A stretch of 64,000 nucleotides of DNA. It comes from Branchipolynoe longqiensis (lineage: Eukaryota > Annelida > Polychaeta > Phyllodocida > Polynoidae). Below are positions 1 to 64,000 of this stretch, in pieces. Below the pieces are notes generated by a model. The model ran no database searches, had not been told where the DNA came from, and saw only the letters and a program-made list of their open reading frames with translations. The translations under genes were made by a program, and so were the position numbers. The stretch's first letter is position 1; the number at the start of each line of letters is the position of its first letter. Where the stretch lies: positions 130,268,424 to 130,332,423 of the forward strand of contig CM059187.1 of NCBI GenBank assembly GCA_030323885.1. The letters run 5' to 3'.

Positions 1-58
1 CCATTCTGATATGACCTTAGATGTTGCCTGGACGTAAAACACCAACAAGCAACCAACT
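1..58 (+). mobile_element. SINE 3'-end fragment (family 1)
   Basis: This matches the 3' end of the main SINE family of the window (see 62116-62457), including the stretch ending in ggacgtaaaac followed by a short CAA-rich tail. The 5' part lies outside the window or is missing. Confidence 0.8.
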
Positions 59-293
59 ATTACACTAATCATGCGTACAATTGTACCGTTATATTCATAT
101 ACAAATATCGTATATTGTGTGCCGAGGTATTTTAAATTAGTTGAATATATATAACCTTGAGAAATAATAAATATTAGTTTTTAATTTAGTTTGTTTCATT
201 AAACAGAGGATGGGCCCATATTTGCAAAGGTCCTGCTTAAAGTTGCATACTTTGTTGGTTATGAGTTATACACGTGGTGGGGTATCCCCAATT

Positions 294-335
<42 letters not shown>

Positions 336-634
336 ACTGCCATCTATTTTTGATAAATATAGTGGTTTGAAGCTTTAATATTATAATAAACTTTAGCTTA
401 CTAATCTAATGTAATCTTGCTTGGAGTACCTTTTGCTTGGAGTATCCTTTTAAGATATCTAAAAGTGAAAACATGCTACATTCATTTCGGTATGTACCCA
501 CAAATGTTGAACATTAGCTTTGGTCATACCATCAATTTCCTTATTAAAAAGAAAACAACATAAACATTATCAACGTAGCACAGGAACACCAAACTGCAAT
601 TCACATTTCATAAGTGCACGACAATCTAAGATAG
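59..634. other. AT-rich non-coding DNA with an (AT)n tract
   Basis: No supported gene. It contains a pure (AT)n microsatellite at about 297-332 and otherwise unique-looking AT-rich sequence. Confidence 0.6.
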
Positions 635-707
635 TGGTGTAAGATCAAATCTAGGTAAGTGTTTTACTTTCGGAAGTTTTATGTCTTCATCGGATAATGC
701 GACTTTA
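635..707 (-). mobile_element. TTAA MITE end fragment (AGCTGCATAGTCCGAT family)
   Basis: The segment ends in catcggataatgcgacttta, a diverged copy of the right terminus of the MITE described at 1490-1835, read on the minus strand. The rest of the copy, toward lower coordinates, is too diverged to bound. Confidence 0.6.
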
Positions 708-820
708 AATCATGCTGAGTAAAATCAATGAATCTTGCTGTCAGAGAAATGGCACGCCTTGAATTTGATTAGACTCACGGAGCTGACATACTCACTGCGA
801 GGTAGGATATCCATTCTTAC

Positions 821-1405
821 TTAAAGCTGCATAGTCCGATGCTCTTGAGTTTCTGTCATTTTCTGAGATAAATATATTAGGTTGACGGTTATGATCTACC
901 TTGCTTAAATTTGAAACAACTTTCATTTTAAATGGATAGATTTGTAGATCTATATATGAAGTCCTCCAGGTTGGGGGTTGGGCGTGTAGCCAACAACCCC
1001 ACCCCGGAAAAGGAACAATCTTACAGAATCACGAACAAAAAACTCAAGGCCCAGGACCGGGAAAACTAGAGAGCCCTTGTTTGTGGCCTATGCCCAAAGT
1101 TGGGCGGTAGGCGACACGTTCATCTACGACACAGCTGAGGAGGTGTTTGTGTGGATGGGCGCTGACACCTCAATGGGCGAAGAAGAAGAAGAACTGTCAG
1201 AATTAATATCAGCAAGCATGCCAAAACTCTGCCGCAATAGGCTTTAGCAGTGATATATTCTATTAGGTCGACTCAGCATTCCCTTTCATGTGGCAACAAA
1301 TGGTTAATATGCGCCTCAGTATCTAATTCAGATAGGTAGGATCAAATCTAGGTGATTGTTTTGGTTGTGAAAATGTGATGCTTTTATCGGGGAGTGCAAC
1401 TTTAA
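821..1405 (-). mobile_element. TTAA MITE, minus copy, split by a retroelement fragment
   Basis: The left terminus is TTAAAGCTGCATAGTCCGAT and the right terminus ends in gtgcaacttTAA. The body matches the MITE consensus in reverse orientation up to about 955, and resumes at about 1196 with the diagnostic words gcatgccaaaactctg and gatcaaatctagg. The roughly 240 bp between is the insertion listed separately. A second copy starts on the shared TTAA at 1402. Confidence 0.75.
956..1195 (+). mobile_element. Probable retroelement fragment with a GAA-repeat tail
   Basis: This block interrupts a MITE and has a base composition unlike it. It starts with a G-rich segment containing an imperfect GGGGTTG/CAACCCC inverted repeat and ends in a gaagaagaagaagaa tract, as expected for the 3' tail of a retrotransposed element. 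The class is inferred from tail and context only. Part of it also translates to a gelsolin-like string, which I do not trust. Confidence 0.4.
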
Positions 1406-1860
1406 AGTTGCATGCATGGTCCGATTGTTTTAAATTTCAGTCATTTTCTGAGATAAATATATTAGATTCACTGTTATAATCAATTTCACTTAAAGCTGCA
1501 TAGTCCGATGAAAACATCAGATTTTCGAAACCAAAACAGTGATTTACATTTAGTGACTTAGATACTGGTGCACATATCAAACATTTGTCACTACATCGAG
1601 TCAAATATCGATTCAATTTAACAGAAAACCTATTACTGCAGAAGCCTATGGTGTCAGAGTTTTGGTGTGCTTGCCAAAGTTAATTTTGTATGTTCGCACC
1701 TCAAATATCTCAATGGTTAGCCATCTAAATTAAAAGTTACTTCAAATTAAAGTAATGTAGATTATAACAATCAGCCTAATATATTTATCTCAGAAAATAA
1801 TAGAAACTCAAAATGATCGGACTATGCAACTTTAAGTTTGAAGTAACGGTTATTTTAATG
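1402..1860 (-). mobile_element. TTAA MITE, minus copy, interrupted by its own family
   Basis: It starts with TTAAAGTTGCATGCATGGTC and runs through the family interior to about 1489. A second copy is then inserted at an internal TTAA. The body resumes after 1835 with gtttgaagtaacggttattt, as expected from the consensus, and fades at about 1860. Confidence 0.7.
1490..1835 (+). mobile_element. TTAA MITE, full-length plus copy
   Basis: It is about 346 bp between TTAA sites, starting TTAAAGCTGCATAGTCCGAT and ending in gatcggactatgcaacTTTAA, so the termini are imperfect inverted repeats of about 20 bp. The interior has no coding frame. TTAA target duplication plus short inverted repeats suggests mobilisation by a piggyBac-like or other TTAA-specific transposase; that is inference. 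This is the reference copy for the family here. Confidence 0.85.
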
Positions 1861-2389
1861 TCAGGGTCTCTATGGTTGAACTATTGTTATTTGTGCTCGG
1901 CAGATCCTTCACGGTGACATTAGTCAGGGAATACTTACTGACTAGGAAAGTAGTAGAATTCATCATATCGCTTAAAATAAAATTGAAGGCTTTTGAGTAG
2001 GCCACATAAGCTATGTAAGTCAACCCCCTTCCCTCTGTGACGTCACAGCAGTACATCTAGTAATCTAGTAATAGTAAATCACGTGATACTCAGTATCAGT
2101 CTAATGATGCTGGACAGATCCGTTGCTACCTACTGGGTTTGGTTTACGCTAAAATAATCTATTTGAAGTGCATTGCAATTGATCTTTCTGGAGTATGCAT
2201 ATTATGGTAAGATATCGAATAGCCATCCAAGGAGCAGAGAGATCGTTGAATCAAATTGCACTAGGGTTAAGCTTAGGGTCATGTCAGTTATATAATTCTC
2301 GGAGATAATGACCAGATTTGGTGCCCAAAATGATATCTCATGGGAGGTCAATTATTTCGTAGGAATCAATTATTTAGCTTTTTAGCTGC
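1861..2389. other. Non-coding DNA, no recognised feature
   Basis: I see no gene. A 68-codon open frame on the minus strand (1850-2056) mixes repeat-derived and unique sequence, without recognisable similarity. Confidence 0.5.
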
Positions 2390-4195
2390 CTTGTCATACA
2401 CATATTCTTTCAAAGAAGTGACTTATTTAGCTTGATAACTACGTTACCGGACATGTATTATTTCACAGGAGTTAGTTATTTGGCTTCAAAACTGCATTGT
2501 CATACATGTATTATTTCACATGAGTCAGTTATTTAGCTTCAAAACTGCATTGTCATACATGTATTATTTCACATGAGTCAGTTATTTAGCTTCATAACTG
2601 CATTGTCATACATGTATAATTTCCCACGAGTCAGTTATTTAAATTCATAACTGCATTGTCGTACATGTATTATTTCACAGGAGTCAGTTATTTACCTTCA
2701 TAATTGCACTGTCATACATGTATTATTTCCCTCGAGTCAGTTATTTAACTTCATATTTGCACTGTCACACATGTATTATTTCACTGGAGTTAGTTATTTA
2801 AGTTCATAACTGCATTGTTATACATGTATTATTTCCCACAACTCAGTTATTTACCTTTATAACTTCACTGCCATACATGTATTATTTCGCAGGGTCAGTT
2901 ATTTAACTTCATAACTGCATTGTCATACATGTATTATTTCCCACGAGTCAGTTATTTAACTTCATAACTGCATTGTCGTACATGTATTATTTCACAAGAG
3001 TCAGTTATTTAACTTCATAACTGCATTGTCAGACATGTATTATTTCACAGGAGTCTGTTATTTAACTTCATAACCGCATTGTCACACGTGTATGATTTCA
3101 TTTGAATTATTTCACAAGAGTCAGTTATTTACCTTCATAACTACACTGTCATACATGTATTATTTCACAGGAGTCAGTTATTTAACTTCATAACTGCATT
3201 GTCATACATGTATTATTTCCCACGAGTCAGTTATTTAACTTCATAACTGCATTGTCGTACATGTATTATTTCACAAGAGTCAGTTATTTAACTTCATAAC
3301 TGCATTGTCAGACATGTATTATTTCACAGGAGTCTGTTATTTAACTTCATAACCGCATTGTCACACGTGTATGATTTCATTTGAATTATTTCACAAGAGT
3401 CAGTTATTTAACTTCATAACTACACTGTCATACATGTATTATTTCACAGGAGTCAGTTATTTAACTTCATAACTACACTGCCATACATGTATTATTTCAC
3501 AAGAGTCAGTTATTTAACTTCATAACTACACTGCCATACATGTATTATTTCACAAGAGTCAGTTATTTAACTTCATAACTACACTGCCATACATGTATTA
3601 TTTCACAAGATTCAGTCATTTAGTTTCATAACTGCATTGTCATACATGTAATATTTCACATGAGTCTGTTATTTAACTTCATAACTGCATTGTCACACTT
3701 GTATTATTTCACTTGAATTATTTCACAAGAGTCAGTTATTTACCTTCATAACTGCATTGTCATACATGTATTATTTCACAAGATTCAGTCATTCAGCTTC
3801 AAAACTGCATTGTCATATATGTAATATTTCACAGGAGTCAGTTATTTAACTTCATAACTGCATTGTTATACATGTAATATTTAACAAGAGTCAGTTATTT
3901 AACTTCATAGCTGCATTGTCATACATGTAATATTTAACAAGAGTCAGTTATTTAACTTCATAGCTGCATTGTCATACATGTAATATTTAACAAGACTCAG
4001 TTATTTAACTTCATAGCTGCATTGTCATACATGTAATATTTAACAAGAGTCAGTTATTTAACTTCATAGCTGCATTGTCATACATGTAATATTTAACAAG
4101 AGTCAGTTATTTAACTTCATAGCTGCATTGTCATACATGTATTATTTCACACGAGTCAGTTATTTAACTTCATAACTGCATTGTCACACGAGTCA
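2390..4195 (+). repeat. Satellite: about 34 copies of a 53-bp unit
   Basis: The unit runs from gagtcagttatttaacttca through cataactgcattgtcataca to tgtattatttcacaa, 53 bp in all. Most copies differ by a few substitutions. Irregular units containing cacgtgtatgatttcatttg recur at about 3083 and 3361, with a related one at about 3693. The last part (about 3850-4140) has homogeneous copies carrying atttaacaagagtcag, pointing to local recent amplification. Confidence 0.9.
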
Positions 4196-4264
4196 GTAAT
4201 CACTGGTTATTTAGCTTCATAGCTACATCACTATACATATTTGCTGGAGCTTTATGACACCAGC

Positions 4265-4311
4265 GAGTGCTTCCTCATGGCGACTTTATAGTGTTGCCCC
4301 ATTAGACGACC
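4265..4311 (-). mobile_element. SINE fragment (family 1)
   Basis: The string catggcgactttatagtg and the following gccccat match the conserved central part of the SINE, in the minus orientation. Both ends are lost. Confidence 0.55.
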
Positions 4312-4319
4312 GGGCAGGG

Positions 4320-4560
4320 TGGTGACTCATTGAACAACACGCATGACACTGAGCAGCGAGGCGCCCTTCATAACGTCCCCAACACGCCACCTTCCGGGCA
4401 CCGGGCCCGCCCTGGGCCGTCCGATACCGGTGCCTGCCCCTCCGCCTGGTCCCCGGATCCACCCGGCCTGGCTCCCGGATTTACCCGGCCTGGGGCGGGC
4501 CGGAAGCGGGGCCGTTCGGCGGTGACGGATGGCTTCAGGCTGCCCCGCCGCTAAACGAGC
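4320..4560. other. GC- and CpG-rich island in AT-rich DNA
   Basis: Composition switches abruptly to GC-rich with many CpGs. Overlapping open frames exist on both strands, but they are proline- and arginine-rich translations of GC-rich DNA and resemble nothing I recognise. It could be a CpG island or a repeat fragment. Confidence 0.4.
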
Positions 4561-4659
4561 AGCTCCGCTTCGTGGTCACTGTATGATGAGCAGCTCGCCG
4601 CGATGGTCGCGGCGAGGCTTCGCGGAAAGGAGGCGGCTGTGAATAATCGCCATAGTACT

Positions 4660-5220
4660 GTGTGCGCGTGGGCGGTGCCGGGGAGGGGGGGGGGGTAGGA
4701 GACTGAGACTGGAGAGTAGGGGGGGGATGGGGAAGAGTTTGAGTTGGGGGGGAGGGTGGATGGATGGATGACGGCCACCGACTTGGAATGTGGAATTCAT
4801 GGGAAATATAGGATGAGAGCTGCATGGTAATGGTCAGTGGTCTGTGGTTATTGGGCGGTGGTCGGTGGTCGGTGGGCAGTGGTTGGTGATGACGGAGCGG
4901 CAGTGTGCTATGTTGTGTAATATATATGTGTATGTATGTATATATTTTTATTAGCCTGAATGTGTATGCATATGTTTGCATATCTATGCATATCTATGCA
5001 TATCTATGTATATCTATGTATATGTAAGCATGTATATGTACATCAAGCATGTATATGTACATGTATGTATATGTATGTATCATGCGTGTATATGTATGTA
5101 TATGTATGTATTGCAAATTTGATTCGTTCATTGGATCATGCGGCTTTAATGAAAGTTGACTATATATACATATGTAGTCAACTTATATATATATATATAC
5201 ATAGGGTGTGGGGTTTATAG
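4660..5220. repeat. Simple-sequence tract: poly-G/GGT then (ATGT/ATAT)n
   Basis: From 4660 to about 4890 the plus strand is G-rich with GGT-type repetition. From about 4916 to 5115 it is a degenerate tgtatatgtatg microsatellite. Open frames here are low-complexity translations. Confidence 0.8.
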
Positions 5221-5318
5221 ATAATGTATGTGACATGATATGTATATATACGCTACATAATGCATTGTGAGCAAATAAGAACCAACATACATCTGACATG
5301 TTTATTGTTGCATAACCC

Positions 5319-5850
5319 TTAAAGCTGCATAGTCCGATGAAATATCAAATTTTCAAAACCAAACCAATTATCTAGATTTGATTTTACATATCTAACTTGC
5401 ATAACCCTTAAAGCTGCATAGTCCGATGAAATATCAAATTTTCAAAACCAAACCAATTATCTAGATTTGATTTTACATATCTAACTTGCATAACCCTTAA
5501 AGCTGCATAGTCTGATGAAATATCTAATTTTCAAAACCAAACCAATTATCTAGATTTGATATTACATATCTAACTTAGATACTGATGCACTTATTAAGCA
5601 TTTGTTTCTGCGTAGACGGCAATACTGAGTCAATTTAACAGAACATGTTACTGCAGAAGTCTATGGTGTCAGAGTTTTGGCAAGTTTGACAAAATTAATT
5701 ATCCATGTTTGCACTCAAAACATCTCAAAAGTTTACAATTTAAAATAAAAGTAACTTTGAACTAATGTAAAGGAGATACTAGTGATCGATCTATTATATT
5801 TATCTCTGAAAAATACAGAAATTCAAAACCATCGGACTATGCAACTTTAA
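5319..5850 (+). mobile_element. TTAA MITE with a triplicated 89-bp left end
   Basis: Three direct copies of the left 89 bp start at 5319, 5408 and 5497. Each begins TTAAAGCTGCATAGTCYGAT and the first two end in cttgcataaccc. The third continues into a normal interior and right terminus ending at 5850 (accatcggactatgcaactt plus TAA). The repeats are almost identical, so the duplication is young relative to the element. Confidence 0.85.
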
Positions 5851-6724
5851 GTTTACTGTTGCATCACGCAATCTGTGGGTGGAAACCACTAACTATGCAC
5901 CTGTGGCGCCACCTGGACGCCTGCCACGCAGTCATGTCTTGCACGGCTTCTCCCATTTTAGAGTGAGCACATGATATGCACTCACCATATCACACATTAG
6001 ACTAGCATAACTGTGTGCCGTTATAGATGCATATATTATATATAGAGAAAGTCGATCGATTACACAAATTTAAATGTGGACAACTATATATACATATACA
6101 CAGATGTCCACCATTCGTGTATATATATAATATATATATATAATATATATATATATATGTTTAGTCAGATGCAGAAAATCAACAACACATGCAACATGGT
6201 TGAGTCAAGGCTATGGCATCCTCTGTACAGGATATAGTGAAAATATGTTGTGCAATTATGCGTCTACTTTTATGATGATTGCTTCAAAGCTACTATAGAT
6301 GGCGCCACCATAGTTACCAGTTTGGAGGTTCGAATACCACACTATGCATAATTGATCAATTATAATATCACAATACTACATGCCATTCTTCCACATTTTT
6401 ATATTTGCATAATGTTGTATACATGATATATACATATATGGTATTCTGCGATTATATATATTACGTATAATGGAATACGGGAATAATATTATAATGCATG
6501 ATGCATAGAGCATATGCGAATATAAAATGCGTGGAATATGAGATAGATTAATGCGTCTACAAATATCTAATATATCCGTGATCAATTAAAATATCACAAT
6601 ATTACATTCCATTCTTCCACATTTTTATATTTGCATAATCCTTAAATATATCATAGATATAAATGATATACTCTGTATTCAGCGAGTATATACATGATAT
6701 ATATATATATATCATGGGAATACA
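5851..6724. other. AT-rich non-coding DNA with TA tracts
   Basis: No gene. There are short (TA)n stretches near 6120-6160 and a local near-direct repeat: aatatcacaatactacatgc at about 6364 and aatatcacaatattacattc at about 6590, each followed by the same cattcttccacatttttata. Confidence 0.6.
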
Positions 6725-7375
6725 TATACTGGAGGTGGGGATGGGAGTGGAGGTAGGGGTGGGGGGTGCAGTGAAGGAAGGGGGTGGGGTGGAAGTGGGG
6801 GTGAAGGTGCGGTTGATGATGGAAATGGAGGGAGGGTTAGTGTGGCAGTGGAAGTGGAGAGGTGGGAGTTGAAATGAGGGTGGGAGTGGCAGTGGAGGTA
6901 GAGGTGGGGGTGGGGATGGGGTGGGAATTGAGGTAGGGGTTAAGGTGGGAGTGGAGGTGGGGAGGTGGGAGTGGAAGTGGGGGTGGGAGTGGCAGTGGAG
7001 CTAGAGGTGGGGGTGGGGTGGGGATGGGGTGGGAATTGAGGTAGGGGTTAGGGTGGGAGTGGAAGTGGAGGTGGGGAGGTGGGAGTGGAAGTGGGGGTGG
7101 GAATGGAGCTAGGGGTGGCAGTGGGAATGGGGGTGGGAGTGGTGGTGCGAGTTGGGGTGGGCATGGGGGTGGGAGTGGAGGTAGGGGTAGGGATGGGAGG
7201 GGGAGTGAAAGCAGAGGCAGGGTGGTGGTAGGAGTAGAAGTAGGGGTGAGGGTGAGAGTGGAGGTAGGTGTGGGGGTCGCAGTGGGAGTGGGGGTAGGGG
7301 TAGGGGTAAGGGTGGAGTGGGAGAGGAGGTAGCGCTGGCGGTGGCGGTGGAGGTAAGGGTGGGGAGAGTAGCCAG
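6725..7375 (+). repeat. G-rich GTGGRGGT minisatellite
   Basis: About 650 bp of degenerate gtggaggtggg / gtgggagtgg words with very few C on the plus strand. A longer period is visible: near-identical stretches with cagtggagctagaggtgggg follow one another. Runs of GGGG at short intervals could form G-quadruplexes on the plus strand; that is inference. Confidence 0.85.
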
Positions 7376-7911
7376 TTCTGGTTGTAAACGTAGTAGACGA
7401 TGTAGTAGTTAGAGAGCAGCTAATCTACAGACCGGCTGTCGGGATTGCATGCACATGACTCAGGCCTGGGGAATGCATCAGGGGCTGACTGAGGGCGGAG
7501 TGGGAGGTCCAGTGGGTTCTTACTTATTTAGTGGTGCTCAGAAACTCTTTGTACCATGCCTCCTTAATGCCTTCTTTGATTCGCTGCCAATGCACACTTA
7601 AACCTTACACCTGCCGTTTTTAGGCCAGTTTGAATGCGTTCATCCAGTGCACAGTCCGCAGGTCCATGTTTCTCGCCGTTCATTGGGTTTCACTAATAAA
7701 GATTTGTTGGGTGGTGGTCGGTGTCGATGTTTTGATAAGCCATTGTTGTTGATTTATTTAAACTTTTTCTTTTTGTCATGGATTATTACTGCATAGTGTC
7801 CTGTCGCTATTGATCTAGATGTAGCTCAGAGCGATATGTATTTATGCAGATGGTCAATATAGATGCATCTGATTGGACAGATAACGCTTGCGGGGATTGG
7901 GAGTAGATCCG

Positions 7912-7959
<48 letters not shown>

Positions 7960-7965
7960 ATATAT

Positions 7966-8008
<43 letters not shown>

Positions 8009-8168
8009 GTACATGAGATCTTTAAAAGGCCGGATCCAAAACATTTATATATCTTCAAACTATAAGAGATGTCTGGCCATGGAGTATAAAGATCCTTTAT
8101 ATGCTGTTCGGATACTGTCAATGTCATATATATATTTATTCTTATGTATATATTCTTATTGATTTATT

Positions 8169-8208
<40 letters not shown>

Positions 8209-8410
8209 GACATGATTGTATGTATTGTATATATGCCATGAGCAGAACAAGAATATATGCCATGGTGAATACCCACAGTCCAATCACGGCAATATGCGAT
8301 TGTGACAGATTGCATGGCATTAATATTAACGGTCGTTAGTGTGGCACAGTTAGCAGGTGTATATACATATATATACACATATATATACATATATATATAT
8401 ATATATCTAT
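7376..8410. other. Non-coding DNA with long (TA)n tracts
   Basis: No gene. TA microsatellites lie at about 7914-8005, 8172-8204 and 8380-8407, and open frames across them are Ile/Tyr repeats. Confidence 0.65.
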
Positions 8411-8664
8411 GAGCCTGTCTCAAAGGGTGATAACTCTTATTTTGTTGTCCATTGTAACGATTGACACAAAGCAGCACAGAAACAGTTTCACTGAAAACAC
8501 AAAGACATTTGCTTCAAATCATTATGTATTCTAGTGGGATTATGAAACACCATGTAAAAAACAAATCAGTTTATCCTGAGCAAATGCATAAGCAGATAGT
8601 ATGTTGATTGTTACAATGGACAAAGTTTTATCCCATATTGCTTAGCACCTTTTGAGACAGTCTC
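8411..8664 (+). mobile_element. 254-bp MITE (GAGCCTGTCTC termini), copy 1
   Basis: It starts GAGCCTGTCTCAAAGGGTGA and ends accttttgagacagtctc, so the termini are inverted repeats of about 20 bp. Sub-terminal ccattgtaacgattga and ttacaatgg extend the symmetry. It sits in a (TA)n tract, consistent with a TA target. No coding frame. A second copy of identical length is at 17804-18057. Confidence 0.85.
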
Positions 8665-9165
8665 ATATACATATAAAGCATCCATTGAGGAAAATCACAG
8701 TAATATGTGGGCCAATCAGTATTCACTCTTTCCCTTTGTTCACTCTGATGTTTCTTGTTGTAAATATCCAAATTCGTTGGATTGAATTTTTTTTTACAAT
8801 TTTAGCCGATGATTCTGTGAATGGCCCCTACCTTTTGACGTCCCTAAATATTTTCTGCTCGACCCTGAACCAATATCTTGGTTGGATTCGAACTCTCGGG
8901 TTCGAATATTAATTAAGTAATGTACAAAATAGAAGTGAAATCCATCTCAGAAATTGAAACCTTTTATTTCTATCCATATTAGGCGCAGATCAATGTCATT
9001 CAATTCTGATAATGAGACATCGGCTATTTCAATTTGATTAAACCATGACAGTAACACGACCGACACAACTTTACTTATCCATATATATCATGATCCAGTG
9101 TGACTAGCCATAGCTTATAATATATATTAATTACATTGCACTACAACTACTAGATTGTTCAGTAG
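8665..9165. other. Non-coding DNA, no recognised feature
   Basis: An 86-codon plus-strand open frame (8652-8912) overlaps the MITE end and shows no recognisable domain. I see no supported gene. Confidence 0.45.
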
Positions 9166-9350
9166 CAGGATAATATGACTCAGTGGAATATCCGGTCATG
9201 GTACTGACGGCCTGACGACCTGATGACCTGATGACCTGGTGCAGGGCAACACTATAACGTTTCTCCAGGCGCGCACTGTCATAAGTTGATTGCCATCCTA
9301 AAATTACCTTAAATCTTGCTAGGCCGTTAAGCCCCTACAAACAACAAAAT
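9166..9350 (+). mobile_element. SINE 3' half (family 1), diverged
   Basis: It starts at caggataatatgactcagtgg and continues through the central region to the gtcataagttg / cctaaaattaccttaaatctt end of the family with an acaaacaacaaa tail. It includes a small local triplication of the word gatgacct. The tRNA-like head is absent. Confidence 0.7.
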
Positions 9351-9457
9351 AAGAAAGCCATCTATAAGAGATGCAGTAGGCAATTGGACCACATGAAGAT
9401 CTCCTGACGAACGGCTCTAGAGATGCAAACTGCAGCGGTATCGTCATGCTTCCTCAT

Positions 9458-9667
9458 TCATCAGGTCTGGACAAAACCATCTTGCAAGGCACAGCAAAAT
9501 GTGGAAGACAAGGCAGACAAAGGAAGAGAGTAGAAGAAAACATCAGGGAATAGACAGGCCTGGAGCTCGGCAAGTCCCATAGGGCATTGGAGAATAGGGA
9601 CAAATGGAGAAAACTGGTTGGAAAGTCATCAGTGGTGCTCCAACGACCCTTCAAGTTAAGGGATTGA
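9458..9667 (+). pseudogene. C-terminal remnant of a non-LTR retrotransposon ORF, with ATG-repeat tail
   Basis: Read in the frame starting at 9458, the segment gives SSGLDKTILQGT, then a basic arginine/lysine stretch, ENIRE, an in-frame TAG where the family usually has Trp, TGLELGKSHRA, KWRKLVGKSSVV and QRPFKLRD, then a stop. Strings of this type are the recurring C-terminus of a non-LTR reverse transcriptase ORF seen in many invertebrates; the recognition is from memory. Right after the stop comes a (GAT)n tract to about 9700, the expected 3' tail. Everything upstream of about 9355 is missing, so the copy is 5'-truncated and dead. It is a different lineage from the RTE element at 56520. Confidence 0.7.
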
Positions 9668-9830
9668 TGGTGATGATGATGATGATGATGATGATGATAA
9701 AAGATGTACGCATTGTGTCTGTTCTGGTTAGACCTTTGTCTTTTATGTGTGCATTTTGTGTTTTGTAGACACAGGTTTCTTTTAAGCACTCACTTTGTAT
9801 CTTCTGCACGGATTGTATCCCTTAGATATA

Positions 9831-10268
9831 CAGTCTACTCCGTCAAAAATGGCCTCTTTCAATAATGAATCTTTGTCAATAATGGCAAAAAGTGCTGGTC
9901 CCATCACGGCACCCCTTTAATTTAATAGCATTGCCTCTGTGTCTAACGGACAACTGTCTTATGTAGACAACAAACAACAAACCGTTTTTTTCACATATTT
10001 GATCAATATTCTCTGTCAATAACAACATGCCATATCTGTTTTTGTAATAAATACCTCTTATTCTATTGAAATGTGTCTTTGTTCCATTTGATTTATATAC
10101 ATTATGTATACAAAACCTCATGTAAGGACCCTCCTAGTCAGTCAAGTATAAAAGAAAAACATTGGTTTCAACCCATTCCGTCAATCATTCTCTGCCTATA
10201 ATGGATCTCTCTCTATAACGGCATCTTGCTCCAGTCCCATGGGTGTCCATTACAGACAGAGTAGACTG
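9831..10268 (+). mobile_element. TA-flanked CAGT-ended MITE (pogo/Tigger-like)
   Basis: It starts CAGTCTACTCCGTC and ends gacagagtagactg, with TA on both sides (9829-9830 and 10269-10270). Length is 438 bp with no transposase. CAGT ends plus TA duplication are typical of Tc1/mariner/pogo-class elements. The interior repeats words like aataatgg/ataatggatc near both ends. Confidence 0.8.
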
Positions 10269-11030
10269 TATATATACATATTAAAAACTAAATAAAGACC
10301 CAATAAACAAACCTTTTTCAACACGTTTTAAATTAAGAATTGAAACCTAACATGAAAAACAAATAATATTTTCTACATTGTTATTGTTAATATTTTCTAT
10401 ATTGGTATTGTTTGTTTGATATTTAAACACATATTGAATATGCAATACCAGTAAACACGAAGCATAAGTTGGTTGTCTGGTGAATAGCTAAGATGGCTGA
10501 AGATCTTACATAATGTATGGTACTATAAATATAGGTGCTATTTGGGAAAGGTTAAAGATTCCATATACACGGTATGCAAATACCAATGTGACAAAAAATA
10601 GAAAAGCATGTAAATGCACTGGTGAAATGTTTGTGTTTCTATTTATATATCGCTTATCTACTTCTGCTATCCTGGTAGGCTCAGTGTCTGAAACATCCAC
10701 AAGAAGATAACATTGTACTCACATGGTTTCTTTAATCTCAACATAGTTGCTACAGGCACATGTACATGGATAGTCTGGACTGGCTGGTGGTCATGGTGAA
10801 ACAGAGAGAGCGTGTGACCTGCACCCTTATTTATAGGTTTTAATCCGGGTATCAGTCGGATGACCTTAGCTTGTAGCCGGCAGCCCATTGGCTACAGAGT
10901 ACCAAATGCAGCCACGCACCAGTCAGGTGACTTAGTTAGGCAGAACCCGGCAGCCTATTGGCTGCATAGCACTAAATAAAAATCACCCTGAAATTCCCAA
11001 ATATTTACACCGCGGCGCTTCCATATGTCC
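10269..11030. other. Non-coding DNA with a duplicated CCAAT-type palindrome
   Basis: No gene. Two related segments, cggcagcccattggctac near 10878 and cggcagcctattggctgc near 10949, are about 70 bp apart and each contains an inverted CCAAT box. Whether they have any regulatory role is not shown by the sequence. Confidence 0.5.
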
Positions 11031-11032
11031 GG

Positions 11033-11372
11033 ATGCAAATGCGAGTGAGAATGCGAATGGGAATGGGAATGCAAATGAAAATGCAAATGCAAATGCAAAT
11101 GTGGCTAAGTGAATTGCTCAATGGATCTATTGGTGTGAATGCAAATGCAAATGCAAATGCAAATGCAAATGCAAATGCAAATGCAAATGCAAATGCAAAT
11201 TCAAATACGGTAAATTGGATTGCTCAATGGACCGAGTGATGTGGATGCGAATGCGTATGTGAATGCGAATGCAAAGGTGAATGCGAATGTAAATGCAAAT
11301 GCGAAGGTGAATGCGAATGCGAATGCGAATGCAAAGGTGAATGTGAATGCGAATGGAAATGCTGCATTCCGC
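11033..11372 (+). repeat. Hexanucleotide array (AATGCA / AATGCG / AAGGTG)n
   Basis: Degenerate six-base repeats run for about 340 bp. A pure aatgca block at about 11138-11200 is followed by mixed aatgcg and aaggtgaatgcg units. A 23-bp non-repeat insert recurs (gaattgctcaatggatc and ggattgctcaatggacc), which indicates a higher-order duplication. Open frames are Asn-Ala repeats forced by the period. Confidence 0.9.
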
Positions 11373-11669
11373 CTGTGTGGAATCTTAGCTTTAGACGGTT
11401 TAGAAAGAGTAGATGGTTAGCCTTGATTGCCAATAAAGAGTAGGGCCAGAAAAAAAAGGCAGAGGGCGCCATCGGTCAACAGACCAGGACGCGTAAACCG
11501 GAGGGGGCTTTGACCTTTCTGTGGTAAGCATGGAGCCTCACAAACTCGATGTTAACGCCACCTACCCCCACCCCCACACACCCCTGCCTCCATTTCAGAC
11601 CCCCACAAAATAGGACACCCATTTTGGAGTATTCCCTGTTGTTACCCTTGCTTTTAAACAATTTATTTC
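11373..11669. other. Non-coding DNA, no recognised feature
   Basis: I see no supported gene. It contains a short run of cccccac repeats near 11563. Confidence 0.4.
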
Positions 11670-11729
11670 TATATAATTGCTTTGCTTTTGGAAATTTGGT
11701 ATTTTCATCGGAACGTGCAACTTTAAGGG
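11670..11729 (-). mobile_element. TTAA MITE terminus fragment
   Basis: It ends in tttcatcggaacgtgcaact followed by TTAA, matching the right end of the family at 1490-1835 in reverse orientation. Confidence 0.6.
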
Positions 11730-12550
11730 TATTAGTATGTATTGACTTGGACATTGTAAACTACGAACTAAACCGTTCCATGTAAATGTAAATTGATTTA
11801 ATGTACCTTATACTCATTACTTATTGCATTGTGTATACTTTAATTTCATAATCTATTTCACACTTCAATTTCCTATATAAACTGAGTAAAAGAATTGTGT
11901 AAATTCCTATATACCTATGACACTTACGGTTGGAACACCAGTGCTATGGCACTGACAAAAGATATATATATATATATATATATATATAAACAAAAAGTTC
12001 TTCCCCCCCAAAACACAAAAGAAAAACTACATATATTAGTCAATTCAATTAAATTAAATTGTACCTAGATGATTACATCTATGTGAAAAATAACCAAAAT
12101 GGCATGAAACTATAAGTATGCATCAACAATGTTCTAGTTTTTATCACAGTATGTTTAGAGCACCGTTTGAGAACAGTGTTCAGGGAGAGCTGCAGCAAAA
12201 CGCCACTATGCATGTACACATGGCACATCCCTTCTTCATCATCACAGAGCACATCCCCTTTAAGGCAGTTTGCGGCCCCCACACCAGGAGGCGCCACGAT
12301 GCGACGTGGACGATAATAGGACCCAGGGTCACTGTGGGCGATAATGCAAGAAGGTGTGCAGATGGGCGATGATACGGGGCGCTTATGTAAAGAACAATGG
12401 ATGAAGAATGCGCTGCTTCGTCATGCGGCAGCCTTGTTTTTTGCTTTGTTTTTTTAATTTCTTGTTATTGTTGTTGTTGAAGAAAAACTGGGAACCGAGA
12501 CGCACCAGGAATTTCGTGGACGATGCACGGTTAATATGAAAAAAAGTGTC
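11730..12550. other. AT-rich non-coding DNA
   Basis: No gene. A (TA)n tract lies at about 11961-11988. Short open frames on both strands (12079-12372) are mutually overlapping and show no domain. Confidence 0.5.
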
Positions 12551-13240
12551 TTTGGTTGGTGGAGTTTTACATCGGGAGAACATCTCAGGTCAGGATGGGT
12601 ACAGAATTGTGACAGTGGGCACTCATGGTGAATTAATAGTGCTTCCCCACTGGGATTTTGTTTGTTTGTTGATGGTTTACGTCCTAGCAACATCTAAGGT
12701 CATATCAGGACGGGTATCGACTTGTGACAGTAGGCACTCATGGCGATTTTATAGTGTTGCCCCACTGGGAAATCAGGCCACCAGCACCATGATCCAATAT
12801 CCCACTCAGTCACATTATCCTGACACTGAGCTAACAATTCCTTGCCCTATCCTAATAATGCCGTGCACCAGGCTAGGAAGCAATAGGTATCAATTTTTAA
12901 ATCATTGGTTTGATTTGACAGGAACCAAACTCGCGAACTCCTGATATTCCGCATGCGAGGCCTGTGCTCTACCCATTTGGCCGCCGCGCCCGGTTTCCCC
13001 ATTCGGAGACCAGACTGCCAGCACCATGATCTGATTTCTCACTCCGTCACATTATCCCCAAACTCAGCCAACCAGTCCTTGCCCTATCCTAATAATACTG
13101 AGCGCCTGGCCAGGAAGCGAAAAGTATACATTTTTAAGTCATTGGTTTGACTCGAACAGGGTCCGAACCCATGGGTTCGAATCCCATGATCTACAAAAAC
13201 GGGAGACGGACGTTCAACTCATTCGGCCATCCCGTCTGGT
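12551..13240 (-). mobile_element. SINE (family 1, GACGGGATGG head), split by another SINE
   Basis: The 3' part (tail side) is 12551-12655 and the 5' part is 12995-13240, ending at the reverse complement of the tRNA-like head (attcggccatcccgtctggt). The interruption falls at ttccccactggga and the sequence resumes at ttccccattcgga, an imperfect 13-bp target duplication around the inner SINE. Orientation is minus. The copy is diverged. Confidence 0.8.
12656..12994 (-). mobile_element. SINE (family 1 body, GCGCGGTGG head), nested
   Basis: A complete minus-strand copy. It has tail words tttgtttgtttgttgatgg, the family body, and at its 5' end the alternative head, read here as catttggccgccgcgcccgg. 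It is inserted in the SINE at 12551-13240 with a 13-bp duplication that has two mismatches. Confidence 0.8.
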
Positions 13241-14105
13241 GAGTCTATTTTGTAAGCTGACAAAAGTGACAGTAAAGAAGCAATATCCAACAGATCCCGT
13301 TATAGGACAACCTATCATGAAACACCGGCAGCCTGAGGGATGCTCAAGAAGTGACACTGAAATACTTCCACTTCCCGCCATATCCTCATTAAGCTTATTA
13401 GGCAAGCATACTTCAGAAAAGGAACCCGTCGATAATGACACCTGTGAAGGAATTTAGACTTGTCCCCAGTCCTCCCTATATTCTCTGAAGGTACACGATG
13501 GGAGAATACATATAATCACACCTGCAGGTTATTTCATAACCACATTGTTTCTGTATCAACTATAACGGGCTTACTTTCCCATGATGTTCCTGCCAATGGC
13601 TACTTATCATGATTTTATTTTGAGATGTGGTGATAAAAAATGATGACTGATGGCAGATTTCATGTGAGACATCAGCAGATGTATTAAATGTATTCTAGAC
13701 AGTGTCTTTTACAGTTGGTCCAATCGGAATATATCCACCAACTTTTTAATTATTGTTGACTGATCTTATCCATCTCAGCGTATCCCCTCCCCTTCCGCAT
13801 CAAAGGCTTTATCAACATCGAAGTCTTTTACAAGGTCACACTCTGTCTATTTTGGTCAAATGGGATAACCCTGCATTCATTATGGAAGATCTTGTGGAGT
13901 AAGCCCATCTTGCTACTGCTAGAGAAGAGCGCATCATGAATATTCAGGTCATTATAGGTCGCCTGCCCAATTTGTGAAATTTACTCATTTGTTCAAGAGT
14001 TATTCTGTTCATTTCACCATTTCAATGGATATTGTAGTAGTTTGCACAGGCCTCTCAGGCAAAGGCGCCATATAGAAAGGCATTTGTGGATCGGGTGATT
14101 GCATA
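13241..14105. other. Non-coding DNA; one unverified open frame
   Basis: A 72-codon plus-strand frame (13239-13457) has mixed, non-repetitive composition but overlaps the SINE end, and no splice context or domain is evident. I do not call it a gene. The rest shows nothing recognisable. Confidence 0.4.
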
Positions 14106-14200
14106 AGGGAGCCTAGCTCGGCTAATGGTTAGGACACAAAGCTCAAAATGGCAGGAAGCAGGGAAATATGGGTTCGAATCCTGTGCTAGGCGCAATTTCC
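14106..14200 (+). mobile_element. tRNA-derived SINE head (family 2), fragment
   Basis: The stretch gagcctagctcggctaatgg followed later by gggttcgaatcctgtgctag resembles a tRNA with A-box and B-box sequences and acceptor-arm pairing (GCCTAG with CTAGGC). It is related to the copies at 33489 and 33811. The expected second half of the SINE is not evident. Confidence 0.6.
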
Positions 14201-14272
14201 CCCCAATTAGCGTCAACCCCGGGATGATATCATTTTATTTACTTTTCGCTTTGTGAATCCATGTCAGGTAAT

Positions 14273-15020
14273 GGCCCTGTCACACTATGACATTTCCCCC
14301 GGCGTGCCGGCAATGCGCAAAATATTTGCAACCCGTCGACACACGTCCAACTCTTCGGCGCTTTTGGAGAAAGTTTGACGTGGCGTAGCATGTTAGTAGC
14401 GTGCTATAAGCGCACGGCCAACAGGCTTCGACGCGCGGCGGAACAAAGTGTCAACGTCCCGCCAGCGGGTTCCCAGCATGCCATCAGCGTGTTATCGGCA
14501 CGTTGTCGGCGCGCCGCCCACGCGCCGACGGCGTGCGAGTAGCGCGTCATTAAAGGTTCACAGAACGCCGGGCAACATTAGGCATGCGGAAGATGCGCCA
14601 GCAACACGTCAAGACGCGCCAGCAACATGTCGAGAAACGCTGGAGCAACGCCAATACCGCGCCCACTACACGTCGATGGGAGGTCAGCGACGGGCCGACG
14701 GAACGATCGCAGTTTGGCGAAATAAATGCCATCGTTCCGCCGGCGCGCCGCCAACGGGTGTCGACGTGTTGCTAACGCGTCCGTAACGCGCCCGCCAACA
14801 CGTTAACGCACGTTGCGGCCTGTCGAAAGTTTTGTGCAAGCACAAAACCTCGACGCGGCCCGACGCGCGCCGATGTGTCCATTCACACGTTGCTATGTAC
14901 CGACGCGCCGGTAACGCGCCGGTAACGCGCCGGTAATGTACCGGACGTGTACCGACGGTTCGCCCAAAAATGCAACGCGTCGAAGCGCGTTCGTGAGAAA
15001 CGTTGTAGTGTGACAGGGCC
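14273..15020 (+). mobile_element. CpG-rich foldback element, family A, copy 1
   Basis: It starts GGCCCTGTCACACTATGACA and ends cgttgtagtgtgacagggcc, with gtaat on the left and TTAA on the right. The body is packed with CGCGCCGGTAACG / ACGCGCCAGCAACACGTC-type words in both orientations, so much of it could fold back. Length is 748 bp with no transposase. TTAA flanks link it to TTAA-specific transposition by inference. Compare 20135-20935 and 41784-42412. Confidence 0.85.
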
Positions 15021-15211
15021 TTAAAGCATCACGGGAGTTCTCGTGGCCTTGTTGAATAATGTATGTCACTGTGCTTTTCTCCTCTTTAGCAAATTGAACT
15101 TGAACCACTTTTGGGGTGAAGTGAGGTGGGGGGGGGGGGGGGAGGGAAGAGGATATGCATACAGAAATGAACTAGGTGTTAAACCTTCTATCAGCATGGA
15201 TCAACTAACAT
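15021..15211. other. Non-coding DNA with a poly-G run
   Basis: A short spacer with a long G tract near 15125-15145 and no gene. Confidence 0.5.
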
Positions 15212-15274
15212 TTAAAGCTGCATATTACGATGAAAACATCCAATTTTCAAAACCAAAACAATTATCTAGATTTT
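15212..15274 (+). mobile_element. TTAA MITE 5' fragment
   Basis: It begins TTTAAAGCTGCATATTACGA and follows the family to aattatctagatttt, where it stops abruptly. Confidence 0.7.
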
Positions 15275-15279
15275 CTATC

Positions 15280-15545
15280 TTCCACGCACCTCCACTTTAC
15301 CTGACCTCACTTTACCCGACCTGAGTTTACCCAACCTCACTTTACCCGACCTCACTTTACCCGACCTCACACTACCCGACCTCAGTTTACCCGACCTCAC
15401 TTTTCCCGTCCTCACTTTACCCGACCTCACTTTACCCAACCTCACTTTACCCGACCTCACTTTTCCCAACCTCAGTTTACCCGACCTCACTTTACCCGCC
15501 CTCACTTTACCCGACCTCACTTTACCCGAACTCACTTTACCCGAG
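15280..15545 (+). repeat. 15-bp tandem array (ACCTCACTTTACCCG)n
   Basis: About 17 copies of acctcactttacccg with scattered substitutions such as acctcagtttaccca. Because the period is a multiple of three, the minus strand carries an 86-codon open frame of repeating SGKVR-type residues, which is an artefact of the period. Confidence 0.95.
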
Positions 15546-15594
15546 ACTTGGATGACTCAGCAATGTATTTGTCTTCATTGAACAATAGCTTTAA

Positions 15595-16197
15595 GCCCTG
15601 GTCACATAGCCGTTAGTGGATGTAGGTGAATGTAGTAGAGGCTAACGTAGTTGAAAGTAGTTGAATGTCGTTGAACGTACCAGCATCCATACTTGTCCTT
15701 GATGTTAACTTGGTAATAACCTGGGTGAGCCGTGATCTCCGATTTAATTTGTGGACATGTTCAAAAGAGCGGTACTTTAGATGCTGAATTTGCATCCGTG
15801 ATGCTAACATACTGTGGCGAAGTCTAACGCAGTATAACATACCTCTTAATGTACTCTAGCATACTCTAGCATACATTGACCCGCACAAAATGATGGTCAT
15901 TCCATGTTGTGCATGCAGTGGTCACATAGCCATTAATGGACGTCATTGAACATAGTTGAACATAATGGAAGCTAACGTAGTTGAAAGTAGTTGAACTTAG
16001 TTGAATGTAGTTGAATGTACCGGCATCCATACCTCAACATATTTATTAGTATCGTTCAGTGGTTCATCAACCAAAACCTGCCGTACCTTAACGTATTTCA
16101 ATGTAGTTTAAAAAACTGACACCACGTTTGACCAACATTAATCTATCCTACGGATCACCTGATCACTACGTCCACTAACGGCTATATGACCAGGGCT
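15595..16197 (+). mobile_element. Foldback element, family B (TAGTTGAATG words)
   Basis: TTAA on the left, then GCCCTGGTCACATAGCCGTT; the right end is aacggctatatgaccagggc followed by TTAG. The interior repeats the words gtagttgaatgtagttgaa and tagcatactctagcatac many times, including a near-duplicated block with ggtcacatagccattaatgg at about 15922. No coding capacity. The outermost motif resembles families A and C. Confidence 0.8.
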
Positions 16198-16984
16198 TTA
16201 GACCCTAATGATGATGTATATAGGAGTGTATTTATGTTAAGTGATGGACAAGACTAATAAAACAAATCATTTGATGGCAACATTGATGACAACTAGTTTC
16301 TTAATGAATTGTAATTTATGAAAGCAAAATCATTTTGAAAAAGGATAATATCATAATATACTCTTTCCTCGCTTATTTTAGCTATCTTTATGCTTACAAT
16401 CAATTTGGTCATATTACAAAATACCATCAATTTACAAAATGCATTTTCTATTGAACCCTGTGATATTACTATAATCCTCATAGGCACTTGCTATATATAA
16501 CTGAAAAGCTCATTTCTTGTACTTTAACCCTATTTCAGTTCTTTAATATAATATGCAGTTGGAAAAACGCAATAACAGTTGATATAAGATCACATTTGAA
16601 GCACTAAACTAAACAATTATTTTTATTTTGTCAAAAGTGAAAAAGATAGAGGAATTCAATGTAAATGCCCATGTCAAGAGCATAGGTGAGTAGTGACATC
16701 ATTAATATGCATGTAGGAACACTAAAATATGTAGGAAAATAATGAATATAGCTGAAATGAGGCCATTCTCTGATATTTCTGATGTGTTTCGTAAGTTGAT
16801 GGTCAAAATAAGATTTTATTTTTAGACCACTCTCCAGGCTTGGCTCCCGGGACTTAAGGAGACATTTCTTTCCTGGATAGCCTGTTATAGATTTCTGATA
16901 AATAAATGAAAAACATGATACTTATAAGTCAATTTTTTTTCGAAAATGCACACTAGTCGCGAGAATCGACCAAATACATATATA
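16198..16984. other. AT-rich non-coding DNA
   Basis: No gene and no repeat that I recognise. Confidence 0.45.
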
Positions 16985-17790
16985 TGGGTCACTCTCCTGA
17001 AAACTGGTCAAAATGGGATGGGATTTTAAAACATCAATAAAAACCTTCCTACTTATTTTTTTCCTTATATTTTTCATATTCATGTTCAGATTTGATGAAA
17101 GAAATAAGGGAAATAAAATAAACTGTGTGCAACTTTGGTCCTTTTAGTTATGAAGTGTTTTTGTACCAAAAAAAACCATTTTACAGTCAGCCATTTGTAT
17201 CATGACATATGAGACGTGGTTTAATCCTTATTAACGTCTTATATTGCATTGATATATCAAACAAAACTGTTCCCAAATCAAAAAGGAAGTATTTATTAAC
17301 ATGTATGCATGCTTAAATTTTAAAAAAAGAATGTTGATGTCTTCAGAAATAACATTACAAATTTCCGTCACACATGTAACCAGTGGTGTCTGGACGCCAC
17401 ACAAATATTATACACTAATTATTCAGTGAATAAAGCATGGCTGGGAATTACTTTTTTTAATCAATATAAGCACTACATATTTCTGTATATCATGCCATGA
17501 TTAATATGCTTCTAAGTATGATATTATTTAATTCTGATTAGATTTTTATTAAGCAGACTGTGTGGTGTCCTAAACATGTGTTACACGTGTGACACACATG
17601 TTATGCTGCCATAAGACATAGCTTAATCATGGACTACACCTTTATTCTTTATCTCATCAATTTATATTTTACATAGATGTAAAGAGAAGATTTCCAGCTT
17701 TCATTTGCAATCAAAAAATGTAAAAGATTCAAATATTAGATTTTAACCCTCCATCTGACACTTCTGGCCAGTTTTCAGGAGAGTGACCCA
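16985..17790 (+). mobile_element. TA-flanked MITE, about 806 bp (TGGGTCACTCTCCTGAAAAC)
   Basis: The left end TGGGTCACTCTCCTGAAAAC is matched by gttttcaggagagtgaccca at the right, a near-perfect 20-bp or longer inverted repeat inside TATATA flanks. The interior is AT-rich without a long frame. It ends 13 bp before another MITE. Confidence 0.85.
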
Positions 17791-17803
17791 TATACATATA
17801 TAT

Positions 17804-18057
17804 GAGCCTGTCTCAAAAGGTGATAACTCTTTTTTTTTTGTCCATTGTAACGATTGATATAAAACAGCACAGAAATGGTTACACTGAAAACACAAGGACA
17901 TTTGCTTCAAATCAATATGTATTCTATTGGGATTATGAAACACCATGTAAAAAACAAATCAGTTTATCCTGAGCACATGAATAAGCAGATAGTATGTTGA
18001 TCGTTAGAATGGACAAAATTGTATCCCATATTGCTTAGCACCTTTTGAGATAGTCTC
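17804..18057 (+). mobile_element. 254-bp MITE (GAGCCTGTCTC termini), copy 2
   Basis: Nearly identical to 8411-8664 and exactly the same length, from GAGCCTGTCTCAAAAGGTGA to ccttttgagatagtctc, again in TATATA flanks. Confidence 0.85.
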
Positions 18058-18477
18058 ATATATATATACATATATACATATGCATCTATATATATTAAGT
18101 ACATTTTGAAATATATACATGTATATTAGTCTCAGCCACCACATACGGATAATGAGACTAATCTTATAAAAAGCTGCATATAATAATTATATACATATAT
18201 GTACATATATATATATACTATAATATCTTATCTCAGAGAATTCAACCAAAAATATAATGCCACTTCTGACGTAGAGTGAAATTTGTAAACGCCGTCATTA
18301 CCTACTCGCCCACTTAGACTAATATACTGTCCGACCAACCCCTTACGCCCACACACTACCCAACCCACGCACACACCATAACTCATGTCCACCAAACTGA
18401 GGGCAGTAGTTAGAACTTCGAAGACAAGTACACCACTACTGAGTGAGAGTCTGATTCTGTTGACGGTTTTCTCTTAA
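18058..18477. other. AT-rich spacer, no recognised gene
   Basis: TA-rich microsatellite-like sequence to about 18220, followed by unique-looking sequence ending in TTAA at 18474. Confidence 0.5.
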
Positions 18478-18837
18478 ACCACAGTCACACTAGGGGTTGC
18501 GACCACTCTGCGACCCCTCTGCGACCACTCTGAGACCACTCTGAGACCACTTTGCGATGAAAAGGCCAATGAACAGTGTCCAGTTGTCGACTGGTCGCAA
18601 GTGCTGAAATTGGTTAGCGACCTCGCTGCGACTAAGTTCGTCGCAAGGAGGTTTTTGGTGCAGCACCTGCAACCTCCTTGCCAGCAAAATGTTAGCCAGG
18701 AGCGATCGGCGACCATTATTTTCCCCGCCTTTTTTATGTATTGCTCGAAAGGAGGTCGGCGGCTCTTGGTCGCAAAATGGTCGCAAAATGGTCGCAAAAT
18801 GGTCGTAAGTGGTGGCAAGCCGTAGTGTGACTGAGGC
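18478..18837 (+). mobile_element. Foldback element, family C (GGTCGCAAAAT words)
   Basis: It starts after TTAA with ACCACAGTCACACTAGGGGT and ends gccgtagtgtgactgaggct. The left interior repeats ctctgcgaccactctgagac, and the right interior repeats ggtcgcaaaat three times in a row, the two being inverted relatives. Overlapping 110-120-codon frames on the minus strand are period artefacts. A matching TTAA is not visible on the right. Confidence 0.75.
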
Positions 18838-19148
18838 TGAGTCAGACACTAAATTGGATCATCTCTGAACAGATGCTGATGAAACCTCCCACGGTTTCAT
18901 GACGTCAGAGATTCAGGACTATGCTCTCCACTTGTCAATACGTGGGGGAAGCTGACTCTTGTGCTTTGCACACGTATTTTGCATGCATCATGTGCGTAGT
19001 AACTAGGCCTACATAGTTAATTTATTTACCCATGCTCTGCCTATATTTGCAAAGTTTCCTTCACAAATAAACAAGAGAAGTGAATTTAGAAATAACTGGA
19101 AGCAGTCAATGTGCATAATCTGAGATGCAACCCATATTCAAGCAGCTT
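18838..19148. other. Non-coding DNA
   Basis: No gene. It contains acgtgggggaagctgactct, which recurs at about 19889. Confidence 0.45.
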
Positions 19149-19486
19149 GTTTGTTTGTTGTTGTTTTACAACCTAGCAATATCTAAGGTTATATCAGGAC
19201 GGGTACCAACTAGTGACAATGCGCACTCATGGCGACTTTGTAGTGCTACCCCACTGGAAGACCAGGCTGCCAGCACCATGACCTGATATCCCACTCAGTC
19301 ACATTATCCTGACACTGAGCCAACCAGTCCTTGCCCTACCCTAATAATGCCAAGCGCCAGGCTAGGAAGCAACAAGTATCAATTTTTACATCATTGGTTT
19401 GACTCGAGCAGGGTTCGAACCCACGACCCCACGATCTACCAACACGGGAGATGGTCGCTCTAACTCATTTGGCCATCCCGTCTGGT
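19149..19486 (-). mobile_element. SINE (family 1), full-length minus copy
   Basis: It runs from the tail tgtttgtttgttgttgtttt to the head ggccatcccgtctggt. The B-box region is intact (gcagggttcgaacccacgac on the plus strand). Confidence 0.9.
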
Positions 19487-20134
19487 CAGAGAAATTCAAA
19501 GACCGAAGCACATTGTGAAGTGGTTTAACATATATATATATATAATTCACATGACTATAATACAAGAAAATTAGTTTCCATTTGGAATAATCAAGGAAAG
19601 CTGCAGCTGATTTTCATCGACCAAGTTAAAAACCGCTTAGCAGTTGTTGTTTTTACGAATTGCAATGTCAGTCGATTCTGTGTATATAACATTCCTTGCT
19701 TGAGTTTGAATATTTCCAATGCAGTTGTATCATGCATAACAAATAATTACAAAAATAAGCATAAAAGCTAGTAATTTGCTTATAGAGAACGGGACTAATT
19801 TCTTATATCATATCAATACGCCACACAAAACAAAGGTAATAAAACCAGTATTGATGTTGTCTATGTTATCACGTTTGGTGTAAGTGTACGTGGGGGAAGC
19901 TGACTCTTGTGACTACCTAATTTAGGTAATAGCTTCGCATGTGCCAATCAGTTTGATAACATTTTAAAGTGGCTTCATTTGTCGGAAGGGGGGGGGGTGA
20001 GGGGGTGAACAAAAATAACCTGTGTACACATAAATACACGTCTATGCACATCTATGCACATGTATGCAAATATAAATGATTTTGATTCATATATATCTGT
20101 TGTCATTACCGTAGCACTGGTCTTCCGACCTTAA
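19487..20134. other. Non-coding DNA
   Basis: No gene. A G tract lies near 19990 and a degenerate tctatgcacatc repeat near 20040. Confidence 0.45.
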
Positions 20135-20935
20135 GGCCCTGTCACACTACGACGTTTCCCCCGGCGCGCCGGCAACGTGCAAAATATTTGCAACCCGTCG
20201 AGAAACGTCGAACTTTTCGGCGCTTTGGGATAAAGTTTGACGCGGCGCAGCATGGTAGTAGCGTGCTATGAGCGCGCAGCCAACGTGGTTCGACGTGCGG
20301 CAGAAGAAAATGTCAACGTGCCGCCAGCGGGTTCCTAGCGTGCCATCAGCGTGTTATCGGCGCGTTGTCGGCGCTCCGCCAGCGCGCTGACGGCGAGGGT
20401 GTAGCGCGTCATTAAAAGTTTGCAGAAGGCCGGGGTAGCATTAGGCGCGCGGCAGACGCGCCAGCAACACGTCAAGACGCGCCAGCAACACGTCAATACG
20501 CGCCAGCAACACGTCAATACGCGCCAGCAACACGTCAAGACGCGCCATCAACACGTCCAACGCAGTTTGGCAAAAAATCCCCAGCGTTGATGGACGTTGC
20601 TCAACGTGGTTCGAGCGGGCCGGCAACGCGCTGGTAACGTGCATCCACGTCCTGCCAACGCGCAGGTAACGTGCGATCCAACACGGTGGTGCGCGTCGGC
20701 GCGCGTCAAAAGTTTTGTGCAAGCACAAAACCTCGACGCGGCCCGACGCGCGCCGACGCGCGCCAACATTTCCATTGACACGTTGCTATGTACCGACGCG
20801 CCGGTAACGCGCCGGTAACGCGCCGGTAACGCGCCGGTAACGCGCCGGACGTGTACCGACGGTTCGCCCAAAAATGCAACACGTCGCCACGCGTCGAAGC
20901 GCGTTCGTGAGAAACGTTGTAGTGTGACAGGGCCT
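20135..20935 (+). mobile_element. CpG-rich foldback element, family A, copy 2
   Basis: Perfect TTAA on both sides (20131-20134 and 20936-20939). It starts GGCCCTGTCACACTACGACG and ends cgttgtagtgtgacagggcc. The interior contains five consecutive gacgcgccagcaacacgtc-type units at 20455-20555 and a gtaacgcgccg run at 20805-20845. The shared interior with 14273-15020 is conserved in order, so they are copies of one element rather than independent simple repeats. Open frames are repeat translations. Confidence 0.9.
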
Positions 20936-22351
20936 TTAACTGCTGCGGGAATATATGTATTTACACAATTTTGTTTACATAGTATTAAATAGTAAATTGG
21001 AGTAGCCGTTGGACTCTCCACGGTAGTGTGTTGTGTCGGTTTCAGCAGCAGGTCGCGTGAAGTGTACAGGGATAGGAGTTGAGAACTGCATTATCCAAGC
21101 CTTTTATGCACATAACGAATTTGTTATAGCCATTGCCTTGAATGAGCGGGGTCGCTCATTCGGACTCATTGCTGGGCACGGTGGAGAGGTGAGGCTGCCA
21201 GCTCCCCCCCCCCCCTCCATCCGCCGCGGGGCTGGGGGGGGGGGCTGGGGGGGAAAGGAGCCCAGAATCCACCTCACACTCCCACGACCAATCAAAATAC
21301 AAAACACTTGAGCTTTCTAATTTAATGAGTGTCTATTGGCACATAATTGATTGTCTGCTTTTACATGAAAAAGTGATGGTTTGAACAAAAAAAAAACATT
21401 TCTCGCCGTGACTATGGCCTGTGCTGCCGACACGGCGTAAAGCAACCACCAATCAATCAATCAATCAACCTAAGCCAATCAGATCACTCCAGTGACCGGA
21501 GCCCGGCACCACACAGCACAAGGGAGTCAGTCTGCAACAGCGCCTCCGACTGACCACTACTGCACCCTTTTTCTACCCACCCACCCGCACCTGCACTCTA
21601 ATTGGCACAGCCAATTCAAAAACAATTAAAAAAACTAAAATTAAAAACACATTTAGACAAGGAAGTCCATTAACTACTCAATTGACAATCGCCCAATTGA
21701 CAACCGCGCAATTGCCAAAAAACACATTTAAAAAATTGACAATGGCACGTTAACTTGTCCATACGTCGCATCTCTCATCTCATGCTCTTATATTATCACC
21801 TGCATGACATTATGTCGGCCACGGCCCATCGTCAATCCAGAATGTACACGTCCATTGGAGGCTGGGGGCCGCAACCGAATAAAAGCCATGTTTTCCCAAA
21901 CCAGCCTCATCATCTTCTGTGCCTGTGAGCAATGAAGGCTTTAGTTACTGGCTGGCAACCATGCATCCTACTGTGTCAGCACTACCCACAATGCACCGGG
22001 AGAGCTCGCATCACATCTACAGTAGAGGCACACTTACTGTCATGGTCATATATGTATATATATATGAAGAGTTCAGGCGCCAAAACCCATAAACGCCAAT
22101 CCAAAAATTGAGATAAATATTGGAATCAAACCATCAAAGAATTAATTTTTGTTTTTAGTCCTATTTTTGTGTGTTCATTGCTCCATAATCATTTCATCAC
22201 AAGAAAAGTAGAATAAGCTGCAATTAAATTAATCTTCAGGTAAAAATCGTTAATTTTAATTCAAATTTTGGTTTAGCGTTTACAGGTTTTTTTTTGCCTG
22301 AACTCTCTATATGTAGGCCTACATACATTTATAATATGTACATATGTGCAT
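20936..22351. other. Non-coding DNA; possible SINE-like tail
   Basis: No supported gene. Poly-C and poly-G tracts lie at about 21207-21257. At 21425-21475 the sequence ccgacacggcgtaaagcaac followed by (AATC)n resembles the tail of a retroposon, but I cannot bound an element. Confidence 0.4.
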
Positions 22352-22531
22352 ACAGTAAAGCCTCTCTAAATCGACCGACCATGGGACCGACCTCAAGTGG
22401 TTCATTTTAGGGAGGTGGGCAGTTTAGAGAGTTAGAATATCCTTACAATGGTATTGTTGGGACCCAAATAAAGCGATCGATATAGGGGAGTGGTCGATCT
22501 GTGGAGGGGTCGGTATAGAAAGGTGTTACTA
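22352..22531 (+). mobile_element. TA-flanked CAGT-ended MITE (about 180 bp)
   Basis: The left end ACAGTAAAGCCTCTCTAAAT is paired with tatagaaaggtgttact at the right, with TA-rich flanks. Internal words cgaccgaccatgggaccgac and tggtcgatctgtgga repeat a CGACC motif. No frame. Confidence 0.7.
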
Positions 22532-22964
22532 TATATGTAGGTATGTATATGTATATATTTGTATGTATACGTATATGGATGGATATACGTAGATATTTAT
22601 TTATTAAAAAAAAACACACCCCAAAAGAAACCCGCGGCCTCCCCTACTCACAAATAGTAACAGCGACTGAAGACAGTGAGGGCACTGACAGCAAAACTTG
22701 TAAAGGCTTAATTTATATTGCCATTTGCCATTGTTTGGGGGGAAATCGGGCGGAGAATCCTAATTAAGGAAGTCGTTAGGCCCGCCAAAGAAGTTATCTG
22801 GCATTGCACGAGTTATTGATTAATAGAAACTTAGTAGACCCCTTTGGACACTTTCACATCATGCTAGCAAACACTTTGAGTTGATTAGAGCGAGATTGCA
22901 TTTGGTTCTTAGTAATTGGGTTCAGGACAATTAAAATATGAGAGTGAATGCAGTTCATGTATTG
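22532..22964. other. Non-coding DNA
   Basis: A degenerate (ATGT)n tract starts the segment. I see no gene. Confidence 0.45.
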
Positions 22965-23880
22965 TGTTTTCTATTCGATAATATGCTGTTGGTGATATTG
23001 ATGTAATACACAATGGGGTGCTATTAATGCATAACATATTTGGTGGTGCTATTGATGTACTACATGTTGGTAGTGCTATCAATGTATAATAATGTTGGTG
23101 GTACTGCTATTAATGTAATACATGTTGGTGGCGCTATTTATGAAATACATGTTGGTGCTATTGATGTATAACATGTTGGTGGTGATATTGATGTAATACA
23201 TGTAGGTATGTTATTGATGCATAATAATGTTGTGGTGCTATTACTGTAATACATGCTGATGGTCCTAATGATGTAATACATGTTGGTGGTGCTATTGATG
23301 TAACACATGCTGGTGGTGCTATTAATGTAATACCTGTTGGTTGTGCTATTGATGTAATACATGTTGCTGGCACTATTGATGAAATACATGTTGGTCCTAT
23401 TGATATATAACATGTTGGTGGCGATATTGATGTAATACATGATAGTGGTGCTAATGATGTGTAACATGTTGTTGGTGATATTGATGTAATACATGATAGT
23501 GGTGCTATTGATGTATAACATGTTGGTGGTGTAAATGATGTAATACATGGTGGTGATGCTATTGATGTAATACATGTTGGTAGTGCTAATGATGTAATAC
23601 ATGATGGTGGTGCTATTGATGTAATACATGTTGGTGGTGCTAGTTATGTAATACATGCTGGTGTATATAATGATGTAATACATGCTAATGTGTTTTGGTG
23701 GTGCTATTGATGTAATACATGTTGGTGGTGTTATTGATGCAATACATGTTGATGGTGCTATTGGGACAACGCATGTTGGTGGTACTATTGATACAGTAAT
23801 CATTGGTGGTGCTATTGATTTAATACATATTACTGGTGCTATTGATGCAATACATGTTGGCATCCAAATGATGTTCATTT
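22965..23880 (+). repeat. About 30-bp minisatellite (GCTATTGATGTAATACATGT)
   Basis: Around 30 copies of tgttggtggtgctattgatg + taatacatg run for 0.9 kb, with many one- and two-base changes. The 246-codon minus-strand frame of repeating Tyr-Tyr-Ile-Asn-Ser-Thr-Thr is the consequence of a period divisible by three. A genuine repetitive protein cannot be excluded, but there is no start context or neighbouring coding evidence. Confidence 0.9.
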
Positions 23881-24917
23881 AGCGAATTATATTGAATATA
23901 AAACAGCCAGCAGCAACTTGTTGATAACAAACTACTATATATATATATGTATATATATATATATAGATGAATATACATATGGATAAGTATTATGTAGATA
24001 TATATACCTGGATATATATATACAATTCCAAAAATGTGACTAATTCATCCGACTGAGCGACTGAGTGACTGACTTGTAGCTCAAAGCATTACACTATGCT
24101 AAAAATATGCATTTTCCATCTAGAAATCCAACTGCCTATTCGACTAATACTGAAGGAATGTACGAGCCCTAACCTACTGGTTTAATACAAATGTCCCACC
24201 TAGATGTGACTGTAATCAAGTTAGAAATGTTATGTTCTCAGACATTACAGACAAATAAGTGTGAACACTTCCTGTCTACCATTCGCTATTACCACCACAC
24301 CAATGTCAAGCCATCTCAAACATAAGTCTTGACGGATATTCGAACAAAAAGGAATATAGGCCAGGTCTACTTACCACCAGCAATCGAGCTAACCTCTGCA
24401 TGCTGTGCATTATTGTACATTCTATATTGTTATACTACAAACAAATTTCGATAACTCAAAAGCTATAATTTGTTGTCTATGTTAAGCCAATTTCAAATGC
24501 ATTGTAGGAGAGTTTTCATGAATCAAATCCAACCATATTCATATTATTATTTCCTCAAATTATCAGTAGCTAGCTGCAATTCATTCACTTTTAGAACAAA
24601 AGTAATAGTCCTATTTGGTTTCTGATGCCTCCAAATAGTTGGTAACTGGGTGCCATATTTTGTTAATGCATGGAGAAAATCGGAATTGGCTTTCCAGTGG
24701 CTATAGCTTCCATGGGAAAACTGATTCTTCTCTGCGTGGCTTTGGTATAATTTGGTGTGGAGCTTATTTATATTGATGTGATCAATGTGATCAATTTTTT
24801 TTCCATCTTCAACCATTCCACATACTGACTGCAACTACGTAGAATTGTTGCTGATGTTATCTGTTGGGACGAGCAATGATATATTTAATCCGGGTAATAT
24901 TTATATAATCAGTAGAT
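23881..24917. other. AT-rich non-coding DNA
   Basis: No gene. TA tracts occur at 23936-23970 and nearby. A 95-codon minus-strand frame (24547-24834) has no recognisable domain. Confidence 0.45.
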
Positions 24918-25263
24918 CAGACGGGATGGCCGAATGAGTTGAGCATCTGTCTCCCGGTTTGGTAGTTCATGGGATTCGAACACACGGGTTCGAACACTGA
25001 TCGAGTCAAACTAATGACTTACAAAATTGATACTTGTCGCTTCCTAGCCAGGTGTTCGACATTATTAGGATAGGGCTTGGACTGGTTGAATCAGTGTCAG
25101 GATAATGTGACTGAGTTGGATATCAGGTCATGGTGCTGGCGGCCAGTTATCCCAGTAGGGCAGCACTATAAATTCGTCATGACTGCGCACTGTCACAAGT
25201 CGGTACCCATCCTGATATGACTTTATGTGTTATCAGGATGTTAATCGCAAACAACCAACCAAC
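24918..25263 (+). mobile_element. SINE (family 1), full-length plus copy
   Basis: Head cagacgggatggccgaatga, B-box region cacgggttcgaacactgatc, then the family body and an aacaaccaaccaac tail. Confidence 0.9.
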
Positions 25264-25269
25264 TGCTAT

Positions 25270-25354
25270 GATATTTCACTCAGTCACATTATTAGCTGAC
25301 TGCTGAGACAAACGATCCTTGCCCTATCCTAGCAAAGCGTTCACACCAGGCGGG
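25270..25354 (-). mobile_element. SINE fragment (family 1) used as a target
   Basis: The words tcactcagtcacattat and ccttgccctatcctag belong to the family body in minus orientation. The fragment is cut at ccaggcggg (25346-25354), which is repeated at 25697-25705 beyond the next SINE. Confidence 0.7.
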
Positions 25355-25696
25355 ATGTTGTTTGTTGTTGTTTTACATCCTAGAAACATCTAAGGTCATA
25401 TCCGGATGGGTACCGACTTGTGATAGTGCGCACTCATGGCGACCTTATAGTGCTGTCACACTGAGAAACCAGGCCACCGGCACCATGACCTGGTATCCCA
25501 CTGAGTCACATTATCCTGACACTGGGTACCCCAGTTATTGCCCTGTCCTAATAATGCCGAGCGCCTGGCTGGGAAGCGACAAGTATCAATTGTTAAGTTA
25601 TTGGTTTGACTCGACCAGGGTTCGAACCCACGACCCCGCGATCTACCAGCACGGGAGACGGACACTCTAACTCATTCGGCCATCCCGTCTGGTCCC
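25355..25696 (-). mobile_element. SINE (family 1), full-length minus copy with target duplication
   Basis: From the tail tgttgtttgttgttgtttta to the head ggccatcccgtctggt. It is bounded by the 9-bp direct repeat CCAGGCGGG, so the insertion is well defined. Confidence 0.9.
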
Positions 25697-25705
25697 CCAG
25701 GCGGG

Positions 25706-26280
25706 CTGTTAATACATACCTACAGATCCTCTTACAGATCCTCTTCTGGCTGATCTATGCCCTAATGTGCCTCTAATGCCAGCTCGTTATGGCAAAAGAA
25801 AGAGTGTTTTTTTTTGCAGTGATATGTGGGTCGACGGTGCCCTGAAGTCATATAATTGTGGGTGTCGATACCAGATTTTATTTAAGTTATTTGAATATAA
25901 CTACGAACAGGTACTGTTCAAATCGATGAGATCCAACATTTGAAGGGGAGACTGTACTTCTAGCTGTCTAGAAAAGAACTAGGGGATATAACGGCCATAA
26001 ACGACAGGCGGGAAGAATTAGCCTATCTTGATTTACTCGACATCTTTAGTTTCTTGTATAACTCTTGATTATGCAAGTACTGTTATACAGCACAGACGGA
26101 TCTCAATCTCTTGAAATATTTTAAATTTTGCATATAGCGCAAACAAGGAATTGGTTATGAATAATGTGTACATTCTTCACTGAAACTGTTAAGCAGTTCG
26201 CTACACGCGTTTTTCTATTTAAAACCTCAGCCTCATCATACTCATAGTCATATGATATCAACAATAAGGGCATGCGAATA

Positions 26281-26351
<71 letters not shown>

Positions 26352-26406
26352 ACCCATTATTATATTACGATAAATATACAGTGCTGACATCTAGATGCAA
26401 ATATAA
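25706..26406. other. AT-rich non-coding DNA with (TA)n
   Basis: No gene. A long TA tract is at about 26279-26345. Confidence 0.5.
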
Positions 26407-26741
26407 CCGGCGCGGTGGCCTAATCGGCAGAGCGCGTGCCTCGCGTGCGGAAGGTCGTGAGTTCGGTTCCCGGTCGAGTCAAACCAATGACTTTAAAATG
26501 TATAGATGTCGCTTCCTAGTGTGGCGCTCAACATTAATAGGAGAGGTTAAGGACTGGTTAGCTCAGTGTCACGATAATGTGACTAAGTGGGATATATATT
26601 CGCTTACACTTTTACAGTGTCAGCAGCCTGATTTCGCAGTATGGCAACACTATAAAGTTGCCATGAGTGTGCACTGTCACAAGTCAGTACTCGTCCCGAT
26701 CTTACCACCGTTGTTGCTAGGACGTACAACAACAAAAACAA
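26407..26741 (+). mobile_element. SINE (family 1 body, GCGCGGTGG head), plus copy
   Basis: The head ccggcgcggtggcctaatcg with gtgagttcggttcccggtcg as B-box region differs from the GACGGGATGG head, yet the sequence after gagtcaaaccaatgacttta is the same body. Confidence 0.85.
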
Positions 26742-27129
26742 GATGTAGGTAATTCAACAACTATATCTTCTGTAATAGAGCCTTTTACTGCAAATGTGAC
26801 ATACTTGAAACAGGACTATGATTATTAAATCAAATAGACACGTTCAAAAGAAAGGTGTTCACATAAAATATCTTCGCTTATCGAATTGGGTATATATTTC
26901 CTAATTCATAATACTAAAATTGCAAAAGGAACACTTATTATAATAGTGACAATAAAGTCATGCAAATATGATCTAGTTGTCTGAGATTGTTATCACTATT
27001 ATTAGATACCAATGTGATCCAATACAATTCTTATATATGCGTATTGTATGGTGTGGGACTATGTATGCTGATTAGTGTATACGATATATATTACATGTAT
27101 ATTAACTGAAGCCTATCAGTATTATTACA
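26742..27129. other. AT-rich non-coding DNA
   Basis: Nothing recognised. Confidence 0.45.
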
Positions 27130-27224
27130 GTGGGGCAGCACTATAAAGTCGCCATGAGTGCACACTGTCACAAGTCGGTGCCCGTCCTGATATGACCTTA
27201 GATTTGGCCAGGACAACCAACCAG
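27130..27224 (+). mobile_element. SINE 3' fragment (family 1)
   Basis: Starts at cagtggggcagcactataaa and ends in the family 3' end with the last word shortened to gccaggacaaccaacc. Confidence 0.8.
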
Positions 27225-27968
27225 AACTATTATTACATATCAAGGTGATACAATAAGATGAATCTTGTGTATGGCATATAACTATTTATATTGATTGTCC
27301 ACACTATGCACATTTATACTATACATATTAACTAAAATAATATTAACTAAAATATAGTAGCAATATAAACAAGTCCAATAATGATGATAACATGCTTGAT
27401 GATTTATTGCTGATGGCTTAGAGCCATGTTGGCATCAATGGACATATTCACAGTGAAAAGCTAACAGGAACAGTATCTATGCTGTCAGTTTTGAATCAAA
27501 TTGGCCTAGTGCTGCCCAGCGGTGAAAACAAGTATTAACACAATTATCCGTTATGAGCAGGGTAAATAAATTCATCACAAGACAAAAAAAAGGAGATTTA
27601 TATAAAATTTCAAAATAGTCCGATCCGTGTCAACTGACAGCACAAATTACCTCTGATGCAATTCTGAAGTGAGTAAATTTGTGTCAAATGACCAGATGGC
27701 AGCAAAATATAACTTACAGTTAAATTAGGGGAGGCAATACAACCAAAGGTGTTCGTAGAAACTCTCAAATGTGGGTGTGCTTTAGGTTGATAAATATGTC
27801 TCAATGCCATTTACCTGTTTACACCAAAACATAGTTAGCGCAAAACCCTGAACTCTGTGCTCCCAGGCACAACATGTGTTAATCATATTAACTAAACAAC
27901 TATAGGCCTACACTACATATTATTAACGGAAATTTACATTCACAACACTGAATAAATGAGCAAACAAC
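27225..27968. other. Non-coding DNA
   Basis: Nothing recognised. Confidence 0.4.
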
Positions 27969-28554
27969 ATTAAAATGGCAGTTTATTCAACTAAAACACC
28001 AAACCACCAGTGTGCCCCCCCCCCCCCCCCACCATCTGCCCACTAGCACAACTCTGAATTTAAATTAAGCAAACGAAAAGGGGCCGCAGAATAACTAATG
28101 CAGCTATGATGCTAAACCCTCACCTGAATACCTATATCTCTTATCGGCGTGTAACATATTCAACACCCTTTGCATAGGGACCAAACAGTCGCTAGCAGAC
28201 CGGGATGACAAATCCAGTGAAAGACACTGGAACATTCGGGCTAAGTAGTCGGCGAACCGCTCATTGTCTTTCGGGTGTAGGCGGGAGGCGGCCCGGGTTG
28301 CCTGTACGCGGCTTGGTACTGCCGGAACACCTATCGATATCCTGGGTAAAGGAGATGTGGTGTAGAACCTTCCACCCACCTAGCAAGAGATATAGGTATT
28401 CAGGTGAGGGTTTAGCATCATAGATGCATTAGTTATTCTGCGGCCCCTTTTCGTTCGCTTAATTTAAATTCAGAGTTGTGCTAGTGGGCAGATGGGGGGG
28501 GGGGGGGGCACACTGGTGGTTTGGTGTTTTAGTTGAATAAACTGCCATTTTAAT
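27969..28554. repeat. Long palindrome: 170-bp arms around a 240-bp spacer
   Basis: The left arm (27969-28142) and right arm (28385-28554) are nearly perfect reverse complements, from attaaaatggcagtttattc to agagatataggtattcaggt. Each arm contains a homopolymer C or G run of about 15. Outer ends are attaaaatgg / ccattttaat. This could be a foldback transposon or an inverted duplication. Confidence 0.9.
28104..28379 (-). CDS. Possible coding fragment in the palindrome spacer (91 codons)
   Basis: An open frame on the minus strand starts ATGGGTGGAAGGTTC and spans the whole spacer, ending inside the left arm. The product has balanced, non-repetitive composition, with the segments NERFADYLARMFQ and PMQRVLNMLHADKRYRYS. 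I recognise no family. Because the arms are palindromic, the last residues (RYRYSGEGLAS) are also encoded by a plus-strand frame. It may be a piece of a transposon protein, or chance; there is no promoter or splice evidence. Confidence 0.25.
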   Translation of the reverse strand: MGGRFYTTSPLPRISIGVPAVPSRVQATRAASRLHPKDNERFADYLARMFQCLSLDLSSRSASDCLVPMQRVLNMLHADKRYRYSGEGLAS

Positions 28555-28867
28555 GAGTTGAGCATCTGTCTCCCATTTTGGTAGATTGTGGGATTCGAAT
28601 GCACGGGTTCAAACCAGTGGTCGAGTCAAACCGATGACATACAAATGTATACTTGTCGCTTCATAGGCAGGTGCTCTGGATTGTTTGGATCACGCAAGGA
28701 CTGGCTGGTTGAGTGTCAGGATAATGTGACTGAGTGGGATATCATGTCCTGGTGCTGGTGGTCTAGTCTCCCAGTGTGGCATCATGAGTGCGCACTGTCA
28801 CAAGGTGGTACCATTCTGGATATGACACTAGATGTTGCCAGGACGTAAAACTCCAACAGCCAACTAA
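28552..28867 (+). mobile_element. SINE (family 1), 5'-truncated plus copy
   Basis: It begins inside the head at aatgagttgagcatctgtct, directly against the palindrome end, and runs to ggacgtaaaactccaacagc. The first bases of the head are missing. Confidence 0.8.
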
Positions 28868-29557
28868 TATATTAGGCCTGTGCATTTCTTGTGTATGTAT
28901 TATGTATACATATACGTCTGCATGTAACGGATTGGTCAGCCATTGTATAAGAAGCCTGCACATCTGCACCTGCTGGTGTATTTAAGAGCTGACAAACATT
29001 ACCTCAGGGGAGAAGGGTGCTACAAAGCAGGTGTGAGATCTGAGGCAAAATATGTAAATTAAACCTTCTTCTAAAATGGATTAGGCTCACGGGTGGCGCT
29101 TGGTTGGTGTCCTTCCCCCTCATCACCGATGAGGAAAAGTTGTGATTCCTACTAGAAAGGGAAGAAGGATTTCCTCCGGCCTCATAAGACCACTCCGTGG
29201 TTCAGCATAACAGGGTTGGCTTCGGTATCTGGTAACCATGGGATAATTCCCGAAACACCATACGCCTTACCCTCAGCCGTAGTTCTGGGATCAATCCACA
29301 AACACTAGACCTACCTGCCCTGTGCCCTTAGATGAACAGCTCGCCCTACAGAGTGTGGGTAGTACCAAACACAATGTCTGACAAGATGCCCGGGAAATAC
29401 AGCAAACAAGGTAATTAATTGGACAGGGCCCCTAGCCCAGCCTGACTGCTGTACCGTTGAACCAAGGGGACAGGTTCCTTAGCCCACCCTGACTGTTGTA
29501 CCATCAAAGACAATGTGCAACAATTATAGTGTATTTATAGTGTATTATCTCTTAACA
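28868..29557. other. Non-coding DNA
   Basis: No gene. A short direct repeat (cctagcccagcctgactgct and ccttagcccaccctgactgt) occurs near 29429 and 29472. Confidence 0.4.
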
Positions 29558-29911
29558 TTAAAGTTGCTTAGTCCGATGAAAACATCAAATTTTCAAAACC
29601 AAAACACTTATCTACATTTGATTCTACATATTCAACTTAGACACTGGTGCACTTATTACGCATTTGTTGCTGCCTAGAAGGGCATGATAAGTCAAATAAT
29701 AGAACCTGTTACTACTGCGGTCTATGGTGTCTGAGTTGTGTCATGCTTGCCAACATTATTTTGGAATGTTTTGACGTCAAATATCTCCAAACTTAGCCAT
29801 TTAAAATTAAAGTTACTTCAAGCTAAGGTAAAGTGGATTATAGCGATTAGTATAATTAATTTATATCAGAAAATAGCAGAAACTCAAAAGCATCGGACTA
29901 TGCAACTTTAA
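29558..29911 (+). mobile_element. TTAA MITE, full-length plus copy
   Basis: TTAAAGTTGCTTAGTCCGAT to agcatcggactatgcaactt plus TAA, with the complete family interior. Confidence 0.85.
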
Positions 29912-30259
29912 TAATGTAAACAATGTTATGGTATAGTCAAGTTCAAAATACTTTAAACACATAAATAAAGTTAGTGATTATGTCTGAGTAAGAAAACTAC
30001 TACTAAACCTGATCGAAGACAATGCATGTTGTTTGCCATGGGATGGTGCCACTGGATGAATATTTCAGAAATTCCTATGTGAAAGCACTAAGGGGTGCGT
30101 ATTGTCGTACATTGTCTGGTAGTACTAGTAGATTATGACAAAGCTGCCCACCCCTCATTCAGTGAAGTCGACTCAATTCAAGCGGGACTTTCCATTGATA
30201 GAGTGACCATCCTTTATAATTGTGCAACCCAAGCATGAAGGATAAAGAGGGATCACCAT
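29912..30259. other. Non-coding DNA
   Basis: Nothing recognised. Confidence 0.4.
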
Positions 30260-30390
30260 ACGCGCTGGTCGAATCGCTAGAGCGCAAGCCTCTGGTGTGG
30301 GAGATCGGGAGTTCGACTCCCTGTCGAGTCAAACAGATGACTTACAAAATTGATACTGTTTTCAGGACATAAAATTCCAACCACCAACCA
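30260..30390 (+). mobile_element. SINE (GCGCGGTGG-type head), internally deleted
   Basis: The head tacgcgctggtcgaatcgct and the B-box word gggagttcgactccctgtcg are followed by gacttacaaaattgatactg, then a jump straight to the tail tcaggacataaaattccaac. About 200 bp of body are missing. Confidence 0.75.
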
Positions 30391-30427
30391 TCAAGAGGGA
30401 TTAATAAATATTCACATTTACACATTA

Positions 30428-30464
<37 letters not shown>

Positions 30465-32909
30465 TGAAGGGATTGGGCCACAAGTCGGTGGTATTACCGA
30501 AAGTGGGCTCCAGGGGGCGTCAGGGGAAACTACGAACACCATTATTATTTATATTCACATAATGCATTATATAGCATATATATGCTATATACAATCAGTG
30601 AGCGTAGCGGTCGCTGACGAGTGGGTGGGTAGGTGGCGCCACCTGCAGTGCTGAGGCTGTATCAGTAGATGACTTAATAATAATATAGGCTCCTCCAGCC
30701 AATGACTGAGGACGGAGGAGAGGCTGGGGGGTAGATGCAATCTTCCGGCCTTATTATACTCGTATAATGAATTATACAGCATATATATATGTACCGTTGG
30801 GTTTGTGCATGCTTTCAGCAAAATCAAGTGCAACGGCAACATGCTTGGGTTAGAGACGAAGACGGCTAGCATTTAGGGTGCCGCCATCTACTGTGTGAAA
30901 TGAGCATTAGTCTTATATTGGTTTGCCTTGTATTTCTTTGTTGCTAAATGATTTTGATTCATATGTGATTACTCAGTGCTGTACCACTGGTCCTCACCCC
31001 TCACGGTGGCTTCGGCCCTGGGCGTAAAAGAGTCACAGTTCATAGCGAGTTAATTTCAAGCAAATGCTCTTCATGTTGCAGTGCATTATACCAAGAAGCT
31101 GAGACCAATCACGACAGCGATAAGCTCCCAATCAGAGCATGTGGTGTTATAGATAAAGGATCACCCGGTACTCGAAGTGCACAGGTGAAGACCAGCCCTA
31201 TATAAAAACGGTCGAAAAGAGGGTTAATGAAATGAGAGCCTAATTTCAGAATCTAAGAAGCAACATTTATTCTTTGTAAATGTCTTCATATTTCCCCGCT
31301 ACCTTTGAGTTGAAAAATATAATAAAACATCTAGTTTAATAAGATTTAAAAGTGAAATCGACGGCGTTTTATGGCCGCCATCTGGTCTTTTTTCATTCTC
31401 TCCCATTTCACCAACTCTGTGCCGATATAAGTATCCATTTGATATTGGAACCAGCCATTCTACTTCCGGTTCCATACTAAAGCTATTTTCGCCCGTATTT
31501 ACACTACGTTGTCATTCACTAGAGTACAACAAGTACAGGGTGAATCTTTTATCTAGTGGTGTTACTGCCATCCTACCTGACTCGTGGCGAATACTGGCCT
31601 AGCGCGGTATGACGACCTTATTGCACCTAACTCAATAGTGTAGGCAGAATGATGATAAAAAGGGTATAACACTCAAAAGTGGGTCATCAGTTCAATGTAT
31701 AATTCATGAATACATGGGAGCATTGGCTGCTCTTTCAAGTAATCTAATAATTTCCTACACGTTTGGCAAGTTCCGCAGTATAAGGGCATTGATGACCGTC
31801 AAAATCATTTTAATGCTAATTAAATCTTCCCAAATTGTTCATGTTGGCCTCAACATGGGTAATTGAGCACACAGGACCGGCACCCCATATACACATATGT
31901 ATACTCAACGAACATGTAAAACATGTCTTTTTAGCACTGCCGGTAAAGTTCCACCCGAAGTTGTACTTTTCTAATACAAACTCACAGTCGACGCTTGAAG
32001 CCGACAGGTGGCGCCACCTGGCCTGAAAATATAAACTACATTATTACCGCAGCACCCCCACCATCTAGCGCGTTAAAGCCTGAGCTGACATAATTATTTC
32101 ACAGACATTGTGACTTCGATCATTCCTCCTCAGTGCTCTGACAAGGTAACACATATTCCAGCTTTCAGGTTTTTTGAGCCACCCACCCAACCCGACTATA
32201 TTAAGGCTCTTGAACGCTAGGGTTAATCGTCTATATACCTCGCTCTTGACTTAAATTGGCTAACAAATGACTCATTAATCTGACTCTAAAACCAAATAAA
32301 TGCCCACATAAACCTGTGCCGGTCTTGTGTCGCTTAAATACCATAGCTTGTCTGAGTTGCATGCATGTATATAAGTTACCATGGCTACACTATATGCTTG
32401 ATCAATGTTCTACACCTGATAATTTTAGCTAGCTAGTTTGTATTCGGCATTATAGTCCATTTGCCAATAATGAGAACCTATGAATGTTCTATAGTACAAG
32501 GTTATTTGGTGGATTTCAAGCGTTATAGGTCCCCTGATGCATTTGAGCCTAGTTGGCCTCACGGCAACCTTAGGCAAATCTTTTAATATGCAAATTAGGG
32601 TTGCCATTACCGAACTACATGTTTTCTTCAATATCTTCTGAATTATGCATGGTAATGTGAAAAAAAGGTGTTTAGACCTATGTTTTCATGACCTATGTTT
32701 TCATTGATTATTTCCTCATTTAAGCTTGCATAATTTTCTTTGCAGAGTGCCGGCTAATTCATGCGACATTAGTTATGTTCCTACCTGTGTAGCTTGTAGT
32801 TAGAATATCTCATTCAGTGCTCTGAATGCCTTTCAGGAAGGGATCTTAGATCGGAGATGCTGGGTGAGGAAAACACCTCATGGAAACAGGTCAGTAATTC
32901 TTTGTAGCA
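30391..32909. other. Non-coding DNA without a supported gene
   Basis: About 2.5 kb. A TA tract lies at 30428-30465 and an imperfect palindrome around tatagcatatatatgctata at about 30569. Frames at 30585-30872 and 31835-32026 have no recognised domain. This is the longest stretch with little identifiable repeat content, so introns or diverged elements could lie here. Confidence 0.4.
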
Positions 32910-33290
32910 ATGTATAATCAACCACCAGGCACCTCAATAAAGAACATGATCTATGCAAAGAAGAAACTGAAACCAGTGCAAACAATGGCCTTCCCTCCAC
33001 CGGATGCTAACCTATTTCTCCATGTACAAAAGGCACCTTCAAATGATGCTGCGGAGAGCTGTTGTTCAACGAAGCCCTCCAAATGTGAATGCCAGTCAGT
33101 TTAGATGGACCATGAAGGATGGAATACCATCATCTAACTTTGCCACCAGTCCTTCAGCTCCCCCAGTTTAATTGATGTTCTCTGTTGTCCAAGTCAAGCA
33201 GAGAGCAAGACCTGTGGTACTGCCTCCTGCAGTTGTCATAAAAACTATTTATTCTGCGCCATCTACTGCAAGTGTGGAGGCGCAGAAAAT
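32910..33290 (+). pseudogene. Decayed coding remnant of a cysteine-rich mobile-element protein
   Basis: The first frame (32910-33104) reads MYNQPPGTSIKNMIYAKK, then LKPVQTMAFPPPDANLFLHV, and then leaves frame. A second frame picks up from about 33042 with a QRSPPNVNASQF segment and WTMKDGIPSS, and a third from about 33168 with SLIDVLCCPSQAESKTCG, ASCSCHK and FCAIYCKCGGAENWNN. The order (LPP-type motif, H-V-Q motif, a GW/W-x-x-x-DG motif, then C-x-C clusters) is one I recall from repeated hypothetical proteins of invertebrates with a CxC-type C-terminus; that is memory, not a search. At least two frame breaks make this a pseudogene. Confidence 0.5.
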
Positions 33291-33488
33291 TGGAATAACC
33301 AATCATTAGTTAGAGCCAGTGATTGTGATGACAAAGTCGATGAAAGTGATAATTCTTATTAGGAGGTGGTTTAGATATTAACCAAATTAAATTGTACTTA
33401 CTACCTTTCTTTCCGTACATATTATTTCTGTGATAAGCCATTGAATGCTACATGCTTTATGCTTCGAACAAAACCTAATATGTGTCAT

Positions 33489-33665
33489 GGGGGTGATGAA
33501 AATGGGAAACACCGCGCCTAGAGCGGGACTCGAACCCACATCTCTTTGCATTCCGGGCCAGTGTGCTAACCATTACACCACCTAGGCTCCCTGATATCAA
33601 CACACTCCCCATGCCTACCTGTCTATGTGGTTACTTGCCTGAGAGGTCAGTGCAGACCACTACAC
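33489..33665 (-). mobile_element. tRNA-derived SINE (family 2), copy 1
   Basis: On the minus strand the sequence gagcctaggtggtgtaatgg ... tgggttcgagtcccgctcta resembles a tRNA with A and B boxes and a closing CCTAG/CTAGG stem. The unrelated part toward the plus-strand right contains tgtctatgtggttacttgcc. It is nearly identical to 33811-33987. Confidence 0.75.
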
Positions 33666-33810
33666 TCGTCCCCCTGGAATTGTAAGTCTTGTAATGCTTA
33701 CAATTACATACATACAGGCAATGCACTAACACATACATACACAGGGTAGGTTCAACAACCATACAGCGCAAAGCTTGTACAGGATCCTGATCACGGCAAC
33801 CAGTGTCCGT

Positions 33811-33987
33811 GGGGGTGATGAAAATGGGAAACACCGCGCCTAGAGCGGGACTTCGAACCCACATCTCTTTGCATTCCGGGCCAGTGTGCTAACCATTACA
33901 CCACCTAGGCTCCCTGATATCAACACACTCCCCACGCCTACCTGTCTATGTGGTTACTTGCCTGAGAGGTCAGTGCATACCACTACA
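33811..33987 (-). mobile_element. tRNA-derived SINE (family 2), copy 2
   Basis: Differs from copy 1 by only a few bases, including one added t in the B-box region (gggacttcgaacccac). Spacing to copy 1 is 322 bp, so local duplication is as likely as two insertions. Confidence 0.75.
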
Positions 33988-34870
33988 TATGCTATGACCA
34001 TTTAAATTGGGTGAAACTGACTGATATGGGTATCATGGCTGTCAATATCCAGGACGTATACCATTTTGAAGATATCAACATAATATGATCCAATGTGATA
34101 TATTTACAACTTGGTATATCACAAATTTGTATGCAAATATATATATCTGCCCAGTAAAACATAACAGCCGCTTATTATATGTACATTTGATGTGTTTGTA
34201 GCGTAGAGTCATTGAGAGATGATGAATATATCATAATTATCGGTCATTGATGAACATAATGCCTTTGCAGTAAGAACAAACGTACATCTAGAAACGGTTT
34301 CCAGGATTTTTTCTCAATCATTGACCTTGCTAACATACGTCTAGATATAACTGTTGACACATTGTCATCTCTATTTCCTGAGATATTGAAAAAAGAAGAT
34401 TCATCAGTAATGGTGGCCATAATTTGCACATTCAAAATACTGCCAAAATATGTCGTTTGGACAATCCAGCTGAGGTATTTTTCTTAATATTTTACCCAAA
34501 AACATAGGTCTGGACATTACCTTTGGAACACTATCTTCCATCTTTCCTAAGATATCGAAAAAAACGTGGCAAACATAATTTGCATATATTCCAAGGATTA
34601 CCCAAAATTGTCATTAGTACATTCCAAATAAAGCCTTTATCTTAATCGTTGACCCTGAAAATCTAGATTTAGACATAACCTTTGGCACATTATCTTGCAT
34701 AGTCCCTGAGCTATTAAAGAAATAGGCTTTTTTGGTAATGGCGACCCTAATTTGCATATTTCATCAATAAGGACAACCAAGATGAAATACATAAGGGGAT
34801 CCATAAGATTAGAAATCCATAAAAAAAACCTTTACTATAGAACATTCATATGTCCACTATAAAATGCATA
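33988..34870. other. AT-rich non-coding DNA with diverged internal repetition
   Basis: No gene. Three related segments can be aligned by the words tttctcaatcattgaccttg, tcttaatcgttgaccctg and catctctatttcctgagata / catctttcctaagatatcg / catagtccctgagctattaa. This is a very diverged tandem repeat of about 190 bp. Confidence 0.5.
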
Positions 34871-34879
34871 TCAGTGGCA

Positions 34880-35160
34880 TACATCCAATTATATATTATA
34901 AATATTACATAAGTTACATATGTTACATCTCTTATATATGTTACATGTTACATATGCTACATATGTCACATATGTTACATATGTTGCATATGTTAAATAT
35001 GTTTCATATATTACATATATGTTGCCTATGTTACAAACATTACATATGATAGATATGTATATTATATACGTTACATACCTGACGCATATTACAAACTTAC
35101 ATACGTATCATATGTGTTACATACATTATGTATATTATATACGCTACATGCGTTACATAT
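34880..35160 (+). repeat. (TTACATAYG)n array, left part
   Basis: Degenerate nine-base repeats such as gttacatatgttacatatgt. The array is interrupted by the next SINE and continues after it at 35475. Confidence 0.85.
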
Positions 35161-35474
35161 CGGACGCGGTGGCCGAATCTGTAGAGCGCAGGCCTCCCGT
35201 GCGGAAGGTCGGGAGTTCAATTCCCAGTCGAGTCAAACCAATGACTTAGAAGATTGATACTTGTCACTGCCTAGCCAGGCCCTTGGCATTATTAGGATAG
35301 GATAAGGACTGGTTGGCTCAGTGTCAGGATAATGTGACTGAGTGGGATATCAGGTCATGGTGTTGGCAGGCTGGTCTCCGATGGGGCAGCACCATGAGTG
35401 CGCATTGTCACAAGTCGGTACCCATCCTGATTACCCTAGATGTTGTCAAGACGTAAAACTCTAACGACCAACAA
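35161..35474 (+). mobile_element. SINE (family 1 body, GCGCGGTGG-type head) inserted in a simple repeat
   Basis: Head cggacgcggtggccgaatct, B-box region gggagttcaattcccagtcg, complete body, tail acgtaaaactctaacgacca. Confidence 0.9.
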
Positions 35475-35645
35475 CATACGCTACATACGTTACATACGCT
35501 ATATAAGCTACACACGCTACATACTCTACATATGTTACAAACGATACATACGCTATATCAGCTACACACGCCACATACTCTACAAACGGTACATACGCTA
35601 CATACGATACATACGCTATATATGTTACAAACGCTACATATATAC
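35475..35645 (+). repeat. (ACATACGCT)n array, right part
   Basis: Continuation of the 34880 array with more CG-containing units (acatacgctacatacgatac). Confidence 0.85.
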
Positions 35646-36857
35646 ATGATATATATCAGAACAACTGACCTAAAAGACTTGCCCATATTTCTTGACAGAA
35701 CCACCATTGACATACCTCCTTACCCCCCCCCCCCCCATACCTAACTGCCAATGCCTCCTCGCAGGTCTTACTTCCGGTGCAGTGTGGTGGCAATGGTGAC
35801 CCTGTGTGCTGTGGTTGCCTGGTCTGACTCCCAACAGACCCAGCCGAACTGACGTTTCGATTTTAGCCACTCAGAATTGAAAGGTCATGTGGCGTATTTC
35901 CCCTCTAGCCCTTGAAGAGACCTTCTCTTCCCCATTATCAACAATTCCACAAATTTCCCACTGGGATAACATAAACAACTGTGCCGCCTTCCCCCCTCGC
36001 ACCCCCGCCCTCAACCCCCCCCCCCCTCACACACATACACATTGCACATTCGCATGGTGAAACTTTTCAATTCGAAGTCAACTGTTTCAGCATATGGACG
36101 TATTGTGTACCTACCGAACGAGCAATGTTTGGTGTAGATAACATTTTTCGGTTGTTGTTTGTAAAACAGTTTATTCATCGGAACATACTTTTTTTTTTTA
36201 GCGCTGAGGCACTGGTCTCATGGTCATTTATATTACATTGGAAATAGGTAGTTCAGCAGGTACTTCTGTAGGGCATATTAGTAGATTAAAGAGGATGATA
36301 GGGTATTAGTGGGTTAGCTATAGCAAGTTCAGTGTTATGGGCTAAGGTGGTTGTTTGTTGCATAAACTGTACTTTTATTAGGGGTGCAGTATATGTGACG
36401 GGGCTGGGAGAATGGAGCCCTCCCTCTCAAGTCCCAACACTCAATCTTGTATCTTCTGACATTTGATATATAGAGAGTGATTAGTTTGCCTGTGTAGCTC
36501 AGGTAGACAATTGAGTGAGGGAGGGGGTGAAGACAAGCAGAGAGGGGGGGGGGGGTAGAGAGCAAGGCAGGGCATAGAATCCACATTATGGTGCATGTTC
36601 AAGGACCTGGCCAGTGCCTTAAAGCCTTGGTAGGACATATATAGTTTGTTAATATATACTTCATGAATATATATTTCCGATGCCTTCATAAACAACATTA
36701 CAGCAAGTTTGACAAAATCAATCGCTAAGAAGTGCACGGGAAATATACATTTAGATACGCAGTGATGCCATATACATCACACACAAGCTAGAATGCTCAG
36801 ACAGTAAGTCTTATTTGTTTTAAAGAAACTTGTGGGGACTTGTAATAAACCCCGCTC

Positions 36858-36898
<41 letters not shown>

Positions 36899-37284
36899 TT
36901 CCTTCCAGTCCACAAATAAATGCCCACTCATTCCCCATCAACCCCCCCCCCCCCACACACACATTGCTGCACCTCACACACACAGACAATGATGGGCATA
37001 ATATTGAGGCATCATGGGACATACTGTAAATCTCTGCCAATGATAGCAGTGGGTCACGATCATCCACGCCACCGCCACATACCGACAAAACAACCGCACA
37101 CTGCTCCCCCCCCGCCCCCCACACACCCACACCCACACCCACACCCACACCCACATCCACACCCACACCCAAACCCACCATACACACCCGCACCACCACC
37201 AGAGCCACCCGGGAATCGTTAGTATAGTAGTCTCCCGGTCACTCCAGTTAAGTTGACTGATTTAAAGGTGTATTATTTACTTAT
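35646..37284. other. Non-coding DNA with several simple repeats
   Basis: No gene. Poly-C runs are at about 35724 and 36018, a (CTTT)n tract at about 36858-36900, and (ACCCAC)n at about 37120-37170. Frames crossing these are low complexity. Confidence 0.5.
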
Positions 37285-37448
37285 TTAAAGTTGCATAATC
37301 CAATAAAAGAATAACATTTTCAAAATCAAAGCACTTGCCTATATTTGATCCGCCATATCCAACTTAGATACTGATGCACTTTTGCAAACATGTATTACTG
37401 CACATAAGGAATATCGAGTCACTTTAATAGATACAGTCAGCTCTAGTT

Positions 37449-38196
37449 GATGCGCGAGAAGGAAGAACAGAGGCGGAGGTGGGAAAACTGAAGCGTTTAT
37501 TGTGACGCCTCGGGCAACATACAGAGAAACAGTGAAATAACAATAAATGACAAAGTAAGGTACAAACAGGGTAACTGAGGAGGTAAACAGGCTGAGGAGG
37601 CAGAGCAATACAGGGGGCTCATGAGGAGCAGGGGGCTCGCGAGGAGCAAGAGTCAGGGGCTCATGAGGAGCAGAGGATAAATAGTGAGGGGCTCATAAGG
37701 AGCAGTGTAATAATGAGGATAAAGGGCTCAAAAGGAGCTGGTAAGAGAGTCAGTGTGGGGCTCAGATGGGTAACGGGGAAGAGAGAGGTAAATAAGGAAC
37801 AAGGATAAAATGATGATGAGCGGAGTAGCTAAGGAGCAGAGTTCAAAAGTCAGTGGAGTGAGGGGGTGCCGAGGAGCCCTCCACCGCAGAGGGGGGAGGG
37901 TAGAGGAGGGGGAGTTGGGTGGGTGGGTGGAGAAGAAGAAGGGGCAGAGAGCTGGAAGGCGGCTGGAGGCTGAGTGCCTGAGGGAGGCCGGCGGGCGGCC
38001 TTATAAGGGGGGAAGTGAGCAGAGGCAGGAGGGGGGTGAGTCGCTCAGGGCCGGGGGGAGGTGAGCAGTGGCGGGGGTGAGTCGCTCAGGGGCGGGGGGA
38101 GGTGAGCAGTGGCAGGAGGGGGGGGGTGAGTCGCTCAGGGCCGGGTGAGTCGCTCTCCCTCCCCTCGCATCAAACGAAATGCTTCGCATTACGACC
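37449..38196 (-). repeat. Concatemer unit 1 (748 bp)
   Basis: It starts GATGCGCGAGAAGGAAGAAC and ends atgcttcgcattacgacc, joining unit 2 with no extra base. It contains gggctcatgaggagcag-type subrepeats and a gtgagtcgctcagggc series. On the minus strand a perfect CCTTATAAGG lies upstream and AATAAA near the far end. Confidence 0.9.
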
Positions 38197-38945
38197 GATG
38201 CGCGAGAAGGAAGAACAGAGGCGGAGGTGGGAAAACTGAGGCGTTTATTGCGACGCCTCGGGCAACATACAGAGAAACAGTGAAATAACAATAAATGACA
38301 AAGTAAGGTGCAAACAGGGTAACTGAGGAGGTAAACAGGCTGAGGAGGCAGAGCAATACAGGGGGCTCATGAGGAGCAGGGGGCTCGCGACGAGCAAGAG
38401 TCAGGGGCTCATGAGGAGCAGAGGATAAATAGTGAGGGGCTCATAAGGAGCAGTGTTAATAATGAGGATAAAGGGCTCAGAAGGAGCTGGTAAGAGAGTC
38501 AGTGTGGGGCTCAGATGGGTAACGGGGAAGAGAGGTAAATAAGGAACAAGGATAAAATGATGATGAGCGGAGAGTAGCTAAGGAGCAGAGTTCAAAAGTC
38601 AGTGGAGTGAGGGGGTGCCGAGGAGCCCTCCGCCGCAGAGGGGGGAGGGTAGAGGAGGGGGAGTTGGGTGGGTGGGTGGAGAAGAAGAAGGGGCAGAGAG
38701 CTGGAAGGCGGCTGGAGGCTGAGTGCCTGAGGGAGGCCGGCGGGCGGCCTTATAAGGGGGGAAGTGAGCAGAGGCAGGAGGGGGGTGAGTCGCTCAGGGC
38801 CGGGGGGAGGTGAGCAGTGGCGGGGGTGAGTCGCTCAGGGGCGGGGGGAGGTGAGCAGTGGCAGGAGGGGGGGGGTGAGTCGCTCAGGGCGGGGTGAGTC
38901 GCTCTCCCTCCCCTCGCATCAAACGAAATGCTTCGCATTACGACC
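38197..38945 (-). repeat. Concatemer unit 2 (749 bp)
   Basis: Nearly identical to unit 1 over its whole length, with the same ends and the same small differences from the long unit 3. It carries no coding frame. Confidence 0.9.
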
Positions 38946-39345
38946 GATGCGCGAGAAGGAAGAACAGAGGCGGAGGTGGGGAAAACTGAGGCGTTTATTG
39001 CGACGCCTCGGGCAACATACAGAGAAACAGTGAAATAACAATAAATGACAAAGTAAGGTACAAACAGGGTAACTGAGGAGGTAAACAGGCTGAGGAGGCA
39101 GAGCAATACAGGGGGCTCATGAGGAGCAGGGGGCTCGCGAGGAGCAAGAGTCAGGGGCTCATGAGGAGCAGAGGATAAATAGTGAGGGGCTCATAAGGAG
39201 CAGTGTAATAATGAGGATAAAGGGCTCAGAAGGAGCTGGTAAGAGAGTCAGTGTGGGGCTCAGATGGGTAACGGGGAAGAGAGGTAAATAAGGAACAAGG
39301 ATAAAATGATGATGAGCGGAGTAGCTAAGGAGCAGAGTTCAAAAG

Positions 39346-39933
39346 TCAGTGGAGTGAGGGGGTGCCGAGGAGCCCTCCACCAAAAGTAGGAGAGGGCTTG
39401 AGGCGCGCCCGAGGTGATGATCCGAGGCGGGGGTCCGGGGGTGGAGGTCTGGGCGGAGAAAGCTGGCGGCGCGCCCGAGGCGGAGCAGGTGGGGGGGGCC
39501 GGCCGAGCGGTGGGCCGTGTCGGGGGTCAGGCTCCCTCTCGGGGCGGGAAGTGTCAGGGGCCTGCATCGACAGGGGGCGGGCGGCCAAAAAAGGGAAGGC
39601 CCGCTCCTTGGCGGGATCCGGTGAGGAGGTCCGACCAGGGTCGATCAGGGGGGCAGCGAACTCCTCGGGGCTGGATGGGGTGGTGGTCGGGGTCTGGGCG
39701 GAGTTGAAGGCGGTGTCGTGAGGATCGGTGGCAGAGGGTTCCTCCTGAGGCTGGGCTGGGATGCGGTCCGAGGTGTGATGCCCGAGGTGATGATCCTCGG
39801 CTGGGGCTTGGCGGCGCTGCGTTCGATGGTCACTGGGAGGTTGTCGGCTGGGCTTGCGGGGCTGTCGGCAGTGGTGGGGGTGAGGCGCCGGAGGGGTCCC
39901 CCCGGGCCGGCCGGGGGGAGGCCGGCGGATCAA
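39346..39933 (-). CDS. Proline-rich open frame overlapping the small protein's end
   Basis: The frame runs 195 codons from a TTG at 39933 (no ATG at its beginning), in the -1 frame relative to the upstream 108-codon frame, overlapping it at a run of five T. The product is extremely rich in Pro, Arg and Ser, with RPPPAPPRARRQ-type segments. High GC content makes chance open frames common here, so it may be non-coding. If real, expression would need a frameshift or splicing. Confidence 0.25.
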   Translation of the reverse strand: MIRRPPPGRPGGTPPAPHPHHCRQPRKPSRQPPSDHRTQRRQAPAEDHHLGHHTSDRIPAQPQEEPSATDPHDTAFNSAQTPTTTPSSPEEFAAPLIDPGRTSSPDPAKERAFPFLAARPLSMQAPDTSRPEREPDPRHGPPLGRPPPPAPPRARRQLSPPRPPPPDPRLGSSPRARLKPSPTFGGGLLGTPSLH

Positions 39934-40256
39934 AAATCCGCCGAGGTGGGGGGGGTCTGGCGCTCACGGGCTTGCTTGGTGATGCAGTCGGCCTCCGAGT
40001 GCATAGTGAGTACGCGCCTCACGTTTGCGCAGTAGGCGCATGCGTGACGGCGCTTGTCCCCCGCCTCGCCGTGGGCTTCCGCGACGGAAGACCGGTCGCA
40101 CGAGGCGGGGTCTCGGTTCCAGGCCGGGCAGGGAGCCCCGTGAGTGAGCCTGTCGTAGGCGACTCGGGCGTCGACTTGGACTCGGGTGAAGTGGGGGGCT
40201 CGGTGTGGAGGGTCGAGTTGGCGGGGTGCGATGGCGGTAGTCTGCTGAGGTGGCAT
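39930..40256 (-). CDS. Small protein with a CX2CX9HX4C motif, encoded in the long unit
   Basis: The frame starts MPPQQTTAIAPRQLDPPHRA and is 108 codons long. Residues about 75-93 read CAYC, nine residues, H, four residues, C, a zinc-knuckle-like spacing longer than the CX2CX4HX4C of retroviral-type nucleocapsids. The C-terminus is basic. The start is the first ATG about 100 bp downstream of the TATA-like CCTTATAAGG. The frame ends TTT TGA, and a frame shifted by -1 stays open for 195 further codons (to 39346). A gag-like or DNA-binding role is inference; no enzyme domain is present. Confidence 0.45.
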   Translation of the reverse strand: MPPQQTTAIAPRQLDPPHRAPHFTRVQVDARVAYDRLTHGAPCPAWNRDPASCDRSSVAEAHGEAGDKRRHACAYCANVRRVLTMHSEADCITKQARERQTPPTSADF

Positions 40257-40358
40257 GGCTATACATTCGACCCTAAGGAGGTTCAGGGCCAGAAGAAGAA
40301 GGGGCAGAGAGCTGGAAGGCGGCTGGAGGCTGAGTGCCTGAGGGAGGCCGGCGGGCGG

Positions 40359-40368
40359 CCTTATAAGG
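40359..40368 (-). promoter_or_regulatory. CCTTATAAGG: TATA-like / perfect CArG sequence
   Basis: The palindrome CCTTATAAGG fits both a TATA-like core promoter element and the CArG consensus bound by SRF-type MADS factors. It is present at the same place in units 1 and 2 (near 38000 and 38749). It lies about 100 bp upstream of the ATG of the minus-strand frame in unit 3. Confidence 0.4.
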
Positions 40369-40590
40369 GGGGAAGTGAGCAGAGGCAGGAGGGGGGTGAG
40401 TCGCTCAGGGCCGGGGGGAGGTGAGCAGTGGCGGGGGTGAGTCGCTCAGGGGCGGGGGGAGGTGAGCAGTGGCAGGAGGGGGGGGGGGTGAGTCGCTCAG
40501 GGCCGGGTGAGTCGCTCTCCCTCCCCTCGCATCAAACGAAATGCTTCGCATTACGACCAATCCGACACTGGTTAATCCAACAATTTTGCG

Positions 40591-41035
40591 TAAGGCCCAG
40601 TCATACATCACCGGACTGAGTACCGGACACCACCGGACAAAGAATTTTCTAGTCCGATGGTGTTCGGTATCAAAATGTACCGAAATGTACTGAAATGTAC
40701 TGGACGAAACAAACGCTAAACGGACAAGGAACGTACATTAATGAATAGCCACCGGACAATAACCGGACGATCACGGGACGAAAACCGAATGTCTAACGGA
40801 CGGACCAGACACCAACCGGACACCAACCGAATACCAACCGGGAACCTACCGGACTGTTCATGGACGCGCCAAAAACTGACGGACCAAATTCCCGCAGCAC
40901 CGTAAACGGACTCTGCATGAAGCAAACCGGAGATGTAACGGATAGATAATGGACACAAACCACCACAAAATAGTCTAAATTGGTTAATCCCACAATTTGC
41001 TATCCGACATTATTTGGTGTGTGACAGAATGTGTC
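40591..41035 (+). mobile_element. Foldback element, family D (ACCGGACACC words)
   Basis: It starts at taaggcccagtcatacatca and is filled with accggac / gaccaacc-type words (caccggac, taccggac, caaccggaca). A candidate right terminus, ttggtgtgtgacag at about 41020-41033, mirrors the left end imperfectly, so the right border is uncertain. It lies inside the CAGT element. Confidence 0.55.
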
Positions 41036-41330
41036 AGATTAACCAGAGCTGACTGTATAACCTGTCACTAGTGGGAGTGATTCAACGCTATGATGTCTAT
41101 CATTTTGATATGCACACCACAATTATTGTGCATCTTTTCACATCAAATTATCTCTATAGTTAGCCATTTAAAAATATTTAAAAACCGATACTCTAAAGTA
41201 AAGCAAAAAAATAGCATCAGCGCGATCAGACTAATATGTATCCACACATATAGCAGAAACTCAAAAACTTCAGATTATGGAACTTCAACTGGATAGTTAA
41301 CACAACAACACAAATGCACCCAACTAACGA

Positions 41331-41640
41331 CCAGACGTAATTGCCGAATCGTTAGAGCTTAGGCTTTCTCTGGGGAAAGTTGAGAATCAATGACTTATAA
41401 AATTGATACTTGTTACTACCTAACCTGTTGCTCGACATTAATAGGATAAGACAAGGACTAATTAGGACAGTATCAGGATAATGTGACTGTGTGAGGTATC
41501 AGGTCATGGTGCCACTTGCCTGATCTCCCAGTTGGGCAGCACTATACAGTCACTATGAGTGTGCACTGTCACAAGTCGGTGCACATCCGGAAATGACCAT
41601 TGATGTTGCTCGGATGTAAAACCCCAACAAAAAAAACAAA
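41331..41640 (+). mobile_element. SINE (family 1), diverged plus copy
   Basis: Head ccagacgtaattgccgaatc, poor B box, then a recognisable body and tail aaaaccccaacaaaaaaaac. Confidence 0.75.
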
Positions 41641-41657
41641 AGGAAAAGCCTTATTTC

Positions 41658-41746
41658 ATAAAGTCACCATGAGTGTGTACTGTCACAAGTCGGTAGTTGT
41701 CCTGATATGGCCCTAGATGTTGCAAGGGTGTACAATGCCAACAACA
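41658..41746 (+). mobile_element. SINE 3' fragment (family 1)
   Basis: Begins cataaagtcaccatgagtgt and ends gggtgtacaatgccaacaac. Confidence 0.7.
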
Positions 41747-41783
41747 ATCTAACGTCACCCTGTGCACTCAAGCATGTAATTAA

Positions 41784-42412
41784 GGCCCTGTCACACTATG
41801 ACGTATGGCCTTAGCGTGTGCCCAACATACGACAATTTGCCAGTACGTCGGCATTCGTCGAACTTTGCAGGGGCGGGGGATAAAAATGGGCATACATACA
41901 ATGTACACACCATGTACACACAACATATGTAACGTATGAAGAACGTATATCTGACTTATCGCATATGCTCATGGTGCGCTTACCAAAGTTACGTATGTTA
42001 CTTCATCGCTAGAAGTACGGCATATACGTTAAGTACGCTGGAGATACAGCAGGCATACGTTCGAAGCAGGTTAGGAGTACATTATGCATCCATTGGCTGT
42101 ATGTGTTCCTACCTATCCCGAAATACCCCTAACATGTGCATAACGTATGCTGACATACGGCGATTGTATGCCGAGCGTATGAGAAACGTATGAGCCATAC
42201 TGCAACATATGTTGACAATTTTGAACATGCACAAAATATTTTTAGTGGCTCAACCTATGCCGACCTATGCTGACCTATGCCGGCATACCCCAAGCGTACT
42301 TGACGTATGCCCAACATATACGTAACCTATGATGCCCTATGCCAATGTGGAATGTCGAAAATCGCATACGTCGGCATACGCTAATGCTATACGACGTAGT
42401 GTGACAGCCACT
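41784..42412 (+). mobile_element. Foldback element, family A relative with CATACG words
   Basis: TTAA at 41780-41783 and 42413-42416. The left end GGCCCTGTCACACTATGACG and right end acgacgtagtgtgacagcca match the CpG-rich family A. The interior instead reiterates tatgccgacctatgctgacc, catacgtcggcatacg and acgtatg words. It is 629 bp, with no transposase. Confidence 0.85.
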
Positions 42413-43102
42413 TTAATGTGCATGGCACATGCATCGTGTGACTGCGACAAAATGACGGCCATTTGAAAACTGGGCATTTATTTATTCGCGAAAAAAGTTG
42501 GCGGTGGTTGATTTGTTGGTAAAAAAGTAATCACCGGACCGGTTCCTCCTATCAAGGGCAATTGAAAAATCTTCACCGTGAATACCCAGAGGGCCTCCAG
42601 GGAGCAGCCATCTGGATGGCAAACAATGCAGTCTTAACTCCCGCGAGATTGCAATGTAGATGTAAACAAATCTCTCTACTATCACAATTGTGAAGTGATG
42701 CTACTGGAAGAGTAATAGATCATTCCTCATCATGCAGTGGGCGGGGCGGGAAGTGGGCGTGGCGGTGTGTTAGGGGCGCGGGGGGGGGGGGGGCGGGGCG
42801 GGGGCGGCCATAAGTAGATCTGTGACAAAGCGCAGATAAAGACCGAGTTACAAGCGCGCGGGTTGTTGGATTGTGGGTTGTGGATTGTGGGTTGTGGATT
42901 GGGGGTTGTGGATTGTCGTTACGGTCGTGGTTATGGATTGTGGTTGTGGTCGTGCATTGTGGTGGCCAGTGTGGTAGTGGGTGGGGATTGTGGTTGGAGA
43001 TGTGGTTTGTGGTTGTGCGTGCAAGTGTTGTATGGTATGTTGTGGGGTGTGGATTGTGGTTGTGAATTGTGATTGTGGGTGTGTATTATGGTTGGAGAGT
43101 GC
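42413..43102. repeat. Spacer with poly-G and a GATTGTGGGTTGTG tract
   Basis: The first part is unique. A G-rich run (42740-42805) is followed by a degenerate tgtggattgtgggttg repeat (42865-43090). Frames here are repeat translations. Confidence 0.6.
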
Positions 43103-43442
43103 TTGTTTGTTTGTTGTTTTTTTACGTCCTAGCAACATCTGAGGTCATATCAAGACAGGTACCAACTTGTGACAGTGCACATTCATAGCGACTTTATAGT
43201 GCTGTCCCACTGGGAAACCAGGCCACGGGCATCATGACCTGTTATCCCACTCAGTCTCATTATCCTGACACTGAGCACACCAGTCCTTGACCTATCCTAA
43301 TAATGCCGAGTACCTGGCTAGGAAGTGACAAGTATTAATTTTTAAGTCATTGGTTTGACTCGACCAGGGTTCGAACCCACGACCCCACGATCTACCAGCA
43401 CGGGATACGGACACTCTAACTCATTCGGCCATCCCGTCTGGT
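43103..43442 (-). mobile_element. SINE (family 1), full-length minus copy
   Basis: From tgtttgtttgttgttttttt to ggccatcccgtctggt, with an intact B-box region. It separates two blocks of the same tgtggttg simple repeat, so it inserted into that repeat. Confidence 0.9.
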
Positions 43443-43599
43443 ATATGGTTGGAGATGTGCTTTGTGGTCGCGGGCGCGATTTGTAGTTATAGGTGTGATT
43501 TGTAGATATGGGTGCAATTTGGTGTGGATGCAAATTTTGTGGTTGTGGGTGCAGTTTGTGGTTGTGGGCGTAGTTTCTGGTTATAGATGTGAGTTGTTG
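43443..43599 (+). repeat. TGTGGTTGTGGGTGCAGTTT simple repeat
   Basis: Continuation of the repeat upstream of the SINE. Confidence 0.6.
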
Positions 43600-43858
43600 A
43601 TTGGTTGTTGGAGTTTTACATCCTCGCAACATCGAAGGTCATATCAGGATGTCCGCCGACTTGTGACAGTGCGCACTCATGACAACTTTATAGTGCAGCC
43701 CCACTGGGGAATCAGGCCGCCAGCACCATGACCCAATATCCCACTCAGTCATGTTATCTTGACACTGAGCTACTCAGTCCTTGCCCTATCCTAATAATGC
43801 CGAACGCCAAGCTAGGAAGCGATAAGTATCAATTTCTAAGTCATTCTTGTTTGACCCG
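43600..43858 (-). mobile_element. SINE (family 1), minus copy lacking its head
   Basis: Starts with the tail words attggttgttggagttttac and runs to taagtcattcttgtttgac, where the next MITE begins; the tRNA-like head is not found on the other side. Confidence 0.8.
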
Positions 43859-44239
43859 AAAGACCCTATAATACTAAGACGGCACACTCAGCCGGTACTG
43901 TGTAATCAAAATGATCAAACCCACCACTTGGTGCGCTAGCTGTTCTCTTGGTTAAACAGGTGCTATATTATATGTACAAATGTATATAGGAATGTGAAAG
44001 ATATGTGATGATGGCAATTATGATGATGATGCTGATGATGATGTGTATTTGTTCATAGCAATTTCATATTGATGTGTATTAATACTTACCTATCTCATGT
44101 ATAATATAATTGTATGTGTTTACATCTGAAACGCCAACCAGCAGCCGGGCTGATCAAACTCCCCACAAGGTGGCACTGCAAAATTTACATTACCATGGGA
44201 GAGATAGGGAGTGAGCCATCTTAGTATTATAGGGTCTTT
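43859..44239 (+). mobile_element. MITE with AAAGACCCTATAATACTAAG termini
   Basis: The left end AAAGACCCTATAATACTAAG is mirrored by cttagtattatagggtcttt at the right; pairing extends inward (acggcacactca / gggagtgagccat). It is 381 bp with a (ATG)n stretch inside and no frame. Confidence 0.85.
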
Positions 44240-44658
44240 GCTGACGTAAATCAGAATGAATTAATACTGCCACGAATTACAGGCCCCACTAGGCTCTAAG
44301 CAAGCCAGAAACAAGGTATACATTATATACATCTTGGGGACAGACCCCCAGTGGAAGGCAATTAAGATATAGTGCCTAGATGGGTGGGGAGTGGGGGATA
44401 GACAATCCATCTCTGAAGTACAGCTCATTTGTAATTACGGTCACAAAGCACTGTCGTTCATTTCTCGGTTATCAACGCTCAGATCATTTGGAATGGCTTT
44501 GGTTATTACGATATTGCAGAGCCGTTGATCAAAAACACGATCCTACATTAAGATGGCAGGCTACGCCCGACTAAACGAGAGACAGCGTTTGAAGATACCA
44601 CACTATTTTTAAGGCGAACAATGATTGCGAGAGTACAAAGATGTTTTAGTGACGTTAG
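44240..44658. other. Non-coding DNA
   Basis: A 64-codon frame (44380-44574) has no recognisable domain. Nothing else seen. Confidence 0.4.
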
Positions 44659-44930
44659 TTTGTTTGTTTGTTGTTGTTTTATGTCCTAGCAACATCTAAG
44701 GTCATATCAGGATGGGTACCAACTTGTGACAGTGTGCACTCATGGCGACTTTATAGTGCTGCCCCACTGGAAGACCAGGCCGCCAGCACCATGACCTGAT
44801 ATCCCACTCAGTCACATTATCCTGACACTGAGCCAACCAGTCCTTGCCCTATCCTAATAATGCCGAGTGCCAGGCTAGGAAGCGAAAAGTATCAATTTTT
44901 AAGTCATTGATTTGATTCGACCAGGGTTAG
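44659..44930 (-). mobile_element. SINE (family 1), minus copy lacking its head
   Basis: From tttgtttgtttgttgttgtt to tttgattcgaccagggtta, just short of the A-box part of the head. Confidence 0.85.
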
Positions 44931-44993
44931 AGTGATGGGGGAGGCCGGATGAAGGGGAACGGGGGAAAGGGTGGGTCAGCATGGTTAGCAAAT

Positions 44994-45716
44994 CAGGGGC
45001 CGTATGCATGGGCTGGTGCTATGCATAGCCGGTGCTACACGCCAGCTCTAGGGTAGCTATCTGCGGCTAGCATGGGCTTGGTGAATTAGGTCAAGCCGTA
45101 TGCACCGATGTCCAAACCAGTGCGGATAGCAAGCCATCTAGTTATTTATAGATTTGGGAAATCCCTCTGAGCCTGTTGCCGGCGAGGACCGCTATTTGCT
45201 AATATCGCCGCCGAATCGGCGGCCGCGTTAATATCGGTTCGATTATTGGTTTAATTTGACCAAATTTGGCGGTGGCCTTAATAGCGCTTCGATTTCTGGT
45301 TTAATTTGGCAAAATTTCACTTTTTTTAAATGTTATTCTGTCAGTGGCAGTGGCGGCAACGATTTGTTTTGTTTACATTCGTCAATATGACAAGATGAAT
45401 ATCGCCGCCGATTTAGCGGCAGCGTTACTATTACTTCGATTTTAGGGCTATTTTGATGAAATTTCACTTATTGAGTATGTAATTCTGTTAAATATGATAG
45501 CGTTAAATAGATTTGGCTCTAATATATCAGCGGGCCGCAAAGTAACCGGTGTGGCCTGCAGTTAAACCGATATGAAAGCAGGGTAGCTTAGCCTAGGCTA
45601 CGGTCGGCGGCTTGCACTGCCACCGCTTTATGCGTGCGGATTTTCCACCGTTAGCCGTGTGGTGCCATCCAAACCGCGGTTAGGGCGCTAGCACCAGCCC
45701 ATGCATACGGGCCCTG
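44994..45716 (+). mobile_element. hAT-like non-autonomous element, 723 bp
   Basis: The termini CAGGGGCCGTATGCATGGGC and gcccatgcatacgggccctg form a near-perfect inverted repeat of about 27 bp. CAGGG ends suggest hAT. Flanking octamers tagcaaat and tagtttat agree at 5 of 8 positions, compatible with an old 8-bp duplication. Inside are three diverged copies of a unit containing aatatcgccgccgaatcggc and ttcgattattggtttaattt. No transposase. Confidence 0.75.
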
Positions 45717-45774
45717 TAGTTTATATTTACGGTAATTTTCGTTATTTATATTCACCTAAGTCATTTTGTAGCAC

Positions 45775-46305
45775 ATTCAGACAGGTATAAACATATGCAT
45801 AGACACACATACAAACATGTACACGTATCCATACATTTAAACATATACGCGCATGTACACACATACAGACATATACACATATTTACACATACATACATGT
45901 ACACAAATGTATATGTGGCACACACATGAACATATATAAACACATATGTACGTCCGTGGTCACATACAAGCACATATAAACATCAATGCATATGTGCACA
46001 CACATAGACATACATGCACGTAATACATCCACATACACATACATACATACATACACCTACATATGTACATTCATATCCATACGTATATACATTCACGTAC
46101 ATATACATATATACACAGATACAATACATGCCCAGATACAAATACATATATACACCCAAACATGAACATATATACACACACATTTACATCCATATATTCA
46201 TACATGTACACACATGTATGTACACATAAAATACATGTGCCTACACATACCTACATACACATACACATGCACATTAATATATACATGCAAGCATATAGAC
46301 ACTTA
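45775..46305 (+). repeat. (ACATACAT)n-type microsatellite
   Basis: About 530 bp of degenerate acatacacatac repeats. Open frames on both strands are Tyr/Thr/His or Cys/Val/Tyr repeats from the period. Confidence 0.9.
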
Positions 46306-46441
46306 TGTAGAGAACACAGACACACACGCCATGAAGTCCAAAGTCTAAGTGAGTTTATTCTGGTCCCGATCTAGTACGTCACCTGCCTCACGTGAGCCCC
46401 CTCTCGCTGGGACCGGCTTGTTCTCCGTACATATACTTACA
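46306..46441 (-). repeat. 3' LTR of the gypsy element
   Basis: TGTAGAGAACACAGACACAC to ccgtacatatacttaca on the plus strand, i.e. TG...CA ends in both readings. It is very similar to 49174-49307, with about a dozen differences. Confidence 0.8.
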
Positions 46442-46959
46442 TCGTCCTCTTTCGGAATTGAAGAGTGTGATACCAATCTGACATGAATATATGGATTACA
46501 ACAAGCAATTTACATGGTTATAGTTTGTCATTGTCTGCAGCGGCACAGAACGTATATCATGATCGATTAATTTCAATAGTTTTGTCTAGGTTAGTTAATC
46601 TCTTTTTTGTATCGTTTCATTTTGTTTTTTGATTCGTCCAACTCTCATGGACTCGGTAATATAAGTGTCACATCTGAATTCAAATTTTACATAATGATCT
46701 AACTTTTGGTGGGGGGGGGGATTGTTTTTAAATAGCTCAACGATACGTGAACTAACAATGCATTAGTTTAATTTTAGCTCTTAACTATGTACAATGTTTC
46801 AAAGAAATGCACAGTGCGGTGTACAATGTTTCAAATCTAGGCATAATATCGGGAAAACACTACTCAGTTGATTATATCCATCAATGCCATTTGGTCATTT
46901 AATCATTTTACATCACACAGTTTATATAACAATTATTGCGAACAAGTCTTATGTATAGG

Positions 46960-47295
46960 TCATATTCTACTTAATACCCTCGACATACAACTGGTTCTAC
47001 CAAACCTGGTTAGATAACCCTCATGTGGCATCGTCAGCTGTGCCACCGTCACTGGTGTGGTTTTAGTCACATCATTATGCATTGCTTGTGTGCGCGTAAC
47101 TGCTTCAGGTGCTCGAGTGATTAGTGTGTGGTTACATCTTACTGTTTTGTTTTCTGCATTTCTAATGTGGTAATGCCGCCCGTGCTGCACATCCATGTGT
47201 GTGATTACACCCTTTTCCCACTCCCCTTTGCAGTTTAGATACCTTTTGTTTTCACCGATTTTGAGTGGTTTCTGTCTTTGTGGCACGCATGCCAT
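46960..47295 (-). pseudogene. gypsy integrase C-terminal region
   Basis: The open stretch contains PQRQKPLKIGENKRYLNCKG, then EWEKGVITHMDVQHGRHYHI and RNAENKTVRCNHTLI, a layout like the SH3-like C-terminal domain of gypsy integrases. It follows, on the minus strand after a gap, the SNGQAERAIQTIKSMFKK-type end of the core domain encoded near 47565-47510. Confidence 0.6.
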
Positions 47296-47504
47296 GGTAT
47301 GTTTTTTGTTTGGTTTGTCTTCGTTGCAGGTGTTGTTTTCTAAACGCCATTAGCTTGGCTCTGAACATACTCAGCAGTGTAGGTATCCTGCTTCTTAGTC
47401 ATCTACTCATTATGAGCTGCACTGGAGATGCCCACAGGTCACTCATTGTGGTGTTTCGAAGATCTAAGAGTGTAGGTTAAATTCTGACTGGTCTATAACT
47501 GACT

Positions 47505-47600
47505 TTTTAAACATGGATTTGATTGTCTGTATTGCCCGTTCTGCCTGCCCGTTACTTCTGGGACACAATGGACTCGAGAATTTTGGTGTGAAACAATATG
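47505..47600 (-). pseudogene. gypsy integrase core, last motif
   Basis: The minus strand translates to SPLCPRSNGQAERAIQTIKS followed by MF. The NGQAE motif carries the third catalytic acidic residue (E) of the DDE integrase core. Confidence 0.6.
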
Positions 47601-48057
47601 TGTTTGCAAAAACTCTGTATTCCTAACTGGAGAATTGTGGGCCATTGTGCATGTTATGAGAACATGGGTAATTGAATATGTATGACCGACGTCTTGTTTT
47701 GCTTGGATACAAAGTATCTATTCTATTTATAGACCAAGGCCGGCCGCTTCGCCATCGCCGCCACCTAGCATAAGAATTTCATATTAACCAACTAGCCGCC
47801 GGTTGGATTCACTTTCGCCTCGACTGCGGTTCATTCAACATCGTCTCCTAAGCCTTTCGTTTTAAGCCATCCCACCCACCCATACTGTTATATTTGGTGG
47901 GGTCAAGTTCTGTAAGCCTTGAAATCATGACACTAAACTCTGATATTTGACGATAAAACCAAGACAATAATAAATACCAATATTAAAGTGTGTCGGTCTT
48001 CTCGTGTTTTTCAATTATCGGATACAACCACTTTCAGTATGCATATCGAGCGAACAC
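47601..48057. other. Unexplained segment inside the gypsy remnant
   Basis: Integrase coding cannot be followed here. A segment around 47740-47850 with ggccggccgcttcgccatcg differs in composition and may be a later insertion; I could not find its borders. Confidence 0.35.
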
Positions 48058-48446
48058 CTACTTCATATTCTCAATTACACATTTACTTGTTGTGTCTGCC
48101 AGGTTGATCACTTCCAGATATTTTGAGTAATAATCTACAATTAACATGTAATTCTTGTTATTGCAATGAAACAAATCCACCCCCACTTTGTAGAACGGGA
48201 TATCTGGTATGTTATGAGAGGCTCTTTGTGAGGGTGTGTTCCTATGGATTGGCATACCTGACACCTCAATACCTTGTCCTGCAACTGGCTATTAAATCCT
48301 GGCCAGTAGACATAGTCTCGGGCCAGTTGTGTACTTTTAATTATGCCTAAGTGTGCACTGTGTAACTTGTTCAGGATCTGTTTCTGGCATAACTTTGGAA
48401 TTACTATTCTGTTCTGTTTTAGGATGAGAATCTTTTTGATTGTCAA
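48058..48446 (-). pseudogene. gypsy integrase zinc-binding domain and core start
   Basis: Two overlapping frames together cover the region. One has LNKLHSAHLGIIKSTQLARD, then YVYWPGFNSQLQDKVLRCQV and CQ, the HHCC-type domain of gypsy integrases. The other, after a frameshift, has FYKVGVDLFHCNNKNYMLIV and DYYSKYLEVINL, the core start with its first catalytic Asp (VDLF) and the DYYSKY signature. Confidence 0.75.
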
Positions 48447-48472
48447 TTCGTCTCTGTAGGTGGAATATGGTT

Positions 48473-48860
48473 TTACATCATGATCAATTTCATTGTTTTG
48501 TCCTGGCCACCCTCATGGATGTACTTGGTCAGCTTCTGAAGTGTCTGGTCTTGCGGGGTTTTGTTTGCAATGTGAGTTATTTTGTCTTCGATGTACTCTA
48601 ATACTGCAACAGATACATTATCATCATATAAGTTAATCGGCTGGGTATTTGTTGTGTGTGCGCTCGACAAGGCATCGGCGAAAAACATGTTTACACCTTT
48701 AACATATTCCAATTTTAGATCATAATTTTGCAATCGTAACCTCCTTAAATCTTTTACACCTTTAACATATTCCAATATGTGTGCAATGGTTTCGACATAA
48801 TACTAACATGGGGCTTGTGATCCGTTTCGACCTTGTCACTCCATAGTCACACAACAATTT
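48473..48860 (-). pseudogene. gypsy RNase H C-terminal remnant
   Basis: The minus strand reads VETDHKPHVSIMSKPLHTYW, leaves frame, then LRRLRLQNYDLKLEYVKGVN and MFFADALSSAH. ETDHKP and FADALSR are signatures of the RNase H end of gypsy polymerases. A short duplication (tttacacctttaacatattc occurs twice, 48690 and 48756) breaks the frame. Confidence 0.75.
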
Positions 48861-48945
48861 TATATATTGTAGTTTGCGTATATAAGTCTCAATATCCTGT
48901 GTCGTCCAGCAGTTGTACCTATTACATTTATACCAGACTATGGTT

Positions 48946-49143
48946 CTGTTGGTTTTTCTGTGAGTTTTGTGCTTCCAAACCTCCTATGTGAAGGAAGGCA
49001 CAACACTGCACTTCTTCGCTCTTCATCGAGAGTCCCGTGGCGCCGGCAAACAATTCCTATGCTCCATGCCACACAGACCATTTTATGGCCAAATTTCCTT
49101 TTAGGCTGAGTGGAGCCGGTGGTTTCAGGCCTGACAGAGCCAT
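48946..49143 (-). pseudogene. gypsy gag N-terminal remnant with a stop codon
   Basis: From an ATG at 49143 the minus strand reads MALSGLKPPAPLSLKGNLAI, then KWSVWHGA, a TAG at codon 29, then ELFAGATGLSMKSEEVQCCA. The PP-x-PL-x-L-x-GN-x-A pattern is the common start of invertebrate gypsy gag proteins as I remember them. It lies just inside the 5' LTR, where gag should begin. Confidence 0.55.
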
Positions 49144-49173
49144 ATCTTAGCAGGGTCATAATATTTGACACCA

Positions 49174-49307
49174 TGTAGAGAAGACAGACACAAACACCAT
49201 GAAGTCCAAAGGATAAGTGAGTTTATTCTGGTCCCAATGTACCACGTCACCTGCATCACATGACCCCCTCTCGCTGGGTCCGGCTTGTTCTCCGTACATA
49301 TACTGCA
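49174..49307 (-). repeat. 5' LTR of the gypsy element
   Basis: TGTAGAGAAGACAGACACAA to cgtacatatactgca on the plus strand; the partner of 46306-46441. Confidence 0.8.
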
Positions 49308-49324
49308 ACCTATACACACTTATA

Positions 49325-49409
49325 CACTGTCACAAGTCTGTACCCTTCATGATATGACTATAGATGTTGCCAGGACGTAAGACTCCAAACAAGCAACCAA
49401 CTAACCAAC
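49325..49409 (+). mobile_element. SINE 3' fragment (family 1)
   Basis: Starts cactgtcacaagtctgtacc and ends gccaggacgtaagactccaa plus a caagcaaccaacta tail. Confidence 0.8.
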
Positions 49410-49645
49410 ATCCATAATATACAGGTTGCCGTCCAGGAATGCATGTAACCAATTTGATATATGGTAATATGTCTAATCCAAACACCATGCTACCTTCAGT
49501 GTCACAAGGGTAGATCTCTGGATCCTTCTCCTTGAATTTCCATTAAAGCGGCTAAAGTGGAGTTGGTGGTGGGGTGAGTGGGTGGGTCGATGTTCTGCAC
49601 CGGAAGCTTTTCAGAAGCTGCTCATCTACTGAAATGAGTGATTCT

Positions 49646-49953
49646 TGGAGTTTTACATCCTAGCAACATCTAAGGTCATATTAGGACAGGTACCGACTTG
49701 TCACAGTGCACACTCATGGTGACTTTATATTACTGCCCCATTGGAAAATCAGGCCACCAGCATGATGACCCAATATTCCACTCAGTCACATTATCCTGAC
49801 AGTCCTTACCCTATCCTATTAATGCCGAGCACCAGGCTAGGAAGCAACAAATATCAATTTTATAATTCATCGGTTTGACTCAACCGGGAACGAAACTCCT
49901 GACATTTCACATGCGAGGCCCAAGCTCTCACCGATTCGGCCACCGCGCCTGGT
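49646..49953 (-). mobile_element. SINE (family 1 body, GCGCGGTGG head), minus copy
   Basis: From tggagttttacatcctagca to cgattcggccaccgcgcctg at the head; a short part of the body around the caaccagtcc word is deleted. Confidence 0.85.
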
Positions 49954-50333
49954 CCTCATCTACTTCTGAACTGCTCAAAGCACTGCTGCTTTTGCAGACA
50001 TCACCTGTTCCCCTGGCCTCGGAACATGTTTCATTAATGCTAGTGACATAGCAGTTGCCCCTAGACTTGATTTAAAATACATCCTATGAGATGGGTCAAA
50101 ACTATTCACCTCACCCAGCATGGAGGCAACCGCTCGGGGAGCTGACTTATCGTGGTGAAGAAAACTGGCATGCACTATGACCTCATGTTATGAGGGGAGT
50201 AAGGCTTGTCTTGACGTAAACAGCTTCGATTTTCGTGCCAAGTAAAGGAAGGAAATTGGTAATTCGAAAACAACTCAGAGTAAATGGCTTAATCAAACAC
50301 CATGTTGTATCAAGAGAAAGCAGTAAGTGTAAG
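49954..50333. other. Non-coding DNA
   Basis: A 66-codon minus-strand frame (49975-50175) with no recognised domain; otherwise nothing seen. Confidence 0.4.
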
Positions 50334-50689
50334 TTAAAGCTGCATAGTCTGACGAAGCAGGACATTTTCTAAACAACAACAATCATCTAGATTTGATTCT
50401 ATATATCTAACTTTGATACTGGTGCACTGATTAAGCATTTGTCACTACGTAGAAGAGCATACTGAGGAGATTTAATAGAACGTGTTACTGCAGAAGCCTA
50501 TGGTGTCAAGAGTTTTTGGCATGCTTGCCAAAATTAATTTTGGCTGTTTGCACTTCAAATATCTCAAAAGTTAGCCATTTAAAATAAAAGTTACTTCAAA
50601 CTAAAGTTAGGTAGATTATAGCGATCAAGATAATATATTTATCTCAGAAAATGACAAAAACTCAAAACCATCGGACTAAACAACTTTAA
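50334..50689 (+). mobile_element. TTAA MITE, full-length plus copy
   Basis: TTAAAGCTGCATAGTCTGAC to accatcggactaaacaactt plus TAA. Confidence 0.85.
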
Positions 50690-50726
50690 GTATTTCTGAT
50701 AAATAAAACAACTGTACTTTATCTGT

Positions 50727-50787
50727 CCCAGCTCGATATGATGAGCCTTAGATGTTGCCAGGATGTAAAACCACAACAAACAAACTA
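50727..50787 (+). mobile_element. SINE 3' tip (family 1)
   Basis: gatgagccttagatgttgcc followed by aggatgtaaaaccacaacaa and a caaac tail. Confidence 0.7.
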
Positions 50788-50869
50788 GTACTTCCTATTC
50801 CATATTGTTACAATGTGCAAATCAACGGGACCATCCCTGTGCAAAGTGTAGCCATTAACCACTCTCTTA

Positions 50870-51160
50870 TAGGTGTATTATCCGATGAACTTATATTCTC
50901 AAAACAAAACACCTATCCAGATTTAATCCTTTCAAAACAATTTAGATATTAATGTATTCATTCCTTATTTCTATGCAGAAGGATTGTTTCCCTCTTAAGA
51001 CCGTTAAATTGAAGGGCATATACATGACCTAGTTATCATAGCAATGAACTATTGCACTTGTCTTTAACTGGGGTGCATACTCATATCTTTTGACACTCAA
51101 ATTATCCCCAAAGATCAATCAATTATCATTAAAGTTACTCCGAACTAAGGGAGTGAGAAG
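50870..51160 (+). mobile_element. TTAA MITE, strongly diverged plus copy
   Basis: Words ttatccgatgaacttatatt, aaaacacctatccagattta and cacttgtctttaactggggt can be laid along the family, but both termini are gone. Confidence 0.45.
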
Positions 51161-51285
51161 GTACAGTTGTCAACTTGATGCATTTAACTCAAAAGCGTCA
51201 GCATTTATTCTAAGACCAAAGAAATACCCAAAATAATGGCTGAGTACTGATGAGGAAACTCAGCTGAACATCCTCGGGACTTCAT

Positions 51286-51640
51286 TTAAAGTTGCACAGT
51301 CCGATGGTTTTGAATTTCTGTAATTTTTCTGAGATAAATATATTCACTTGATTGTTATAATCTACGTCACTCTAATTTGAAGTAACTTCTATTTTAAATG
51401 GCTAACTTTTGAGAGATTTGAAGTATGAACATGTAACATTAGTTTTGGCATGCATGCCAAAACTCTGATACCGTAGGCTTCTGCAGTAGCATATGCTACT
51501 TAATGAACTCAGTATTCCCTACCATGTAGCGATAAATGCTTAATAAGGGCATCAGTATCTAAGTTCTATATGGATAATCAAATCTAGGTAGGCGTGTTGG
51601 TTTAGACAATTTAATGCTTCATCAGACTATGCAGCTGTAA
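51286..51640 (-). mobile_element. TTAA MITE, minus copy
   Basis: TTTAAAGTTGCACAGTCCGA at the left and atcagactatgcagctgtaa at the right, where the TTAA has mutated to GTAA. Confidence 0.85.
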
Positions 51641-52036
51641 TGGTTCTCTCATTCAAAGCTATACATTGTTAATGTCTATTAAGTGGTGTCAATAGCCAAT
51701 CAACAAATATTAGGGAAAGTCCAGTCCCTCTACACCTATGCAAAAAAAACCCTCTTCTAATCAATGAAGGAATATCTAGAAATGCACCTGAGCTGCTTCA
51801 CCTTTCAGAGAAAAATCAGGTATCTTGTCTAATCCTATTACAAAGTCATTACAGGTGTTGTTGTTGCTACATCAAATGGATCTAATTTCCAAAGGTCTCC
51901 ATGAAGTTGCTTACTTAGAGGAACAGAAGACAGCCTCAAAGAAAAGGCAGCAGGCCTATAATCGGGTTAAAGCTACAATTAACAATTAATGTTCTGATCC
52001 CATTAGTTGGTTTTCGCTCTCATCTCCTTTCAACCC
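51641..52036. other. Non-coding DNA
   Basis: Nothing recognised. Confidence 0.4.
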
Positions 52037-52381
52037 TTAAAGCTGCACAGTCCAATGGTTTTGAGTTTCTGTCATTTTTCTGAGATAATTATATTGAATT
52101 GATTGCTATGATCTACACTACTTTAATTTGAAGTAACTTTGATTTCATATGGGTAACATTTGAGATATTTTAAATGTAAATATGTCAAATTAGTTTCAGC
52201 AAGAACGCCAAAGCTCTGACACCATAGGCTTCTGCAGTAACAGCTTCTATGAAATTGGCTCAGAATTCCCTTCCATGTGGCGACAACTGCTTTAAATGTG
52301 CGTCTCAGGTAGATATGTAGAATCAAATCTAGATCATTTGGTTTAGAAAATGTTATGCTTCATAGGACTATGCAGCTTTAA
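52037..52381 (-). mobile_element. TTAA MITE, minus copy
   Basis: TTAAAGCTGCACAGTCCAAT to taggactatgcagctttaa. Confidence 0.85.
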
Positions 52382-52550
52382 CTAACATGAAAGAGGAAAT
52401 CGAACCACCGTGTACCTTTCCAGATGGCATCACATCTAAAGAATGGTGATGTTGTTTTGGGCGATATTGTGTACGGGTAGAGGAGGGACGGAGGCGGTTC
52501 GTAGGTGAGGTGGGGTGGGGACGTTCTTTCTTGGCCAGCACACTGGCGAG

Positions 52551-52575
52551 ATGCGTCGTAATGTGACAGGGCCAT
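52551..52575 (+). mobile_element. Family A foldback, right-end fragment
   Basis: The string cgtcgtaatgtgacagggcc followed by atta matches the right terminus of the 20135-20935 element. The G-rich sequence upstream (52440-52550) may be the remains of its body. Confidence 0.5.
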
Positions 52576-52739
52576 TACTTTTGTTGGGATGGAGTGCCGA
52601 ATGCTTGATGACGTTCACTTGTAGTGGTTTATACACATTAGGAGAACTGTTCCTACTCCATAGACTTCATTGCTACATTGAGCAATAACCACCTTCAATA
52701 TATATGTGTGTATATATATATCTTGTGTATATACTGTAT

Positions 52740-54764
52740 GCTGTATGCAGGTAATGCAGGTATTGCAGGTATATCAATACCTCAGGGAGTTTGACGCCCC
52801 TGCTCTGCAGAGTTGTAAACCACTCTCTTGTGGTAAAGGTTCCTGACAGAACCGAAGGCTAAGGGAGCAAACCCTACACAGAAAACCATGTCACTGTGGC
52901 AGCATTAAGAGCGGTTGATGTATGAAACTCCCAACATCTCCTGACCAGCCACTGCAGGGACAAATAGTTTTGCGCCTGTCTTGACATGTTCTTGCTGGTG
53001 TGAAACCTCTATTTTCTCCACGAGAGAGTGCCGCTGGTAACTTGCAAAAGCCAGCAGCACTTCAACACTTTTGTGGGCAGCTTTCATGAAATGTGACATA
53101 GATCACAAAGCTCTGGACAACATCCAGCAGCGCAATACCAAAACATGCCTCAATGAGATTCCAACCATGGATGAGATGGCTAGAGCAATCGCCAGCCTGA
53201 AAGATGGCAAAGCACCTGGGGGTGATGGAATTCCTGCTGAAGTATGGAAGCACGGAGGAGACAATCTGTTCAACAGACTGCACCAACTAATCACCAATGC
53301 CTGGGAGGAGGGTTCTGTACCCCAAGCATGGAAGGATGCCAGCATTGTAACCATCTAGAAGAAAGGTGATCAAACAGACTATGGGAACTATAGAGGAATC
53401 TCTCTTCTTTCCATAGCAGGCAAGATCTTCGCCAGGATCCTCCTCAACAGACTATCTATTCACATAACACCTGATGTAGTTCCGGAGTCACAGTGTGGCT
53501 TCAGAGGTAACCGGAGCACCGTGATATGATATTTTGTCTCCGACAGCTACAAGAAAAGTGCATTGAGCAGGACCGACCACTGTACATGGTATTTGTCGAT
53601 TTCACTAAGGTGTTTGATACAGTTGGGAGGACCGGGCTATGGCAGCTACTGAGGAAGTATGGATGCCCAGAGAAGTTCAGAACTATGATCGAGGCTCTAC
53701 ATATAGGAATGATGGCTAACGTTAGTGTTGGAGGGGAAGTCTCAGAATCATTTTGGGTTTCCAATGGGGTCAAGCAAGGTTGTGTACTGGTCCCCCACGC
53801 TCTTCTCCATCTTCCTATCAGCAATGCTCGACGAGGCTTTCCAAGACATGGGGGATGGCATCTATATACAGTCCAGACAGAGCGCTGACCTACTCAATGT
53901 CACACACTTCAGAGCGAAGACCAAGACTACCCGGATACTGGTGAGAAAGCTGCTATTCGCAGATGACAGTGGACTGGTTGCCCACTCTGCTGAAGAGATC
54001 CAGAAAATAGTGGATGCTTTCTCTGATGCATCAAAGAAGTTTGGCCTGAAGATTAACATCAAGAAGACGGAGGTGCTGTACCAACCCAACTCTACAAGAA
54101 CCCGAGAGGAGGAGATCATGGTTGATGGAAACAAGCTGAACTCTGTTCTGGAATTCACCTACCTCGGAAGCACTATATCAAGTGATGGATGTATTGATGC
54201 TGAAATAGAGAGGAGGATGGTCAAGGCTAGCGGATGACTATGCCAGAGACTCTGGAACAACCACCATGTGTCCATTTGGGACAAAGGCAAGATCTACCGT
54301 GCAATCGTGCTATCCACCCTACTATAGGGAGCCGAGGCCTGGACAGTGTACAGACGACAGGTGAAAAAGCTGCATGCCTTCATGATGCGACATCTGCATT
54401 CATTCATGAGGCTAACCTGGAAGGACAAAGTGACAAATAAGGAAATACTCGAACGGACGGGGCTGCCTTCTATGAAAGATCTTCTGATCAAAAAGAATCT
54501 CCGGTGGACTGGAAACCTCATGAGGATGTCATCAGACAGGCTACCAAAGCAGATCCTCTATTCTCAACTGTCTTCTGGTTACAGAAAGAGAGGGTGTCCT
54601 CGTCTCCGGTTCAAGGATACCATCAAGAGAAACCTGAAGCTGAGAGACATTAAGACCGACTCATGGACACAACTCTCACAGCAGAGAGCTAAATGGAGAG
54701 CGGCAGTCAAGTAATGAAATCAGTCTTTGTCGCATGGCGATCGACAGCATGATGATGATGATGA
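52740..54764 (+). mobile_element. RTE-like element, internally deleted copy
   Basis: It has the same 5' region as the intact copy (atcaatacctcagggagttt), the same 3' end (gacagcatgatgatgatgat), and a 12-bp direct repeat tatatactgtat on both sides (52728-52739 and 54765-54776). About 1.5 kb is missing at 53091, corresponding to intact positions about 56851-58352. Extra gcaggta repeats precede the 5' end. Confidence 0.9.
53089..54714 (+). pseudogene. RTE polyprotein pseudogene lacking the endonuclease
   Basis: The residual coding sequence matches the intact protein from about residue 503 to its end. Damage includes the deletion of the whole endonuclease, a TAG at 53356 (Tyr in the intact copy), a one-base loss near 53523, an added C near 53793, a 12-base loss and stop near 54232, and a TAG at 54326. 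The reverse-transcriptase blocks KDGKAPGGDGIPAEVWK and LLFADDSGLVAHSA are still readable. It cannot make a functional enzyme. Confidence 0.9.
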
Positions 54765-54776
54765 TATATACTGTAT

Positions 54777-55219
54777 ATATATATATAGACACATTTGTGC
54801 ATATTTTCAGCAGCAATTGATTACATGTCGTAACCCCAGCTGGTTAGAAATCCCGACACAGGTGGCGCTGCCAAATGTTCAGCAATTAAGAGCTGGCCCA
54901 TAGCCAAATATACATATACATCTCCTACTATATGAGTGTATATAATAGCTTATCACTTATCACATGGTGTAGCTCCTCTATTTCAGGTACATCTAGCCAT
55001 TCAGACAAAGATTGTCTCCTCCCTTCCTGGTTCTGATGATCTCCGTGAGTGAGTTTATGAGTGATTCTCTGTAGCTCATCACCTGCAAGAGCTGCTCAAA
55101 ATAACTTCGGAACTACTCAAATCACTGAGAATATAGATGTGTTTTTTCTAAATCAAACATGTATGTATGATTCAGAAGGGGGGAAGTGATGTGTGATAGG
55201 CAACTCTCTCCTTCTCTCT
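54777..55219. other. Non-coding DNA
   Basis: A TA tract follows the element; nothing else recognised. Confidence 0.4.
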
Positions 55220-55259
55220 TCCACACCCGTCAACCCAACATGAGACGCGTCAGCGCAAC

Positions 55260-55800
55260 CTAACACCCGCCGCACGCCGCACGCCGCACGCCGCAAGCCG
55301 CACGCCCCACGCCGCACGCCGCACGCCGCACGCCGCAAGCCGCAAGCCCCACGCCACACACCGCACGCCACATGCCGCACGCAGCACAACGAACACCGCA
55401 GAATGCACACGACATGTGGCACGCGGCACGCGGCACGCGGCACGCGGCACGCCGCACGCCGCACCCCGCACCCCGCATGCCACATCGCACATCGTACTCC
55501 ATACTACCTCCGAAACGCCGCACATCGCACGACGCACACCACACGACGAACAACACACTATGCATTATGCACTATGCACTATGCACTCTGTACTATGCAC
55601 TATGCACTATGAAATATGCAATATGCACTATACGATATGCACTATACGATATGCACTATGCACTATGGACTATGTACGCCGCACGCCGCAATCCGCACGC
55701 CACATGCCACATGCCACACGCCACACGCCACACGCCGCATGCTGCACGCCTCATGCCACACGCCGCATGCCGCACGACGCACGACGCACAACGAACACCA
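55260..55800 (+). repeat. Seven-base array (CGCACGC / TATGCAC)
   Basis: A heptamer repeat that starts as cgcacgc/cgcaagc, becomes gcacgcg, switches to AT-rich tatgcac and tatgcactatacga between 55557 and 55676, and returns to cgccgcacgccaca. The period stays near seven throughout. Overlapping frames of 95-174 codons on both strands are its translations (Cys/Arg/Ala or His/Ala/Thr repeats). Confidence 0.9.
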
Positions 55801-56038
55801 CACACCAAACTCCCTATTCCTCCACCGCTCTTTCCATACGCACACACACACACACGGAACCCCACCCACCGCCCCACCACCATGCGTATCGCGTGAGTTG
55901 AACTCATACTTTGGGTTTCATATTGAAAATTGTCGACCGGCAATGAGAGACTGGTTCTAATCGGGACCGCCCACTCACTGCGCTGCCGGGCCAGAGATCA
56001 AACTTCAAATGGGCCCCACCACACGCGATTAGCATATA
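55801..56038. other. Non-coding DNA
   Basis: An (AC)n stretch near 55840 and unique sequence; no gene seen. Confidence 0.4.
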
Positions 56039-56519
56039 CAGTATAACCCCGTTAAACCAAACTTGAAGGGACCCTAGAAATTTGTTTGGATTAACCGATC
56101 ATTGGTTTAACCAAGCTTTGACTTTGACTTGGCGTTGGCAAACACGGGGGTGTATTATGAATGCACAATGTATGTGGACACTATGATTATTATTTTGTTA
56201 TGTATATACAGTTTAACCCCATTAAGCCAACCTCGGTTAAATCAAACGATCGGTTAATCCAAACTTTTTTCGGCGACCTGTCAAAATACTACCATTTATC
56301 ATATAAAAAAGCCTCAGGTGACCTGAAAACTACATTGTTTAACTGTGCCGGAAATGGCTTGGGGCAGACAATTTTGTTTGGATTAAACGATACTTTGGAT
56401 TAACCGACTTTGGTTTAACCAACGTTTTTTATATGATAAATGGTAGTATTTTGCCGGGCCGCCGAAACAAGTTTGGATTAACCGATCGGTTGGTTTAACA
56501 GAGCTTGGTTTAACGGGGT

Positions 56520-59500
56520 ATGCAGGTATAGCAATACCTCAGGGAGTTTGACGCCCCTGCCTTGCAGAGTTCTAAACCACTGCCTTGTGGTACAGGTCCT
56601 TGACAGAACCGAAGGCTAAGGGAGCAAACCCTAAACAGAAAACCATGTCACTGTGGCAGCATTAAGGGCGGTTGATGTATGGAACTCCCAACATCTCCCG
56701 ACCAGCCACTGCAGGGACAAATAGTTTTGCGCCTGTCTTGACATGTTCTTGCCGGTGTGAAACCTCTATTTGCTCCCCGAGAGAGTGCCGCTGGTAACTT
56801 GCAAAAGCCAGCAGCACTTCAACACTTTTGCAGGCAGCTTTCATGAAATGTACAACCGCACAAAACACCATACCGGCTCGGTCGTCGCCCGGGTTATCAA
56901 GGACCGCGCTGCTCGAGCTCATCTTCCGTCGACAGCGGAAAATCAGCTAGGAGGAACACAACGCAACACAACACAACTACTGACAATTGCCCAATGGAAC
57001 GTCAGGACTCTTCTCGACCGAGAAGCAGCTGACCGACCAGAAAGACGTACGGCACTAGTAGCAATGGAACTGGCAAAATACAACATCGACATTGCCGCCC
57101 TATGCGAAACAAGGTTCTCAGAGTCTGGTAGTCTCAATGACCTGGAATACTCTTTCTTCTGGAGTGGCAAACCCGAAGGAGAGAGAAGGGAGGCAGGAGT
57201 GGGCTTTGCTATCAAAAAGGACATCGTCACAAAGCTGATAGAAATGCCACGGCCAGTAAGTGACAGAATCATGACGATGAGACTACCTTTGAGCAAGGAC
57301 AACTTTGCTACAATTATCAGTGTGTACGCTCCAACAATGACAAACCCAGATGATAACAAGGAGGCCTTCTACAACCAGTTGGCAAGTACACTCAGTGACA
57401 TCCCTCACACGGATAAGCTACTGCTGATGGGAGACTTCAATGCAAGGATAGGAAGAGAAAATGACAAGTGGCCCTTGGTCATGGGCAAACATGGAATCGG
57501 GAAATGCAACTCCAATGGTGAGCTCCTACTGGCTTTGTGCTCTGAGTTCGAACTGATAGTAACAAACACCATGTTCAAACAGAAGGATGAACGCAAGACC
57601 ACTTGGATGCATCCTCGTTCCAGGCACTGGCATATGATCGACTTCATCATCACAAGGTGCCGGGATAAGATGGACATCCACAGTACTCGAGCCATGCGTG
57701 GAGCTAACTGCTGGACCGATCACCAGATGCTAAGGTCAAAAGTGGCATTCAGAATACGAGAAAAACACAACAGGCAAGGGACAAATAAACCAACAAAGCT
57801 CAACACAGCAAAATTAAGTACCATCAGTCACAGAGAGAGCTTCAAGCAGGAGATGGACAGCGCTCTCGCACAATGGGAGGAGAAGGAAAGCCCAACACCA
57901 GATGAGGAATGGGCAGCGTTGCAGCAGGTTGTATACAACACAGCTAAAACTTATCTCGGCAAGCCAGACAGAAAACATCAGGACTGGTTCGACCCCAACA
58001 ATCAGGAGCTACAGAATCTTATGAGCAGAAGAGACCAAGCCCACCAGAGAGTGTTGCAGACCAGGAACACTAGATCCACCACTGCAGCATACAAAGATGC
58101 CTGCAGATTGCTACAAAAATGCACCCGTGCATTGAAGTCAGACTGGTGGGAAATGAAGGCAGAGGAGCTGCAGAGAGCTGCAGACAGAAACAACATGAAG
58201 GGCTTCTACAGCGGACTGAAGGAAGTGTGGGGACCCGTGAAGAAGGGAGCTGTTCACCTGAAATCAACAGATGGAACGGAGACCTTTTCCGACAGCAAGA
58301 GAGTTGTGGCAAGATGGTGCGAACACTTCCAGAAGCTACTCAACGTCCCTGGCGACATAGATCACAAAGCTCTGAACAACATCCAGCAGCGCATTACCAA
58401 AACATGCCTCGATGAGATTCCAACCATGGATGAGATGGCTAGAGCAATCGCCAGCCTGAAAGATGGCAAAGCACCTGGGGGTGATGGAATTCCTGCCGAG
58501 GTATGGAAGCATGGAGGAGACAATCTGCTCAAAAGACTGCACCAACTAATCACCAATGCCTGGGAGGAGGGTTCTGTACCCCAAGCATGGAAGGATGCCA
58601 GCATTGTAACCATCTACAAGAAAGGTGATCGAACAGACTGTGGGAACTATAGAGGAATCTCTCTTCTTTCCATAGCAGGGAAGATCTTCGCCAGGATCCT
58701 ACTCAACAGACTATCTATCCACATAACACCTGGTGTAGTTCCAGAGTCACAATGTGGCTTCAGAGGTAACCGGAGCACTGTGGATATGATATTTTGTCTC
58801 CGACAGCTACAAGAAAAGTGCATTGAGCAGGACCGACCACTGTACATGGTATTTGTCGATTTCACTAAGGCATTTGATACAGTCGGGAGGACCGGGCTAT
58901 GGCAGCTACTGAGGAAGTATGGATGCCCAGAGAAGTTCACAACTATGATCGAGGCTCTACATACAGGAATGATGGCGAACGTTAGTGCTGGAGGGGAAGT
59001 CTCGGAATCATTTGGGGTTACCAATGGGGTCAAGCAAGGTTGTGTACTGGCCCCCACGCTCTTCTCCATCTTCCTATCAGCAATGCTAGACGAGGCTTTC
59101 CGAGACATGGGGGATGGCATCTATATACAGTCCAGACAGAGCGCTGACCTATTCAATGTCGCACACTTCAGAGCGAAGACCAAGACTACTCAGATACTGG
59201 TGAGAGAGCTACTATTCGCAGATGACAGTGCACTGGTTGCCCACTCTGCTGAAGAGACCCAGAAAATAGTGGACGCTTTCTCCGATGCATCAAAGAAGTT
59301 TGGCCTGAAAATTAACATCAAGAAGACGGAGGTGCTGTACCAACCCAACTCTACAAGAACCCGAGAGGAGGAGATCATGGTTGACGGAAACAAGCTGAAC
59401 TCTGTTCTGGAATTCACCTATCTCGGATGCACTATATCAAGTGATGGACGCATTGATGCTGAGATACAGAGGAGGATGGCCAAGGCTAGCGCATCTTTCG

Positions 59501-60030
59501 GCCGACTACGCCAGAGACTCTGGAACAACCACCATGTGTCCATTCGGGTCAAAGGTAAGATCTACCGCGCAATCGTGCTATCCACCCTACTATACGGAGC
59601 CGAGGCCTGGACAGCGTACAGACAGCAGGTGAAAAAGCTGCATGCCTTCATGATGCGACATCTGCGTTCAATCATGAGGCTAACCTGGAAGGACAAAGTG
59701 ACGAATAAGGAAATACTCGAACGGATGGGGCTGCCCTCTATGGAAGATCTTCTGATCAAAAAGAATCTCCGGTGGACTGGACACCTCATGAGGATGTCAT
59801 CAGACAGGCTACCAAAGCAGATCCTCTATTCTCAACTGTCTTCTGGCTACAGAAAGAGAGGGCGCCCCCGTCTCCGGTTCAAAGATACCATCAAGAGAAA
59901 CCTGAAGCTGAGAGACATTAAGACCGACTCATGGACACAACTCTCACAGCAGAGAGCTAAATGGAGAGCGGCAGTCAAGTAATGAAAGCAGTCTTTGTCG
60001 CATCGCGACCGACAGCATGATGATGATGAT
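56520..60030 (+). mobile_element. Full-length RTE-like non-LTR retrotransposon
   Basis: About 3.5 kb: a 328-bp 5' region, one long frame, a 48-bp 3' untranslated part and a (GAT)n tail. It is bounded by a perfect 13-bp direct repeat GGTTTAACGGGGT (56507-56519 and 60031-60043). A very short 3' region ending in a short-repeat tail, a single APE-type endonuclease plus reverse transcriptase frame and no LTRs are characteristic of the RTE clade. The intact frame and unmutated duplication suggest a recent insertion. Confidence 0.9.
56848..59982 (+). CDS. RTE endonuclease / reverse transcriptase polyprotein
   Basis: The protein would nick target DNA and copy its own RNA at the nick (target-primed reverse transcription). 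From the ATG at 56848 the frame is 1044 codons with no interruption; the frame is open 26 codons further up but without an ATG. Residues about 45-300 form an APE-type endonuclease: QWNVRT (50-54), CETR with Glu 87, SVYAP with Tyr 160, GDFNA with Asp 196 and Asn 198, IDF with Asp 265 and TDH with His 292. Residues about 470-820 are the reverse transcriptase: KDGKAPGGDGIPAE, NYRGISLLS, FVDFTKAFD with Asp 671, NGVKQGCVLAPTLFS, and FADD with Asp 792 and 793. The C-terminal 200 residues hold the conserved LLYGAEAW and KKLHAFMMRH segments. All catalytic residues that I can place are present, so activity is plausible. Confidence 0.9.
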   Translation: MYNRTKHHTGSVVARVIKDRAARAHLPSTAENQLGGTQRNTTQLLTIAQWNVRTLLDREAADRPERRTALVAMELAKYNIDIAALCETRFSESGSLNDLEYSFFWSGKPEGERREAGVGFAIKKDIVTKLIEMPRPVSDRIMTMRLPLSKDNFATIISVYAPTMTNPDDNKEAFYNQLASTLSDIPHTDKLLLMGDFNARIGRENDKWPLVMGKHGIGKCNSNGELLLALCSEFELIVTNTMFKQKDERKTTWMHPRSRHWHMIDFIITRCRDKMDIHSTRAMRGANCWTDHQMLRSKVAFRIREKHNRQGTNKPTKLNTAKLSTISHRESFKQEMDSALAQWEEKESPTPDEEWAALQQVVYNTAKTYLGKPDRKHQDWFDPNNQELQNLMSRRDQAHQRVLQTRNTRSTTAAYKDACRLLQKCTRALKSDWWEMKAEELQRAADRNNMKGFYSGLKEVWGPVKKGAVHLKSTDGTETFSDSKRVVARWCEHFQKLLNVPGDIDHKALNNIQQRITKTCLDEIPTMDEMARAIASLKDGKAPGGDGIPAEVWKHGGDNLLKRLHQLITNAWEEGSVPQAWKDASIVTIYKKGDRTDCGNYRGISLLSIAGKIFARILLNRLSIHITPGVVPESQCGFRGNRSTVDMIFCLRQLQEKCIEQDRPLYMVFVDFTKAFDTVGRTGLWQLLRKYGCPEKFTTMIEALHTGMMANVSAGGEVSESFGVTNGVKQGCVLAPTLFSIFLSAMLDEAFRDMGDGIYIQSRQSADLFNVAHFRAKTKTTQILVRELLFADDSALVAHSAEETQKIVDAFSDASKKFGLKINIKKTEVLYQPNSTRTREEEIMVDGNKLNSVLEFTYLGCTISSDGRIDAEIQRRMAKASASFGRLRQRLWNNHHVSIRVKGKIYRAIVLSTLLYGAEAWTAYRQQVKKLHAFMMRHLRSIMRLTWKDKVTNKEILERMGLPSMEDLLIKKNLRWTGHLMRMSSDRLPKQILYSQLSSGYRKRGRPRLRFKDTIKRNLKLRDIKTDSWTQLSQQRAKWRAAVK

Positions 60031-60050
60031 GGTTTAACGGGGTTGTACTG

Positions 60051-60362
60051 TCCCCAGAAAATGAGACCCTTGAAAATAGGTTACCAAGCTTTTAACTATT
60101 CATTAATCCCCTCCTCTCCATTATAACCGGAAGAATGCATCAAAGTAACCTGCCATCGCGAAGAATAGGAGAACCAGGCTGACTGTGGCCAAGGTGTGGC
60201 CGGGTATGCCATGTGTGTCATGTGTCACAGGTGTGGCAGGTGTATTGTGGCACAGTTGGTGGGTTGGGATATGATGTATTGTAATGTCACGTAAGCCTGT
60301 ATACCACTCCGCTCTCCTACCCCTCCCCCCCCCCCCCCAACACACACACACCCTGGTCAATG
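60051..60362. other. Non-coding DNA
   Basis: A poly-C run and (AC)n lie at 60325-60352. No gene. Confidence 0.4.
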
Positions 60363-60440
60363 GGAAGGGAGCATCCGCCTCCGGTGTTGGTAGGTCGTGG
60401 TTCGAACCTTGGCCGAGCCAAACTCATGACTTAATCATAC
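60363..60440 (+). mobile_element. SINE head fragment (tRNA-like)
   Basis: The sequence catccgcctccggtgttggt followed by cgtggttcgaaccttggccg and gagccaaactcatgacttaa matches the head and first body words of family 1, diverged. Confidence 0.55.
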
Positions 60441-60692
60441 TAATTCATACCTGGTGATTGGCAATACTTGGGCGGGGTAAGAAAGCAATGGAATGAGGAA
60501 GATCACTTGTCCGCGATTGGAGGTTCCTTTGATTAATCAACTAATGTACATTTAAAAAAAAAAAAAGACATCAGGTGACTAAGCATCCTTGCTAGAACTG
60601 GCACAATTGCTAATTACTAGTACCAAAAGCTATAGGGGGAATAAAGGTATGTACCAGCAGGTAAGTATCTGTGTCTTTCTGTTGGTTCAAAG

Positions 60693-60890
60693 GTTGGTTG
60701 GTTGTTGGAGTTTTACTTCCTGGCAACATCTAAGGTCATATAAGGACATATAAGGACGGGTACCGACTTGTGACAGAGCACACTCATGGCAACATAATAG
60801 TGCTGCCCCACTGGGAAATCAGGCTTCCAGCACCATGACCCAATATCCCACTCAGTCACATTATCCTGACACTGAGCTAACCAGTCCGAG
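60693..60890 (-). mobile_element. SINE 3' half (family 1), minus copy
   Basis: From ggttggttgttggagtttta to cactgagctaaccagtccga, where it breaks off. A local duplication of catataagga is present. Confidence 0.8.
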
Positions 60891-61268
60891 AACTGTGTTA
60901 GCTTTCCACCAGGCTCAAATCGATTAGGATGATTATACCTGAGCAGATTATTGCGAAACACACACGCACAAAATCCAACGAGCAACTGGGCAATCTGGAC
61001 CTGAGAATAAAAAGAAAAGCCTCGCATGGTGGTTTAGCACACACACAAAAAAAGAGAAAAAATTGAGAAAAAAAAAGGTTTTTAGATTGATGCGCTTAGT
61101 GATGGGAAAGGTCATATTTAAGACTCAGCATTAGATATGCCTGCGAACATGGACATGGCCACATACTAACAGAATCGTTAATCTAAGTGGGTCAATTCTA
61201 CCAGCACATGAACACACTTCGAGTTAATGCATTGGTAGAGACCGGTCAAATTGTTTGATTTATTAGCA
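60891..61268. other. Non-coding DNA
   Basis: Nothing recognised beyond A-rich stretches near 61040-61080. Confidence 0.4.
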
Positions 61269-61426
61269 GGGAGTTTTATGTCCTAGCAGCATTTGCGGAC
61301 ATTTCAGAATGGATACGTCTGGCACGAGTGCGCGCAGTCATGGCAGCTTTTATAGTGCTGCCGCCCTGAGATACCATGCAAGCGGCACCATGACAGAGTA
61401 TCCCACTCAGGTACCTTGTCCTGATA
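61269..61426 (-). mobile_element. SINE 3' half (family 1), minus copy, cut by a MITE
   Basis: The 3' half of the family in minus orientation stops at ccttgtcctgata. The next family words, gctaaccagtcattatccta, appear after the MITE at 61776, so the SINE is older than the MITE insertion here. Confidence 0.75.
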
Positions 61427-61775
61427 TTAAAGCTGCATAGTCTGATGAAATATCAAATTTTCAAAAACAAACCAAGTATCTAGATTTGATTTTACATATC
61501 TAACTTAGATATCGATGCACTTATTAGGCATTTGTTTCTGTGTAGAAGGCAATACTGAGTCAATTTAACAGAACGTGTTACTGCAGAAGTCTATGGTGTC
61601 AGAGTTTTGGCAAGTTTGGCAAAACTAATTTTCCATGTTTGCACTCAAAATATCTCGAACGTTTTCCATTTCAAATTAAAATAACTTAATGTAGATTAGA
61701 TACTAGTGATCAATATAATATATTTATCTCAGAAAAAATACAGAAATGCAAAACCATCGGACTATGCAACTTTAA
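61427..61775 (+). mobile_element. TTAA MITE, full-length plus copy inserted in a SINE
   Basis: TTAAAGCTGCATAGTCTGAT to aaccatcggactatgcaact plus TTAA, with TTAA duplicated at the SINE break. Confidence 0.85.
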
Positions 61776-61854
61776 GCTAACCAGTCATTATCCTAATGTG
61801 AGTCAAGCTAACGATTTACAATATTTTCTCTTTATTATTAATATTATTAATGTC

Positions 61855-62010
61855 ATAGGGGTAATGAAAAAAGGAAATATTGCACATAGACCAGTATCCT
61901 GATTCACAGTTCTTGCCATTCTTGATATGATCTTCCCCCTCCATGACTAGCTGTCTACGTTGCTCATTGCCTAAGAGCTCAGTGCTGACAACTACACTAC
62001 TCACCATGGA
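61855..62010 (-). mobile_element. SINE family 2, diverged fragment
   Basis: The words gggtaatgaaaaaaggaaat and gctgtctacgttgctcattg correspond to gggtgatgaaaatgggaaac and cctgtctatgtggttacttg of the copies at 33489 and 33811. The tRNA-like head is degraded. Confidence 0.55.
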
Positions 62011-62115
62011 ATTGACAGTCTTTTAAATGGTTTACGTCCATCATTTCTTCAATGCTTGCATTCAGGGGTCATACTTCCTATTCATATGAGGTATTCATAC
62101 TTCCTATTCATACAA

Positions 62116-62457
62116 CCAGACGGGATGGCTGAATGAGTTAAAGTGTCCGTCTCCCGTGTTGGTAGATCGTGGGGTCGAGGGTTCAAACCCTGGTCGAGTC
62201 AAACCAATGACGTACAAAATTATACTTGTTGCTTCCTAGCCTGGCGCTCAGCATTATTAGGATAGGGCAAGGACTGGTTGGCTCGGTGTCAGGATAATGT
62301 GACTGAGTGGGATATCAGGTCATGGAGCTGGCAGCCTGATCTTCCAGTGGGGCAGCACTATAAAGTCGCCATGAGTGTGCACTGTCACAAGTCGGTACCC
62401 GCCCTGATATGACCTTAGATTTTGCTAGGACCTAAAACCACAACAAACAAACAAACC
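62116..62457 (+). mobile_element. SINE (family 1), reference full-length copy
   Basis: Order: tRNA-like head ccagacgggatggctgaatg with A-box-like start and B box gagggttcaaaccctggtcg; the linker gagtcaaaccaatgac; a body with tcctagcctggcgctcagca, ggactggttggctcggtgtc, gtgactgagtgggatatcag and cagtggggcagcactataaa; and a 3' end with tatgaccttagattttgcta and a caaacaaacaaac tail. Length is about 342 bp. The length and long variable region of the head suggest a Leu/Ser-type tRNA ancestor. The conserved middle resembles central domains shared among invertebrate SINEs, from memory. Confidence 0.9.
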
Positions 62458-62499
62458 TAGCAATTGTGACCCATCTCATTCCTAAATGAACATCAACCG

Positions 62500-62888
62500 A
62501 CCTTAGATAATGGTGGACTTATTAAGCAGTTGTTGCTGCATTAAATCAAAACAATAGAAGCATATGGTATCCTAATTTTAATGTCATTGCCCAAATTAAT
62601 TTAGTATGTTTTCATTTCGAATATCTCCAAAGCTGAGAGACATTAATGATTAAGACCGACTCATGGACATCACTTTCACAGCAGAGAGCTAAATGGAGAG
62701 CGGCAGTCAAGTAATGAAAGCAGTCTTTCTCGCATCGCGACCGACAGCATGATGATGATCTCCAAAGTTAGCCACTTTAAAAAAAAATTACCCCAAACTA
62801 AAAGTAAGGTAGCTCATAGTGATCAACCTAATATAGTTGTCTCAAAAAGGTGGTATCAACTTAAAACCATCGGATTATGCATCTTTAA
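62500..62888 (+). mobile_element. TTAA MITE, diverged, interrupted by an RTE tail
   Basis: Interior words tggacttattaagcagttgt and gaagcatatggtatc, and the right end aaccatcggattatgcatct plus TTAA, are recognisable. The left terminus is lost. Confidence 0.65.
62633..62757 (+). mobile_element. RTE 3' tail, 5'-truncated insertion
   Basis: The last 125 bp of the RTE element (ctgagagacatt ... gacagcatgatgatg), with a small internal insertion near 62645, flanked by the perfect 10-bp repeat ATCTCCAAAG (62623-62632 and 62758-62767). It sits inside a TTAA MITE. Confidence 0.9.
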
Positions 62889-63290
62889 GTAATTCAGTTC
62901 CAAAGAAAATTTTCAATTCCGCAAAATACGGAATCTCATGCGCTATTCTAGAAGGAAGCGATCCATTGTAGGCCTACCCAATGTAGTGTGACAAGCAGAA
63001 ATGTTGTCTCCCTGGCTTGATTGGGTGAGAAGATATCAGTCAAGGTGGTTTCATTGGGATAATCTGTTGCACCTTACTCTTGTGCCATTTACACAGCATA
63101 GATAATAACATATATTCAAGAGAGCATTTACTTGTAAATTTACTGATGAGTTAGCATGAAATATGAATATCTAAAGGAGGTAGTATTCAGGAGCTATGAA
63201 TCATGGGAAGGTGAGAGGTCAACCAGTATGTATGACGGCTAACTTGCAGGTAGTTATGACTAATATCTTTTAACAACTATATCTGTGCAA
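62889..63290. other. Non-coding DNA
   Basis: Nothing recognised. Confidence 0.4.
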
Positions 63291-63452
63291 ACCCACCCCT
63301 CACCCCTCACCCCTCACCCCTCACCCTTTACCCCTCAGCCCTCACCCCTCCCGCCTCACCCCTCACCCCACACCGCTCACCTCTCACCCCTCACCCCTCA
63401 ACCCTCACCCCACACCGCTCACCCCTCACCCCTCAACCCTCACCCCACGCCC
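63291..63452 (+). repeat. (CCCCTCA)n array
   Basis: Heptamer cccctca repeated with variants, including a duplicated block containing ccccacaccgctcacc. Translated frames are Pro/Ser/His repeats. Confidence 0.9.
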
Positions 63453-63819
63453 CCCTCGCCCAATACGTCAATTTGTACCGGGCATCAGCGAGCCCGCCGT
63501 CATTATTTTCTAAACAAATACTTAGTAATAAATACTGCCTGATACTCATTTGTCACCACACTAAATATTATATAGTTTGCATAAATTATTTGCTTGCTTG
63601 TTTTTATTTGCTTGTCAGATCAGACATTTATTACGTGAGCATAAATGATGAATAGGATCACAACATTATGTACTCTCCAACTGTGCAGGATAATCCAGGT
63701 TAATCCAGATTTTACCCCGATAGATTACTAGCGTCGCAACCTCCCGGTGAAAGACATTGTTTACGAGAGCGACATTTGGAGGAAAGGTATCGACTAGCTG
63801 TTTGTTAATGGTTGGTTTG

Positions 63820-64000
63820 CCCGCCCGGAGCATCTGGGCCGTGGGGGGTTCGGCGTGGGAGGGGGTTGGGGGTTGGGAGGAGGGGCAGGTCGGGTTGGGG
63901 AGTGGCGGCGGGTGGGTAGGCTGCAGGCGGGAGTAGGGGCGCGGAAGGTCCGGCGGGCGGGGCGGCGGGCGGGCCGGTGGGCGGGGCGGCGCGCGGGGCA
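63820..64000. other. GC-rich, CpG-rich edge of the window
   Basis: Composition rises sharply, with ggcgggcggggcggcgcg-type words up to the last base. It could be the start of a CpG island or a GC-rich repeat; the window ends before this can be decided. Confidence 0.5.

Follow-up and report, generated by a model that had tools for sequence, protein, structure and literature searches.

The array at positions 37449..40558 of the window (the whole 64,000-nucleotide stretch of Branchipolynoe longqiensis DNA analysed here) is very probably one copy of a non-autonomous, gag-only, Ngaro-like tyrosine-recombinase retroelement that integrated as a circle, together with one surplus unit. The junction between its units, which a sequence-only reading of the window had taken mainly as the mark of a concatemer, is an ordinary internal B1/A2 feature of a split-direct-repeat element, and only the third unit is surplus.

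Structure of the array and its insertion into a host element

The array consists of three flush head-to-tail units of 748, 749 and 1613 bp, whose joins read ACGACC/GATGCG with zero added bases (a slash marks a joint). A 35-bp 5' end and a 33-bp 3' end each occur exactly three times in the window, at the unit borders, bearing out the sequence-only claim that the units abut with no extra base. Seven substitutions and three indels separate units 1 and 2. Unit 3 has in common with them 436 bp on the left and 268 bp on the right, and since its middle spans ~0.9 kb as compared with ~45 bp in units 1 and 2, the array is not three copies of a single 748-bp unit. The features are as follows.

37449..40558, minus strand: whole insertion, A1-gag remnant-B1 / A2-B2 / surplus A-B
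38946..40558, minus strand: unit 3 (1613 bp), A1 plus shortened internal region plus B1
40291..40558, minus strand: A1 repeat (268 bp), TATAA at 40365
39930..40256, minus strand: gag-like ORF, C-terminal part, motif HACAYCANVRRVLTMHSEADC
39346..39963, minus strand: proline-rich reading frame after gag, in a different frame
38946..39381, minus strand: B1 repeat (436 bp), AATAAA at 38999
38197..38945, minus strand: unit 2, A2-filler-B2 (749 bp), the normal element end
37449..38196, minus strand: unit 1, surplus A-filler-B (748 bp)
38186..38206, unstranded: B/A junction GCATTACGACC/GATGCGCGAG, second copy at 38935-38955
37434..37448, unstranded: host element left end (CAGTCAGCTCTAGTT), preceded by TA
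40559..41055, unstranded: host element remainder, inverted end at 41037-41055, then TA

Together with one preceding base, the B/A junction contains CGCAT-N8-ATGCG, a possible candidate for a recombinase site. The internal region of the window copy is ~903 bp, as against ~1750 bp in the copies at L055-L057, and the upstream part of the gag ORF, seen in L055, is missing from it. The window gag frame is of a length within chance (379 of 500 shuffles give a frame at least as long), a homologue search with this remnant alone came back empty, and a Pfam profile search of the proline-rich frame returned zero matches.

The array lies within an element that we take to be pogo-like, 512 bp long without the array, with termini CAGTCAGCTC and TA on either side. 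The flanks of the array read CTAGTT/AATCCGAC, and the far end of the host element, on the other strand, reads CTGGTTAATCTGAC. Just as the sequence-only reading had stated, the outer ends of the array are unit ends and the host element continues uninterrupted around it, with target duplication absent.

A split-direct-repeat family across the genome

Across the 1.85-Gb genome the 21-base unit junction is present 904 times as an exact match and the reversed control 0 times, which excludes chance. The unit is flush with a second unit start in 24 of the 29 loci retrieved by unit 2, and seven other loci (L055, L056, L057, L058, L059, L070 and L082, all with a full A1-INT-B1-A2-B2 reading) read end to end as A1-gag-B1-A2-B2 over 2.6-3.2 kb; having been retrieved by the family's own sequence, the loci are not a random sample. 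The junction thus belongs to the plan of a split-direct-repeat element rather than to a site-specific satellite, as had also been suggested. Single units with both flanks readable occur at L033, L041, L048 and L052.

The B1 and B2 repeats of the same locus are 95-100% alike, as compared with a between-locus mean of 70% (12 loci, mixed subfamilies), and the partner is the nearest copy or tied for nearest in 11 of the 12 loci, L059 being the failure. This closeness fits a pair that is regenerated in each cycle. The A1 and A2 repeats are 99.2% identical in L070 and 98.4% in L082. For the youngest subfamily the B-pair test is not decisive, because the distance within pairs (median 0.7%) is hardly smaller than that between unlinked copies (0.9%), and in 5 of 54 cases the partner is the nearest copy or ties for it. 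The family is both young and abundant.

Insertion occurs at T/AA: the left flank ends in T in 34 of 39 cases and the right flank begins with AA in 12 of 13, against backgrounds of 0.278 for T and 0.081 for AA. The exceptions are the right flank of L082, which does not begin with AA, and five left flanks without a terminal T, one of which (L064) resembles a degenerate unit end; the left flank of L083 is A. Ngaro-like elements as a class are not known to make a target duplication, and none was found at any of 16 loci. A 6-base near-match with one mismatch in the flanks of L059 (1 of the 16 loci) is about what is expected, since re-dealt flanks give a mean of 1.4. The whole-genome search that the sequence-only reading had proposed found the same ends, and the same absence of duplication, at other loci.

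Coding capacity and the surplus unit

The same genome holds a gag-RT-recombinase element with a Gag to which the internal ORF is homologous (27% identity, E 2e-20), and the full-length ORF of L055 has five unnamed homologous proteins at 39-45% identity. Judged from substitution patterns, the Gag ORF looks to be under selection (dN/dS 0.22-0.43), with values of 0.43 over 420 codons and 0.22 in the core, and of 0.30 and 0.35 for partial Gags from two further subfamilies. Profile searches of coding frames, which covered those of L055 and the window, matched Gag to no Pfam family; a CX2C...H...C motif is visible by eye. In the seven members read (A1-to-B1 interiors of ~1.3-2.0 kb), neither RT, RNase H nor recombinase was found, the long frames in the sense direction being gag-like or proline-rich. 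The family therefore appears gag-only and is not itself a full Ngaro; a limited search for a helper sharing its ends found none. The gag-RT-recombinase element with the homologous Gag lies in L055, separate from the family member there, and has split repeats of its own (A at 3464-3755 and 8461-8752, B at 8309-8437 and 8790-8917) and a frame that is recombinase-like by eye (HSMRRGG...CHWTSDAVHDY) and has no Pfam match.

Three unit starts were found only in the window among 33 locus entries (30 loci) scanned; L083 and L085, chosen for their closely spaced junctions, likewise have three, and extra units are present in three fetched arrays besides that of the window. The surplus unit came from site-specific accretion or from unequal exchange, two routes that are not separable here. 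We lean modestly against unit 1 having arisen after insertion through unequal crossing over alone, with no site-specific step, a reading that would leave the class of the element unaffected. Misaligned A or B repeats would indeed yield flush junctions, the three units are ~1% apart with no derived substitution common to any two, and at L083 no difference separates units 1 and 2 across 230 bp of their A parts. However, the B part of the outer unit of L083 is only 82-83% identical to those of the remaining units, themselves 98% alike, indicating that sequence from another subfamily entered; as a mosaic (A identical, B 83%), this locus gives no clean separation of accretion from exchange. Pairwise distances cannot place the origin of unit 1 in unit 2 or elsewhere, because its nearest copy is the unlinked L027 (3/745 differences), with unit 2 at 7/746.

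Competing classes, proposed mechanism and relatives

A non-autonomous Helentron or Helitron2, its three units produced by terminator read-through or by repeated insertion at the 5' end, was the first idea from the window alone and was dropped once a fixed split-repeat plan became clear from the genome; we now consider it very improbable. It shares the absence of target duplication. A 7-pair hairpin stands 3 nt away from the 3' end of the plus strand (equally good folds in 2 of 200 shuffles, z -3.0). The 5' end carries GATGCG, and a CGCATC is placed 25 nt from the 3' end, as in the positions that published excerpts give for Helitron2 (456 of 20000 shuffles); the excerpts also report T/A insertion and three tandem copies for fungal Helitron2-like elements. 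Yet asymmetric terminal inverted repeats, 8-15 bp long in that group, are absent, the end-to-end maximum being 6 bp, a length that 607 of 2000 shuffles reach at any offset. The hairpin near the 3' end speaks clearly neither for nor against such an element, being matched in 491 of 20000 shuffles, and a 5-bp stem is common in the window (3725 of 63975 25-mers). Such an origin also leaves unexplained why most loci have a flush second unit start and why the gag ORF is homologous to that of an element bearing RT and recombinase. Among the origins offered by the sequence-only reading, circle integration and the hint of a tyrosine recombinase hold up, and the rolling-circle element is unsupported by the genome data.

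That the unit is the LTR of an LTR retrotransposon and the array a recombination product is more improbable still: the minus strand of the unit does carry a TATA box and AATAAA, and single units resemble solo LTRs, but duplications are lacking at all 16 loci, the repeats abut with no interior between them, and the coding region splits one repeat (A1...B1) instead of being flanked by two complete LTRs. We give as little credence to an assembly artefact, to which 98%-identical repeats are prone, as private changes differ per unit, unit 3 differs in content and the two-unit core is present at many loci; the window contains no N. A retrozyme was set aside when no hammerhead ribozyme was found among Rfam matches, even at a permissive threshold (E up to 5), and a Crypton, considered from excerpts of the literature, and a satellite were also set aside. 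Viral contigs gave 0 matches to the 3' end pattern, prokaryote genomes gave 1, and the 5' end pattern matched 23 viral stretches; these are taken as chance because the alignments to the array are short (best 17-23 bases).

For the Ngaro-like element that we favour, we infer the following steps from sequence alone. The RNA would start at the TATA box in A1 and end at AATAAA in a B repeat, with RT and tyrosine recombinase presumably lent by a helper element. In the model for tyrosine-recombinase retrotransposons, the internal B1-A2 copy allows circular double-stranded DNA to be completed, and here it would likewise permit a circle with joined ends, reading CGCGCATC/GGTCGTAATG on the sense strand. 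A recombinase would then join the circle at T/AA, the site observed in the flanks, and leave no duplication. The window copy would be A1-gag-B1/A2-B2 with a shortened internal region, to which one A-B unit was added, either by a further circle or single-unit element integrating at the junction of the resident copy or by unequal exchange between repeats.

The split-direct-repeat layout is that of Ngaro, PAT and VIPER tyrosine-recombinase retrotransposons, so the array is not the undescribed system for which it had been put forward as the best candidate. Ngaro-like tyrosine-recombinase retrotransposons are given split direct repeats, A1-[ORFs]-B1-A2-B2, in excerpts of PMC9210276 and PMC8547959; the present family has that layout and a Gag homologous to that of a same-genome RT/recombinase element with split repeats, but gag alone is coded in the copies read, and the window has a surplus terminal unit. 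The Pat1 Gag (PAT-like, DIRS order) has a zinc finger according to part of PMC4157794, and PAT-like elements share split direct repeats with our family, whose Gag carries the CX2C...H...C motif; PAT elements, however, carry RT, methyltransferase and recombinase, whereas RT and recombinase were unseen in our copies. Excerpts of PMC6681497 describe SIRE, a short VIPER derivative of kinetoplastids, as A2-B2 with a unique middle of ~30 bp, and TATE, also of kinetoplastids, as a tyrosine-recombinase retroelement in tandem clusters. Our single units are SIRE-like (A-filler-B, ~45 bp filler), a likeness by description and in another host, and the copies read here include many longer forms that code for Gag; TATE differs in sitting in telomeric repeats and in encoding RT and recombinase itself. 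Helentron/HINE and Helitron2, for which parts of PMC4067079, PMC3627910 and PMC5148889 report no target duplication, a hairpin near one end and tandem copies, lack a split-repeat plan enclosing gag.

Non-autonomous tyrosine-recombinase retroelements seem to be little described, the clear case in the literature searched being SIRE of VIPER. Tentatively, and with the balance against it, the family may be a highly successful gag-only parasite of a tyrosine-recombinase retroelement, whose Gag is selected for packaging its own RNA, which borrows RT and recombinase, and whose ends act as attachment sites at which further circles dock onto resident copies to give mixed tandem arrays. When the coding part is shortened, the split-repeat plan mimics a concatemer, a caution against presuming a rolling-circle origin for every clean head-to-tail array that lacks a target duplication. 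With its hundreds of junctions, sharply defined T/AA target and natural multi-unit arrays, this young family coding only for Gag offers material for tests of cDNA completion, circle formation and integration.

The window array and the element it interrupts

The array comprises three units, read in minus-strand sense.

Units of the window array
37449–38196, minus-strand sense: unit 1
38197–38945, minus-strand sense: unit 2
38946–40558, minus-strand sense: unit 3

The flush head-to-tail joining proposed in the sequence-only reading was borne out: the three units abut with shared borders, and the outer borders of the array are themselves unit ends. Unit 1 is separated from unit 2 by 7 substitutions and 3 indels. 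Unit 3 has its first 436 bp and last 268 bp in common with them, with ~0.9 kb in place of their ~45-bp middle; the window copy carries internal sequence of ~903 bp and a third unit start. The host element also reads on uninterrupted, as had been claimed, with CTAGTT meeting AATCCGAC at the array border in agreement with the host's other terminus. This host, which we take to be pogo-like, has CAGTCAGCTC inverted ends with TA on either side. There are no N bases in the window.

Within the array, each A repeat contains four copies of the near-palindrome GAGTCGCTC (38038–38155 and the matching places in the other two units); these copies are possible protein-binding iterons. Immediately left of the host element lies a dispersed repeat (37260–37435), 75–79% alike at 29533, 5497, 1313 and elsewhere. 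The window also holds an open 1073-aa endonuclease/reverse-transcriptase LINE frame (56761–59982, plus strand; the best database match with good coverage is a protein 93% identical across the searched part) with, by eye, a decayed relative at 53041–54714; two minus-strand tRNA matches in Rfam (33515–33587 and 33837–33910), perhaps tRNA-derived SINEs; a minisatellite of 53-bp units and 67-bp variants (2351–4186); and a minus-strand fragment (48141–48512) that matches the zinc-binding domain of integrases (Integrase_H2C2), perhaps from an LTR element. The repeats, together with the database hits of the LINE frame, suggest that the window is metazoan.

Split-repeat plan of the genome copies

Searching the whole genome with unit 2 recovered the same flush junction elsewhere. 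The array is not mainly a concatemer, the usual minus-strand layout being A1-internal-B1-A2-B2, in which A and B are the two parts of a split direct repeat. Unit 2 matches at least 75 places (40 of 2,501 candidates scored), and the 30 best correspond to 29 loci, the window among them. A second unit start lies flush on the first in 24 of the 29; in 22 of these it covers the whole left 435 bp and extends into unit-3 internal sequence, and in two (L036 and L039) it is shorter. The other five (L033, L041, L048, L052 and L054) have one unit start only. Complete elements of ~3.19 kb at L055, L056 and L057 (98.5–99% identity) run in the order unit, left part, ~1.75 kb internal, right part, which on the minus strand is A1-internal-B1-A2-B2. 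Four further loci (L058, L059, L070 and L082; 2.6–3.1 kb) keep this plan although they differ in internal sequence or repeat length. Exact copies of the 21-base junction number 904 in the genome (464 + 440), a count of junctions rather than elements that misses inexact ones, and the reversed-junction control occurs nowhere in it.

Across 12 loci of mixed subfamilies (L063, with one unit start, was left out), B1 and B2, compared over their first 255 bp, are 95–100% identical inside a locus, with a mean of 70% over the 66 between-locus pairs, and the B1/B2 partner is nearest or tied in all except L059 (11/12). The same test says little in the youngest subfamily, where median divergence is 0.7% within a locus versus 0.9% between loci (the mean is raised by L036, L039 and L058, three copies that are truncated or carry deletions) and the partner ranks nearest or ties for 5 of 54.

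Target site and the surplus unit

T precedes the unit in 34 of 39 cases (five duplicate entries removed), and AA directly follows the far end in 12 of 13, the exception being L082; background within the window is 0.278 for T and 0.081 for AA. Single units with both flanks known occur at four loci (L033, L041, L048 and L052). Among the 16 loci with both flanks read, the window included, AA stands on the right in 15 and T on the left in 14, with G at L049 and A at L083. Exact 2–12 bp repeats between left and right flanks were found in none of the 16, in keeping with the absence of target duplication noted earlier; a near-match was present in one (L059; 6 bases with 1 mismatch), and re-dealt flanks give a mean of 1.4.

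Three unit starts were found only in the window among 33 locus entries (30 loci) scanned. Among 100 listed of the 904 junction places, at least three pairs of same-strand neighbours, picked by eye, lie <4 kb apart, and all three, once fetched, proved to be multi-unit arrays.

Further multi-unit arrays
L083: short, short, long
L084: first unit (start not found), then long, long
L085: short, long, long

At L083 the B part of the outer unit is 82–83% like those of the other two units, themselves 98% alike, so that sequence of another subfamily entered the array; its A part equals its neighbour's, and exchange has also acted there. Unit 1 of the window differs from an unlinked copy at 3 of 745 positions versus 7 of 746 from unit 2, a difference that lies inside the scatter of a star-like family. 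The surplus window unit may have arisen either by accretion or by unequal exchange.

A Helentron-like element, the best fit from the window alone, would account for an array free of target duplication, for a hairpin close to one end and for an inverted GATGCG/CGCATC pair placed as published, with insertions between T and A and triple tandems also published. These signs are weak against shuffles and window background: the end-anchored repeat was reached by 456 of 20,000 shuffles and an equally long repeat, with the offset left free, by 607 of 2,000, and an equally long stem is present in 3,725 of 63,975 window 25-mers. This reading was given up for the split-repeat plan of the genome copies.

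Gag frame, class and proposed cycle

The internal frame at L055 spans 437 codons from stop to stop. A genome search with it gave at least 97 matches (96 of 43,732 candidates scored), the 12 best all without stops. By our own Nei-Gojobori count, dN/dS between L055 and L082 is 0.43 over 420 codons and 0.22 in the core, and partial Gag sequences give 0.30 (L062) and 0.35 (L063) against L055. The frame had no match in a Pfam profile search; it is 27% identical over 269 columns (E 2e-20) to a Gag-like frame in another element, which adjoins the L055 copy by chance.

Element beside the L055 copy
L055:3464–8917: separate Ngaro-like element with gag-like frame, RT, recombinase-like frame and split repeats A (3464–3755/8461–8752, 96.6%) and B (8309–8437/8790–8917, 97.7%)

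Its RT matches RVT_1 (E 3e-14), and its recombinase-like frame, pieces of which had no Pfam match, has by eye the HxxR...Y pattern of tyrosine recombinases. Gag homology, layout and missing target duplication in our family all point to one class, the Ngaro-like tyrosine-recombinase retrotransposons. In the seven members read from one end to the other, ~1.3–2.0 kb lie between A1 and B1, which leaves too little room for RT, RNase H and recombinase; the long sense frames of this interior are gag-like or proline-rich. Another RT lies with a tyrosine-recombinase-like frame (the latter by eye) at L056:6587–8945 on the minus strand, and at L058 the family copy directly adjoins RT-like coding sequence from 3225 onward (by eye).

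SIRE is the short form of VIPER and corresponds to A2-B2 (PMC6681497); single units here stand in the same A2-B2 relation to the full element. Among the papers listed by our searches, most of which were aimed at other classes, we came across no description of such a gag-only family, although one may exist (further literature cited: PMC4157794, PMC9210276, PMC8547959, PMC2685390, PMC4067079, PMC3627910, PMC7492417, PMC12628747, PMC2632668, PMC5876387, PMC5148889).

The junction holds CGCAT-8 bases-ATGCG, by its overall form a possible recombinase site, although its arms are 5 bp as against the 11–13 bp typical of such sites (PMC3212892). TATAA lies at 40365 in A1, and AATAAA at 38999 in B1 and at 37501 in the outermost B.

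What the data show directly is the layout, the ends, the target, the number of junctions, the tracking between repeats and the conservation of Gag; to this a putative cycle can be added. Given the positions of TATAA and AATAAA, transcription would run from A1 to a B repeat, and the RNA would be packaged by Gag and reverse transcribed by a borrowed enzyme. Following the model for such elements, the circle would be completed using the B1-A2 copy, and integration would then be carried out by a borrowed tyrosine recombinase.
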